Positions 1 to 42,180 of a DNA stretch of 42,180 bases are shown here, piece after piece. The notes beneath the pieces are model-generated. The model was not told where the DNA came from and searched no databases. It saw only the letters and a list, made by a program, of their open reading frames with translations. The translations under genes and the position numbers were made by a program. The DNA comes from a virus. How positions within the stretch are numbered: position 1 is the first letter of the stretch; every line of letters begins with the position of its first letter. Location of the stretch: the IMG/VR virus record IMGVR_UViG_3300004369_000038, positions 1 through 42,180 of that record; one strand, written 5' to 3'.

Positions 1-91
1 AGCTACCATAGTTGGAGATTTAATACCTGCAACTGTTCTAGTACCTACAGTAAATTGATTTTGTGACCAGTTTTTACCTGACCTGTTATCT
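1..91. repeat. Terminal direct repeat, left copy (circular overlap)
   Basis: These 91 bases are identical to 42090-42180. The terminase reading frame continues across the joint in the same frame. This is what a circular or circularly permuted genome gives when assembled as a linear contig. A length of 91 also matches a common assembly word size, so it is probably an overlap artefact and not a biological terminal repeat. Confidence 0.9.
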
Positions 92-825
92 GGTTTAAAT
101 GACATACCTGGAGGACAAAAGTCATCTCGTAATTCTTCATTAGTATCTAGTACATCTAGTACAGCAGACAATGCGTTTTTAGCTATATCTTCGTTACCAC
201 CTACCCACATAATACGTACATTAGGGTTTTTGCATATCTGATATACAGCAAAATGTATTAACAATTCAGTCTTTCCATGTCGTGGGGGTGACAGTATTAG
301 TAATTCTTTACCATTGTTTATAGAATCAATTATGTTATTTATCCAATTTACATGGAATGGTGCAGTTTCATATTTTTTGCCCAGTTCTGTTCTAAAGTAC
401 CTAGAGCGAAAGCTTGAAAAATTTTCTAATGCAGCTTCAGCTTCTGCGGATATTTCCCAATCCTCTGCCGCAACTGTGTTGCGTAAATCTATTTTGTATG
501 CTGCCATCATTCTGCTGACAGTAGCTGAAGAACAGCCAAGGAGGGAAGCCGCCTCAGCTACTGCCATCTCGCCAGTTGCAACTGCATCAGCTAAACCTTC
601 GCTTACAAAAGCTCGGTAATGCTGACCTCTTCTAACAGAAGCATAATCACCCTCATCAGAATTACGCTCCATGTTAATTGGTTTAACAACTCTATCGTTG
701 TGCCGTTTGTCGGCTGCAAACTGTCTTTTTTGGCAGGTAGGAGAACAGAATTTTCGTTGCTTGCCCTTTAATTTTTTTCTACATCCATTTGCTATGCAAA
801 CAACGTTATGTTTGGTATCTACCAT
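1..825 (-). CDS. terL: Terminase large subunit, N-terminal part (continues at 42089)
   Basis: Codons 1-275 of the packaging motor; the gene continues in frame at 42089 for a total of 639 residues. The terminase ATPase drives DNA into the prohead. Visible parts are a possible zinc knot (C10, C15, C27, C31), a helix-turn-helix-like stretch at about 88-106 (AEAASLLGCSSATVSRMM), and the Walker A motif SPPRHGKT at 179-186. The Walker B stretch CDIIIADDIED lies just past the joint. The zinc knot and HTH are not part of a minimal large terminase and may supply the DNA recognition normally given by a small subunit, none of which is seen elsewhere. GGAGG lies 12 nt upstream of the ATG at 825. It is the first gene of the leftward late arm. 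Confidence 0.9.
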   Translation of the reverse strand, partial: MVDTKHNVVCIANGCRKKLKGKQRKFCSPTCQKRQFAADKRHNDRVVKPINMERNSDEGDYASVRRGQHYRAFVSEGLADAVATGEMAVAEAASLLGCSSATVSRMMAAYKIDLRNTVAAEDWEISAEAEAALENFSSFRSRYFRTELGKKYETAPFHVNWINNIIDSINNGKELLILSPPRHGKTELLIHFAVYQICKNPNVRIMWVGGNEDIAKNALSAVLDVLDTNEELRDDFCPPGMSFKPDNRSGKNWSQNQFTVGTRTVAGIKSPTMVA

Positions 826-850
826 TATTTAACTAATCCTCCGTAGATGT

Positions 851-878
851 TTGTATAGTGTGAATTATATGCTATAGT
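851..878 (+). promoter_or_regulatory. Possible rightward promoter overlapping the late promoter
   Basis: TTGTAT (851-856), a 16-bp spacer and TATAGT (873-878) lie on the opposite strand, interleaved with the leftward promoter. If used, it would transcribe the structured RNA at 898-1064 and occlude late transcription. The match is moderate in A+T-rich DNA, so this is tentative. Confidence 0.3.
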
Positions 879-892
879 TCCATTAATTACAA
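864..892 (-). promoter_or_regulatory. Leftward promoter for the late arm
   Basis: On the minus strand, TTGTAA (892-887), a 17-bp spacer and TATAAT (869-864) form a good sigma70-type promoter. The predicted start is near 857, giving a leader of about 30 nt with GGAGG before the terminase ATG at 825. This is the only strong promoter seen upstream of the late operon. Confidence 0.6.
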
Positions 893-897
893 ACATT

Positions 898-1064
898 AAA
901 CCCTAGTATTTTGTAACAGGTGAAGTTGCAATCGGGATGCGGAAAGCTGCTGACAGGTAATACTGTACACTAGAAAGGCAAAGGCAGTACCCAAGGACAT
1001 TAAAACAGGTTTAATTAGCATCAATAATCTCTATGCCCGCTTATGCCCTAAATTACTGGGGTTT
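898..1064 (+). ncRNA. Candidate structured RNA in the divergent control region
   Basis: AAACCCTAGTA (898-908) pairs with TACTGGGGTTT (1054-1064) over 11 consecutive base pairs, one of them G-U, closing a 167-nt domain. Inside, ATTAAA/TTTAAT forms a hairpin with loop ACAGG near 1000-1016, and ACTG/CAGT can pair around 963-990. There is no credible ORF, and the local base composition is richer in G+C than the flanks. It is not a tRNA and has no tmRNA or RNase P signatures that I can find. Strand is assigned from the possible rightward promoter, so it is uncertain. Confidence 0.45.
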
Positions 1065-1129
1065 CTGTATAAAAAGTTACCAGCATATTTTTTTAGACAT
1101 ACATAACATATATGCAACGTCTAGATTAA

Positions 1130-1242
1130 CATATGTAGGTCAAAGGATATACAGATACAGTATTCTCTAGAGTAGGTAAGATAAATTATTTTCTACAGTA
1201 TATGTATACTGTATCTGTATATACATAATATACCTACATATG
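1130..1242. repeat. Large imperfect inverted repeat
   Basis: CATATGTAGGT (1130-1140) is mirrored exactly by ACCTACATATG (1232-1242). ATATACAGATACAGTAT (1147-1163, 17 bp) is mirrored exactly by 1206-1222. The arms are separated by a 42-nt centre that contains CTCTAGAG and an ACAGTA/TACTGT palindrome. It sits in the noncoding region between the divergent arms. It could be a replication origin, a regulator binding site or an extruded cruciform, and the sequence alone does not say which. Confidence 0.75.
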
Positions 1243-1291
1243 ACCGGTATATAAATTTAAATACAGACCTATGGTAGTTAAATGATATGCC

Positions 1292-1318
1292 TTGAAGGAT
1301 AATGTAAATCTATATAAT
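1292..1318 (+). promoter_or_regulatory. Candidate early rightward promoter
   Basis: TTGAAG (1292-1297), a short 15-bp spacer and TATAAT (1313-1318) are followed by a 5' leader of about 115 nt before the first early gene. The -10 match is perfect and the spacing is short, like the two other early promoter candidates at 1743 and 2875. Confidence 0.45.
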
Positions 1319-1374
1319 CTAGAATAATAAGTTCAAAAGATAGTTGCTTAATGAGTACTGAACTTCAAGGTACT

Positions 1375-1406
1375 GTATGTCTGTTATCCTTGCGGAACAG
1401 ACATAC
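1375..1406 (+). promoter_or_regulatory. Leader hairpin upstream of the first early gene
   Basis: GTATGTCTGTT (1375-1385) pairs with AACAGACATAC (1396-1406) around the 10-nt loop ATCCTTGCGG, and is followed by a T-rich stretch. It lies 35 nt before the ATG at 1442. It may be an attenuator, a 5' stabilising structure or a processing site. The hairpin-then-ribosome-site arrangement recurs at seven other early genes. Confidence 0.6.
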
Positions 1407-1441
1407 TGTTTGTTTCTCTAGTTAACTATAAAGGAGATTAA

Positions 1442-1678
1442 ATGCTAGAAATCAAAGACCAAGTTGTAGATACTACAGCTAAAGAAACAAATACTGAGGC
1501 CAAGACTTTTGAGTGCAAGGCTTCTAATCACGAAGGCGACCGTAATGTTAAATTAGGTTTTAACTTTAGGGAAAGCCGTAGTAAAAAGCAAGGTGATAGT
1601 TATGTTAATTACGAATTTTGGTATCGTAATTTATGTAAGCCTTGCGGTCAAAATATCCTATTAGAGGCACAAAAATAA
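1442..1678 (+). CDS. Hypothetical early protein, 78 aa
   Basis: First gene of the rightward arm. AAAGGAG lies 6 nt before the ATG. The protein is hydrophilic and has three cysteines, one near the middle (FECKAS) and a C-terminal CKPC, which could form part of a metal site but do not make a complete zinc ribbon. There is no signal peptide or membrane segment. It has its own leader hairpin upstream and an intrinsic terminator directly after, so it is a monocistronic unit, as expected for an abundant immediate-early product. I do not recognise the family. Confidence 0.75.
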   Translation: MLEIKDQVVDTTAKETNTEAKTFECKASNHEGDRNVKLGFNFRESRSKKQGDSYVNYEFWYRNLCKPCGQNILLEAQK

Positions 1679-1688
1679 TAGGTCTGTT

Positions 1689-1731
1689 ACAGAAGGTCGG
1701 TGTTCTATACATCGGCCTTCTGTTTTTTTTT
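1689..1731 (+). terminator. Intrinsic terminator
   Basis: A 12-bp stem, ACAGAAGGTCGG (1689-1700) with TCGGCCTTCTGT (1712-1723) including G-U pairs, has an 11-nt loop and is followed by nine T residues. It isolates the gene at 1442 from the next early unit. Confidence 0.9.
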
Positions 1732-1742
1732 ATATGGAACTA

Positions 1743-1769
1743 TTAACAAACAGTTGATAAGTCTATATA
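1743..1769 (+). promoter_or_regulatory. Early promoter element, copy 1
   Basis: TTAACA, 15 bp, TATATA, with the internal sequence AACAGTTGATAAGT. The same arrangement and core recur at 2875-2901. The element follows a terminator and precedes a small-gene cluster, which supports a promoter role. Confidence 0.5.
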
Positions 1770-1797
1770 AAAACGCTTTAGCTTACGCAAGCGTTTT
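1770..1797 (+). promoter_or_regulatory. 5' leader hairpin before the gene at 1813
   Basis: AAAACGCTT (1770-1778) pairs with AAGCGTTTT (1789-1797) around a 10-nt loop, 15 nt before the ATG at 1813. It would be at or very near the 5' end of a transcript from the promoter at 1743-1769. Confidence 0.6.
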
Positions 1798-1812
1798 ATA
1801 TTTAGGAGAACT

Positions 1813-1971
1813 ATGAAATATAATTTAAAAGAATTTACTTATAAAGTAAATTTTATGTTAGGTACAAGATATACAGAAAAACAATTGTCAAAGTTCTATG
1901 ATGATTATTTTGTAGGTGCATTAGATATAAATGATTTAAGGATAATGCATATGGATGGGAGAATAAAATGA
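1813..1971 (+). CDS. Hypothetical protein, 52 aa
   Basis: ATG preceded by TAGGAGA at a normal distance. The product is a small charged protein beginning MKYNLKEFTYKVNF and ending in MDGRIK. There is no membrane segment and no recognisable motif. Its last codons overlap the next start (ATGA), so the two are translationally coupled. It belongs to a three-gene cluster of very small proteins at 1813-2199. Function unknown. Confidence 0.6.
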   Translation: MKYNLKEFTYKVNFMLGTRYTEKQLSKFYDDYFVGALDINDLRIMHMDGRIK

Positions 1972-2096
1972 TACGTAAAATATTATCTTATTGGAGAATA
2001 AGAAATTTAGCACTTGAATTAGCTTATGGTAAATCAGGATTACTAGGCAAATTAGGTTTTAAATTATGGAAATATATAGATAGACCAGGAGAATAA
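1968..2096 (+). CDS. Hypothetical basic protein, 42 aa
   Basis: Starts at the ATGA overlap with the previous gene. The protein is basic with amphipathic stretches (MIRKILSYWRIRNLALELAY) and no cysteine. It could be a membrane-associated or nucleic-acid-binding peptide. There is no strong ribosome site of its own beyond GGGAGA upstream, so it probably depends on coupling. Family unknown. Confidence 0.5.
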   Translation: MIRKILSYWRIRNLALELAYGKSGLLGKLGFKLWKYIDRPGE

Positions 2097-2100
2097 AGTA

Positions 2101-2199
2101 ATGGATTTATTAGGAATAATGACTATTAGTGCTAAATGGTTAACATTAGGACTAATGTTTACAGCTATTGCCATACTTGTATGGTTATTTAGTAAATAA
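2101..2199 (+). CDS. Small single-span membrane protein, 32 aa
   Basis: GGAGA ends 9 nt before the ATG. Residues about 12-30 form one hydrophobic helix (WLTLGLMFTAIAILVWLF), so the protein should sit in the cytoplasmic membrane. It is the last gene of the 1813-2199 cluster and is followed by a terminator-like hairpin. Early phage mini-membrane proteins often interfere with host membrane functions, but nothing in this sequence shows that role here. Confidence 0.55.
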   Translation: MDLLGIMTISAKWLTLGLMFTAIAILVWLFSK

Positions 2200-2208
2200 C
2201 AGTATATC

Positions 2209-2241
2209 GTTGTCGTATATCTTTTGAATACGACAACTTTT
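2209..2241 (+). terminator. Terminator-like hairpin before the gene at 2258
   Basis: GTTGTCGTAT (2209-2218) pairs with ATACGACAAC (2228-2237) around a 9-nt loop, followed by TTTT. It may terminate the preceding cluster or be the 5' hairpin of the next gene, whose AAAGGAG begins 8 nt later. Confidence 0.6.
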
Positions 2242-2257
2242 CATGAAAGGAGATTAT

Positions 2258-2524
2258 ATGAAGACTGTTGTATGCGGATATTGTTCGCAAGAAGTAGAAA
2301 CTATGAAAGATAGATATTGGTATTTTTCAAAAAGAACAAATGCTAAATATCCATTGTTTGTTCATAGTTCATGCGGAGTTAAAATATTTGAGATGAACGA
2401 AAATATTTGGTCATTTCATAATTTAGGTAAGCAAAGAACAAATGTAATTATTACACCTATGGAACTTAAAAAAGAAGTAGAAATAGATGAAGTAATTTAC
2501 GAACAAGGTAAACTTAAAATATAA
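2258..2524 (+). CDS. Zinc-ribbon-like hypothetical protein, 88 aa
   Basis: The start at 2258 is chosen over the ATG at 2243 because AAAGGAG lies between them, 6 nt before 2258. The N terminus has CGYC (residues 6-9) and a later HSSCG, a likely Cys2-His-Cys metal site. The rest is basic and rich in aromatic residues, ending in a charged tail. It may bind nucleic acid or protein. It sits between two hairpins and reads as a single-gene early unit. Family not recognised. Confidence 0.7.
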   Translation: MKTVVCGYCSQEVETMKDRYWYFSKRTNAKYPLFVHSSCGVKIFEMNENIWSFHNLGKQRTNVIITPMELKKEVEIDEVIYEQGKLKI

Positions 2525-2533
2525 TATATAGCT

Positions 2534-2560
2534 AGAGTGTATAACCCCTTTGTACACTCT
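2534..2560 (+). promoter_or_regulatory. Hairpin upstream of the gene at 2600
   Basis: AGAGTGTA (2534-2541) pairs with TACACTCT (2553-2560) around an 11-nt loop. No T run follows, so it is a poor terminator. It precedes the AAAGGAG of the gene at 2600, as in the other early units. Confidence 0.55.
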
Positions 2561-2599
2561 ATGGTATATATAAATATATACTATAAAAAAGGAGAAACT

Positions 2600-2812
2600 A
2601 TGAATATAGTCGATATAGAAAAAGCTATAAAAACATTAGGTACAATTCTTAATGATTATCAATTAGACCAAGTAAAAAAATTAGTTGGTCAAGCAGTTAT
2701 TAATTATCACGAAAATAAAGCTGAAAGTAATTATACAGCTGATTTAAAGATAATTAATGTAGATATGAAATTAGATGTTGATGTATCTGATTTTGGAGAT
2801 GTTCCATTCTAA
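2600..2812 (+). CDS. Hypothetical protein, 70 aa
   Basis: Start at 2600 chosen because AAAAAAGGAG precedes it by 5 nt; the longer frame from 2537 would run through a hairpin and has no ribosome site. The N-terminal half looks helical (IVDIEKAIKTLGTILNDYQL), and the C-terminal half is acidic and strand-like, ending FGDVPF. The acidic tail resembles small phage proteins that bind host enzymes or ssDNA-binding proteins, but that is only a resemblance of composition. It is followed by a strong terminator. Confidence 0.65.
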   Translation: MNIVDIEKAIKTLGTILNDYQLDQVKKLVGQAVINYHENKAESNYTADLKIINVDMKLDVDVSDFGDVPF

Positions 2813-2828
2813 TATATTCACATTGGAG

Positions 2829-2864
2829 AGTGCTGTTGCTTTTGCACAGCACTTTCCTTTTTTT
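2829..2864 (+). terminator. Intrinsic terminator
   Basis: AGTGCTGT (2829-2836) pairs with ACAGCACT (2846-2853), followed by TTCC and a run of seven T residues. It ends the unit containing the gene at 2600. Confidence 0.85.
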
Positions 2865-2874
2865 AAGTTGACTG

Positions 2875-2901
2875 TTGTTAAACACTTGATAAGTGTATAC
2901 A
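2875..2901 (+). promoter_or_regulatory. Early promoter element, copy 2
   Basis: TTGTTA, 15 bp, TATACA, with the internal sequence AACACTTGATAAGT. This is the same geometry and core as 1743-1769, and it again lies immediately after a terminator. A start near 2907 would place an 18-bp hairpin at the transcript's 5' end. Confidence 0.5.
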
Positions 2902-2902
2902 T

Positions 2903-2958
2903 CTAGTAGTGTATGAATTGTTTTTGTGTTCGTGTTTTCACAATTTGTACGCTACTAG
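2903..2958 (+). promoter_or_regulatory. 18-bp 5' leader hairpin
   Basis: Positions 2903-2920 pair with 2941-2958 over 18 uninterrupted pairs, three of them G-U, around a 20-nt T-rich loop. A second palindrome, GCTGTATATACAGC, follows at 2958-2971, and then AAAGGAG and the ATG at 2993. The G-U substitutions keep pairing intact, which favours selection on RNA structure over a DNA palindrome. Confidence 0.7.
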
Positions 2959-2992
2959 CTGTATATACAGCAAAACGAAAGGAGTAATCGTT

Positions 2993-3217
2993 ATGGAAGA
3001 AAATCAATACGAGTTACCTATTTGTGGTATTACTGGTAAACCAGTGCCATGGAATAAGAGAACTTGGATAAGCAGATACATAAATGGGGAACTTAAAACC
3101 ATTCCATTGTATCTTGACATTGATGCAGTGCGTGATTTACATAGACAATCACCAACTTACAAAGCTAAGAAAGCTGTATCAGTTGTTGACAATCAAGAGT
3201 TAGTGTCTACTGAATAG
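2993..3217 (+). CDS. Hypothetical protein, 74 aa
   Basis: Start at 2993 is set by GAAAGGAG; the open frame back to 2909 lies inside the leader hairpin and is not coding. The protein begins MEENQYELPICGITGKPV with one cysteine near the N terminus and a mixed charged body. Its stop codon lies in a hairpin (3201-3226) that separates it from the next gene. It opens the longest early operon, 2993-4425. Not recognised. Confidence 0.65.
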   Translation: MEENQYELPICGITGKPVPWNKRTWISRYINGELKTIPLYLDIDAVRDLHRQSPTYKAKKAVSVVDNQELVSTE

Positions 3218-3226
3218 TAGGCACTA
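3201..3226 (+). promoter_or_regulatory. Hairpin over the stop codon, before the gene at 3243
   Basis: TAGTGTCTACT (3201-3211) pairs with AGTAGGCACTA (3216-3226), 11 pairs with one G-U and a GAAT tetraloop. It covers the end of the gene at 2993 and lies 16 nt before the next ATG, with AAAGGA between. There is no T run, so it looks like a processing or stability element and not a terminator. Confidence 0.6.
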
Positions 3227-3242
3227 GCTAGAAAGGAAAATT

Positions 3243-3443
3243 ATGGATACTATAGATAAATTAAATCAATTAAGTAAAGAACAATTGCGTACAGTTGTAT
3301 TGTTTATGTTAAGAGATACTCTTAATTGGTCTACCAATGATAGAGTTGTAGAAACAATTCGTCAACATAATGCAATGCAATATGAAGCAATTAAACATCA
3401 AATTGATAAACAATTTAAACACATTGTTTTAGAGGAGGAATAA
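3243..3443 (+). CDS. Hypothetical helical protein, 66 aa
   Basis: GAAAGGA precedes the ATG. The sequence looks all-helical and is rich in Q, L and charged residues (MDTIDKLNQLSKEQLRTVVL), with no cysteine or membrane span. Its stop overlaps the next start as TAATG. Likely a small soluble adaptor-type protein; function unknown. Confidence 0.65.
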   Translation: MDTIDKLNQLSKEQLRTVVLFMLRDTLNWSTNDRVVETIRQHNAMQYEAIKHQIDKQFKHIVLEEE

Positions 3444-3799
3444 TGCGACCATATACAGACAGTGCTGATGCAATAAAAGCTTATGCAGAAGAAGTTAATT
3501 TTGATTTAACAACTTGCAAAGTAACTGATATTGCTGAAAGTTCTGATTCAAGAGGCGGTTTGTTATTAGAGTTTGATAATTATTATAATAGACCAATCTC
3601 AATAACAATACATCATAACTGGGGAGATTTATTTGATATAACATTTGAAAGTAAATTAACTGGACAAAATGATAGTATTTATGACCAAGATTTTAATCAA
3701 CTTATGTTTATGTTTAATGGTTTTAAACTAGCACAAACAGCATCTAGTAAAAGTGACTGGATTAAAAAAGTAGATAAATCAATGGAGGATTATAGATAA
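3443..3799 (+). CDS. Hypothetical protein, 118 aa
   Basis: Starts at a TAATG overlap with GAGGAGG just upstream. A mixed alpha/beta soluble protein with aromatic-rich strands (LLLEFDNYYNRPISITIHH) and no recognisable catalytic motif. It overlaps the next gene by one base. Part of the coupled small-gene operon 3243-4425, which suggests coordinated production early in infection. Confidence 0.65.
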   Translation: MRPYTDSADAIKAYAEEVNFDLTTCKVTDIAESSDSRGGLLLEFDNYYNRPISITIHHNWGDLFDITFESKLTGQNDSIYDQDFNQLMFMFNGFKLAQTASSKSDWIKKVDKSMEDYR

Positions 3800-3987
3800 T
3801 GGAAAATCAATGTGCAATATATTCTATCTACCTATCTTTTGATAGTGTAGGAATAGAACGAGCAGAAAAATTTGTTTTAGAACATTTATTTAATGTTAAA
3901 TCAAGTGATGAATTAAACCAATATCAAAAAGATTTATATAGTTCTATTGAATTAGTAGAACATTGTAATTGTTTAGAGGTGGAATAA
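3799..3987 (+). CDS. Hypothetical protein, 62 aa
   Basis: Coupled to the previous gene by TAATG, with GGAGG a short way upstream. The body looks helical, followed by a cysteine-containing tail (HCNCLEVE). The tail CNC is repeated in style at the start of the next tiny ORF (MCNC). There is no membrane segment. Function unknown. Confidence 0.6.
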   Translation: MENQCAIYSIYLSFDSVGIERAEKFVLEHLFNVKSSDELNQYQKDLYSSIELVEHCNCLEVE

Positions 3988-4052
3988 TGTGTAATTGTAC
4001 AAATGAAGGTACATTTACTGTACATTATTGTCATATAAAAAAGGAGAAATAA
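3987..4052 (+). CDS. Putative cysteine-rich micro-protein, 21 aa
   Basis: A TAATG-coupled micro-ORF with three cysteines and two histidines (MCNCTNEGTFTVHYCH), enough for one metal site. It is preceded by GAGGTGG, and its own end carries the AAAGGAG used by the following gene. It may be a real tiny zinc peptide, or a translational bridge keeping ribosomes on the operon. Confidence 0.4.
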   Translation: MCNCTNEGTFTVHYCHIKKEK

Positions 4053-4207
4053 TGTTACATAGGTACGAAATAGAAGCACAAGTTGAGTTTTCAGTTATTG
4101 CTGATTCAGAAGAAAAAGCAATAGAATTAGCTGATGAAAAACTTGTTATCATACCAGATGCTATAAAAATAGTTAATGTGTCTGTTAGAAAAGGAGATGA
4201 AGTATGA
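4052..4207 (+). CDS. Hypothetical protein, 51 aa
   Basis: AAAAAAGGAG and a TAATG overlap define the start. It is a short alpha/beta protein (MLHRYEIEAQVEFSVIADS) with a pattern of strand, helix, strand resembling small phage proteins with a DUF-type beta-alpha-beta core. It overlaps the next gene by ATGA. The next protein has a similar layout (strand, EEA-type helix, strand), so the two may be distant relatives or partners. Function unknown. Confidence 0.6.
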   Translation: MLHRYEIEAQVEFSVIADSEEKAIELADEKLVIIPDAIKIVNVSVRKGDEV

Positions 4208-4425
4208 GTATGTATATATTCGTAGATACAAGTATTAAAGAAGATGTAAATGAAATTACTGTACATTTTCAAGTTCCATCAGATATGACACCTGATGAAG
4301 CAGTAAAAACAATTGATGACCTAGTAAAACTAGCAGATAATAATGAAGATATTAAAATATTATCTCATGAACATAGTGTATATAGCGTTTATCAATACAG
4401 CGACTTAGCTGATACAATTAAATAA
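4204..4425 (+). CDS. Hypothetical protein, 73 aa
   Basis: Coupled to the previous gene by ATGA, with AAAGGAG 8 nt upstream. A soluble beta-alpha-beta type protein (EITVHFQVPSDMTPDEAVKT) with no cysteine. Last gene of the 2993-4425 operon; a strongly structured noncoding stretch follows. Not recognised. Confidence 0.65.
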   Translation: MSMYIFVDTSIKEDVNEITVHFQVPSDMTPDEAVKTIDDLVKLADNNEDIKILSHEHSVYSVYQYSDLADTIK

Positions 4426-4431
4426 ATAACA

Positions 4432-4513
4432 AAGCTATTAACATACTGCTAGTTTATAAGGTTATTCATGCCTTTCCCTTGCTAGCCGTTAGACCATAGT
4501 ATGTAAATAGCTT
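4432..4513 (+). ncRNA. Candidate structured RNA, about 82 nt
   Basis: The 16-nt arm 4432-4447 pairs with 4498-4513 with a single A-A mismatch. Directly inside, GCTAG (4448-4452) pairs with CTAGC (4482-4486), and AAGG/CCTT (4458-4461 with 4471-4474) can form a third helix. A further 7-bp pairing GTGCTTA/TAAGCAC joins 4515-4521 to 4575-4581. The rest of 4426-4675 has no ORF. Not a tRNA by layout. It could be a 3' element of the upstream operon or an independent small RNA; no clear promoter is seen. Confidence 0.5.
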
Positions 4514-4625
4514 CGTGCTTATGTTAAGTAAGTGTTCTAAATGCTATAAAGCCAAATAATTTATCTGAAAAATGTAAGCACCAAGCTATTTATGTAGCAC
4601 TCAAAAGTAAAAAATAAAAGTATAT

Positions 4626-4658
4626 GTGTCGTGCCGTCACCTATGTACGCCACGACAC
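4626..4658 (+). promoter_or_regulatory. Hairpin upstream of the gene at 4676
   Basis: GTGTCGTG (4626-4633) pairs perfectly with CACGACAC (4651-4658) around a 17-nt loop, 17 nt before the ATG, with GAAAGGAG between. No T run. Same hairpin-then-ribosome-site layout as the other early units. Confidence 0.6.
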
Positions 4659-4675
4659 TATATGAAAGGAGAATA

Positions 4676-5128
4676 ATGATAGTAAATGGTATGAATATAA
4701 TTGCAAAAACTAGACCACAAGATACTTATGTAGTCGAATTTGCTTTTATTAATGACTTTAAAGAAGACCAAAGTATAGAACCTAAAGATTCTATTAACTT
4801 AATGTTTTCTATAGAAGTCAAAGCTGTTTCAAATATAACTGCAATTAATACTGCATATGAAATATTAATGACTGAAAAAGCGTTAAGCTTTTATGGTTTT
4901 TCAAAAGATAATGCAGAACATATTGCAGATGAACATGCAGAAATTGATATGAAAGATTATTTAAAAGATTTTATGTTAGATAATCCTACAAGTATCCAAT
5001 GTTATGTTAAAGGTACTAAAGATGCTTTGTTTGAAGTAACAGAACAATCTGTTCATCAACGCAGAGAAGAAATTAATAGTGACATGATTAATGATATTGA
5101 AACATATCTAGAGGAACAGGGCAAATAA
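4676..5128 (+). CDS. Hypothetical protein, 150 aa
   Basis: The start is 4676 because GAAAGGAG precedes it; the open frame back to 4631 overlaps the leader hairpin. An acidic soluble protein with no cysteine pair or known motif. It opens a four-gene operon (4676-7681) that leads to the AAA+ ATPase and its VWA partner, separated by one-base or short spacings, so it may be an accessory factor of that system. Function unknown. Confidence 0.7.
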   Translation: MIVNGMNIIAKTRPQDTYVVEFAFINDFKEDQSIEPKDSINLMFSIEVKAVSNITAINTAYEILMTEKALSFYGFSKDNAEHIADEHAEIDMKDYLKDFMLDNPTSIQCYVKGTKDALFEVTEQSVHQRREEINSDMINDIETYLEEQGK

Positions 5129-5436
5129 TGTTTCCAGAAGGTATGAAACCAGAAAATCCACCTACACCATTTGGTAATAGAAAAGGCAAACAACCTACAT
5201 TGTTGACAAATGTCAAGGTTAAAGTCTTATTATCTATGCCAGGTCAATGGTTCAATATTGGTACACGTGATAAGTGGATAAGCGGTGTCAAAGCAAATAT
5301 AGAGTCTATGACACAATCAAATATATCTCATCTTAAAGATAAGGGTAAGTTTGAGATACAACAAAGAAAAAATGATACAGGTAAAGTTGATATTTATTGT
5401 CGCTTTATCCAAAAATCTTCTGATGAAGAAGAATAA
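5128..5436 (+). CDS. Hypothetical basic protein, 102 aa
   Basis: Coupled to the previous gene by TAATG. The N terminus is proline-rich (PENPPTPFGNRKGKQP), followed by a compact mixed-charge domain with tryptophans and a KFEIQQRKNDTGK strand pair, and an acidic C-terminal tail. This resembles small phage nucleic-acid-binding proteins in composition only. Immediately upstream of the AAA+ gene, so a role with that complex is possible. Confidence 0.65.
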   Translation: MFPEGMKPENPPTPFGNRKGKQPTLLTNVKVKVLLSMPGQWFNIGTRDKWISGVKANIESMTQSNISHLKDKGKFEIQQRKNDTGKVDIYCRFIQKSSDEEE

Positions 5437-5451
5437 TAGAAAGGAAATACT

Positions 5452-6177
5452 ATGGAAAATACAGCAGATTGCTGGAAGCTAGTAAATGCTGTACTAGGTA
5501 AGTCAAGACGTATTTTATTATACGGACCACCAGGTACAGGTAAATCATATAGTGCAATTAAAACAAATGCACCATTAAATATGGAAGGAGAACCTAATGT
5601 GTTCTCTGTAACTATGACAGAAGATACTGCTTCTGCTAACTTAGAAGGCTTTTATAAGCCAAGTAGTAGCGGTACATTCGAATGGCATGACGGTATTGCA
5701 ATACAGTCATGGAGAAATGGTGGTCGTCTTGTTATTAATGAGATAGACCATGCATCACCAGATGCAATGACATTTCTTCACGCTATTCTTGATGACCAAG
5801 AAATAGCACAATTAACAATCAATAACGATACAAAAGAAACTGTTAAACCACAGCCAGGTTTTCAGGTTGTAGCAACAACTAACAGTCCACCAGAATCATT
5901 GCCATTAGCATTGAAGGATAGATTCCCAGTTAAAATATATGTTAACAAGATACATCCTAAAGCTATGGCACAATTTCCAGATGAATGGCATAAAGCTATT
6001 AATGATACATCTATTGTTGATGACCCAGAATCACGTGTTTCTGTTCGTTCATGGAAAGAGTTCTTTGATTTACAAAAGAATGATTTTGATATAGAAACTG
6101 CAGCTAAGTTAGTTTTTGGTGATAAAGCTGAAGAACTAATAGACGCAATACAGTTATCTAAAGTCGATGCAGAATAA
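5452..6177 (+). CDS. AAA+ ATPase of MoxR/CbbQ type
   Basis: A 241-residue single AAA+ domain. Walker A is GPPGTGKS at residues 25-32. The Walker B stretch is LVINEID (93-99), where the first acidic position is Asn but the catalytic Glu is present. A sensor-1-like VVATTN lies at about 143-148. MoxR-type ATPases work with a VWA-domain partner to remodel or activate protein complexes. The partner gene follows at once with an 11-nt overlap, the classical MoxR-VWA arrangement. GAAAGGA precedes the ATG. In phages the target of such pairs is not generally known, and I cannot infer one here. Confidence 0.85.
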   Translation: MENTADCWKLVNAVLGKSRRILLYGPPGTGKSYSAIKTNAPLNMEGEPNVFSVTMTEDTASANLEGFYKPSSSGTFEWHDGIAIQSWRNGGRLVINEIDHASPDAMTFLHAILDDQEIAQLTINNDTKETVKPQPGFQVVATTNSPPESLPLALKDRFPVKIYVNKIHPKAMAQFPDEWHKAINDTSIVDDPESRVSVRSWKEFFDLQKNDFDIETAAKLVFGDKAEELIDAIQLSKVDAE

Positions 6178-7681
6178 ACCATATCCTTATCCAGAGATAA
6201 TTACAGGTACTGAATGGCAAGTTAGAGAAACAACTAACGGTCAAGGTGCTTGTACAGACAATTTGAATAATCAAATGTATGTTCCTTTGGATAGGGAATG
6301 TGAATATTGTGGTGTTAATCATGGTCGTATGATTCGTAGACACGAATTAGGCCATGTTAAATGGTCACCAAAAACCATGGGTAAATTATCACCACAAGTA
6401 CGTAAAGAAGCTATAGAAGTACTAGAAGAAATACGTGTCAATTATTTAATGTACATTAATAATTTAGGCATTAATGAACCAACTATGTGTTTAGAAATGT
6501 TTAAGATGAAATTGATACAGCTTATAGAAAAAGGTTCTATATCAGAAATAATTCTTTACGGTTTAGCAACAATGTGGCGTAGAAATCTAATTAATTTAGA
6601 CAATAGATACATTGATGCTGAATTAGCAAAAACAGGACGATACAGTAATACACTAAGCAGTAGAATACATTACGAAGATTCACATCATTGGTCTTACGAA
6701 TTTACTTTACTGAAAGAAATTATGGCACAGTTTAGAACTAATCCACTTGTTAATCCAATAAGACAAGCAGAATTAGAATTTGCACATAATCAAATGTATC
6801 ATTTCTACAATAGATTAGTTCATAGTAGAAATGGTGCACAAGCTAGAATTACATATCGTAAAGTTCAAAAAGTTGCAGAAGAATTATCTATAATTCTTGA
6901 CCTTTTTACAGACAAACCAGAAGAAAATATATATGTTCAACCAGGTACTGGTATGGCAAATGAATCTGAAAATTCTGAACAGTCTGAAGAACAAGAAGGT
7001 ACAGAAGTTACTAATGGTTCAGGCGATGTTGTAAAAGATTTAGAACAACGCATGCGTAAACAGTTAATTGAAAAATTACAATATCATTCATCCAACGGTG
7101 TAGGTCGTTGGGGTAAAATGACTATACATACGCCACCATTAACAGATAATCTACAAGCAAGACTAAAAAATGGTAGACAATATAGACCAGCTGATTTTGG
7201 TTACAATCCTAAATACATAAATCGTTATTGTATTGACAAAAAGATATTTAAACAAAAACAGCATGTATTAGGTGGAACTATATTAATAGATGCTTCAGGT
7301 TCTATGTCATTTAGTGCAAATGATTTATTAGAAATTATGAAGATGCTACCAGCGGTTAATATTGCTATGTACAATGGTACTTATAATACAGGTGACTTAC
7401 GAATTATCGCTAAGAACGGAATGCGTGTAAATGAAAAATATTTACAAAAGCATAAAGGTCGCGGTAATGTCGTAGATGGTCCAGCATTAGAATGGTTAGC
7501 ATCAATGCCCGCTAGAAGAATATGGGTATCAGATATGCATATATTTGGTGCAGCTGGTAAACATTCTAACGGTTTAAATTTGATGAAAGACGTATTAAAC
7601 ATATGTACACGCAATCAAATAATCAACCTACAAGATATAGATGAAGTAAAGGAACATGCTATAAAACTTAATATGGTATAG
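6167..7681 (+). CDS. VWA-domain protein with HExxH metalloprotease-like site
   Basis: A 504-residue partner of the AAA+ ATPase, whose gene it overlaps by 11 nt. The N-terminal region has a CEYC pair (45-48) and HELGH at 59-63, a zinc-protease signature. A central acidic low-complexity linker, rich in E, S and Q, lies at about 262-290. The C-terminal VWA domain carries the MIDAS motif DASGSMS at 375-381. The layout resembles CobT-like subunits of chelatase and MoxR systems. I infer an ATP-driven complex acting on a protein target, host or phage, in the cytoplasm. The protease-like site could also be purely metal-binding. Nothing recognised matches a cobalamin pathway. Confidence 0.8.
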   Translation: MQNKPYPYPEIITGTEWQVRETTNGQGACTDNLNNQMYVPLDRECEYCGVNHGRMIRRHELGHVKWSPKTMGKLSPQVRKEAIEVLEEIRVNYLMYINNLGINEPTMCLEMFKMKLIQLIEKGSISEIILYGLATMWRRNLINLDNRYIDAELAKTGRYSNTLSSRIHYEDSHHWSYEFTLLKEIMAQFRTNPLVNPIRQAELEFAHNQMYHFYNRLVHSRNGAQARITYRKVQKVAEELSIILDLFTDKPEENIYVQPGTGMANESENSEQSEEQEGTEVTNGSGDVVKDLEQRMRKQLIEKLQYHSSNGVGRWGKMTIHTPPLTDNLQARLKNGRQYRPADFGYNPKYINRYCIDKKIFKQKQHVLGGTILIDASGSMSFSANDLLEIMKMLPAVNIAMYNGTYNTGDLRIIAKNGMRVNEKYLQKHKGRGNVVDGPALEWLASMPARRIWVSDMHIFGAAGKHSNGLNLMKDVLNICTRNQIINLQDIDEVKEHAIKLNMV

Positions 7682-7688
7682 TTTGGGG

Positions 7689-7835
7689 GAACATAGTAAC
7701 CAGCAATGGTGCTTGTGACCTCCTTTCCACAAGTTAAGCTATGTTCAGTAGTGGAATAGAGTCGTAAGAGAATTACGAACAAGGGTTTTCTAGTCATGTC
7801 AACAACAATCCTATAGTTAACACCACTACACCTTT
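7689..7835 (+). ncRNA. Candidate RNA with an anti-Shine-Dalgarno loop
   Basis: GAACATAG (7689-7696) pairs with CTATGTTC (7739-7746). Enclosed in it, CTTGTG (7712-7717) pairs with CACAAG (7728-7733) and presents the 10-nt loop ACCTCCTTTC. That loop matches the anti-Shine-Dalgarno tail of bacterial 16S rRNA and is fully complementary to the AAAGGAG sites used by this phage. TCGTAA/TTACGA (7762-7767 with 7773-7778) makes another hairpin. GTAGTGG/CCACTAC (7748-7754 with 7823-7829) encloses it and is followed by TTTTT, a possible terminator. There is no plausible ORF on either strand. Confidence 0.55.
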
Positions 7836-7877
7836 TTAGTGCAAGCCTGGGCTGTAGTTGAGCAAAGCGTTTGTCAA

Positions 7878-7975
7878 GCATCACCTTGTTTTAGCAATCC
7901 AATATTTAACAAATTTATAGGTCGTGTGATGCGAAGATGAAAAGCGTGCGAAACGAAGCTAGGGCTGCAACGCAC
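7878..7975 (+). ncRNA. Further structured noncoding segment
   Basis: GCATCAC (7878-7884) pairs with GTGATGC (7926-7932), and GTGCG (7946-7950) pairs with CGCAC (7971-7975). It follows the anti-Shine-Dalgarno hairpin in the 346-nt gap between genes, and it may be part of the same transcript or the leader of the next gene. No ORF is visible. Confidence 0.35.
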
Positions 7976-7992
7976 AAATAAAATTAATAAAC

Positions 7993-8020
7993 TTGTATAA
8001 AATAAAACTACGTATATAAT
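7993..8020 (+). promoter_or_regulatory. Promoter of a leaderless gene
   Basis: TTGTAT (7993-7998), a 16-bp spacer and TATAAT (8015-8020) form a good promoter. The -10 box ends 7 nt before the ATG at 8028, so transcription should begin at or next to the start codon. No ribosome binding site is present. Confidence 0.7.
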
Positions 8021-8027
8021 GATAACT

Positions 8028-8258
8028 ATGAATATAGAAGATATGCTTGCAGAAGCTGAAACTGGAAAACGTAGTGCAATTCTAGATAGAATTACAGAAG
8101 AAGCTAAACCTTTTTGGCAGGGCTGTGAAGAACGTGTAATTGCAGGACGTCAATTAAAACCATTTGTTGTTTCAAGATTATTGAAAGAACAATTTGGTAT
8201 CAAGATAAGTGAATCAGCAGTACGCAATCACTTTCAGAATCTATTGACTAATGAGTAA
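8028..8258 (+). CDS. Putative HTH-like DNA-binding protein, 76 aa
   Basis: The start at 8028 is chosen because an earlier in-frame ATG (8019) overlaps the -10 box. There is no ribosome site, so translation is probably leaderless. The protein is helical and ends with a stretch that resembles a helix-turn-helix (VVSRLLKEQFGIKISESAVRN), as seen in terminase small subunits and regulators. It overlaps the metallophosphoesterase gene by 8 nt and could be its DNA-binding partner or a transcription regulator. Moderate confidence in the HTH. Confidence 0.65.
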   Translation: MNIEDMLAEAETGKRSAILDRITEEAKPFWQGCEERVIAGRQLKPFVVSRLLKEQFGIKISESAVRNHFQNLLTNE

Positions 8259-9315
8259 GTCTAAAAAAGATTTTGATGAGTTATTTGCTGAAGCTGAATC
8301 ATACAAAATACAAGAACTAAAACAAGATAATCTAAAGCTACTTAAGCAACTAGAGAAAGCTAAAAATAAAAAAGCTGATATGATAGACGCTGTTTATGAT
8401 GCTGTATCTACCAATCTTAGGACTTGGGATAAGCCTATTATTCCAAAACCAACGCTACATAAAGCAAATAAAAATGAAGAAGTAGCAGTAGCTGTATTAT
8501 CAGATGTTCAATTAGCAAAAGTAACGCCAGATTATAACACACAAGTAGCTGAGAAGCGTGTCATTGAATACGCTAATAAGATAGTTGAGTTGACAAATGT
8601 ACAACGATATGCTCATCCAGTTAACAAGTGTGTAGTTCTAGCTGTTGGTGATATTGTAGAAGGTGAATTAATATTTCCTGGTCAACATCATCTAATTGAT
8701 GCTTCGTTATATAACCAAGTGACAATTGATGGACCTAGAATATTGACACAATTCTTTGACATATTACTAGCTAATTTTGCAGAAGTAGAAGTACATTGGG
8801 TTATAGGTAATCACGGTTCACTAGGTGGACGTGCTAGAAAAGACTATCATCCAGACTCTAACGCAGATAGAATGCTAGGCAAAATTATGGATATGATATA
8901 TGAAAAAGATAAACGAATTTCATTTACTATTCCAGATTCTGAAGGCGACAATCATTGGTTTGATATTGCTGATGTTGGTAAAGGATGTAAGTTCTTTATC
9001 TGGCACGGTGATAATATTAGAGGACATGGTGGTTTCCCTTGGTATGGATTTGGTAAAAAGTTACTAGGCTGGAAAGCATTAGCATCAAGAGGTATGATGC
9101 CTGATTTTGATTATGCAGTTGCTGGACACTTTCATACACCTACAACAATGTATGTTAATGATATAAGGTTATGGGTAAATGGAAGTACTGAAAGCTACAA
9201 CACTTATGCATTAGAACAATTAGCATCAATGGGTAGACCATGTCAATGGTTATTATTCGCTAAACCTAATCATGGTGTAACAGCTGAGTATCTTGTTAAA
9301 TTAAACGACAAATAA
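8251..9315 (+). CDS. Calcineurin-like metallophosphoesterase
   Basis: A 354-residue protein with a coiled-coil N terminus (about 15-45) and then the metallophosphoesterase motifs in order: SDVQ (D85, where the usual His of DxH is Gln), GD (133-134), GNH (186-188), WHGD (H252) and GHFH (292-295). This family includes SbcD/Mre11-type nucleases and many phage proteins of unknown substrate. Its place in the replication arm, just before a Rad52-type annealing protein, makes a nuclease role in recombination plausible but unproven. It overlaps the preceding HTH-like gene by 8 nt. Confidence 0.85.
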   Translation: MSKSKKDFDELFAEAESYKIQELKQDNLKLLKQLEKAKNKKADMIDAVYDAVSTNLRTWDKPIIPKPTLHKANKNEEVAVAVLSDVQLAKVTPDYNTQVAEKRVIEYANKIVELTNVQRYAHPVNKCVVLAVGDIVEGELIFPGQHHLIDASLYNQVTIDGPRILTQFFDILLANFAEVEVHWVIGNHGSLGGRARKDYHPDSNADRMLGKIMDMIYEKDKRISFTIPDSEGDNHWFDIADVGKGCKFFIWHGDNIRGHGGFPWYGFGKKLLGWKALASRGMMPDFDYAVAGHFHTPTTMYVNDIRLWVNGSTESYNTYALEQLASMGRPCQWLLFAKPNHGVTAEYLVKLNDK

Positions 9316-9325
9316 TAAATATAGG

Positions 9326-9331
9326 TATAAT
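9326..9331 (+). promoter_or_regulatory. -10 element of a leaderless gene
   Basis: TATAAT ends 7 nt before the ATG at 9339, the same spacing as at 8015-8028. The -35 region is weak (TTAAAC at 9301 with a long 19-bp spacer). No ribosome site lies upstream of 9339. Confidence 0.5.
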
Positions 9332-9338
9332 GTATATT

Positions 9339-9509
9339 ATGGATGACATAAATGTCAAACCTAATTGGAAAGTAACTGGAATAGAATACAGTGGTTTAGG
9401 TGATAAACCTTACTTTATTCTTAGAGATGATGAGGGAAACATCAAGCTACAACCTGTTGGTCGTGGTGTTACAGACCTTAGAAAGACATTAAATCTAGAA
9501 GAAGAGTAA
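9339..9509 (+). CDS. Hypothetical protein, 56 aa
   Basis: Begins with MDDINVKPNWKVTGIEYSG and has a compact beta-rich body followed by an acidic helix. An in-frame ATG at 9330 overlaps the TATAAT, so 9339 is the likely start and the transcript is probably leaderless. It sits between the metallophosphoesterase and the Rad52-type gene and is followed by a hairpin. The family is unknown; the size and strand pattern resemble small phage KTSC- or SH3-like folds. Confidence 0.65.
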   Translation: MDDINVKPNWKVTGIEYSGLGDKPYFILRDDEGNIKLQPVGRGVTDLRKTLNLEEE

Positions 9510-9515
9510 TATATC

Positions 9516-9550
9516 ATACGTTTCTTTACCTTACGTAAGAAACGTATTTT
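9516..9550 (+). terminator. Hairpin with short T run before the Rad52-type gene
   Basis: ATACGTTTCTT (9516-9526) pairs perfectly with AAGAAACGTAT (9537-9547) around a 10-nt loop and is followed by TTTT. It is 22 nt before the ATG at 9570, with AAAGGAAGGAAG between. It may be a terminator, or the 5' hairpin of the recombination operon. Confidence 0.7.
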
Positions 9551-9569
9551 ATAGAAAAGGAAGGAAGTT

Positions 9570-10130
9570 ATGGCTAATAACGTTGACTTGTTATCCCCAT
9601 TTCCAGCTGAACTTGTGCGTAAAGCACCAGCAGGTAAGTTTGGGGATTATGTACCACACGCTAATTATGTAGAAAGATTACGTGATAGTAATGTCAAATA
9701 TTCATGGTCATGCGAACCAGTATATGGTATGCATAACGGTGAGAAAAGAATAGTAGGTGCTAAAGGTACTATAACTATTGAAGGTATGGGAAGTTATGAC
9801 GGCTTTGGAGATGTTGATACATTTAAGTTAAGCAGCTCTAAGTTTAATGACGGTACAAACCTTAAAGATGCTGAGTCTGATGCATTCAAACGTGCATGTA
9901 TGAGATTTGGTTTAGGTGTAGAACTATGGTCTGGTTCTACCCAGTCTGAAGAAGAAGCTACAGCTTATGTATCTAATGAATATACACCAGAAATGGCTGC
10001 AAAAGATGCATCAGTTATAGTAACTAAAGTAGACATGCGTAAAAAGGAAAACAAGCCAAGTCCTGAAACATTGGCAAATATGGAAGCAATTATGGATGAA
10101 ATTCTAACTGCTTCTGAAGGAGATAAATAA
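9570..10130 (+). CDS. Rad52/Rad22-type single-strand annealing protein
   Basis: A 186-residue protein matching the Rad52/22 family in its core. The first half has the beta-rich region with YSWSCEPVYG and GTITIEGMGSYDGFGD, followed by the conserved helix DAESDAFKRACMRFGLG that ends the DNA-binding groove in this family. These proteins anneal complementary single strands during phage replication and recombination, usually as oligomeric rings. The C-terminal third is variable and charged. AAGGAAGG precedes the ATG. It is followed immediately by two paralogous small genes that may be partners. Confidence 0.85.
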   Translation: MANNVDLLSPFPAELVRKAPAGKFGDYVPHANYVERLRDSNVKYSWSCEPVYGMHNGEKRIVGAKGTITIEGMGSYDGFGDVDTFKLSSSKFNDGTNLKDAESDAFKRACMRFGLGVELWSGSTQSEEEATAYVSNEYTPEMAAKDASVIVTKVDMRKKENKPSPETLANMEAIMDEILTASEGDK

Positions 10131-10132
10131 CT

Positions 10133-10444
10133 ATGGAATATACAGTTGGTCAAGCATTTGACACACTACCAGAATCAATTGGTTCTAAAAATTCAAGTAA
10201 ATTATTATTTGAAGAACATTATAAAGATAGATTAGATGCTACACCTAATAAATGGGTAGCTATGGACGTTGAAAATATAGTTGGCCTTGATAGAAAAGGT
10301 ACTGAATATATTAACAAAGTTGGTAAATACTATCATAGAGTAAAAACATGGACTACAAAACATGGTTCTAACTATGAATTTAGAAATATAAGAACTGAAA
10401 CACAGTTTATTATGTTCGGAAGGAGAGTTATAAATGGAATATAA
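10133..10444 (+). CDS. Hypothetical protein, paralog 1, 103 aa
   Basis: Starts 3 nt after the Rad52-type gene with GGAG upstream. Its N terminus, VGQAFDTLPES, and the later PNKWV match the next gene, so the two are tandem paralogs. It is a basic, aromatic-rich protein of about 100 residues with no cysteines. Position suggests a role in recombination, for example ssDNA binding or modulation of annealing, but no motif proves this. It overlaps the next gene by 11 nt. Confidence 0.7.
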   Translation: MEYTVGQAFDTLPESIGSKNSSKLLFEEHYKDRLDATPNKWVAMDVENIVGLDRKGTEYINKVGKYYHRVKTWTTKHGSNYEFRNIRTETQFIMFGRRVINGI

Positions 10445-10724
10445 AGTAGGTCAGATACTTGATACATTACCAGAATCTTTAGGTAGACAAGGTAATGCTA
10501 AAATATCAAGATTTATTGTTGATAATTATGCAGCAAAGTTAACTGCACAACCTAATAAATGGGTTGTATTAGACACAGAAGTTGATGTAAATAAATCAAA
10601 ATTCTATACACGTGTTACTAATTACAACAAAAAATATAACAGCAAAGGATTTGAATTTGCTAGAGTATTAACACAATCTAGCCAAATCTTTTTAGGTAAA
10701 TATAATCCTAGTTTATTAAAATGA
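10434..10724 (+). CDS. Hypothetical protein, paralog 2, 96 aa
   Basis: A tandem relative of the previous gene: both begin MEY-VGQ, share DTLPES near residues 10-15 and PNKWV near the middle, then diverge. AAGGAGAG lies in front of the start, inside the end of the first copy. Duplication followed by divergence suggests a heteromer or two specialised partners of the annealing protein. It overlaps the next gene by 4 nt (ATGA). Confidence 0.7.
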   Translation: MEYKVGQILDTLPESLGRQGNAKISRFIVDNYAAKLTAQPNKWVVLDTEVDVNKSKFYTRVTNYNKKYNSKGFEFARVLTQSSQIFLGKYNPSLLK

Positions 10725-11266
10725 AACAAGATATAAAGTTTATCGCAACAACTGTTGCTGGTATAACAGAACATATCAAAGATTTAGATGTGCGTAAAAA
10801 AGTCATTGGTCAAGCTAATGACTACGCACGTTTAAAAAAGTTTCCTAATGATAAAACGTTTTGGAGTAATGAACAATTAGATAATTATTTTAAAATGCTA
10901 GAAAAATTATCTGGTTCAGACGAAGCTAAAATACCTAGTGCCTTAGACCAAATGTCTTTAGAAGATAAGGTTGAAACACTTGTTGAAGCTGGAGTTGTAA
11001 AAGATATTACACCAAATTCTGAGTTATCTGGAATAGTAGAGAAAGTAGTAAACAAAATGGAAGAACAGAAAAAATATCGTGATGACCTTAAATGTCCTTA
11101 TTGTGGACAAATGGTTTACGATAATCGTAATAACAAAAAAGGTGAAACATCACCTGATTTTGTTTGTTCAACAAATGACCCAGCTATATGCGGTGGTCAC
11201 TCTGGTAAATGGCGTAAGTCATGGTGGTTAAAGAACAGTGATTTACCTACAGAATGGGGTATCTAA
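10721..11266 (+). CDS. Zinc-ribbon protein of the recombination operon, 181 aa
   Basis: The N-terminal two thirds are helical and charged. The C terminus has a CPYCG pair (about 125-129) and two later cysteines (FVCSTNDPAICGG), a Cys4 zinc ribbon, then a tryptophan-rich basic tail (KWRKSWWLK). The ribbon plus basic aromatic tail fits nucleic-acid binding. Coupled by ATGA to the paralogous pair and by TAATG to the next gene, it probably belongs to the Rad52 module. Family not identified. Confidence 0.7.
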   Translation: MKQDIKFIATTVAGITEHIKDLDVRKKVIGQANDYARLKKFPNDKTFWSNEQLDNYFKMLEKLSGSDEAKIPSALDQMSLEDKVETLVEAGVVKDITPNSELSGIVEKVVNKMEEQKKYRDDLKCPYCGQMVYDNRNNKKGETSPDFVCSTNDPAICGGHSGKWRKSWWLKNSDLPTEWGI

Positions 11267-11538
11267 TGATACCTGAATACTTTAGAGATAAAAAAGTACC
11301 TGCATTTATCAAATCAAAAACTCAACTTATTGCCTGGGCATTTGAAGAGTTTATGAACGATGAACCAATTAGTAATTGGGAATTTGTTACAGAGCTATAC
11401 AGCCATAGGTTTGGTGGAATAATACATACACTTAGAGCAGAAGGGTATAAAATTACTACTTTACCTAGTAAAAAACGAGGGTTAGTGTATTACTATTGCA
11501 CTAAAGTTCCTTCAAAGAAAGCTGCTATCATTAGCTAA
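11266..11538 (+). CDS. Putative winged-helix DNA-binding protein, 90 aa
   Basis: Start at 11266 preferred because it forms TAATG with the upstream stop; an in-frame ATG at 11254 would overlap by 13 nt. The sequence WEFVTELYSHRFGGIIHTLRAEGYKI has the pattern of small phage winged-helix domains, in which a recognition helix (RFGGIIHTLRAEG) is followed by a wing (YYYCTKVP). It could regulate transcription or aid replication. It overlaps the lysozyme gene by one base. Confidence 0.65.
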   Translation: MIPEYFRDKKVPAFIKSKTQLIAWAFEEFMNDEPISNWEFVTELYSHRFGGIIHTLRAEGYKITTLPSKKRGLVYYYCTKVPSKKAAIIS

Positions 11539-11993
11539 TGTTAGAAGTAATTGTTGGGTGTTTGTTTCCTGTGTTACTTGCACCCAATAACATTAATGAA
11601 GTAATTGAATGCATTGATGTAAAACAAAATATAGAAGTTGTAGAACATCATGCACCTTTAGTTGCTGAATATTTCGAAGAATCAGACATCTTGCGTGCTT
11701 TAGGTATCATTTATTGTGAAAGTACAGGAATATCTACCGCAATAAATACCAATACCAACGGCACAAAAGATGTCGGTCTTTGGCAATTTAACGATAATAC
11801 CTGGCAATGGTTAAAACCTAAACTTGGTATAATTAATTCTAGGACCAACACACGCACCTCTACCTACGTAGCTGCGTGGTTGGTATACAATGATGGATGG
11901 CATCATTGGAATAGCAGTAAGCAATGTTGGAAAGGAACTAACAATGAACGATTATATATACAGTTATCTAAAGAACAAACAGCAACTCAATAA
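11538..11993 (+). CDS. Lytic transglycosylase-like peptidoglycan hydrolase
   Basis: A 151-residue protein with an N-terminal hydrophobic segment (about 3-16, VIVGCLFPVLLAP) that could be a signal or signal-arrest sequence. The goose-lysozyme/SLT-type core carries the catalytic Glu in CESTG (E61), followed by the conserved GLWQFNDNTW at 80-89. It would cleave the glycan strands of the host wall from the outside. It is in the rightward arm, away from the holin candidate at 14015. It could be the endolysin, or an exported enzyme for an unrelated step. Confidence 0.75.
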   Translation: MLEVIVGCLFPVLLAPNNINEVIECIDVKQNIEVVEHHAPLVAEYFEESDILRALGIIYCESTGISTAINTNTNGTKDVGLWQFNDNTWQWLKPKLGIINSRTNTRTSTYVAAWLVYNDGWHHWNSSKQCWKGTNNERLYIQLSKEQTATQ

Positions 11994-12126
11994 GCCATTA
12001 GAAGAGCTGTTTAATTATCTTTGTGAAGACTGTACAAGTGCATTTGTGACAGATGTACCTTGGAATAAAAAATGTGAAAAATGTCACGATAATTACTTTA
12101 AGGACTTTGATGAAAGAGAAAATTGA
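11944..12126 (+). CDS. Zinc-ribbon micro-protein, 60 aa
   Basis: Start at 11944 chosen from AAAGGAAC just upstream; it overlaps the end of the lysozyme gene by 50 nt in another frame. It has CEDC and CEKC pairs about 17 residues apart, a typical four-cysteine zinc ribbon, in an otherwise acidic protein. No other motif. It begins a chain of overlapping small genes that runs to 12387. Confidence 0.6.
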   Translation: MNDYIYSYLKNKQQLNKPLEELFNYLCEDCTSAFVTDVPWNKKCEKCHDNYFKDFDEREN

Positions 12127-12307
12127 TATAGACAAAATAAATATATTTACTAATCCTAAGTTTATGAAAGTATGGGCTACACAGTTTAGTCAAGCTTGTG
12201 GTAGTGATACATTTAACGTACCACCTAACACAATAAAACTTAGGTTTCTTATGGATAAATTTGTTAAAGATTATAACTGGCATTTAGAACAATTAGAGGA
12301 GGAATAA
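12110..12307 (+). CDS. Hypothetical protein, 65 aa
   Basis: The start at 12110 has AAGGA about 5 nt upstream and a 17-nt overlap with the previous gene. It begins MKEKIDIDKINIFTNP and is helical, with an acidic end (LEQLEEE) formed in part by the GAGGAGG ribosome site of the next ORF. One cysteine. Function unknown. Confidence 0.6.
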   Translation: MKEKIDIDKINIFTNPKFMKVWATQFSQACGSDTFNVPPNTIKLRFLMDKFVKDYNWHLEQLEEE

Positions 12308-12387
12308 TGTCGCACCCAGTTCCTGGAATGGAATATTTTTGTCAAGATTGTTTAATAGAAATAAAGGAAGGACACAGCTGTGAATAA
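12307..12387 (+). CDS. Putative micro-protein with three cysteines, 26 aa
   Basis: A TAATG-coupled ORF with GAGGAGG in front. It contains CQDC and a final HSC (MSHPVPGMEYFCQDCLIEIK), a minimal zinc-knuckle pattern. Its end holds the AAGGAAGG ribosome site for the next gene. It is real if the strong ribosome site is used, and very short. Confidence 0.5.
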   Translation: MSHPVPGMEYFCQDCLIEIKEGHSCE

Positions 12388-12928
12388 TTTTACAGATTAT
12401 AGCAAGAAAAATACTGTTGAATACGAGCAAAATGATATTAATCGTATAAAATTTAGAGAACAAACTAAAGAACTTATTGAACTAGCCAAAGATGTTGAAG
12501 TATTTGGTGGTCGTAGATTCTTAGGTTTAAATGCAAATGGTACTGAAGTATGGGTATCATATAAAATTGACAGAAATACTTTAAATTTAGAAATGTCAGC
12601 TACTCATGACTTAAATAGTATCGTAGAGTTTGCACCTAAAAGAGTAACTGTTGGTATGAATGAACCAGCACCTACTGATTTAATGCATGCTAGAGCTACA
12701 GATACTGGAGCAGTAACACATAACACAATACGTTACATACAACGGCTAATAGACCTACCACAAGCAGTTGGTAGAGTGGATGGCAGATGTAGTACACAGT
12801 TGTTTATGTTTGTATCTAATGCAATTTACGAAGGTAAATGGGGATTAGGTGAAAAAAAAGTCAGATGGCGTGACATATTAGACGCTTGGGACTTCCCATC
12901 AGGGCGATACTTTACAGTGTATGGCTAA
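12380..12928 (+). CDS. Hypothetical protein, 182 aa
   Basis: GTG start with AAGGAAGG at a good distance and an 8-nt overlap with the previous ORF. A soluble mixed protein with an internal beta-rich segment (GTEVWVSYKIDRNTLNLEMS) and a C-terminal helical part ending in WDFPSGRYF. No catalytic motif is evident. It is directly upstream of, and overlaps by 8 nt, the SET-domain gene, so it is a candidate partner or substrate of that enzyme. Family unknown. Confidence 0.65.
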   Translation: MNNFTDYSKKNTVEYEQNDINRIKFREQTKELIELAKDVEVFGGRRFLGLNANGTEVWVSYKIDRNTLNLEMSATHDLNSIVEFAPKRVTVGMNEPAPTDLMHARATDTGAVTHNTIRYIQRLIDLPQAVGRVDGRCSTQLFMFVSNAIYEGKWGLGEKKVRWRDILDAWDFPSGRYFTVYG

Positions 12929-13223
12929 ATATAGACCATTACCTGCATATTTAACAATCAGACCTAGTTCTATAGAAGGATTAGGTCTGTTTACTATTAA
13001 AGATATATCTAAAGGTACTCAATTAGGTTTAACCCATATCTTTTGCGACTGTCATGCACAGATAATACGTACACCATTAGGTGGATTTATTAATCATAGT
13101 ACTAAACCTAACTGCAAGTTAAGTAAACTAGATGGCTTTAATTACTTATGGACAACAGAAGACATACCAGCATATAAAGAACTAACACTTAAATATACTA
13201 TGTATAATCCAGAGGAGGAATAA
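12921..13223 (+). CDS. Minimal SET-domain protein (putative lysine methyltransferase)
   Basis: A 100-residue protein with the SET hallmarks in order: EGLGLF (19-24, the GxG cofactor turn), FINHSTKPNC (56-65, the NHSxxPNC knot) and KELTLKYTMY (86-95, equivalent to the GEELxxDY strand with the catalytic Tyr). SET proteins transfer methyl groups from S-adenosylmethionine to lysines. It has no pre- or post-SET cysteine clusters and is even shorter than typical viral SET proteins. Targets could be ribosomal, nucleoid or transcription proteins of the host; none is shown. It overlaps the upstream gene by 8 nt. Confidence 0.8.
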   Translation: MAKYRPLPAYLTIRPSSIEGLGLFTIKDISKGTQLGLTHIFCDCHAQIIRTPLGGFINHSTKPNCKLSKLDGFNYLWTTEDIPAYKELTLKYTMYNPEEE

Positions 13224-13224
13224 G

Positions 13225-13497
13225 GTGGACAATCTATCAAAACTACGTGATGAGGCTCTTAAAAGGGCTAATTACGCCTGTGAGTGGGCATATTGTGGCG
13301 ACAAAAATTGGTTAGAACTAGCACACATATTAGGTATAGGTATGGGTGGTAGAGATAAACAAAGTAAATTTGATATTAATAACGTAGCTATCTTATGTAA
13401 GTATCACCACGACATATATGATGGACGTAGACCTAATGGAAGTAAAAGAGCTTATAGAGATTTACTTATGGGTTTTTTAAAAAGAGAGCGGCAATAA
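13225..13497 (+). CDS. HNH-family protein
   Basis: A 90-residue protein starting at GTG, with GAGGAGG upstream. It has the pattern CEWAYCG (19-25), LAHI (His34), NNVAILC (52-58) and HH at 61-62, a complete HNH beta-beta-alpha-metal core with zinc-type cysteines. HNH nucleases cut DNA for packaging, homing or host degradation. It is the last gene of the rightward arm, so a homing function is possible. A packaging role seems less likely because it is far from the terminase in the circle. Confidence 0.8.
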   Translation: MDNLSKLRDEALKRANYACEWAYCGDKNWLELAHILGIGMGGRDKQSKFDINNVAILCKYHHDIYDGRRPNGSKRAYRDLLMGFLKRERQ

Positions 13498-13510
13498 ACA
13501 CTTGATAAGG

Positions 13511-13801
13511 CTATTTAGATTTTCTTTCTTGTTTAATACCTTGATAGCCCATTCTAAAAGCTTCTTCTTGTGCAAGTAATCCTTTAGCAAACATTGTATC
13601 TGCGTACTTGTAAGCACCTTCTTTAGTTGCTTGTGCAGCTTTAGCAAAAAATTTATCAGCCTTAGCTTCAAACATTTTAGATAAATGCATACTTTGTTTA
13701 GCACGCATACCAGATTCTAAACGTCCCATAGAAGATGTATCAGAATATATAGAAGATTTTTTTTGTTCTATAACTCTTTCAGGGTCATCGATATATTTCA
13801 T
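13511..13801 (-). CDS. Hypothetical helical protein, 96 aa
   Basis: Last gene of the leftward arm, coupled by TAATG to the gene before it. It is alanine- and lysine-rich, likely helical (FEAKADKFFAKAAQATKEGA), without membrane segments or cysteines. Its size and place after the holin candidate suggest a minor virion or lysis-accessory protein, but neither is shown. Only 13 bp separate it from the converging HNH gene, and I see no clear terminator there. Confidence 0.65.
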   Translation of the reverse strand: MKYIDDPERVIEQKKSSIYSDTSSMGRLESGMRAKQSMHLSKMFEAKADKFFAKAAQATKEGAYKYADTMFAKGLLAQEEAFRMGYQGIKQERKSK

Positions 13802-14013
13802 TATGGATTTAACTTAGTACCTATATTTTTTACGTTTCTATCTTCCCAAGTTTTAATATTAGGTATAGCTTTTTGTAGACCATAAGGACTAAGACTATTA
13901 TTTTTACGTACAAAAGATTCTGCATACGCTTCTTTATCTGCTGCATCTAAACGTGAATAAACATTCTCGTTTAAAGTTTTTCTTTGTCTATATTTTGGTT
14001 TTTTTGCTGGCAT
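13801..14013 (-). CDS. Small basic protein, 70 aa
   Basis: The ATG at 14013 (MPAKKPKYRQRKTLNENVYS) is preferred over an upstream TTG that would extend the frame by eight residues into the holin gene. The protein is strongly basic at the N terminus. It follows the holin candidate by 1 nt and overlaps the next gene by one base. Similar small basic proteins cluster at 16603-17472. It may bind DNA or the virion. Family unknown. Confidence 0.6.
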   Translation of the reverse strand: MPAKKPKYRQRKTLNENVYSRLDAADKEAYAESFVRKNNSLSPYGLQKAIPNIKTWEDRNVKNIGTKLNP

Positions 14014-14014
14014 A

Positions 14015-14320
14015 TTATTTACTAACTTTCTTATCAACGGCTGCTAATTGTTTCTTAGCAAACTCTTTAATTACTACTAACGAAGCAGATGCACCTGATA
14101 TTGCAGCAAGTTGTACTGTGTTAATATCTACACCTACTAATGGAGCAACTGTCAATGCACCTAAAAATGCTTGAACAAATGTCCATAATGTTTTTTCTAA
14201 TACTAATTTATATTCTTCACTCATTTTATAACTCCAAGCTTCATTGTACCAGAAAGTATACTTGTTGTCTTTTTTAAAAGTACCATCTTTGTTGTGTTTT
14301 CTTTTAGATTTAACAAACAT
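14015..14320 (-). CDS. Holin candidate (r1t-like), 101 aa
   Basis: It has two hydrophobic segments, about 44-63 (TLWTFVQAFLGALTVAPLVG) and 68-86, joined by a short turn containing VDINTVQL, and a lysine-rich C terminus. This matches the pattern of r1t-type phage holins, which form membrane pores that time lysis. The 32-residue basic extension before MSEEYK may be regulatory, or the true start may be the internal ATG near 14222. The TAATG overlap with the upstream gene favours the longer form. The transglycosylase is on the other arm. Confidence 0.6.
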   Translation of the reverse strand: MFVKSKRKHNKDGTFKKDNKYTFWYNEAWSYKMSEEYKLVLEKTLWTFVQAFLGALTVAPLVGVDINTVQLAAISGASASLVVIKEFAKKQLAAVDKKVSK

Positions 14321-15645
14321 TATGCTTCTGGTTTTTTACCATAGCCAGGTAACATACCTAACATTTCTTCTACTGTTTTCTTAGGCAATACCATACCACC
14401 AAATTGTTTACCTTTGAAAGTTCTAGATAATCCTTTTAATAAAGGACCAGCTGTAAATACAGATAACTTAGGTAAATCTTTTGGTTTACCTACATCACCA
14501 AATCCAGCACTACCACCACCAGGAACTTTTGTTCTAGGAGGTTCAACTTTAAATGGTTTACCTAAATCTTGTTTTTCTAATCCATATGTAGTTTCATATG
14601 GAACGTTTCTTTGTAAAGCTCTTCTTTCTGCATCAGTCATATCAGAAATGTCAGCTTCACGTGCAGGTTTGACACCCATAACAGTTTCAACGCTTGTACT
14701 TTTAACTTCACCAGTTTCAAAATCAAATTCTTTTTTAGTCATAGATATTTGTTCTTCAGCTATTTGAGCAGCATAATCAGCACCTTGTCTTTTATAAGCT
14801 TCAACAATTTGTGCATCAGACTTTAATCCACGTTCTAAAATGTATTGACTTGCAGGTACTTTACCTTTAAGTTCTTTAGAAATTGGTTCACCTGTGCTAG
14901 GACTTGTACCCAATTCAGCACCAATACGCATTTCAGGAACGTTATATTTACCAAAAGATTTAAACTTTACACCACCAGGAGTTGTTATATTTTTAGAACT
15001 AACTGTTATTTCTGCAACTGCAGTTGGTTTAACTTTTTTAGCAGCTGATTGTGGAGATTGTGCTGGTTCAGGACCAATAATTGCACCACTACCAGGTACA
15101 TTAGGGTCGATTTTAACTGTTCCCATTTTACCACTAGCAAGTCTAATGCTTTCTTCTATCTTAGGAACATCAGTTGATAAAAATGGAGCTTTCTTTTGAC
15201 CTTTAATAATCTGCATAGGGCCTTCTGGTGTTCTAGCTTTTACTAAACTTTCTTGTGCAGTTACTTCTACAGGTGTACCTAATGCTTTTATTTTAGCATT
15301 AAGAGATGCTTCTACTGCTGCTTTTTCACCTTCTAAAAATTTATATGTATCTACTAAACCTTGTTCATAATCAACAGCTTTTTTAACACCTGCAGCACTA
15401 CGAGGTTGTGGAGGTGCAACTCTACCTTTAGAAGTTTCAATTGCTTTTTTAGCTCTTAATAACTGTTCATCAATAGACTTCAACATATCACGTTCTACAA
15501 ATGTAGATTGAGCTAAGCTTTCTTGTGTAGTTGCATAGTTTAAATAATCAGTAGAAGGTCCGACAGCAGCTGAACCTAGCTTACCTTGAGTTAATCCACC
15601 TTTACCTTCTATTTCTTCAATATAATCTTGTATTGGGTCTGACAT
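14320..15645 (-). CDS. Hypothetical late protein, 441 aa, probably virion
   Basis: A lysine-, alanine- and proline-rich protein with helical N-terminal half (about 50-130) and a disordered middle (residues around 190-250), ending KTVEEMLGMLPGYGKKPEA. There is no membrane segment or catalytic motif. It lies one base from the DUF5675-like gene and overlaps the holin candidate. Composition resembles minor structural or DNA-associated virion proteins. Function unknown. Confidence 0.65.
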   Translation of the reverse strand: MSDPIQDYIEEIEGKGGLTQGKLGSAAVGPSTDYLNYATTQESLAQSTFVERDMLKSIDEQLLRAKKAIETSKGRVAPPQPRSAAGVKKAVDYEQGLVDTYKFLEGEKAAVEASLNAKIKALGTPVEVTAQESLVKARTPEGPMQIIKGQKKAPFLSTDVPKIEESIRLASGKMGTVKIDPNVPGSGAIIGPEPAQSPQSAAKKVKPTAVAEITVSSKNITTPGGVKFKSFGKYNVPEMRIGAELGTSPSTGEPISKELKGKVPASQYILERGLKSDAQIVEAYKRQGADYAAQIAEEQISMTKKEFDFETGEVKSTSVETVMGVKPAREADISDMTDAERRALQRNVPYETTYGLEKQDLGKPFKVEPPRTKVPGGGSAGFGDVGKPKDLPKLSVFTAGPLLKGLSRTFKGKQFGGMVLPKKTVEEMLGMLPGYGKKPEA

Positions 15646-16251
15646 TTATACTATCCTTTTGCCATCTAGTTTAGCAGATAATACTTGAACTTCACCACTT
15701 ATCTCTTGTAATTTTTCCATAACTTGTTTTGGATGTATTAAATCTGGAGGACTATCATTACTAGCTACTAAAGGTATTTTACCGTCATAGTCTATATATT
15801 CTACTTGTACATTTAACCCTGCTTCAATAGCTGCTGACACACGTGGATATACAAATTTATATGCATCAACACTAGAGCCGATAAACCCATCTTTTTTAAT
15901 AAGGTTACTTTCTTGTGACTGACCTAGTAATAAACAACCAGCAGTATTATCATCTGTGTTTCCTGCATGCCATAATATCCATTCAAATCCTGGTACATCA
16001 TTGACATATATCATGCCTTTATGAAATGGTGTACCAAATTTAGCTAAGTATTTATTATGCCATCCACCTTCAGAACGTAATGTAAGCTTATAAGTACCAG
16101 CAGGTATACGTGTTTCACCCCAAACTTTAACATCACGTTGTTCATCTTCTAATGTGTAGCAAAGAAATGTACGTTTACCATTGTCAACTTCAAATAATAA
16201 TCCAGATGTAGAATCTTTTTGACTACTAACTCTTAATACTTCGTATTTCAT
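15646..16251 (-). CDS. DUF5675-like protein, 201 aa
   Basis: The N-terminal about 115 residues match the pattern of the DUF5675 family: a basic strand, LEDEQRDVKV, RIPAGTYKL, then H and GM, VPGFEWILWHAGNT and the closing TAGCLLLG. The conserved His and Cys arrangement recalls L,D-transpeptidase-like folds, so cell-wall activity is possible. The remainder is unlike the family core. It is next to a zincin-type protein with a 26-nt overlap and two genes before the holin candidate, which fits a role at the cell envelope. Confidence 0.75.
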   Translation of the reverse strand: MKYEVLRVSSQKDSTSGLLFEVDNGKRTFLCYTLEDEQRDVKVWGETRIPAGTYKLTLRSEGGWHNKYLAKFGTPFHKGMIYVNDVPGFEWILWHAGNTDDNTAGCLLLGQSQESNLIKKDGFIGSSVDAYKFVYPRVSAAIEAGLNVQVEYIDYDGKIPLVASNDSPPDLIHPKQVMEKLQEISGEVQVLSAKLDGKRIV

Positions 16252-16606
16252 TTATTAAAATATCCTCCATTTTCTCTGCTTCTATTTCAAATAATCTATT
16301 TTTATCATCAATATTTGTAACGTCAATATTGTTATAATAAGTTTTATTATATCTGATTTTTACTATACCTACAACAAATTGATATATATGCCATAATTCA
16401 TGTAGTAATGTACTGTTATATTTTTTATTACTTAAATTTTTATCTATATAAATTTTAAATGACCTAGGTTTGTAAGTAGAATCTTCAATATAAAGTTCTC
16501 CATAATTATATTTTAATAATTTACGTTGTATTTTAATTTTTATTTTATATCTAGGTAAATATTTTTTTAAAAACCAATCAATAATTATTGATGTATTTAA
16601 TTTCAC
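16226..16606 (-). CDS. Zincin-like protein with HELWH, 126 aa
   Basis: GTG start overlapping the AAGTGA stop of the previous gene. HELWH at 69-73 is the HExxH zinc-peptidase signature, and acidic residues in FEIEAEKMED (106-115) could supply the third ligand. The N-terminal half is very basic, rich in K, I and Y. Small phage zincins of this size include SprT- and ImmA-like proteins, but no family can be fixed from this. It overlaps the DUF5675-like gene by 26 nt and may act with it at the wall or on a virion protein. Confidence 0.65.
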   Translation of the reverse strand: MKLNTSIIIDWFLKKYLPRYKIKIKIQRKLLKYNYGELYIEDSTYKPRSFKIYIDKNLSNKKYNSTLLHELWHIYQFVVGIVKIRYNKTYYNNIDVTNIDDKNRLFEIEAEKMEDILINEIRSIKS

Positions 16607-16788
16607 TTAGCCATTTTTTTAAATGTCTTAGCTAATCTAGCTTGTTTAACTGTTTTAGCATCATATCTACCAGGACTAGCTAATACTTTCTTAGCAAACT
16701 GTTGTGCAGTTAAACCACGCTTTTTAGCTTTAGCAGTAAATGCACCTTTTTTTAAATCAGCTTTCTGTATCCATTTGTTGTTCTTCAT
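16603..16788 (-). CDS. Small basic virion-type protein, 61 aa
   Basis: Lysine- and alanine-rich, starting MKNNKWIQKADLKKGAFTAK. It resembles a recurrent type of small basic protein in environmental phages with a tryptophan near the N terminus and a KKGAFTAKAK-type repeat. Such proteins may bind packaged DNA. It overlaps the gene above by 32 nt in another frame and the zincin by 4 nt. Confidence 0.65.
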   Translation of the reverse strand: MKNNKWIQKADLKKGAFTAKAKKRGLTAQQFAKKVLASPGRYDAKTVKQARLAKTFKKMAK

Positions 16789-16933
16789 TTATACTCTCCC
16801 ATGCTTCACACCAACCATATGATGCTACTTGTTCGTTGAATTTAATACAATGATTATTAATATAGTATTCACAATTACCACAATACTGGCCAATTTTAGG
16901 AGTGTTATTAACATAAGCTTCTGGTAAAGGCAT
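16757..16933 (-). CDS. Cysteine-rich small protein, 58 aa
   Basis: The ORF starts at a TAATG overlap with the gene at 16933. It carries CGNC, a further Cys in NNHC, and a WC near the end (GQYCGNCEYY and YGWCEAW), four cysteines spaced like small phage iron-sulfur or zinc proteins of the HiPIP-like CxxC-C-WC type. Its tail overlaps the next gene by 32 nt in a different frame, so the real end may be less conserved. Confidence 0.6.
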   Translation of the reverse strand: MPLPEAYVNNTPKIGQYCGNCEYYINNHCIKFNEQVASYGWCEAWESINEEQQMDTES

Positions 16934-17064
16934 TACTTCCAGCCACGTTTTAATTGTTTATAAGCTTTTTTAGATATTGTAGAGTTCTTTTTAGAACGAG
17001 ATGTACCAGCTTTTTTACGTCTATTGATGTTAGCTACTAAACTATTCTTCTTCTTGTTTGCCAT
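16933..17064 (-). CDS. Small highly basic protein, 43 aa
   Basis: GGAG precedes two adjacent ATGs; the second (17064) has the better spacing. Sequence begins MANKKKNSLVANINRRKKAG and is almost entirely basic, suited to binding nucleic acid. Coupled to the next gene by TAATG. Part of a run of tiny genes between the halogenase cassette and the zincin. Confidence 0.6.
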   Translation of the reverse strand: MANKKKNSLVANINRRKKAGTSRSKKNSTISKKAYKQLKRGWK

Positions 17065-17182
17065 CATATCTCCTAAGATGTTTATTATATTCTGTACATC
17101 CTAGATTAATACACATTTTATAAGTATCAAAGAACTGTAAATCTTTCTTACAGAAAAAACAATTAGTACGCTTGTTTACCAC
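17042..17182 (-). CDS. Zinc-finger micro-protein, 46 aa
   Basis: GTG start just inside the end of the upstream gene. It has CFFC, then a 12-residue stretch, then CINLGC, a regular four-cysteine zinc site, and a charged tail that overlaps the next gene by 23 nt. The regular Cys pattern supports a real gene despite the weak start. Confidence 0.5.
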   Translation of the reverse strand: MVNKRTNCFFCKKDLQFFDTYKMCINLGCTEYNKHLRRYDGKQEEE

Positions 17183-17472
17183 TTAACTTTGTCAGCCCAG
17201 TAGGCTGCAGACATTTTACCTTTAGCAATATTTCTACGATGTCTAGCTTTAAAAGACTTACGTTTTTTCTTCATTTTATCTGATTCACCTTTTTTAGGTT
17301 TACCAGCAGTTTTAGCACCTTGCTCACCAAATCTAATTAATTTATATTTGCCATTTGAAGATGCCATAACAACATGTGATTTTTTTGCATGACCAGGTGT
17401 ACGTTTAGGTTTATTAACTCCACTAAGGCCTTCTTTTTTCATAATAGCTTTAACTCTATCTGGAACTGCCAT
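17176..17472 (-). CDS. Basic conserved phage protein, 98 aa
   Basis: The protein has the pattern KSHVVMASSNGKYKLIRFGEQG followed by KKKRKSFKARHRRNIAKGKM and a terminal AAYWADKVKW. This matches a small basic family widespread in environmental phages and some algal viruses; I know no assigned function. GGAGAT precedes the ATG. The strong basic charge suggests nucleic acid contact, perhaps in the virion. Confidence 0.75.
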   Translation of the reverse strand: MAVPDRVKAIMKKEGLSGVNKPKRTPGHAKKSHVVMASSNGKYKLIRFGEQGAKTAGKPKKGESDKMKKKRKSFKARHRRNIAKGKMSAAYWADKVKW

Positions 17473-17587
17473 TATATCTCCTGTTCTCTTTACGTACTAA
17501 GTATACAGATATTGTATTTATAAAGCTATTAACAATGACAATTGATGTCACCATCAACGCAATTACATATCTGAACAATTGTTTCAT
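17456..17587 (-). CDS. Possible single-span membrane protein, 43 aa
   Basis: Residues about 4-30 are hydrophobic (FRYVIALMVTSIVIVNSF), followed by a basic tail. It overlaps the basic gene at 17472 by 17 nt and another tiny ORF at 17529-17612 on a different frame. The ribosome site is weak. If real, it would be a membrane protein of the lysis or envelope group, beside two other small membrane proteins. Confidence 0.45.
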   Translation of the reverse strand: MKQLFRYVIALMVTSIVIVNSFINTISVYLVRKENRRYNGSSR

Positions 17588-17612
17588 CTTTATTGACACA
17601 TATCTTACACAT
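17529..17612 (-). CDS. Possible cysteine-rich micro-protein, 27 aa
   Basis: Starts 3 nt after the stop of the gene at 17615. It contains six cysteines as CKIC, CNC and CHC (MCKICVNKDETIVQICNC). The cysteine density is striking, but the ribosome site is weak, and most of the ORF overlaps the membrane-protein candidate at 17456-17587. Only one of the two may be real. Confidence 0.3.
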   Translation of the reverse strand: MCKICVNKDETIVQICNCVDGDINCHC

Positions 17613-17614
17613 AA

Positions 17615-17797
17615 CTACATTATAAATGCAGCAATAACAAATGCTACTGTTGCCATCAATCCTAATACTTTATTGAAATCTGCTTTATCTAATTTACTAT
17701 CTAGCTTTTCATCTAGTTTATCTAACTTTTCTAATACCATAGCATTTAACTCCTTCTGTGTGAAAGCATTACTGTATTTGTCAGAAGTGTCAGACAT
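17615..17797 (-). CDS. Tail-anchored membrane protein, 60 aa
   Basis: A helical charged stretch with repeated LDKLDEKLDSKLDK (about 23-38), likely coiled coil, is followed by a C-terminal hydrophobic segment (VLGLMATVAFVIAAFIM) to the last residue. This layout fits a small tail-anchored membrane protein, and similar proteins sit in phage lysis regions as second holins or spanin-like factors. TAATG coupled to the gene above. Confidence 0.65.
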   Translation of the reverse strand: MSDTSDKYSNAFTQKELNAMVLEKLDKLDEKLDSKLDKADFNKVLGLMATVAFVIAAFIM

Positions 17798-17937
17798 TAT
17801 GGAAGGTCATCCTTGGAAATAAATTCCCATTCTTTATCCCAATCTCTATGAGATAAATCCCAATCACTTATTCTTTTAATAAAAGATACAATTTCTTTTA
17901 AAAAATAACCTATTAAAAATCCTATAAAAAAATCCAT
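17797..17937 (-). CDS. Small membrane-anchored protein, 46 aa
   Basis: Begins MDFFIGFLIGYFLKEIVSFI, a hydrophobic N-terminal segment, and then a charged, tryptophan-rich tail (WDLSHRDWDKEWEF). There is no ribosome binding site, and TATAAT ends 7 nt before the ATG, so it is probably leaderless. It would start a separate late transcript for the small membrane proteins. Stop overlaps the next start as TAATG. Confidence 0.6.
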   Translation of the reverse strand: MDFFIGFLIGYFLKEIVSFIKRISDWDLSHRDWDKEWEFISKDDLP

Positions 17938-17944
17938 AAAGAGG

Positions 17945-17953
17945 ATTATATCA
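17945..17953 (-). promoter_or_regulatory. Extended -10 promoter of a leaderless gene
   Basis: On the minus strand TGATATAAT (17953-17945) is a perfect extended -10 (TGnTATAAT). It ends 7 nt before the ATG at 17937, as at 8028 and 9339. It overlaps the TGA stop of the gene at 17951. No good -35 is seen, which is acceptable for an extended -10 promoter. Confidence 0.55.
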
Positions 17954-18667
17954 CAATTTATAGTATCCAGTTTTATTAATTCTTAAATTACCTTTGTATT
18001 TAAATAAATTTTTATTTAATAAATTATTATATTTTTTATTTGTTCCAATAAACACATTTTCAATTTTAGTTTCTTTTCTTTCATATGGTATATGTACAGC
18101 TAAAGGTTGTCCTTGTTTAATAATAAATTCTTCATCAGACCTTATTAGTATTTGAATATTTATATTGTGTATATAATCAGATTTTATAACACCATAAGCT
18201 ACTTCCCAAGGCGTAGTTTTAGAATAAGGAAAGTGAATTTGTCTTATACTTACACCTGAATCTGTAAATACAAATAAAGGTAAATTAATTTTTAATATTG
18301 CAAGTACAGATTTATCGTCATAAAAATTTAACATTTGTTCAGGTTCATGACTACTAACATTATCTTCTAAAGTAACACCACTAAAATTATGGTAACTTTC
18401 AAACTCATAAGTTACTTGATTTGCTTTTATAATATAATCTTGCGGAGATAATATTACATACCCTTCTCTCCATATATCTACAAAACTTGGACAAGTTTTT
18501 ACTGTTTTTCTTTTTTGTGTATATTTAAAAAATTTTCCTGGGTCATTATCAGCATGTACATTTTTATACCATTCAGGTACATATTTAGATATGGGTTGTG
18601 GATGTAAATCTTTATTGTTAAACCAACCATTATGTGCATGACCATAAACTACTTTAAGTTTTGACAT
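17951..18667 (-). CDS. Halogenase-cassette protein B, 238 aa
   Basis: Related to the protein encoded at 19767-20498, on the other side of the halogenase. Both have PEWYK near residues 30-35, then CP near 55-60, then a beta-rich body with a G-IKSD/VKSDE strand (YGVIKSDYIHN) and a conserved acidic EFIIKQGQPL segment. The fold and function are unknown; the beta-rich pattern suggests a jelly-roll or cupin-like protein. Its start overlaps the halogenase end by 14 nt, so the two are coupled. It could bind the halogenase substrate, present a tail residue, or be a virion protein. Confidence 0.7.
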   Translation of the reverse strand: MSKLKVVYGHAHNGWFNNKDLHPQPISKYVPEWYKNVHADNDPGKFFKYTQKRKTVKTCPSFVDIWREGYVILSPQDYIIKANQVTYEFESYHNFSGVTLEDNVSSHEPEQMLNFYDDKSVLAILKINLPLFVFTDSGVSIRQIHFPYSKTTPWEVAYGVIKSDYIHNINIQILIRSDEEFIIKQGQPLAVHIPYERKETKIENVFIGTNKKYNNLLNKNLFKYKGNLRINKTGYYKL

Positions 18668-19766
18668 AGTTAATTCCTAATCCTTTCATATTCTGTCTAA
18701 AGCCTGATGGATACCAAGTTCCATAAAAATCATATAATCTATAATTAGGATTATCTAAATTATTAAGTATCTCTAATAATTTATTAGATGGATTAGACCA
18801 ACAATCTTGTGCAAGATTATGTGCATACTTCCAAAACTTTGTATCAAATCTAGGTTTACCTAAATAATGTAGTGTTATTACATCTTGACATTCTTTAAAC
18901 CATTTTATATATCTAGTATTTGCATTATCTATAGATACTTCGTGCATAATTATATCGTATATATTTCTATTAATTAAATCTACAGTACTTAAACTTGTAG
19001 CTTCCATAGGTTCAAGAAAAAAAGATGCATTACCATTATAAAAAATTCTATCAGTATAATTTATTTTACGATAATAGTTATTAAATTCTAAATAAGAACT
19101 ATCAGAAAAAGAAGTGTATCCTAATTCATCTAATAATAAATCTAAATCTTTTTCTATTTCTTTTTTATTGTTAATGTTTCTTTTAAATAAATATCCAAAT
19201 GACACTCTATTTTGTAATGGTATTGCAAAAACCCATCCATAAGGTCTAGCTTTACTTAAAGTATAATCAAAAGGTTCTTTAACATAACATTGTTTTATAA
19301 GTGCAGTATCTACTGGTATGTATTCTGCTGTATGATAATTAGTAAAATCTTTAGGTTTACCTGTGCAATCTATAATATAATCTGCATCAATATCGTCATA
19401 AGAGTTTATTTCTTTTTCTATAAATTGTTTTGAAAATTTATTAAATATATATTTTTGTAATTCACTAGCATTAAAATGTATAGATAGATTAGGCATATCA
19501 AAAGTATGATAATAATCTGATTTACCAAAACCTTCATATCTAATTGCAGTTTTAAAAGTACTATTAAATAATTTTTTTACATCATGAAACTCTAATCCAA
19601 GAGTGTGATTTAATTCTATAGGTAAACCTAACTGAGAACCTTCTCCTACACTTTGTTCTTTAATATCACCTGAATAATAACAAACAACTTCAGCATCTGT
19701 ATAAAAATTAAAATGATTAAAGGCTAAAATACCTGCAGTTCCTTTACCTATAACTGCAATTTTCAT
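18654..19766 (-). CDS. Tryptophan-halogenase-like flavoenzyme
   Basis: A 370-residue member of the flavin-dependent halogenase family. Seen are the FAD-binding GKGTAG (7-12), the conserved lysine in FKTAIRYEGF (K72, at the place of the catalytic Lys79 of PrnA and RebH), WVFAIP (178-183, where the usual second Trp of WxWxIP is Phe), EPMEATS (252-258) and HYLGKPRFDTKFW (300-312). These enzymes use reduced FAD, oxygen and halide to halogenate tryptophan or other aromatics. It is shorter than the 500-550 residue bacterial enzymes, mainly at the C terminus. The lysine and EPxEATS motifs are intact, so activity is plausible. A flavin reductase is not seen and must come from the host. Confidence 0.85.
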   Translation of the reverse strand: MKIAVIGKGTAGILAFNHFNFYTDAEVVCYYSGDIKEQSVGEGSQLGLPIELNHTLGLEFHDVKKLFNSTFKTAIRYEGFGKSDYYHTFDMPNLSIHFNASELQKYIFNKFSKQFIEKEINSYDDIDADYIIDCTGKPKDFTNYHTAEYIPVDTALIKQCYVKEPFDYTLSKARPYGWVFAIPLQNRVSFGYLFKRNINNKKEIEKDLDLLLDELGYTSFSDSSYLEFNNYYRKINYTDRIFYNGNASFFLEPMEATSLSTVDLINRNIYDIIMHEVSIDNANTRYIKWFKECQDVITLHYLGKPRFDTKFWKYAHNLAQDCWSNPSNKLLEILNNLDNPNYRLYDFYGTWYPSGFRQNMKGLGINYVKT

Positions 19767-20498
19767 TTATATTTTTCTCTTATAAGGTTCTTTTCTAGTT
19801 TTATAATTAACACCTGCAAGAGTATCTTGCATAAAAACAAAATCATTGTCTTTATATTCTAGTTCAGTACCTGCTCTAGTTTCTATTTCTAATTTTTCAT
19901 CATCTAGTTTTACTAAATAAACATGAACCATAGGAGAACCTGCTTCAATTTCAAAATCTTCTTTTAATATTTCAAAAGGAAATGTTATAAAACCCCATTC
20001 ATCTGATTTAACTAATCCACTTAAACATCTTATGTCTTTTCTAAAATGATAAAAAGGGTCGTGAAACATAAGACCATAACCTTTAGGTGGTATAAATCTA
20101 AATGGATATTTAATTTTAAGTACACCACCATTTGCTATACGACCAATATCCATTTCTCCCATTTGTAAATCTTTATGTTGTGTTACCCAAAAGTTTAAAT
20201 CGTAATCAAATACATGTTCGTTTTGTATCCACCATCTTTGTTCATATTGACCTGATTGCAATTGTCTTGTTTTAAAAAAGAATTTACCCCACATAGGTAG
20301 AATTAAACCAGTATTAATTACATCTTGTATAGCAGGACATTTACGAGCAGTAGCCATATCCATTGCTTCACCAGGGTCAGGATATTCTAAAGGTAATTTT
20401 TTATACCATTCAGGTTTCATTTTTGATGCAAGTATAGGAGGAAACAACTCCAATAAAGGTTCAAATACAGCTTTATTCGGTATTACAGTTATTTTCAT
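19767..20498 (-). CDS. Halogenase-cassette protein A, 243 aa
   Basis: Paralogous in pattern to the protein at 17951-18667: PEWYK at 29-33, KCP at 53-55, and a beta-rich body with the VKSDEWGF strand and an EIEAGSPMVHVYLV segment. It is rich in Trp and Tyr, including QRWWIQNEH. It lies one base upstream of the halogenase and 20 nt after the gene at 20518, so it is produced with the tail proteins. It may be a partner or target of the halogenase. I do not know its fold. Confidence 0.7.
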   Translation of the reverse strand: MKITVIPNKAVFEPLLELFPPILASKMKPEWYKKLPLEYPDPGEAMDMATARKCPAIQDVINTGLILPMWGKFFFKTRQLQSGQYEQRWWIQNEHVFDYDLNFWVTQHKDLQMGEMDIGRIANGGVLKIKYPFRFIPPKGYGLMFHDPFYHFRKDIRCLSGLVKSDEWGFITFPFEILKEDFEIEAGSPMVHVYLVKLDDEKLEIETRAGTELEYKDNDFVFMQDTLAGVNYKTRKEPYKRKI

Positions 20499-20517
20499 TT
20501 TCCACCTTAGTTATTAA

Positions 20518-20970
20518 TTATACCCTAGTTTCAGGAAATAGTACCCAACCTTGTGTATTATCTATATTATATAATTCTTCACTCCAAGAATAATCATTAC
20601 CATCATCAGGAAATGGTACAGGTGCTTCCCATTCACCTGTTGTAGTATTTAATGTCCAACTATTATGTGGACTATTAGTATAAAATATTTCGTGTTCATC
20701 ACTCCAGTTCATATCTTTAGCTGCACAGTTTCCTCTAAATGCTTTTGATTGGTCTGCTGAAACTTGTGGTACAAGATTTTCATCTTCAGTATAATGAATA
20801 CCATTGTGTGTATTTCTTGAATATCTACGACATTTCATACCTTTAAAGTTTTCTTGATATTCTTCCCAAGAAGAAAAACCTTCAGGTAAAGTATCTAAAT
20901 CATCTTCATCTTTACCAACAAATATTTGAACAACTTTATTATTTTCATTAATGTAAGCGTAATGTGCCAT
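20518..20970 (-). CDS. Tail-fibre-associated protein, 150 aa
   Basis: It begins MAHYAYINENNKVVQIFVGK, a start common in tail-associated proteins of marine phages, and continues with aromatic-rich repeats including NSPHNSWTLN and YSWSEE. It lies between the glycine-rich adhesin and the halogenase cassette, with spacings of 7 and 20 nt. The family is known from cyanophage and pelagiphage tail regions, but the exact role, perhaps a fibre tip or chaperone, is not settled. Confidence 0.65.
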   Translation of the reverse strand: MAHYAYINENNKVVQIFVGKDEDDLDTLPEGFSSWEEYQENFKGMKCRRYSRNTHNGIHYTEDENLVPQVSADQSKAFRGNCAAKDMNWSDEHEIFYTNSPHNSWTLNTTTGEWEAPVPFPDDGNDYSWSEELYNIDNTQGWVLFPETRV

Positions 20971-20977
20971 TATTCTC

Positions 20978-21976
20978 CTATATTGTTATATTATCGTTAC
21001 CACTTGTAAACTTATAATATTTATAACCACTTAATGTAGTTGGTCCAGTATAAACTAAAGCTGGACCTATTGTAGTAATGTCAGGATAAGAAGCATCATA
21101 TCTTAAAACAACAAGACCTGAGCCTCCACCACCACTAACATATCCTGAACCTCCACCACCACCAGTATTAGCAACACCTGATTGTGATGAAGCACCACCG
21201 CCACCAATTGTAGCACCAGTATAAGTAATGTTATTAGAGTTAGAACCATAGTTTGCAGCACCTATAGAACCACCTGAAGCAATGTATACTATGCCTCCTG
21301 ATTGTTGTCCAATTCCTAAAGTAGCTGCATCTGCTGCTGAAGCTATTGTAGTTGTAGTTGCAGCACCACCAGCGTTACCATAAGAAGCATTACCTGAACC
21401 TGCACCACCACCATAACCTGCGTTATTACTGTATCCTTGTAACCAAAATTCTCCATCATAATCTACTTCTTCATCAGGTCCTTGATATTGAATTAAATCA
21501 GGAAAAACATAATGATTATTTAATGACCTTCCCCAGTTGTTACCTCGTCTGCCTCCACCTGCACCACCAGCACCACCGCCACCATTTGCACCTTCTCCTC
21601 CGCCACCACCAATAGCTAGAATTTTACCTATTTGTGACCAGCCAGAGTTAGTTCTTTCAGAACCACTTGAAGCACCTATAGTAACCTCATAAGATTGACC
21701 ATAATATAAAACATATTTACTATCTAAATTTGCACCTGTATTATCTCCACCTTTATTAGCAACACTAGAACGAACACCTCCGCTACCGCCTCCACCACCG
21801 GTTTGATGTCCTTGACCTGCACCTCCACCTGCACCAACAACTAAAAAGTCTACAGGTATTCCACCACCACTCCATTGTTTATTAGCGTACAATTCATCAT
21901 ATTCTTTAATATTAAATAAACCAGTATTACTACTATTTTTATTTGTAGGTTTAGCACCTATATAACCAAAACTCAC
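20978..21976 (-). CDS. Glycine-rich tail fibre / adhesin, 332 aa
   Basis: Contains many glycine tracts (FLVVGAGGGAGQGHQTGGGG, GGGGGEGANGGGGAGGAGGG and others) separated by short serine- and asparagine-rich turns, and ends with a tyrosine-rich strand region. This is the pattern of glycine-rich phage adhesins that fold into stacked polyglycine helices and bind host surface receptors. The N terminus GYIGAKPT is typical of fibre proteins attached to the tail. Likely the receptor-binding protein, although the host receptor is unknown. Confidence 0.75.
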   Translation of the reverse strand: MSFGYIGAKPTNKNSSNTGLFNIKEYDELYANKQWSGGGIPVDFLVVGAGGGAGQGHQTGGGGGSGGVRSSVANKGGDNTGANLDSKYVLYYGQSYEVTIGASSGSERTNSGWSQIGKILAIGGGGGEGANGGGGAGGAGGGRRGNNWGRSLNNHYVFPDLIQYQGPDEEVDYDGEFWLQGYSNNAGYGGGAGSGNASYGNAGGAATTTTIASAADAATLGIGQQSGGIVYIASGGSIGAANYGSNSNNITYTGATIGGGGASSQSGVANTGGGGGSGYVSGGGGSGLVVLRYDASYPDITTIGPALVYTGPTTLSGYKYYKFTSGNDNITI

Positions 21977-21984
21977 TTATTCTC

Positions 21985-22314
21985 CTATGTAATTTCTAAT
22001 ATGCCAAGTGTTAATTCCAAGTCACTTGCTGTTGAAGCCCAAGCTCTTAATTCATCTTGTGCTTCTAGTACAAGTTTTCCTCCAACAGGATTCATTGCAC
22101 TATTTGCAGGTACTGAAACTGTAGACACAACTGCTGCTGCTGTTGTAGTACTAAGGTCGTACAAATCTATACTTAAATTTGACGCAGTAGAACCATTAAC
22201 ATTAGCAACTTGACAATGTATAACAATAGCTGTAGTTGCTGCTACAGGACTATACACTGATACATCAGCAGTATTTCCTAAGACTACAGTTTTATTTACA
22301 AATGTTTCTGCCAT
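21985..22314 (-). CDS. Beta-rich structural protein, 109 aa
   Basis: Alternating hydrophobic and Thr/Ser-rich residues (TAIVIHCQVANVNGSTASNL) suggest an all-beta virion protein. No motif is recognised. It lies between the short 65-residue protein and the adhesin in the tail cluster, each with a few-nt spacing and GGAG-type ribosome sites. A role as a tail-fibre or adaptor subunit is inferred only from position. Confidence 0.65.
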   Translation of the reverse strand: MAETFVNKTVVLGNTADVSVYSPVAATTAIVIHCQVANVNGSTASNLSIDLYDLSTTTAAAVVSTVSVPANSAMNPVGGKLVLEAQDELRAWASTASDLELTLGILEIT

Positions 22315-22333
22315 TTTATCTCCAATTAATTAA

Positions 22334-22531
22334 TTAACTATCTCCCATCACTATAGCACGAACACTTGTCTGTGTCACGCTTGTTATTGAAAGACCTTCG
22401 TAACTTAATCTTAGTGCATAACTAAGAGTTCCACCTGCATTAGGTAATAAATCTAAATCTTCTTGTATAGGTAAACCTATACTATCTATACCTAAACTTC
22501 CACCTTCTTTAAGCATAAGAAGAATACTCAT
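22334..22531 (-). CDS. Small tail-region protein, 65 aa
   Basis: Starts MSILLMLKEGGSLGIDSIGL with GGAG upstream. A mixed hydrophobic and polar protein with no membrane segment of convincing length. It lies 1 nt from the fibre-base-type gene above and 19 nt from the one below. Probably a small structural component; function unknown. Confidence 0.55.
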   Translation of the reverse strand: MSILLMLKEGGSLGIDSIGLPIQEDLDLLPNAGGTLSYALRLSYEGLSITSVTQTSVRAIVMGDS

Positions 22532-22532
22532 A

Positions 22533-23117
22533 TTATCCTCCTAATGCTAAGACTAATCCTACACTAGCAAAAGGTAGCTGTGATACATTAACTTGTTTAG
22601 CTGTGCTATCTGTTGCATCATATACTAAAACTTGGTCTGTTGCTGAAGCTACTTGTATAGATGTACCATCAGTAGCATTAGCCATCATAGCTGTAGCTGA
22701 TGAAGCATTAATAGCTGCTATTGCTGCAGCACCATCTGTATTAAAATTTGATATAGCTGTTGTTAATGATGTAATGTTTGAAGTAACTCTATCGTTTTGG
22801 TCATCTATATGTTGAGCTAATACAGCCATTCTAACTGTTGTACCTGATTGATGGTCAGGTGGTGAACCTGCATAATCATTTTCTAAGTCACGTTGTATTA
22901 AAGATAATGATGTACCTGATGATGTTTTAACTACAACTACTTCTCTGTTACCAGAGTTATCTGGGTCTATAACTAAATAAAACCAAGTATCTTCGTCACC
23001 TAATGTTGCATTAACTCCAGGTGATGTAGCTACTGACGCAGATGTACCTGCACTTGCTAACAAACCACTTAATGTTGTTTCGTAAAAGTTTACTACTTGT
23101 GTTGCTCTATCTGCCAT
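22533..23117 (-). CDS. Tail fibre-base-type protein, 194 aa
   Basis: A Thr/Ser/Ala-rich protein with beta-rich N-terminal half (ETTLSGLLASAGTSASVATS) and the segment LAQHIDDQNDRV, which resembles the helical linker of phage fibre-attachment proteins. The C-terminal half is alanine-rich and helical. It overlaps the 660-residue protein by one base. I infer a structural link between the tail and its fibres. Confidence 0.65.
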   Translation of the reverse strand: MADRATQVVNFYETTLSGLLASAGTSASVATSPGVNATLGDEDTWFYLVIDPDNSGNREVVVVKTSSGTSLSLIQRDLENDYAGSPPDHQSGTTVRMAVLAQHIDDQNDRVTSNITSLTTAISNFNTDGAAAIAAINASSATAMMANATDGTSIQVASATDQVLVYDATDSTAKQVNVSQLPFASVGLVLALGG

Positions 23118-25099
23118 TATGCTCCGTATCTCATTATACCAAAGGCTGCTATACCTAGTGTATGTACTGAAGTTACATCTTCTAATGTTTCTTGTCTAGT
23201 ACCACGTACTGTAATAATAGCATAATGTGTGTCACTTCCAACTACATCATTAGATTGTATTGGATAACTTATCTGCTCAACTACACCACGTATAATTTCT
23301 TCTGGTTGAAATATAGTTAAAGTAACAGAGTTACCTTCTTTTTGTCTTAGTGCATTATATAAAGCATCTCCTAATCCTTTAACACGTAAAGGTTTTCTAC
23401 CAGGTCTTTCTACTCTATCAGATATATTTATAGGTATTTGTACTACTACTAATTCAGGTCTAGCTAATGCACGAAACTGTACAGACTTGACTTTAGGAGT
23501 TGACGCACCATCTGTACTTTTAAGTACGACTTTACCAATAATATATCTTGACACTTCTGCTATTTGTTTTTCTTCATCACCAATACCTGATATTTGTTCT
23601 ATAGCTGTAGTAAATGTAACAGCTTCAGGATTATCTAAATCTTCAAACTTTGTTGAATAAAGTAAATCTACTTGTGTATTTGTAGGTAATGTATTAGTTG
23701 ATATTTCTGCACCAACAAATTGTTTAGATTCAGCAGTAAAAAAATCTGCTGCAGATAATACTACATAACCTTCGGCTACATATGTAGATGTTTCTTTATA
23801 TATATCAGAACCTGCTACAGCTATTATAAATTTACCATTACTTTGTGTAATTCCTCTTGTAAAACCATTACCTGTTGTTTGTAAATCTCTAGCCAAACCA
23901 CCTGTTGGTAAGTAATATCGCCACAAATTTACTTTATTAGTACCTTCTTTAACACCCATATAAACACTATCACGGCTAACAAACATTGCATGAGGTGAAC
24001 TATCAACGCTATCATATGTCCATTCTTTAATTAATTGTCTGTTTGCTAATACATATAAGTCATCAGCATTTACAAGTTCTAATCTATATAAACGTCCAAC
24101 TGTTCTACCTACTTCTTTAGTTCCTAAAAATATTAATCCTTCAGTTGCTGCCATAGAATGTATTTCTTCAAAAGGTATTTTTGTTTGTCCTTGATTAACA
24201 AATACACCAGATGATAATTTAAATGAATATACATTACCATCTGTTGAACCTGCTAATACAACTGCACCACCATCAATAACTGATTGAAATTCATGTGTAG
24301 GTTCTGTTTCTACAATAGTATCTACAACAGCAAAAGATGAAGCCCAACTATCTGCAAATGGGTCACCTTCCCATATATACTCAGCATCTCCATCATTGCC
24401 AGTAACAAACAAAGTATTTTTAACAAACCACACACCTGTTAAACCACCATTAAATCCTGTGTTATGTACTGCCCAACCGTGTCCACCTGGTTCATAATGT
24501 ACAAATTGATTACTAGCAGTACCTGTTGCACAAGTAATGTAGAGTGTATTACCAAATGCAGCTATACCTGTAATATCTTTAGTAATACCAGTACTTGTCA
24601 TAGCAGTCCAAGTATCACCATTATCAGTACTTTCATAAACTGTTTGTACATCTGTCACATAAAGATTTCCATTAGTTGTTTGTGCTAAATAATTATTAGT
24701 ACCTGCAAATTGTGTTGATGCACCTTTTACATTTTTGTCTTCAGTTGTATATAACAAATGTATATGATAAGAAGTTTCATCATCTCCGTGAAATACATCA
24801 ATACCTTTACTATCCCAGAATCTATTGACATCATCAGGTTTACCATTAGGTCTATGTGCATTATCTAATCCTTGACCTGCAGAAAAATTATTTCTTGAAT
24901 ATATACGTCCTAAGTTAGAAGTAAAATCTTCAGGATTTTGTTTAACGTTTACGTTTTGTCCTGCTTGTACATCAGATGATTGTATAGTCATTTCTCTACC
25001 AGGACCTACAGCTGTACGTAAATAAATGTTATCTAATTGTAAATCATATCCATATCGCTTTGGATTTTTAATGCTGGTGGTATTAGCTACTCTAGGCAT
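23117..25099 (-). CDS. Large tail protein with beta-propeller features, 660 aa
   Basis: The middle part (about 140-420) has repeating beta segments, including STDNGDTWTAM, an Asp-box (SxDxGxxW) typical of BNR-type beta-propellers. The ends are beta-rich with charged surfaces (YGYDLQLDNIYLRTAVGPGR). In short-tailed phages a protein of this size after the head-completion gene is often the tail nozzle or hub. It overlaps both neighbours by one base. The propeller part could bind carbohydrate, but no catalytic residues are recognised. Confidence 0.65.
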   Translation of the reverse strand: MPRVANTTSIKNPKRYGYDLQLDNIYLRTAVGPGREMTIQSSDVQAGQNVNVKQNPEDFTSNLGRIYSRNNFSAGQGLDNAHRPNGKPDDVNRFWDSKGIDVFHGDDETSYHIHLLYTTEDKNVKGASTQFAGTNNYLAQTTNGNLYVTDVQTVYESTDNGDTWTAMTSTGITKDITGIAAFGNTLYITCATGTASNQFVHYEPGGHGWAVHNTGFNGGLTGVWFVKNTLFVTGNDGDAEYIWEGDPFADSWASSFAVVDTIVETEPTHEFQSVIDGGAVVLAGSTDGNVYSFKLSSGVFVNQGQTKIPFEEIHSMAATEGLIFLGTKEVGRTVGRLYRLELVNADDLYVLANRQLIKEWTYDSVDSSPHAMFVSRDSVYMGVKEGTNKVNLWRYYLPTGGLARDLQTTGNGFTRGITQSNGKFIIAVAGSDIYKETSTYVAEGYVVLSAADFFTAESKQFVGAEISTNTLPTNTQVDLLYSTKFEDLDNPEAVTFTTAIEQISGIGDEEKQIAEVSRYIIGKVVLKSTDGASTPKVKSVQFRALARPELVVVQIPINISDRVERPGRKPLRVKGLGDALYNALRQKEGNSVTLTIFQPEEIIRGVVEQISYPIQSNDVVGSDTHYAIITVRGTRQETLEDVTSVHTLGIAAFGIMRYGA

Positions 25100-26106
25100 T
25101 AGGTAGGATAATTAATACTGTTAAGTTGTACTGGTTCTGGATATTTAGCTCTAAGATTTTTTCTAGCTTGTTGTATTAATAGCTGTTGATATTGTAGTAA
25201 TGAGTTTCTTATGTTATTAGAACTTCCAACAGGATAATTTTGTGCTGCCATTTGTTCTGTAATATATCTAGCATCAACATTTTTAATGTCTTTTCCAGCT
25301 ATCATTTGTGCAGCTACACCAGCCATGACAATAGGTTCATATTCTGATTCTAATCCTACTGATGATAAGGTTGTTGCTTCACTTGTTGGTGCAACGAATT
25401 TCTTTTTAAAAGTTACATAACATTCATAACCAGAAGCAATACCTTGAAATTGTAATGCATGTACCACTTGTGGGCCTGTTGTATAGGTCTTTGTACGTTC
25501 TGTGCCATTCTCATCAGTCCAAGTAAAACCGTTCGGTAAATCTACCATTTCAACGGCTACACCTATAAATTTAAGACCTGTTTCATCTGTACCAGAGCTA
25601 AAGTCAGTATATTGTGATATTGCTTTAATTGGTGCTACTAAATAATTATTGTTATCTACGTCTGTACCATAAGTACCAATAATTCTATAACCTGTACCAG
25701 ATGTTAAAGTCTTTGTTTCTACAGCAAATAATGTAGGATATAAGTTTTCTATTTGGTCAACAACAGCATCAAATACATTTTTACGAGCAAATGCAGGAGT
25801 TATTTTAATTAAATCCCCAGCACTATGAGCTGCAGCAGTAGTACCTCTAGCACCTCTAGTAACTGTTATTTCATTAGTAACAGTATTAAGAGCAGTAGAG
25901 AACATAAGTTCTTGTCCTATTTCTAGTATTGCACCAGCATCTAAAGCATCTTCTTCTTCAACACTAAACATATCATTGGCATAACCAATTGTTGTTGCTG
26001 AATCAGATACACCACCAGTTAAATATGAGTATGATTCAACGCTATCTGCTGGTTCTAGATATTCTCTATAAACTCTATCTATTAGATTGCCTATTGTGGT
26101 ACTCAC
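25099..26106 (-). CDS. Head-tail adaptor or tail-tube-type protein, 335 aa
   Basis: The early stretch VEEEDALDAGAILEIGQELM followed by a VTRGARGTT-type strand recalls head-tail connector proteins. The C terminus is basic and helical (QQARKNLRAKYPEP). Position directly after the capsid and its small partner, and before the tail proteins, supports a connector or tube role. The exact family is not resolved. Confidence 0.6.
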   Translation of the reverse strand: MSTTIGNLIDRVYREYLEPADSVESYSYLTGGVSDSATTIGYANDMFSVEEEDALDAGAILEIGQELMFSTALNTVTNEITVTRGARGTTAAAHSAGDLIKITPAFARKNVFDAVVDQIENLYPTLFAVETKTLTSGTGYRIIGTYGTDVDNNNYLVAPIKAISQYTDFSSGTDETGLKFIGVAVEMVDLPNGFTWTDENGTERTKTYTTGPQVVHALQFQGIASGYECYVTFKKKFVAPTSEATTLSSVGLESEYEPIVMAGVAAQMIAGKDIKNVDARYITEQMAAQNYPVGSSNNIRNSLLQYQQLLIQQARKNLRAKYPEPVQLNSINYPT

Positions 26107-26114
26107 TTGGCCTC

Positions 26115-26447
26115 CTAACTAGATTTAAATATTAATTGTATACTTCTGTCTGCTACTTCAGTTCCATCTGATGTAACTCTAAGAAATCCTGCAGCTGCAA
26201 AAGCCCAACCACTAGGGTCTACTCTTACTACATTACCTGCTGATACATTGTAAGTTACTTCAGTATTGTTAGTTTCTGCTACATCTACCCAAGTAGTTCC
26301 ATCAAATGAGAAGTCAAATGTTACATTTGTACCTGTCATTGCTGCTGGAAATACTATGCCTGATAGTAATAAACCATCTGTTTGTACTCCTGTAGAGTTA
26401 CTAGCATCTTCTGAAACGTCTATTAAAACTTTTTTTGATATTTGCAT
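26115..26447 (-). CDS. Beta-rich capsid-associated protein, 110 aa
   Basis: An all-beta protein with a Ser/Thr-rich pattern (VTFDFSFDGTTWVDVAETN), resembling small capsid decoration or head-fibre proteins. AAGGA precedes the ATG. It lies just after the major capsid gene, beyond an attenuating hairpin, which fits a lower-copy capsid partner. Confidence 0.6.
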   Translation of the reverse strand: MQISKKVLIDVSEDASNSTGVQTDGLLLSGIVFPAAMTGTNVTFDFSFDGTTWVDVAETNNTEVTYNVSAGNVVRVDPSGWAFAAAGFLRVTSDGTEVADRSIQLIFKSS

Positions 26448-26473
26448 ATTGTCCTTACTATAGCAGAAGAAAT

Positions 26474-26495
26474 GGGAGGAAGGTGGATTCCCCCC
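26474..26495 (-). terminator. Attenuating hairpin after the capsid gene
   Basis: Read leftward, GGGGGGAA (26495-26488) pairs with TTCCTCCC (26481-26474), with one G-U and a 6-nt loop, and is followed by ATTTCTTC. The short T stretch suggests partial termination, which would let the capsid gene be made in excess over downstream genes. Confidence 0.55.
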
Positions 26496-26513
26496 AAATC
26501 TTCAAATTTGTTA

Positions 26514-27632
26514 CTAAGCTACGTCAGTAATCTTTAGGTGATAGGATGGAGGACCGAAGTCATATCCCATTTCCATGTAGATTGCTTTTGCAATTTTAGC
26601 ACTGTCATCTTGGTCAATATCTCTTACGAATACTGTTCCGTATCCAGGGATATTTGTAAAGACTGGCTGTATGAAAGCAAAGTCTAAGATGAATGCTGTG
26701 TTTGCAGGTAAAATATTAGGGTCAATGACCATAAGACCAATTGAACCAAATGGTGTAACAATTGTGTCAATATCAATACCAGCAATAGCTCTATCTCTAG
26801 GAAGGATAGCACCTGTAATTCCAACGTTACCTTGTAGTAATTCTTTGTTTAAGTCAAGCAATTGCTTTGGACTTACGCAAAGAACTGGTTGTTGCATTGG
26901 AGCATGTGCATCATACAATCTCTTTAAAGAGTTTGCAATAGCATCCCATGAAAGAACTTGGTCTGTTCCAGAACCGTCACCAACTGTATCGTTGTAGTAT
27001 ACGTTACCACCAACAAATGTTGGAGCAGCAGAGTTATTTGCGTTAGCATTTAATCCTGCCCATTCAGAAAGACCACGCATTTCTCTAGTACCAGCTCCTG
27101 GGGTGACATTAGCACCGTCAGAGTAAGTACCATTGAATGCGAACCATTCAACTTCTCTAGCTACTTTTTCAAGAGCTAAAGACATTTGCTCAGCAAATTC
27201 ATCAACAATTGGATTACTGTTTGCAAGACCTAATTCAAATCCTGCAGTTACTGTACCATCTCCATCTGATTGATTAACAGCTGCTGCTGATAATGTAAAT
27301 GGATTTTGGTGTTGATATGTTGCCATAGCTGTGTAGGTCATCTTTACACCTTTATGGAAAATCTGAGTAACGCTTGTGTAAGCTACTCTATCTCTTCCAA
27401 GATATTCAGTAGGTGCTGCACCTTCTTGTGCCTTAGTTGGCTCTGCAGATACAACAGCACTATCTGCAGCTTGGATTTGCCAGAAAGTAGATTGAATAAC
27501 CTTACCTCCATTTAATCCTCCAGTTGCAGAAAGGAATGGTGTTCTTTGACCACCTACACGGAATAATTCCCCAGAAAAGTTATTAATATTCTGAGAATAA
27601 ATTGTGTTACCTGTCAAGCTAATACTTGCCAT
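26514..27632 (-). CDS. Major capsid protein
   Basis: A 372-residue protein, by position after the scaffold and by pattern the main head subunit. Near the N terminus GQRTPFLSATGGLNGGKV resembles DUF5309-type major capsid proteins. The long helix with FAEQMSLALEKVAREVEWFA (about 160-185) matches the spine helix of HK97-fold proteins, and WFAFNGTYSDGA follows. GGAGG lies 8 nt before the ATG. An attenuating hairpin follows the gene. Confidence 0.85.
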   Translation of the reverse strand: MASISLTGNTIYSQNINNFSGELFRVGGQRTPFLSATGGLNGGKVIQSTFWQIQAADSAVVSAEPTKAQEGAAPTEYLGRDRVAYTSVTQIFHKGVKMTYTAMATYQHQNPFTLSAAAVNQSDGDGTVTAGFELGLANSNPIVDEFAEQMSLALEKVAREVEWFAFNGTYSDGANVTPGAGTREMRGLSEWAGLNANANNSAAPTFVGGNVYYNDTVGDGSGTDQVLSWDAIANSLKRLYDAHAPMQQPVLCVSPKQLLDLNKELLQGNVGITGAILPRDRAIAGIDIDTIVTPFGSIGLMVIDPNILPANTAFILDFAFIQPVFTNIPGYGTVFVRDIDQDDSAKIAKAIYMEMGYDFGPPSYHLKITDVA

Positions 27633-27666
27633 AATAAACCTCCGTATATAATCGTATTAATTTCTA

Positions 27667-28134
27667 TTACTTATTTTTTTTGTCTTGGTCCATAATTGTT
27701 AACCTAGCTCTAAGACTGTCCTTTACAGAACCATTTCTTATAACATTAGCTAACTGTTCGTCCAAGCTTTTTGGTACATCTGAACTAGAATTTGCATCAA
27801 GTGCAGCTACTCTAGCACGAGCATCATCTTGTACCGTTGGTTTAGGTTGAGATTGTGGTTGTGCCTCAACATAACCATTGGCTTCAAAACCATATTCGTC
27901 CTTAGCAAACTGTGAGATAGACTCTATATCTATTGGTCCATCATACACTTGTTTCAACGCTTTACCGAAACCTTTGTCAGTAGATAATCCTAACTTACCA
28001 AAGACATTATTAATTTCTTTATCTTTATAAGAAGCTAATTCTGCCTCAAGTTTTTTGATAGTATCATCTTTTCTATCAATTGTTTCTCTCATTTGTTTTA
28101 CACCATTTTCTGACGGTGCATCAAATTCTTCCAT
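27667..28134 (-). CDS. Scaffold-like protein, 155 aa
   Basis: A charged, helical protein with a coiled-coil (TIKKLEAELASYKDKEINN), a Gln/Pro-rich middle (EAQPQSQPKP) and a basic end (MDQDKKNK). Size, composition and place right before the capsid gene match phage scaffolding proteins, which direct prohead assembly and are then removed. GGAGG lies 6 nt before the ATG. Confidence 0.8.
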   Translation of the reverse strand: MEEFDAPSENGVKQMRETIDRKDDTIKKLEAELASYKDKEINNVFGKLGLSTDKGFGKALKQVYDGPIDIESISQFAKDEYGFEANGYVEAQPQSQPKPTVQDDARARVAALDANSSSDVPKSLDEQLANVIRNGSVKDSLRARLTIMDQDKKNK

Positions 28135-28337
28135 TTTGTACCTCCACTATGTGTTAACCTATCAGACAAGACCATAGGCATCTTGCCGTGGTGCTACCTT
28201 TACCACTTGACTTATCTCTCTGGTAGCTGCAAGCTATAAGTCCATTACTCTACGGTTTTTAATACGAGCTTTCTACGTAGGCTTTGAAAGCTGAGTGCAG
28301 GTCTATTTGTATGCGGACCACGCAACGCTTAATATAT
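28135..28337 (-). promoter_or_regulatory. Structured leader of the scaffold and capsid genes
   Basis: About 200 nt with no ORF. On the minus strand, AGCTTTC/GAAAGCT (28292-28286 with 28273-28267), GACTTA/TAAGTC enclosing TAGCT/AGCTA (28242-28209), GGCA/TGCC (28197-28187) and CCTAT/ATAGG (28188-28158) can form. The last two overlap and exclude each other. It lies between a promoter and the scaffold ribosome site. Confidence 0.5.
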
Positions 28338-28364
28338 ATTATACCTTAAAATTCTAAAAGTCCA
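28338..28364 (-). promoter_or_regulatory. Internal late promoter for scaffold and capsid
   Basis: TGGACT (28364-28359), 15 bp and TATAAT (28343-28338) overlap the end of the upstream gene on the minus strand. It would give separate, stronger expression of scaffold and capsid. The -10 match is perfect; the -35 and spacing are weaker. Confidence 0.45.
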
Positions 28365-29284
28365 CTAACTTGTCCACCTTTTTTAGCAGCACCTAATGTA
28401 ATTCCTTGTTGAGCTTTAATGTCAGCTTCTGTACGTTGTATACGTTTCTGAGCTGTGACATCACCAATTGCTGCTTCTTCAAGTGTAGCTAAGTCTAAAT
28501 CTCTACCAACTGTTCTAGCAGCTTGCATAATATCTCCAGCTGATTGATACAACTGTCTAGCTTTTTGTCTTGTTAATCCAGCTTGTCTTAATGATTCAAA
28601 TCTACTAAATGTAGTTTGAAAACCAGCAGATGCTGCTTCAGATTCAATTTGTAATGTTGTAATTTGATTAGCAAGTAAACCATCTTCTACATCATCATTA
28701 ATTAATGCACCAAATATAGCGTCATCAGTAGCTTCTATTCCATATTCTCTAGCAAATAATTCTTTAACTGCAGGAATATCATCAATAACTTGGTTATAAA
28801 CTAAATCAATTCTGTTTTGAAACTCTAATGGTGCAACTTCTGTTCTAACTAAATCTTTAAATTTATCTTCAAACAAAGTAAAATCTTTAATATTGTATTC
28901 GTATAATGTATTTTTAAAAGAAGCAATGTTAGATAATGCATCTAATTCAGACATAACTAAAGTTCCATCATTTCTTTTTAAATAACCAAATTCTTTTTCC
29001 CAAGTTTTAGATTGTCTAGTAACTCTAATAGCTGTATCTGCATCACCATATTGTGTCCACGCATCAGCATATTCATCTAATAAATCTTGATTAAAAAAAC
29101 TAAATAATGATTTGGCTTTATTTAAACCTTCACCTCTATCAAAACTACTACTACTGCTTCCACTAACATCATAAGAAACAGGATTACGACTATAACCTAC
29201 AGTTTCTAATTCAGCAGCTCTAGCTTCAGATACTTCGTAAAAGCCTTCTAAATCTTTTCTATATACTTTAACTAAATCAGCCAT
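28346..29284 (-). CDS. Hypothetical virion-type protein, 312 aa
   Basis: A largely helical protein with a serine-rich segment near 40-48 and several charged helices, ending QGITLGAAKKGGQVSGLLEF. The Gln/Thr/Ala-rich helices (FQTTFSRFESLRQAGLTRQK) resemble internal virion proteins. It is the last of five consecutive long genes between portal and scaffold. I see no catalytic motif. Confidence 0.65.
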   Translation of the reverse strand: MADLVKVYRKDLEGFYEVSEARAAELETVGYSRNPVSYDVSGSSSSSFDRGEGLNKAKSLFSFFNQDLLDEYADAWTQYGDADTAIRVTRQSKTWEKEFGYLKRNDGTLVMSELDALSNIASFKNTLYEYNIKDFTLFEDKFKDLVRTEVAPLEFQNRIDLVYNQVIDDIPAVKELFAREYGIEATDDAIFGALINDDVEDGLLANQITTLQIESEAASAGFQTTFSRFESLRQAGLTRQKARQLYQSAGDIMQAARTVGRDLDLATLEEAAIGDVTAQKRIQRTEADIKAQQGITLGAAKKGGQVSGLLEF

Positions 29285-29285
29285 A

Positions 29286-30479
29286 CTATCCTCCTGGATT
29301 TAATCCATAATCTAATGACTTGACAATACCAGTACCAAAAGATTTTGACATAGCACCATACAAATCAGATATAACAACATCATAACCTCTAGATAAACCT
29401 TCTTTACGTAATATTTTTTTTCTTTCGTTAACATCATTAATGCCCATAATTTGTTGAAGTGTAGCATCTGTTTCATCTGGTCTAACACCCCATATAGATT
29501 GTGCTAATGCTATTGCATTGTTTTTGACATTTAACCAAGGTATTTCTTTATCCCAGTTGCTATTAAATGCATATCTTTCATTCTTTAATTGTTCAGTAAA
29601 TGTATCAGCAAACTTTGCATCTGATAAATATTTACCAGCAAGATTTTGTATGTCATTTAAATATGGTTGTTGTAATTCTTTTGGTAGCCAAGTTTCAATT
29701 AATGTTTTAACTTCTTCTACACCTTTATTAGAAAATGTAACAACACCTTCTTCTAATACTTTTTTAAATTCAGAATCAAGTTCGTATATAGAATATTTCT
29801 GTGTAGCTGCAGTTAATTGGTCTAGTAATTTAGCATCTGACCAACTAGCACTAGCGTATTTATTTGCTACCCATTCAATAGTATCTTTATCTAAATTACC
29901 TTCTAAAGTTTGTAGCATTTCTTTAACTTTATTAACTGAATCTTCAACTAATTTTTGTCTACCAAGTTCATTATTTTTATATAACATAAATCTGTTATAC
30001 ATATTGGTATCATAACCATACTTAGCAAGTACAGCTTCAAATCTACCTTCAGCATCTAATGTTAAATTAGTAGTCCAATTTTCTTTATCTTCAATTAAAT
30101 ATTCAGTTATTAAATTTAAATAATCAGTATCGTTTGTCCAAGGCATATCTTGATTAGCTTTTTTAATTGCAGCAACTGCAGTATCAATAACAAACTCATT
30201 ATTTTGTATTTCATTAATAGAACCAGCAAAAAATACTTGTCCATTAGTTTGATAATTACTCCATACACTAGGAGATATAAACTGAAATCCTTCTATATTA
30301 GTAACTAACATTCCTGATTCATTAAATGTTAATTTAGGTGCATCAGTTATTTTTTCTAATTCTGATTGACTAACTTCCCAATATAATTTTCTTCCATCTG
30401 ATTCATATACTAAATAAAACTTAGTACCTACTTGTACTAAAGTAGTTCCAGAAGGTCCGTAATTTACTTTATATGCCAT
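29286..30479 (-). CDS. Hypothetical virion-type protein, 397 aa
   Basis: The beta-rich N terminus (TLVQVGTKFYLVYESDGRK) and a long helical body with many charged residues suggest a structural or internal virion protein. It is joined to its neighbours by a one-base overlap and a 1-nt gap. Not recognised. Confidence 0.65.
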   Translation of the reverse strand: MAYKVNYGPSGTTLVQVGTKFYLVYESDGRKLYWEVSQSELEKITDAPKLTFNESGMLVTNIEGFQFISPSVWSNYQTNGQVFFAGSINEIQNNEFVIDTAVAAIKKANQDMPWTNDTDYLNLITEYLIEDKENWTTNLTLDAEGRFEAVLAKYGYDTNMYNRFMLYKNNELGRQKLVEDSVNKVKEMLQTLEGNLDKDTIEWVANKYASASWSDAKLLDQLTAATQKYSIYELDSEFKKVLEEGVVTFSNKGVEEVKTLIETWLPKELQQPYLNDIQNLAGKYLSDAKFADTFTEQLKNERYAFNSNWDKEIPWLNVKNNAIALAQSIWGVRPDETDATLQQIMGINDVNERKKILRKEGLSRGYDVVISDLYGAMSKSFGTGIVKSLDYGLNPGG

Positions 30480-31393
30480 TATTTACCGCCTAAATTTAAC
30501 GCTTGTACTACTTTGCTATACATTTGCTCAGTAGGAGTTTTACCTTTACCAAAATTACTTTGTGCATATTTTTTTTCTAACCACATACTAGGAGAAAACT
30601 TCATTTGACTTTCAAAACTTTGTTTAGCACTTTCCATCATTTTTGCTTCTACATTTTTTGCACCAGTTTCATCACCCATTAATATTTTAGATTGTGCCAT
30701 TCCAGCTTGTGTTTGTGCTGAAACACCTGCACGCATAAGAGCAGCTAAAAAGTTAGCAGCTTCTGCTTTAATCCACCAATTAGCAATCTTTCCTAAACCT
30801 GCAGCTTTTAATGCAAGTTCTAATCCTTCAGATATAGGGTCAAGTATTGCACCTAATTTAGAAAAACTACCTTTTGGTAAGTTATTTTGTTTTTCTATTT
30901 CATTTAACAAAGCAGCTTTTTGCTCAGGAGTTCCATCAAAATTTTCTCCCTGCCACCAATTTTCTTTAGATTGGTCTTTTAAAATTTGTTCATCTTCAAA
31001 ATTATTTAAACTATCACGTTTTCCATAAGCTCTATTCAATTCAGATTGACTAGGTTCTCTAGCAGCTATATCAGCCATTCTATCTTCATAAGCCTGTTCA
31101 GCTTTATTAAAAGCTTCTGTATTTAATGTATCAGGTGGAGTTGTATCATTTAGATAAGCAACTCTAGATGCATCAAGACCTTTACTTTGATATTCTTTTA
31201 TCAATTCTTCTTGTGCAAGTTCTGCTTCAGGATTACCAAAAATTTCTTCTAATCCTGGGTTTACACGCATAGGGTCTGTTTTATTTAACATATCTGTAGC
31301 ACGTTGACCACTAGCAATATAATCAAGTTTTTTATATTTTTCTAAAAATTCTTCAGCTAATTTTTTATATTCTTCTATAGATAATTCAGCCAT
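30479..31393 (-). CDS. Hypothetical virion-type protein, 304 aa
   Basis: Helical, rich in Lys, Glu and Ala. A short hydrophobic part near 195-220 (LELALKAAGLGKIANWWIKA) could be amphipathic and interact with membranes, as some ejected core proteins do. It is coupled to both neighbours by one-base overlaps, which suggests fixed stoichiometry in the capsid interior. Confidence 0.6.
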   Translation of the reverse strand: MAELSIEEYKKLAEEFLEKYKKLDYIASGQRATDMLNKTDPMRVNPGLEEIFGNPEAELAQEELIKEYQSKGLDASRVAYLNDTTPPDTLNTEAFNKAEQAYEDRMADIAAREPSQSELNRAYGKRDSLNNFEDEQILKDQSKENWWQGENFDGTPEQKAALLNEIEKQNNLPKGSFSKLGAILDPISEGLELALKAAGLGKIANWWIKAEAANFLAALMRAGVSAQTQAGMAQSKILMGDETGAKNVEAKMMESAKQSFESQMKFSPSMWLEKKYAQSNFGKGKTPTEQMYSKVVQALNLGGK

Positions 31394-32652
31394 TATCTAC
31401 CTCCCATTAAGAACTTTAAATATTCAGCTTGTGTATCAGCAATTAATTGAGCTTCATCAGATAATTCAGATTGTGATTTAGCTTGTGCTTGTAAACTTTC
31501 CATAGCTGTTTGTCTAGGGTCTTCAGCTAAAAACTCTGGTTTAATTTCTTCAAATGTGACATAACCACCCATCATAGGTTTTTCTGCACCCATCTTTTGC
31601 CAAGCTTGTGTACCAACAAATGTATTCATAACTTCACCAGCACGTAAACTTTTATCTTGTGCAATTAATGCTTCAACGTATGGATTCCAATTACGCATAA
31701 CTTCTAATGCTAAATCTGCTTTTCTACTGTCACTTAATTTGTCACCTGTTAATGATAACCAAAAATTGTCAAAATCTTCTTCTAAACTTAATCTATCAGG
31801 TTTAATATTAGCAGCTCTAATTTGAGCAGCTTTAGCTTTATCTATCTTAGCTTCTTCACCTTCTCTGACAGACTGAGATTGTGTTAAAAATTCTTGTAAA
31901 GCATTACTAAATATTTCTCTAGATAATATTTGATTTGCATTCATTTGTGTTTTTCTGTAATCTACACCACCAAAAAATGAATTAATATTTGTAGCTAACT
32001 TGCTATTATTTCTAGCATCTTCTTCTTCAGATACAAATGTATTACGTTCAGCAGAACCTTCATACCAACCATCATATTCTTTATTTGCATAATCTAATAC
32101 TTGATATATAAAGTTTTCAGTAACAATACCCATGTTTCCATTAATTTCACCACCTAAATCTTCTTCATCTATATATCCCATACTTATTGCAAGGTCTTGT
32201 ATTTTAAGTACATCTGATTGATTTAATGTTTGAACAAATGTTTGTACAAAATTTTCAGCAGGAAATATTCCTTTTTCTATATCTACTTCTACAGTTTTTG
32301 GATTACCATTTTCGTCAAGAACTGCATTACCAGAAGCATCTTTTACAACTATAAATCGTTTATTTTGTGCATTAGATATACCAGTACCAATTATAACTCT
32401 TCCATTTTCATCTAATGAAACGCCAGGCATATCAGAATTGACAGCACTAACTTTTATCCTATCAAATAATGATATAAATTTTTGATTATCAACATTATCA
32501 TTAATGTAATATTTTAATAAATCTGCATCAGCAACCGTTCCACCATAATCACCAGGATTATTAATAAAAGCAGTAAATGAAAATTCTTCTAACCCTAAAT
32601 TTTCTGCAATTATAGCTTCTAATTCTTTTACTTTTTCAGGTGATAATGACAT
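31393..32652 (-). CDS. Hypothetical virion-type protein, 419 aa
   Basis: A mixed helical and strand protein with many Asn and Asp, ending in helices with AQAKSQSELSDEAQLIADTQ. No catalytic motif is evident. It shares one-base overlaps with the 1982-residue gene and with the next gene, so the three are probably made together as part of an ejected core. Confidence 0.65.
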   Translation of the reverse strand: MSLSPEKVKELEAIIAENLGLEEFSFTAFINNPGDYGGTVADADLLKYYINDNVDNQKFISLFDRIKVSAVNSDMPGVSLDENGRVIIGTGISNAQNKRFIVVKDASGNAVLDENGNPKTVEVDIEKGIFPAENFVQTFVQTLNQSDVLKIQDLAISMGYIDEEDLGGEINGNMGIVTENFIYQVLDYANKEYDGWYEGSAERNTFVSEEEDARNNSKLATNINSFFGGVDYRKTQMNANQILSREIFSNALQEFLTQSQSVREGEEAKIDKAKAAQIRAANIKPDRLSLEEDFDNFWLSLTGDKLSDSRKADLALEVMRNWNPYVEALIAQDKSLRAGEVMNTFVGTQAWQKMGAEKPMMGGYVTFEEIKPEFLAEDPRQTAMESLQAQAKSQSELSDEAQLIADTQAEYLKFLMGGR

Positions 32653-35600
32653 TACTTAGTACCAACTTTTCTTTTTCTTTGTTCTAATGCTGTATTATAC
32701 TTCATAAATTCTCTATCACTAGACATTAACCTAATAATTACATTTTGCCATATTGGATAAAAATCAGGATAATCTGCAATAACACTAAAGGCATAAGAAG
32801 CTATTTGACTTCTTAATGTAAATGCTACAGGGTCTTTGGAATTACGCCACCAAGTACTCGAATTTCCTAATTCAACTGATAATTTTTCTGCATCTTTCCA
32901 TGCTTCATAAAATTCTGCAAAACCTTTACCAGCTTCAGTACTTAATGCATAATCACTTGTAAGCCATTCTGTACGCATTTCATCAAACCTTACTTGTGAT
33001 GTAGGTGTATCTGTTTGGCCATAAGCAGATAAGAAACCTGGTTTAATATCCATTAATGCAAGTCTAAATGCTTTTTTGTACATATCTTTTTCTGCAGATG
33101 ACAAGTTAGGGTTATCATCAATATCTATACTAAACTTTTTATAATGTACACCAGCAGCTGTATCGTTAGCATATAACATGTAATCAGCTGGGTTTAGTGT
33201 AGCTTGTGCAATCATATCTGCATATGAACGTTCTATTTCTGGATTATCAAAGTTTAAAAATTGATAAGTTGTTTTAAATCTAACAAGATTATCAGCATTT
33301 TTATCTTTCCAAGTTTTAACACTAGCATTAAATGTTCTTGCTCTAACATCTCTTTCTCTTGAAGATGTTGTAACATATGCGTGTTCAAAACCATATTTAC
33401 CATAAAATGCATTAGCTGCTGCTACATCGTCACCACCAAATTCATCTAAAAAGTATTGATACTCATTAGCAAGTACTGCTGTCATCCACCATTTACCAGA
33501 TTTATCTTCTATTGCTGATTTAAATACTGCACCAGTAATAAAACCAAATTGTGATAAAAATCTATAAAGATTTAACCAACGTCCTTTATGAGCAGAGTAT
33601 CTCATTAAAGCTAAGTCTAATATTGCAGGAGATAATACACCTTTAGGTAAATCAATTGGTAAATTATTATTTTCTAAATAAGCATTAGTCATTTCTTCTA
33701 GGTTAACTACTACTCTTTTACCATCCCATTCAGGATATATAGCATAAATATATTTATCTAATTCACCTTTAAATAATAATCTTTCTTCATCATGGCTACC
33801 TTTAATTGCATCCCAAACATCGATTGATGCTTCAGCACGCATATGTTCAACTTTAGAATCCATTTCCCAACGTTCAAAGTTATTATCTGGGTCTACATAT
33901 GTTTCTGATAATGCTTCTCTAACTAAATCTATACCACCTTTAGCACCACCTAAACTAGCTCTAAGTTTATCTAAAAATGTTAATCTACCACCAGCAAGTG
34001 TTTCTACAAAGTTATCTGGTGGAGGAAATGCACCAAAAAAGTCATCTGCTAATTCTTGTTTTACTCCAACTTTATCAAATAAAAATTTAATATTCCAAGC
34101 AGCTAATGGTGTTTGTGCTGGGAATGCCTGAGAACTTATCATGTTTACACCAGATAAATAACCTTTTGCAATTAATTTAAAATTACTATCTTGTCCAAAT
34201 AACAAGTTATTTAACTTAGCATTAAATGGCATAATAAACATATCTTCGCCAGTATCAGGGTCTTTAACAAATGTACCTTGATTTTCATAAGCATATACAT
34301 TTCCAGCTGCTCTAGCACCTTTATAAGATATAGCACCTTGTCTTACAAAGTATGGATTCATTGTGTATAACTTAGACCATCTTCTTCCCATTTCAAAAAA
34401 TACTTCAGGGAATGGAAATATGTTTCTTGATATTTCAGATATTCTATGTTTTGTTTTAGTATCGTACAATAATTCTTTAAGACTTGTTAATGCATAACTA
34501 GATGCCATATCGCTAGTTAATTGATAACTATCTATTTTTCCTGACTTTAATAATGATATACCTTTTAATTTATCAATAACACTATTAGGTATTTTTGCTG
34601 CAACAGCTTCTGCAATGTATTCTTTTTGTAATCTTGGAGTAAAAGTATCAAATGAACCAGATAAATACAACCATCTAAATTCTTTAAATTTAGGTGAACG
34701 ATGTAATCTAGCTAATGGTTCTGATAATAAAAAGTTAAAAATAGAATTTAAAGTATAATCTAATTTTTCATTTGCTCTAGCTAATGGTTTGTCAACTATC
34801 TTAGGGTCTTTTATTAAAACTTTACCAAAATCTAATTCTTTTAAATTAACAATTTGTGCAAAACCATCTTGCATAGCTTTTTCTTCTTTTGTGCTATATC
34901 TTGCAAAAGGATTAGATATATCAGGTGCTAAGTTAAATTTAACTATTTTATCGCCTATTGTTGTTTCTACACTACCAGATAATAAACCTTGTCTTAATGC
35001 TGGATTACCTAAATCATCAAATGAATTATCAAACCAATGCAAACCTTGTTTTGGTCCAGATTCATAAATACCATAATGTACACCTTCTTTCATAGGCATA
35101 CCAGTACGCATACGTATACTTGCTTCTACTTTATTTAAATGTTCTAATAATCCTTGTTCTGTTCTTAAATATTCCATTTGAGGACCAAATGTATCTATAT
35201 ACTCTTCAATCATTTTTGCTGCTTCATTAGTTTTTGTCCAAGCTAATAATTCTGGTGTATCCCAACCAAGTTCAACTATTTTTTTTGCAAATTTATCATT
35301 TCTTAATTTATGATATTGAAATATATAACCACTTAATGATGCAGGATTTTTTGACGAAACAGGTACGTAATTAATTAATTTAGGATTTATATTTTTATAA
35401 TTCATACCACTATAAGTAAAGTTAGCTTGTAACGCATCATGATATATTGTTGATGCTGTAATACCATTTATATCTTCACCAGAATCAATAATTCTTTTCA
35501 TAATTTTAGCTAAATAAGAACGTTTTGGTAATTGACCATAACTAAATTGCCATTGTAAAGCTTGTATTGGATGGTCAAAAAAACTTGTTAAATTAGGATG

Positions 35601-38600
35601 TACTAAAAATGCTAATTGTTCTTCAAATACAACTCTTTGAGTAAGTGCAGGTTTACCTATTGCTTTAGGTTTAAAGTATGATTGTGTCCAAAAATCTAAT
35701 ACTTGTGTTAATGCATCATTTTCAATTTGTGTTGTAGGTATTTTAAGTCCAGCAAAAAAACCATCTTCTTTCATTAATTTTTTCATATTATCTAATGAGT
35801 TAGTAATAAATCCTCTACCAGACATTAATGGTTCTATTTCAGTATAAAATCTACCTAGTAATCTATTCATTAATCTATTGTTAGTTAATGGAGCACCTTG
35901 GTCTGCAGCTTCAGATAATAAAGTTGGTGAATGAACAAATGTAGTTTTACCAGTATTTGCATCAACAATTCTTGGTGTATAAGCATCATTAACTAATCTA
36001 CCTTCTGGGTCAGCCATATAACCTTTTAATTGTGTTTCATCAGCAAATAAAGCATCCATTCTTCTTTTTAAAATATTACCTCTACTACTACCAACTCTTT
36101 CTGTAACTAATGCTAAATCAGCATCTCTTAATCTTTTAGCAAAATCATTAACATTTGTTACAGTCCATTTATCAATGTTATAAAAATCTTTTAAGATAAT
36201 ATCAATTTTTGATGCACCATAACCTGTAGTTTTTAAATGTCTAATTAATGTTTCGTATGCTTTACCTCTGTTGTAATAATTTAAAGATTGTGTAGGTTGT
36301 TTACCAAATAACTTTTGCCATTGAGGTGACATACCATTAGTAAATTCAGAATAAAAACCAAGATTTCTACCTAAACTTTCATCTCCAGTTCTTGTCCAAC
36401 GATAAAATTCTTCTTTATTAAGAACTCTTTTGCCATCAAGAATTTTAGGTTTTATCATCTGTAATCCACCAGAATTAAATTGTCTAGGCACATTACCAAT
36501 ACTATCTATTGCTCTTAAAGTTCTATTAGCAACTCTTCCAGTTAAACTTCCTAATGAAGGTACTGTTACAGGTGTTCCTGTAGCTTTAGTTAAAGCAGCA
36601 CTTAATAAATTAGATTGACCTTTAGGTAATGTATCTAATTTAAATAATTGATTCATACCAGGTAATTTCAAACCTTGGTCACTATAAATCTTTGTAAATA
36701 TTTTTTGCATATTATCTAAATTGTCAGTTTCTAATAACAATTGATGAACTTGTTCTGGAAAATTTTTAGTCCAAGGATTATTAATTAATTCATTTGGACT
36801 TTGATTTTTAACAAGTTTTTGTAATAAACCAGTATCAGTTAAATTTTTCACAACTTTTTCAGTTGTAGTATTAAACATACCAGTAGCACGACCACCAAAT
36901 AAACCCCATTCTTTACGTAACTTAGCTGTTTGTTGACGTGCTAATTTTAAATCTTTTGATAATTCTTTAGTTAATCTTTTAGCACTAATACTAAAATCAA
37001 AATTATTTACAAACTCATCAACGTTATCTATTGGATTACCATTTATTGGATTAGCTTTATTTGATTTAATCCAATCTGTTATTATCTCTTGTTTTTTAAT
37101 AGGACTATACAATTCATCGTCAGCAAATCTATCAAGCTTATTTAATGTTGTTAATAATTTTTTACTCTTCTTTAAAAACTTAACTGCACCGCCACCAAGA
37201 AGTTCAGGTACAATTCTTTCGTAACCATCAATCCAACCAGACATATTTTTGTATTCATCAGTACCTACATCAAATCTTAATGATGCTTGGTATCTTCCAG
37301 ATGAATAAGGTACTTTAATACCTAATGCTTCATTCAAATTTGTTTGTTTTGTTTCAGCGTATTCTTGTGCTAATTCTGGATTATAAATAAATTTTCTACC
37401 TGCAAAAGCTTCAATTTGTTGTGGTCTTTGAATTGAAGTCCAATTAATAGTTCCGTTTTCATTAGGTAAAACAATTGGCTTTCCATTATATGCATACCAA
37501 ATAGTTTCAGCATCTTTGTCAGCCCAACCACGTTGTATTAATTCTAAAATTTCAGGTCTATAATTACCTTGACTATCTTTAGCCATTAAACTTTCTACAG
37601 AAACAATATTTTCTCTATTGTAATTTACAGGTTGACCAGCACGTACTTGATTAAGCATTTCAAACAAATATGGACTACCACCTTCTCTTTTTGCTTCTGC
37701 TGCAAAACTAAGCCATTGTTTAGTTTCTTCTAACCAGCTACCTTTTTTACCTAAACCTTTTACTTCTGTTTTAGATAAATCAATAGGAATAAATTGTTGT
37801 GCATATTGTTGTGTATAACCTTTTTCTAAGTATTCGTCCATTGCATTCATTTGTTGAGCATAAGCAAAGAAACGTCCATTAAATAAAGCTTTATTTTCAG
37901 GTAATAATAAATTAAGACCTGGATACTGCATTATATGTTTTTTAAATGGACTTAATTTTTCATATTCTTCTGGATAAACTAATTTGTTAGTTTGTCTATC
38001 TAAATAAGGTCTTTCTATAGATGAACGATAACTTGGAGTATATTTTGCATATAATTCAGAAATAGCATCAAAAGTAGCCATTGTCCACATAGACAAATTT
38101 TTAACCATTTTAATTGGTCCAACAAAATCTTCAGGTGTTAAATCTAAATGACCAAATCCTGGTATATCAATTTCACCAGCTGCTTCATCAAATTCAAATG
38201 GTGTAAGTGTTTCAATACCTTTTCTAGCTAACCATAATGCATTATCAATACCATAACCTAAACCAAAAACATGCAACATATTCATTTGCATATCATCGTT
38301 ATAACCTCTAGATTTATATTCTTTAGAAACTTCAGCCCAATCATTAGCAGCTTGAACAGCTCTTTCTTTAGTCCACAAATCACTTAATTCTTGAAGTGCT
38401 TTTGCATCTACAGGTAAATCTTCTTGTTCAGCTATTGGTTTTAATAATTCAGGTGGAAGGTTATAGCGTTCTGTTAAAGCCATATATCTTTGTTCAAATG
38501 CAGGATTTAATTCTAGGTAATCATTCATTTGTTTGTAACGTACTTTTTGACGTTGGCTTTGATTACCTAAATTGCTTATATCGTATATATCGTTAAGCAT
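32652..38600 (-). CDS. Giant internal virion-type protein, 1982 aa
   Basis: The largest gene, 14% of the genome. The protein is mostly helical with Lys-, Asn- and Tyr-rich segments, and has no signal peptide or recognisable peptidase or transglycosylase motif. In podoviruses of this layout, such long proteins are core proteins ejected with the DNA that form a conduit across the envelope, and this is the best inference. It is linked by TAATG to the small gene before it and by a one-base overlap to the gene after it. Confidence 0.75.
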   Translation of the reverse strand: MLNDIYDISNLGNQSQRQKVRYKQMNDYLELNPAFEQRYMALTERYNLPPELLKPIAEQEDLPVDAKALQELSDLWTKERAVQAANDWAEVSKEYKSRGYNDDMQMNMLHVFGLGYGIDNALWLARKGIETLTPFEFDEAAGEIDIPGFGHLDLTPEDFVGPIKMVKNLSMWTMATFDAISELYAKYTPSYRSSIERPYLDRQTNKLVYPEEYEKLSPFKKHIMQYPGLNLLLPENKALFNGRFFAYAQQMNAMDEYLEKGYTQQYAQQFIPIDLSKTEVKGLGKKGSWLEETKQWLSFAAEAKREGGSPYLFEMLNQVRAGQPVNYNRENIVSVESLMAKDSQGNYRPEILELIQRGWADKDAETIWYAYNGKPIVLPNENGTINWTSIQRPQQIEAFAGRKFIYNPELAQEYAETKQTNLNEALGIKVPYSSGRYQASLRFDVGTDEYKNMSGWIDGYERIVPELLGGGAVKFLKKSKKLLTTLNKLDRFADDELYSPIKKQEIITDWIKSNKANPINGNPIDNVDEFVNNFDFSISAKRLTKELSKDLKLARQQTAKLRKEWGLFGGRATGMFNTTTEKVVKNLTDTGLLQKLVKNQSPNELINNPWTKNFPEQVHQLLLETDNLDNMQKIFTKIYSDQGLKLPGMNQLFKLDTLPKGQSNLLSAALTKATGTPVTVPSLGSLTGRVANRTLRAIDSIGNVPRQFNSGGLQMIKPKILDGKRVLNKEEFYRWTRTGDESLGRNLGFYSEFTNGMSPQWQKLFGKQPTQSLNYYNRGKAYETLIRHLKTTGYGASKIDIILKDFYNIDKWTVTNVNDFAKRLRDADLALVTERVGSSRGNILKRRMDALFADETQLKGYMADPEGRLVNDAYTPRIVDANTGKTTFVHSPTLLSEAADQGAPLTNNRLMNRLLGRFYTEIEPLMSGRGFITNSLDNMKKLMKEDGFFAGLKIPTTQIENDALTQVLDFWTQSYFKPKAIGKPALTQRVVFEEQLAFLVHPNLTSFFDHPIQALQWQFSYGQLPKRSYLAKIMKRIIDSGEDINGITASTIYHDALQANFTYSGMNYKNINPKLINYVPVSSKNPASLSGYIFQYHKLRNDKFAKKIVELGWDTPELLAWTKTNEAAKMIEEYIDTFGPQMEYLRTEQGLLEHLNKVEASIRMRTGMPMKEGVHYGIYESGPKQGLHWFDNSFDDLGNPALRQGLLSGSVETTIGDKIVKFNLAPDISNPFARYSTKEEKAMQDGFAQIVNLKELDFGKVLIKDPKIVDKPLARANEKLDYTLNSIFNFLLSEPLARLHRSPKFKEFRWLYLSGSFDTFTPRLQKEYIAEAVAAKIPNSVIDKLKGISLLKSGKIDSYQLTSDMASSYALTSLKELLYDTKTKHRISEISRNIFPFPEVFFEMGRRWSKLYTMNPYFVRQGAISYKGARAAGNVYAYENQGTFVKDPDTGEDMFIMPFNAKLNNLLFGQDSNFKLIAKGYLSGVNMISSQAFPAQTPLAAWNIKFLFDKVGVKQELADDFFGAFPPPDNFVETLAGGRLTFLDKLRASLGGAKGGIDLVREALSETYVDPDNNFERWEMDSKVEHMRAEASIDVWDAIKGSHDEERLLFKGELDKYIYAIYPEWDGKRVVVNLEEMTNAYLENNNLPIDLPKGVLSPAILDLALMRYSAHKGRWLNLYRFLSQFGFITGAVFKSAIEDKSGKWWMTAVLANEYQYFLDEFGGDDVAAANAFYGKYGFEHAYVTTSSRERDVRARTFNASVKTWKDKNADNLVRFKTTYQFLNFDNPEIERSYADMIAQATLNPADYMLYANDTAAGVHYKKFSIDIDDNPNLSSAEKDMYKKAFRLALMDIKPGFLSAYGQTDTPTSQVRFDEMRTEWLTSDYALSTEAGKGFAEFYEAWKDAEKLSVELGNSSTWWRNSKDPVAFTLRSQIASYAFSVIADYPDFYPIWQNVIIRLMSSDREFMKYNTALEQRKRKVGTK

Positions 38601-39070
38601 TATATTTTATTATATTTTTGAACTGCTCTTGTATTTTTAAGTTGTTGTATTAATGGATTGTTAGGATTTCTTGCATCAAGAACATCTAATAAAATATATA
38701 CATCATCTTGTGCAGATGCTATAGCTTCTACGCCAATACTTTGACCTGTTGCACCACCAGCTCTAGGGTCTTGTCCTGGTAATTCAGTACTACCAAAAAC
38801 TTGTGGTTTATTATTACCTGCAGATTTAACTATCTGAGCAGCAGAAGGTGCAGCTTTAGGTAAACCATTAACAGCTTCTTGAGCAGCAACAAATGCTTTA
38901 TTTTCTTGATAATCTGCATTAGGTAATCTTCTAATAGGTTGTTTAACATTAGCTGGACCACCATCAGTTCTATTCATACCTTTACCAGCACCAGGACCAG
39001 TAGCTGCTACAGGAGCAGGTCTAGCTGGTGTTCTTTGGCCACCTCTATTCGTCCGTATCTTGTTCCCCAT
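38600..39070 (-). CDS. Proline- and alanine-rich small late protein, 156 aa
   Basis: The N-terminal half is disordered and basic (RTNRGGQRTPARPAPVAATG), and the C terminus is helical (QLKNTRAVQKYNKI). It overlaps the small acidic gene by 146 bp of shared DNA in another frame (39045-39070 is the shared part) and the giant gene by one base. A DNA-binding or connector role is possible from composition. Not recognised. Confidence 0.65.
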   Translation of the reverse strand: MGNKIRTNRGGQRTPARPAPVAATGPGAGKGMNRTDGGPANVKQPIRRLPNADYQENKAFVAAQEAVNGLPKAAPSAAQIVKSAGNNKPQVFGSTELPGQDPRAGGATGQSIGVEAIASAQDDVYILLDVLDARNPNNPLIQQLKNTRAVQKYNKI

Positions 39071-39215
39071 ACATATCCTTTGTAATTAAAATAATTATAC
39101 CTGGTTGTGGTTGTATAATCTCTATAACATTCTCAGAGAGAATATCTAGTTCGTCTACAACTCCATACTCTTGGTAAACCATTTCCCAAAATTCACCTTC
39201 GTAAAATTCTTCCAT
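39045..39215 (-). CDS. Small acidic protein, 56 aa
   Basis: The ATG at 39215 lies 4 nt after the portal stop (TGATGAGATG), so it probably uses ribosomes finishing the portal gene. It is strongly acidic (MEEFYEGEFWEMVYQEYG) and ends with DTDE. Its tail overlaps the next gene by 26 nt. It may be a portal-associated assembly factor; function unknown. Confidence 0.55.
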   Translation of the reverse strand: MEEFYEGEFWEMVYQEYGVVDELDILSENVIEIIQPQPGIIILITKDMYGEQDTDE

Positions 39216-39219
39216 CTCA

Positions 39220-41004
39220 TCACATTCCAAAAGCAGCAGCAATACTAGGAGGTTGTTGACCCATCTGTTGTTGCATCAATTGTTGCTCTATCATAGCAAT
39301 TTGCTCAGGTGACATTTGTGGCTCTTGTGGTGTATAGAACTGTCTAAATATATCCAATATTGCAGCTGGATTTTCATAAACAGCTATAGCAGCCATAGTA
39401 GCTTGTATATCACCTTGTGCTGACCTTTGTAATAATGCATCGAATAAAACATTTTCTGCTTTATTTTTACGAATACGTTCTTGAACTTTTTGTATATTTT
39501 CTAAACCATCAATGTTATCTTGTAATGTTTCAACATCAATAACACCAGCTTGTAATAACTGTAAACCTGTAACAATCTTTTGTGGTTCATCAAAACCAGC
39601 CATAACACCATAGACACGTCTTGTTCTATAATCTCCACCAATGTCTTGTAAAGGATTATAGTTTTCAGAAAATGCTGTTCCATTCAAATAACCAGCCATT
39701 GGTTTCTTGCCTATAGCTTGTGAGTAAGATAAAACAGTATCCATCTCTAATCTCTTAGCATCCATTTCAATAAGACCATGTTTAATGATTTCTCTATATT
39801 CATTAATCATTAATGACATAGCACCATTTAATTCTTGAAGTCCAGCTCCAGTAACAAAACTATTAGGTGACTGTGCATCATCAGTAACTGGATAACCACC
39901 TACTAATCTAAGTTGACGCTCTAACCTATCAATTTGTTGGAACAACTGATATGGCATATTGTTCTGTGGTTTAGAAACTTGTGTACCAGGTGCAAGATAA
40001 TTTACTGCAAATCTACCTTTTCTATATTGTCCAGATTCTATCTCACCTGATATGTTAGTTTCTGTAAATACAGAATCTTCCATAGCTATTGCTGACATAA
40101 TATTTATTTTTGCCATCATAGCCATCAAGCCTATAACATGGTCATATTGTCCTTTAAGCATGTCAAAAGATACTCTTTTAACAAACACAAATGGTGGTGT
40201 TGATAGTACGTTAGGTATAAAATCTAGTATTAATCTACGTTCAGGAAATATTATGTATGTTCCACCTTGGTCATAATATTCAATAACCCTAACACCCTGG
40301 GAAGTATTATCCTCCCATTGTTGGTCACGGTTAGTATCATATGACATAAACGGTGTAGCATAATCCTGATACTCTTGACCTGTTTCATCATCATCATCTT
40401 TTTTTAAAATTTGTTCTGCGTACTCAGGATATATCTGAGCAAGTTTATATCTAGGTACTCTACGTACAACAGCTAATTCTCTAGGTTTTTGGTCTGGACC
40501 AAAGTTACCTGGAAATGTATCAAATGGGTCACGTAGTTCTGCACTAGGATAATAAAAACCATTTTTATCTCTTTTAGTAGTAATAACCCAAGCACAAAAA
40601 CCATAACCTGGTATCCATCTAGATGCTTGTGCTAATTGTAAACTTAAATTTTGTTTCTCATCATAGCTAGTAACAATACGTTCTAGTTTTTCTGCTCTAT
40701 TCTTTGCTCTAGCAGAATCTACATCATTAGGTATATCTACACGTACATTAGGTATACCTGAAATCTTTTGTGCAAGTCGGTCAATACCTGACTGCAACAT
40801 GTTAGGTGCTGGTAATAAATCAGCATCAGATGTTTCCATTGTTTCGCCAAGAAGTGCTTTAATTCCATCTGGCCCACCATTTAAAATTGCTTTTATTCTA
40901 GCCTTACTTATTTGTCTAGTCTGTACATTTTTACCAGAAGTTAAGTTAGCTGCATTAGCTAATACTTCTTTGTATGATTTAACGTCTAAATTTTCTATGC
41001 CCAT
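39220..41004 (-). CDS. Portal protein
   Basis: A 594-residue protein directly after the terminase, which it overlaps by 10 nt. It fits a portal by size, position and features: an N-terminal helical region, a central part with LLPAPNMLQSGIDRLAQKIS and DPFDTFPGNFG, a helical stem (MMAKINIMSAIAMEDSVF), and a Gln/Met-rich C-terminal tail (MIEQQLMQQQMGQQP) of the crown or barrel type. The portal is the dodecameric channel through which the terminase packs DNA. Confidence 0.8.
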   Translation of the reverse strand: MGIENLDVKSYKEVLANAANLTSGKNVQTRQISKARIKAILNGGPDGIKALLGETMETSDADLLPAPNMLQSGIDRLAQKISGIPNVRVDIPNDVDSARAKNRAEKLERIVTSYDEKQNLSLQLAQASRWIPGYGFCAWVITTKRDKNGFYYPSAELRDPFDTFPGNFGPDQKPRELAVVRRVPRYKLAQIYPEYAEQILKKDDDDETGQEYQDYATPFMSYDTNRDQQWEDNTSQGVRVIEYYDQGGTYIIFPERRLILDFIPNVLSTPPFVFVKRVSFDMLKGQYDHVIGLMAMMAKINIMSAIAMEDSVFTETNISGEIESGQYRKGRFAVNYLAPGTQVSKPQNNMPYQLFQQIDRLERQLRLVGGYPVTDDAQSPNSFVTGAGLQELNGAMSLMINEYREIIKHGLIEMDAKRLEMDTVLSYSQAIGKKPMAGYLNGTAFSENYNPLQDIGGDYRTRRVYGVMAGFDEPQKIVTGLQLLQAGVIDVETLQDNIDGLENIQKVQERIRKNKAENVLFDALLQRSAQGDIQATMAAIAVYENPAAILDIFRQFYTPQEPQMSPEQIAMIEQQLMQQQMGQQPPSIAAAFGM

Positions 41005-42180
41005 GGTGCGTTATTTATCTCCGTCATCTTATAATCTCCATAACTAGGATTGTAGTCTAATCCTATATCAGCAGCATGCTCTTTTTGCATACGTCTGAAA
41101 ACCTTCATAGGAAACCAGCTAGCCATAACTATATCAGTTTTTGACTTGTTTCGCTTTGAAACAGGCTTACCATCAAAGTATAACAGTTGTTGCCTATATT
41201 GCTGTACTTTTGCATTTGACACACCATCACCTACAGGAAGATGTATACGTCTATCTTCAAATAAGTCTGCCATAGCACCTACACCATAAAGTGGGTCATG
41301 TTTATTTTTACCAGTCAAATGTCCTTGTACTGTAATACCTGTACGTAAAGTAAATTCTTTTATACTTTCATCCATACGTATTGCAGATTGAAATCCGTTT
41401 TCTTCTACTATCCAATGTCTACAATCGTAATCACGTAACCATATAGCCATCTGGTCAAGTGCTGCTCTAATACCACCACCTTGTTGGTTTTCTAAATCTA
41501 TTAAATAAAGTTCACCACGATACTGGTCTATACCCCAGAGTACAGCAGCTTGATAACCAGATGATGCAGGGTCTAGTCCAGCAACTAAATATAAATTTTT
41601 ATAAACTTGACCTAGTACTAAATCAGGTCGCATACATTGGTCAATAATATTCATAGTAAAGATTTGTGTACCTTCTACATATGCTTGGTTGTAATATACC
41701 ATTTCAAATGTTTGCCTACCACCTGTAGTTTCTGCAGAATGTAATCTAGACATTAACCACTTAAAAGTTCTTTTAGTAGGCCATAACATACAATCAGTAT
41801 GTTCTTCTTCTTCATGTTCTGGTATAGAACAATCTAATGCATGTGCAGTTTCTACTATGCTTGTAAAATTATCTGATTCTAGTAAGTGATTATACAAATC
41901 ATCAGGGTGTTGTCTAGAACCAATTACTACTACAGCTGTATGTTCCTCTTTACGACTTGATAATGTAGTAGTCCACCATTGTCTAGTACTTTCTCTAGCA
42001 CCAGGTTGCATAGTTGTCTGGTGGTCTTCAATGTCGTCAGCAATAATAATATCGCAGTCACGTGACAATATCTTTCCACCTTTACCTACAGCTACCATAG
42101 TTGGAGATTTAATACCTGCAACTGTTCTAGTACCTACAGTAAATTGATTTTGTGACCAGTTTTTACCTGACCTGTTATCT
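40995..42180 (-). CDS. terL: Terminase large subunit, C-terminal part
   Basis: Continuation of the gene that starts at 825; bases 42090-42180 duplicate 1-91. This part has Walker B (CDIIIADDIED) and a nuclease domain with acidic positions in YLVAGLDPASSGYQAAV, HWIVEENGFQ and KSKTDIVMASW, the RNase H-like metal-binding pattern of terminase nucleases. It ends NNAPWA and overlaps the portal start by 10 nt. Both ATPase and nuclease motifs are intact, so it should be a functional packaging enzyme. Confidence 0.9.
   Translation of the reverse strand, partial: DNRSGKNWSQNQFTVGTRTVAGIKSPTMVAVGKGGKILSRDCDIIIADDIEDHQTTMQPGARESTRQWWTTTLSSRKEEHTAVVVIGSRQHPDDLYNHLLESDNFTSIVETAHALDCSIPEHEEEEHTDCMLWPTKRTFKWLMSRLHSAETTGGRQTFEMVYYNQAYVEGTQIFTMNIIDQCMRPDLVLGQVYKNLYLVAGLDPASSGYQAAVLWGIDQYRGELYLIDLENQQGGGIRAALDQMAIWLRDYDCRHWIVEENGFQSAIRMDESIKEFTLRTGITVQGHLTGKNKHDPLYGVGAMADLFEDRRIHLPVGDGVSNAKVQQYRQQLLYFDGKPVSKRNKSKTDIVMASWFPMKVFRRMQKEHAADIGLDYNPSYGDYKMTEINNAPWA
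42090..42180. repeat. Terminal direct repeat, right copy
   Basis: Identical to 1-91. See the left copy: it marks circular closure of the contig within the terminase gene. Confidence 0.9.

Follow-up and report, generated by a model that had tools for sequence, protein, structure and literature searches.

A conserved two-module RNA with an anti-Shine-Dalgarno-like loop in an uncultured marine phage

A structured RNA behind the vWA-like gene

Comparative analysis makes it near certain that a conserved structured RNA of ~150 nt exists between two gene blocks of a phage that is uncultured and marine, and one of its hairpins carries a loop complementary to Shine-Dalgarno (SD) sequences of early genes in the same genome. 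We tentatively propose that this RNA represses early-gene translation by masking the SDs, a reading to which we give somewhat less than an even chance. The window, i.e. the whole stretch of DNA analyzed, is the entire 42,180-base virus record IMGVR_UViG_3300004369_000038, in which the RNA (7685-7834, + strand) starts just 3' of the adjoining stop codon of a vWA-like gene (6167-7681, +; ORF of 504 aa). The name of this gene is a motif-based reading (DASGS) without a Pfam hit, and its product belongs to PHROG 33218, which has no assigned function. The next gene (8028-8258, +; ORF) encodes a small protein of 76 aa, called HTH-like from a sequence motif and not by database assignment, as searches of PHROG and Pfam gave no match for it. 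Among 88 relatives of the vWA-like gene in viral contigs, nearly every one with sequence 3' of that gene has an alignable RNA there; searches for relatives of the locus in cultured phages, by DNA or by vWA protein, found none.

The RNA comprises two modules, D1 and D2, enclosed by an outer stem P0. In the window P0 is short (7685-7688 with 7831-7834), and in relatives it is longer and covaries (GGTATG/CATACC, GGTAAG/CTTACC, AGAAAG/CTTTCT, GATAGG/CCTATT, TGTAAG/CTTACA). D1 (7689-7746, +) is a three-way junction closed by P1, with strands GAACATAG (7689-7696) and CTATGTTC (7739-7746), in which all 8 pairs are altered on both sides and 93.2% of cells are paired. Within it, hairpin A (7699-7710, +; ACCA-GCAA-TGGT) has a GNRA tetraloop, being GCAA in 47/53 distinct sequences and otherwise mostly GUAA, GUGA or GAAA, with 4/4 pairs covarying and 99.5% of cells paired. 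Hairpin B, the anti-SD hairpin (7712-7733, +), pairs CTTGTG (7712-7717) with CACAAG (7728-7733), and 6/6 of its pairs are changed on both sides with 96.6% of cells paired; it displays the 10-nt loop ACCUCCUUUC (7718-7727, +), which in its DNA form ACCTCCTTTC is unique in the 42 kb on both strands. Direct reading of the sequence thus bears out what an earlier note had described here, a 6-bp stem with a 10-nt loop nested in an 8-bp stem.

Evidence for the fold came mainly from relatives. Covariance model R1 matches the window at 7679-7833 (E 2e-39) and places the RNA at 70 or more viral loci of this kinship, with one copy per genome. Over 56 distinct rows, which are kin and not independent samples so that counts over them have to be read accordingly, both sides are altered in 33/34 base pairs and 95.3% of cells are paired vs. 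69.3% when shuffled, with a covariation score of 0.683 for the R1 alignment vs. 0.204 shuffled; pairing in slid controls reached only 28-45%, and shifting partners by one column reduced it to 28-39%. Folding, one of the checks proposed in the earlier note, gave an unremarkable energy for the window's RNA sequence alone (z = -0.99), as opposed to the strong comparative structure; it is the comparative evidence that is decisive for structure beyond chance, and single-sequence energy would have missed it. The search for covariation in related phage contigs, also proposed there, revealed compensatory stem changes with the loop core kept. As to the strand, G-U exceeds A-C among the RNA pairs (76 vs. 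29), and one D2 pair is U-G 12 times and C-A never; hence the + strand is the RNA.

The proposal of a noncoding RNA candidate is therefore upheld, given the covariation of 33/34 pairs and the lack of any conserved frame. A protein-coding reading of the region was rejected, with any one frame fully open in at most 7/54 sequences; the homologues keep no ORF here, nor do they lose the loop while the flanks stay. Rfam 15 gave no match in the window, and for the stretch holding the RNA there was none even when E was allowed to reach 10; a search for tRNA or tmRNA was likewise negative. Further hairpins followed by a T run had been noted, and both are present (CTTTTT from 7832), but the T run was not scored as an intrinsic terminator, there being no call at 7680-7840 and U tracts in some relatives only. 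We also do not claim a promoter directly 5' of the RNA, as the TATAGT-like sequences of relatives overlap P0 and the stop codon.

Loop complements at the ribosome sites of early genes

The + strand of the window has exactly 7 copies of AAAGGAG, the use of which at seven or more early genes had been noted earlier; they stand at all the starts that had been named, and the sole other occurrence is the complement of the loop itself. Each of the 7/7 is an SD positioned 4-8 nt 5' of a start (1442, 2258, 2600, 2993, 4052, 4204 and 4676), the first at 1430-1436 (+), further ones at 2246, 2588, 2978, 4040 and 4190 (+), and the last at 4665-4671 (+). All of these perfect 7-mer complements of the loop lie within the early block, and the predicted duplexes of loop and SD range from -9.1 to -11.5 kcal/mol. 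Extending the analysis to 13 genomes, with crude simple ORF calls as gene calls, we found AAAGGA/GAAAGG 5' of 73/158 genes (46%) located 5' of the RNA, 17/144 genes (12%) located 3' of it and 16/388 (4%) opposite-strand genes (Fisher p 3e-11 for genes 5' of the RNA vs. 3' genes, and 1e-30 vs. opposite-strand genes). Other strong SDs had no such bias (39/158 for genes 5' of the RNA vs. 122/388 for opposite-strand genes, p 0.12).

The loop had also been equated with the conserved 3' tail of 16S rRNA, which is correct for the window; among 53 distinct sequences, however, it is CCUUUC that is kept throughout (53/53) and UCCUUUC in most (47/53), with CUCCUUUC in 6/53 and the full ACCUCCUUUC in only 2/53. 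While the stem of hairpin B varies freely, this core is invariant, and its bases are shifted relative to the canonical CCUCC core. Taken together, the SDs of these phages are of the GAAAGG/AAAGGA type and not AGGAGG, thus matching the conserved core of the loop and not the canonical one. Loop and SD variants also appear to be linked: across 29 genomes, 34/54 early SDs carry G at the matching position where the loop is CUCC vs. 28/129 where it is not. A regression of loop vs. SD on the vWA tree yielded a slope of 0.41, with p 1e-6 when lambda took its best-fitting value of 0, as compared with p = 0.058 when it was set to 1 (full Brownian phylogeny). The relation is one-sided, in that SDs of UUCCUUUC-loop genomes do not favour A over background at the position in question. 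We consider this link suggestive of pairing, not proof of it. The earlier suggestion that the loop could pair with early ribosome sites thus gains from the enrichment of the core complement 5' of the RNA, but the covariation of loop and SD depends on the phylogeny model.

Computed support for SD masking comes from the RNA structure, the conservation of the loop, the concentration of complementary SDs 5' of the RNA and the arrangement of the next gene for a leaderless start. On this basis, we postulate that a stable structured RNA would be transcribed at the end of the early gene block, with the D1 hairpin displaying a copy of the anti-SD tail of 16S rRNA; the loop would then pair in trans with AAAGGA/GAAAGG sites of early mRNAs and lower their translation by this pairing, with the timing of a feedback loop or of an early-to-middle switch. 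The next gene, probably starting leaderless from its own promoter, would be spared, and D2 may serve as a scaffold or have a function of its own.

A loop that equals the 16S tail is automatically complementary to SDs, and strong SDs are common in early phage genes; both facts count against the masking of SDs by the RNA. An alternative built on the same likeness is that the loop acts as a decoy of the 16S 3' end, titrating a factor that binds the anti-SD tail (a ribosome-targeting nuclease or an initiation factor), or that the RNA is a general anti-SD RNA directed against host mRNAs. The identity of the loop with the 16S tail in the window speaks for this, as does the GNRA hairpin preceding the loop, which we take to be loosely like helix 45. 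However, h45 carries GGAA, unlike the GCAA, GUAA, GUGA or GAAA of D1; the CCUCC core is missing in most relatives; and the SD enrichment is found at the phage's own early genes. We therefore regard such a decoy as quite improbable. A wider likeness to 16S h44/h45, seen in GUAAC..GNRA..ACCUCCUUUC and in ACAAGG, was set aside as coincidence, since the matching letters are not conserved.

Module D2 and its separate occurrence

D2 (7748-7829, +; match of covariance model R2 at 7746-7831) is a second three-way junction, formed by P3 (7748-7754/7823-7829), P4 (7762-7767/7773-7778, with a GAGAA loop) and P5 (7782-7784/7810-7812). Conserved in it are GGAAUAGAGU, the GAGA loop, ACRRG and UGAACAC (UUAACAC in the window), with the exact invariance of GAATAGAGT and GAACAC being partly a product of the search patterns. 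DNA patterns together with model R2 identified D2 without D1 at ~40 distinct loci in unrelated viral contigs as well as in elements borne by two Verrucomicrobia MAGs and one Fimbriimonas MAG, and the covariation score across unrelated phages was 0.879 vs. 0.248 shuffled. By the covariance model, 4/15 pattern matches in genome_contigs were real loci, including a vWA-phage contig within a MAG; a pattern search for GAATAGAGT..TCCTTTC gave mostly chance matches, L332 being the sole new real locus. In Rfam, 16 D2 loci matched only a tRNA, and the D2 stretch at E up to 10 gave one chance snoRNA match; a short D2 query against cultured phages returned only matches at E = 4, in Thermus phages. Covariation thus establishes D2 as an RNA module, one that is shared by unrelated uncultured phages and absent from Rfam.

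The main rival to SD masking gives the pyrimidine loop a structural or protein-binding role, with incidental SD complementarity: it would either dock within the RNA, e.g. UUUC with the GAGA loop of D2, or bind a protein of the phage or the host. Both CCUUUC and GAGA are near-invariant, and UUUC/GAGA could make 4 pairs. In addition, the P5 arm of D2 in families L096, L165 and L332 can accommodate a hairpin with loop ACUCCUUUC, a recurrence reminiscent of peripheral tertiary elements, with the proviso that these hairpins were drawn by eye and that the energy model favours other folds; an anti-SD-like hairpin thus seems to have been combined with D2 in more ways than one. Against docking, the deepest relatives (L080, L261-L266) keep D1, with the longer loop UCCUCCUUUC, where D2 is absent, and therefore contact with D2 cannot be the sole reason why the D1 loop is kept; conversely, D2s without such a hairpin still keep GAGA. 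Moreover, the early SDs specifically match the loop core. We surmise that an incidental complementarity is unlikely, albeit with an appreciable chance of being correct. Many D2-only phages hardly use the AAAGGA/GAAAGG-type SD, and no correlation between SD usage and the anti-SD hairpin could be established among D2-only phages. From the presence of D2 alone in phages rarely using this SD, it follows that anti-SD pairing cannot be the whole function; this, along with the shift of the CCUUUC core from CCUCC, also counts against the masking of SDs.

D2 mostly begins a few tens of bases 3' of a stop codon, and at most loci D1 and D2 start ~0-40 nt 3' of one, in sense orientation. This position, and a T run after P0 or P3 in some loci, would fit a 3'-UTR or intercistronic element that shields or sets the 3' end of the vWA mRNA, or keeps this mRNA apart from the next transcript, without any role in trans. 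Such an element is improbable in our view, as no terminator is called at the window's RNA, T runs are not general, two D2 copies in contig L219 are antisense to both neighbours, and the conserved loop would be left unexplained. Some elements carry D2 twice, sometimes in tandem, and its compact three-way junction, with conserved joining strands and occurrence alone in unrelated phages, could also suggest a self-cleaving ribozyme or a ligand-binding junction to which D1 is accessory; as no ribozyme or riboswitch in Rfam resembles it, we hold this to be very improbable.

Among the loci with two copies, the pair in L219 (2745-2888, −) is arranged back to back at a spacing of 72 nt and flanked by a terminase and a portal-like gene; the contig was binned as Fimbriimonas. 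A jumbo-sized virus contig of 347 kb carries two copies 256 bases apart with repeated flanks (L171:2315-2652). In the D2-only phages L141, L224, L230 and L232, no SD separates D2 from the next start codon, which lies in or directly 3' of the closing stem.

Known systems and the leaderless start of the next gene

The postulated mode of action has precedents in NfeR1, SisA and c4. In Sinorhizobium meliloti, NfeR1 (alpha-r14, or 'cuckoo' anti-SD sRNA) represses through aSD loops that pair at initiation regions (PMC10746234). As in NfeR1, a hairpin of variable stem exposes a strongly conserved anti-SD motif (PMC10746234), the pairing in our case being putative. The alpha-r14 RNAs are recognized by three hairpins with an identical unpaired CCUCCUCCC, each of which NfeR1 has (PMC10746234), whereas the phage RNA has one anti-SD hairpin, with core CCUUUC set in a three-way junction and CCUCCUUUC in 4/53, and is joined to the unrelated second junction D2. 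The SisA-D sRNAs of Caulobacter repress many targets, probably via a 10-mer anti-SD signature (PMC12559287); unlike the phage RNA, they are host genes with no known D2-like module and no link to an early block. In phages P1 and P7, the antisense c4 RNA, with complementary stretches probably in loops, blocks a ribosome site of a phage mRNA (PMC12197685). The loop described here is likewise complementary to ribosome sites of phage mRNAs (seven perfect 7-mers, all early SDs), but c4 is aimed at one mRNA (ant), in contrast to a generic SD complement common to many early genes. GOLLD, ROOL and OLE are structured RNAs from comparative genomics with unknown or partly known function, some of them phage-linked (PMC2864571, PMC12286853); the phage RNA differs in being much smaller and without an Rfam match. 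In the open-licence literature, we found no report of an anti-SD loop sRNA from a phage, nor of a structured phage RNA of such make-up aimed at its own early block.

The absence of an SD at 8028, noted earlier together with the suggestion that this gene would escape, is confirmed and is explained by its start architecture. A Sigma70-like promoter, TTGTAT-16-TATAAT, ends 7 nt before the ATG (7993-8027, +), and 47 relatives share the form TTGNNN-16-TATAAT, with a spacer of 16 in 46/47, TATAAT in 40/47 and a distance of 7 nt from -10 to ATG in 46/47. Such a fixed distance strongly indicates leaderless mRNA in these uncultured phages, and transcription of the HTH-like gene should start at or beside the AUG. 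A broader proposal is that these phages time their genes by RNA, with a decoy anti-SD loop silencing SD-led early genes from which a leaderless successor escapes, and with D2 as a new widespread class of phage RNA having its own activity; in this full form we think it doubtful. If true, the virus would separate its own mRNAs by initiation mode, silencing those led by an SD and sparing the leaderless one, and leaderless translation would be tied to phage timing.

Many relatives also harbor, between the RNA and the HTH-like gene, a conserved and apparently folded start-stop unit of ~200 nt (L012, L017, L036, L047, L056, L061, L065, L067, L068, L069 and L070), for which Rfam gave no match. It opens with a strong SD, as GAAAGGA..ATG, and then a stop follows at once or after one codon. 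Elsewhere in the window, the middle region of the phage encodes a small SET-domain-like protein (12921-13223, +; Pfam PF00856, E 2e-7), and a phage gene at 18654-19766 (−) matches tryptophan halogenase (Pfam PF04820, E 2e-32).
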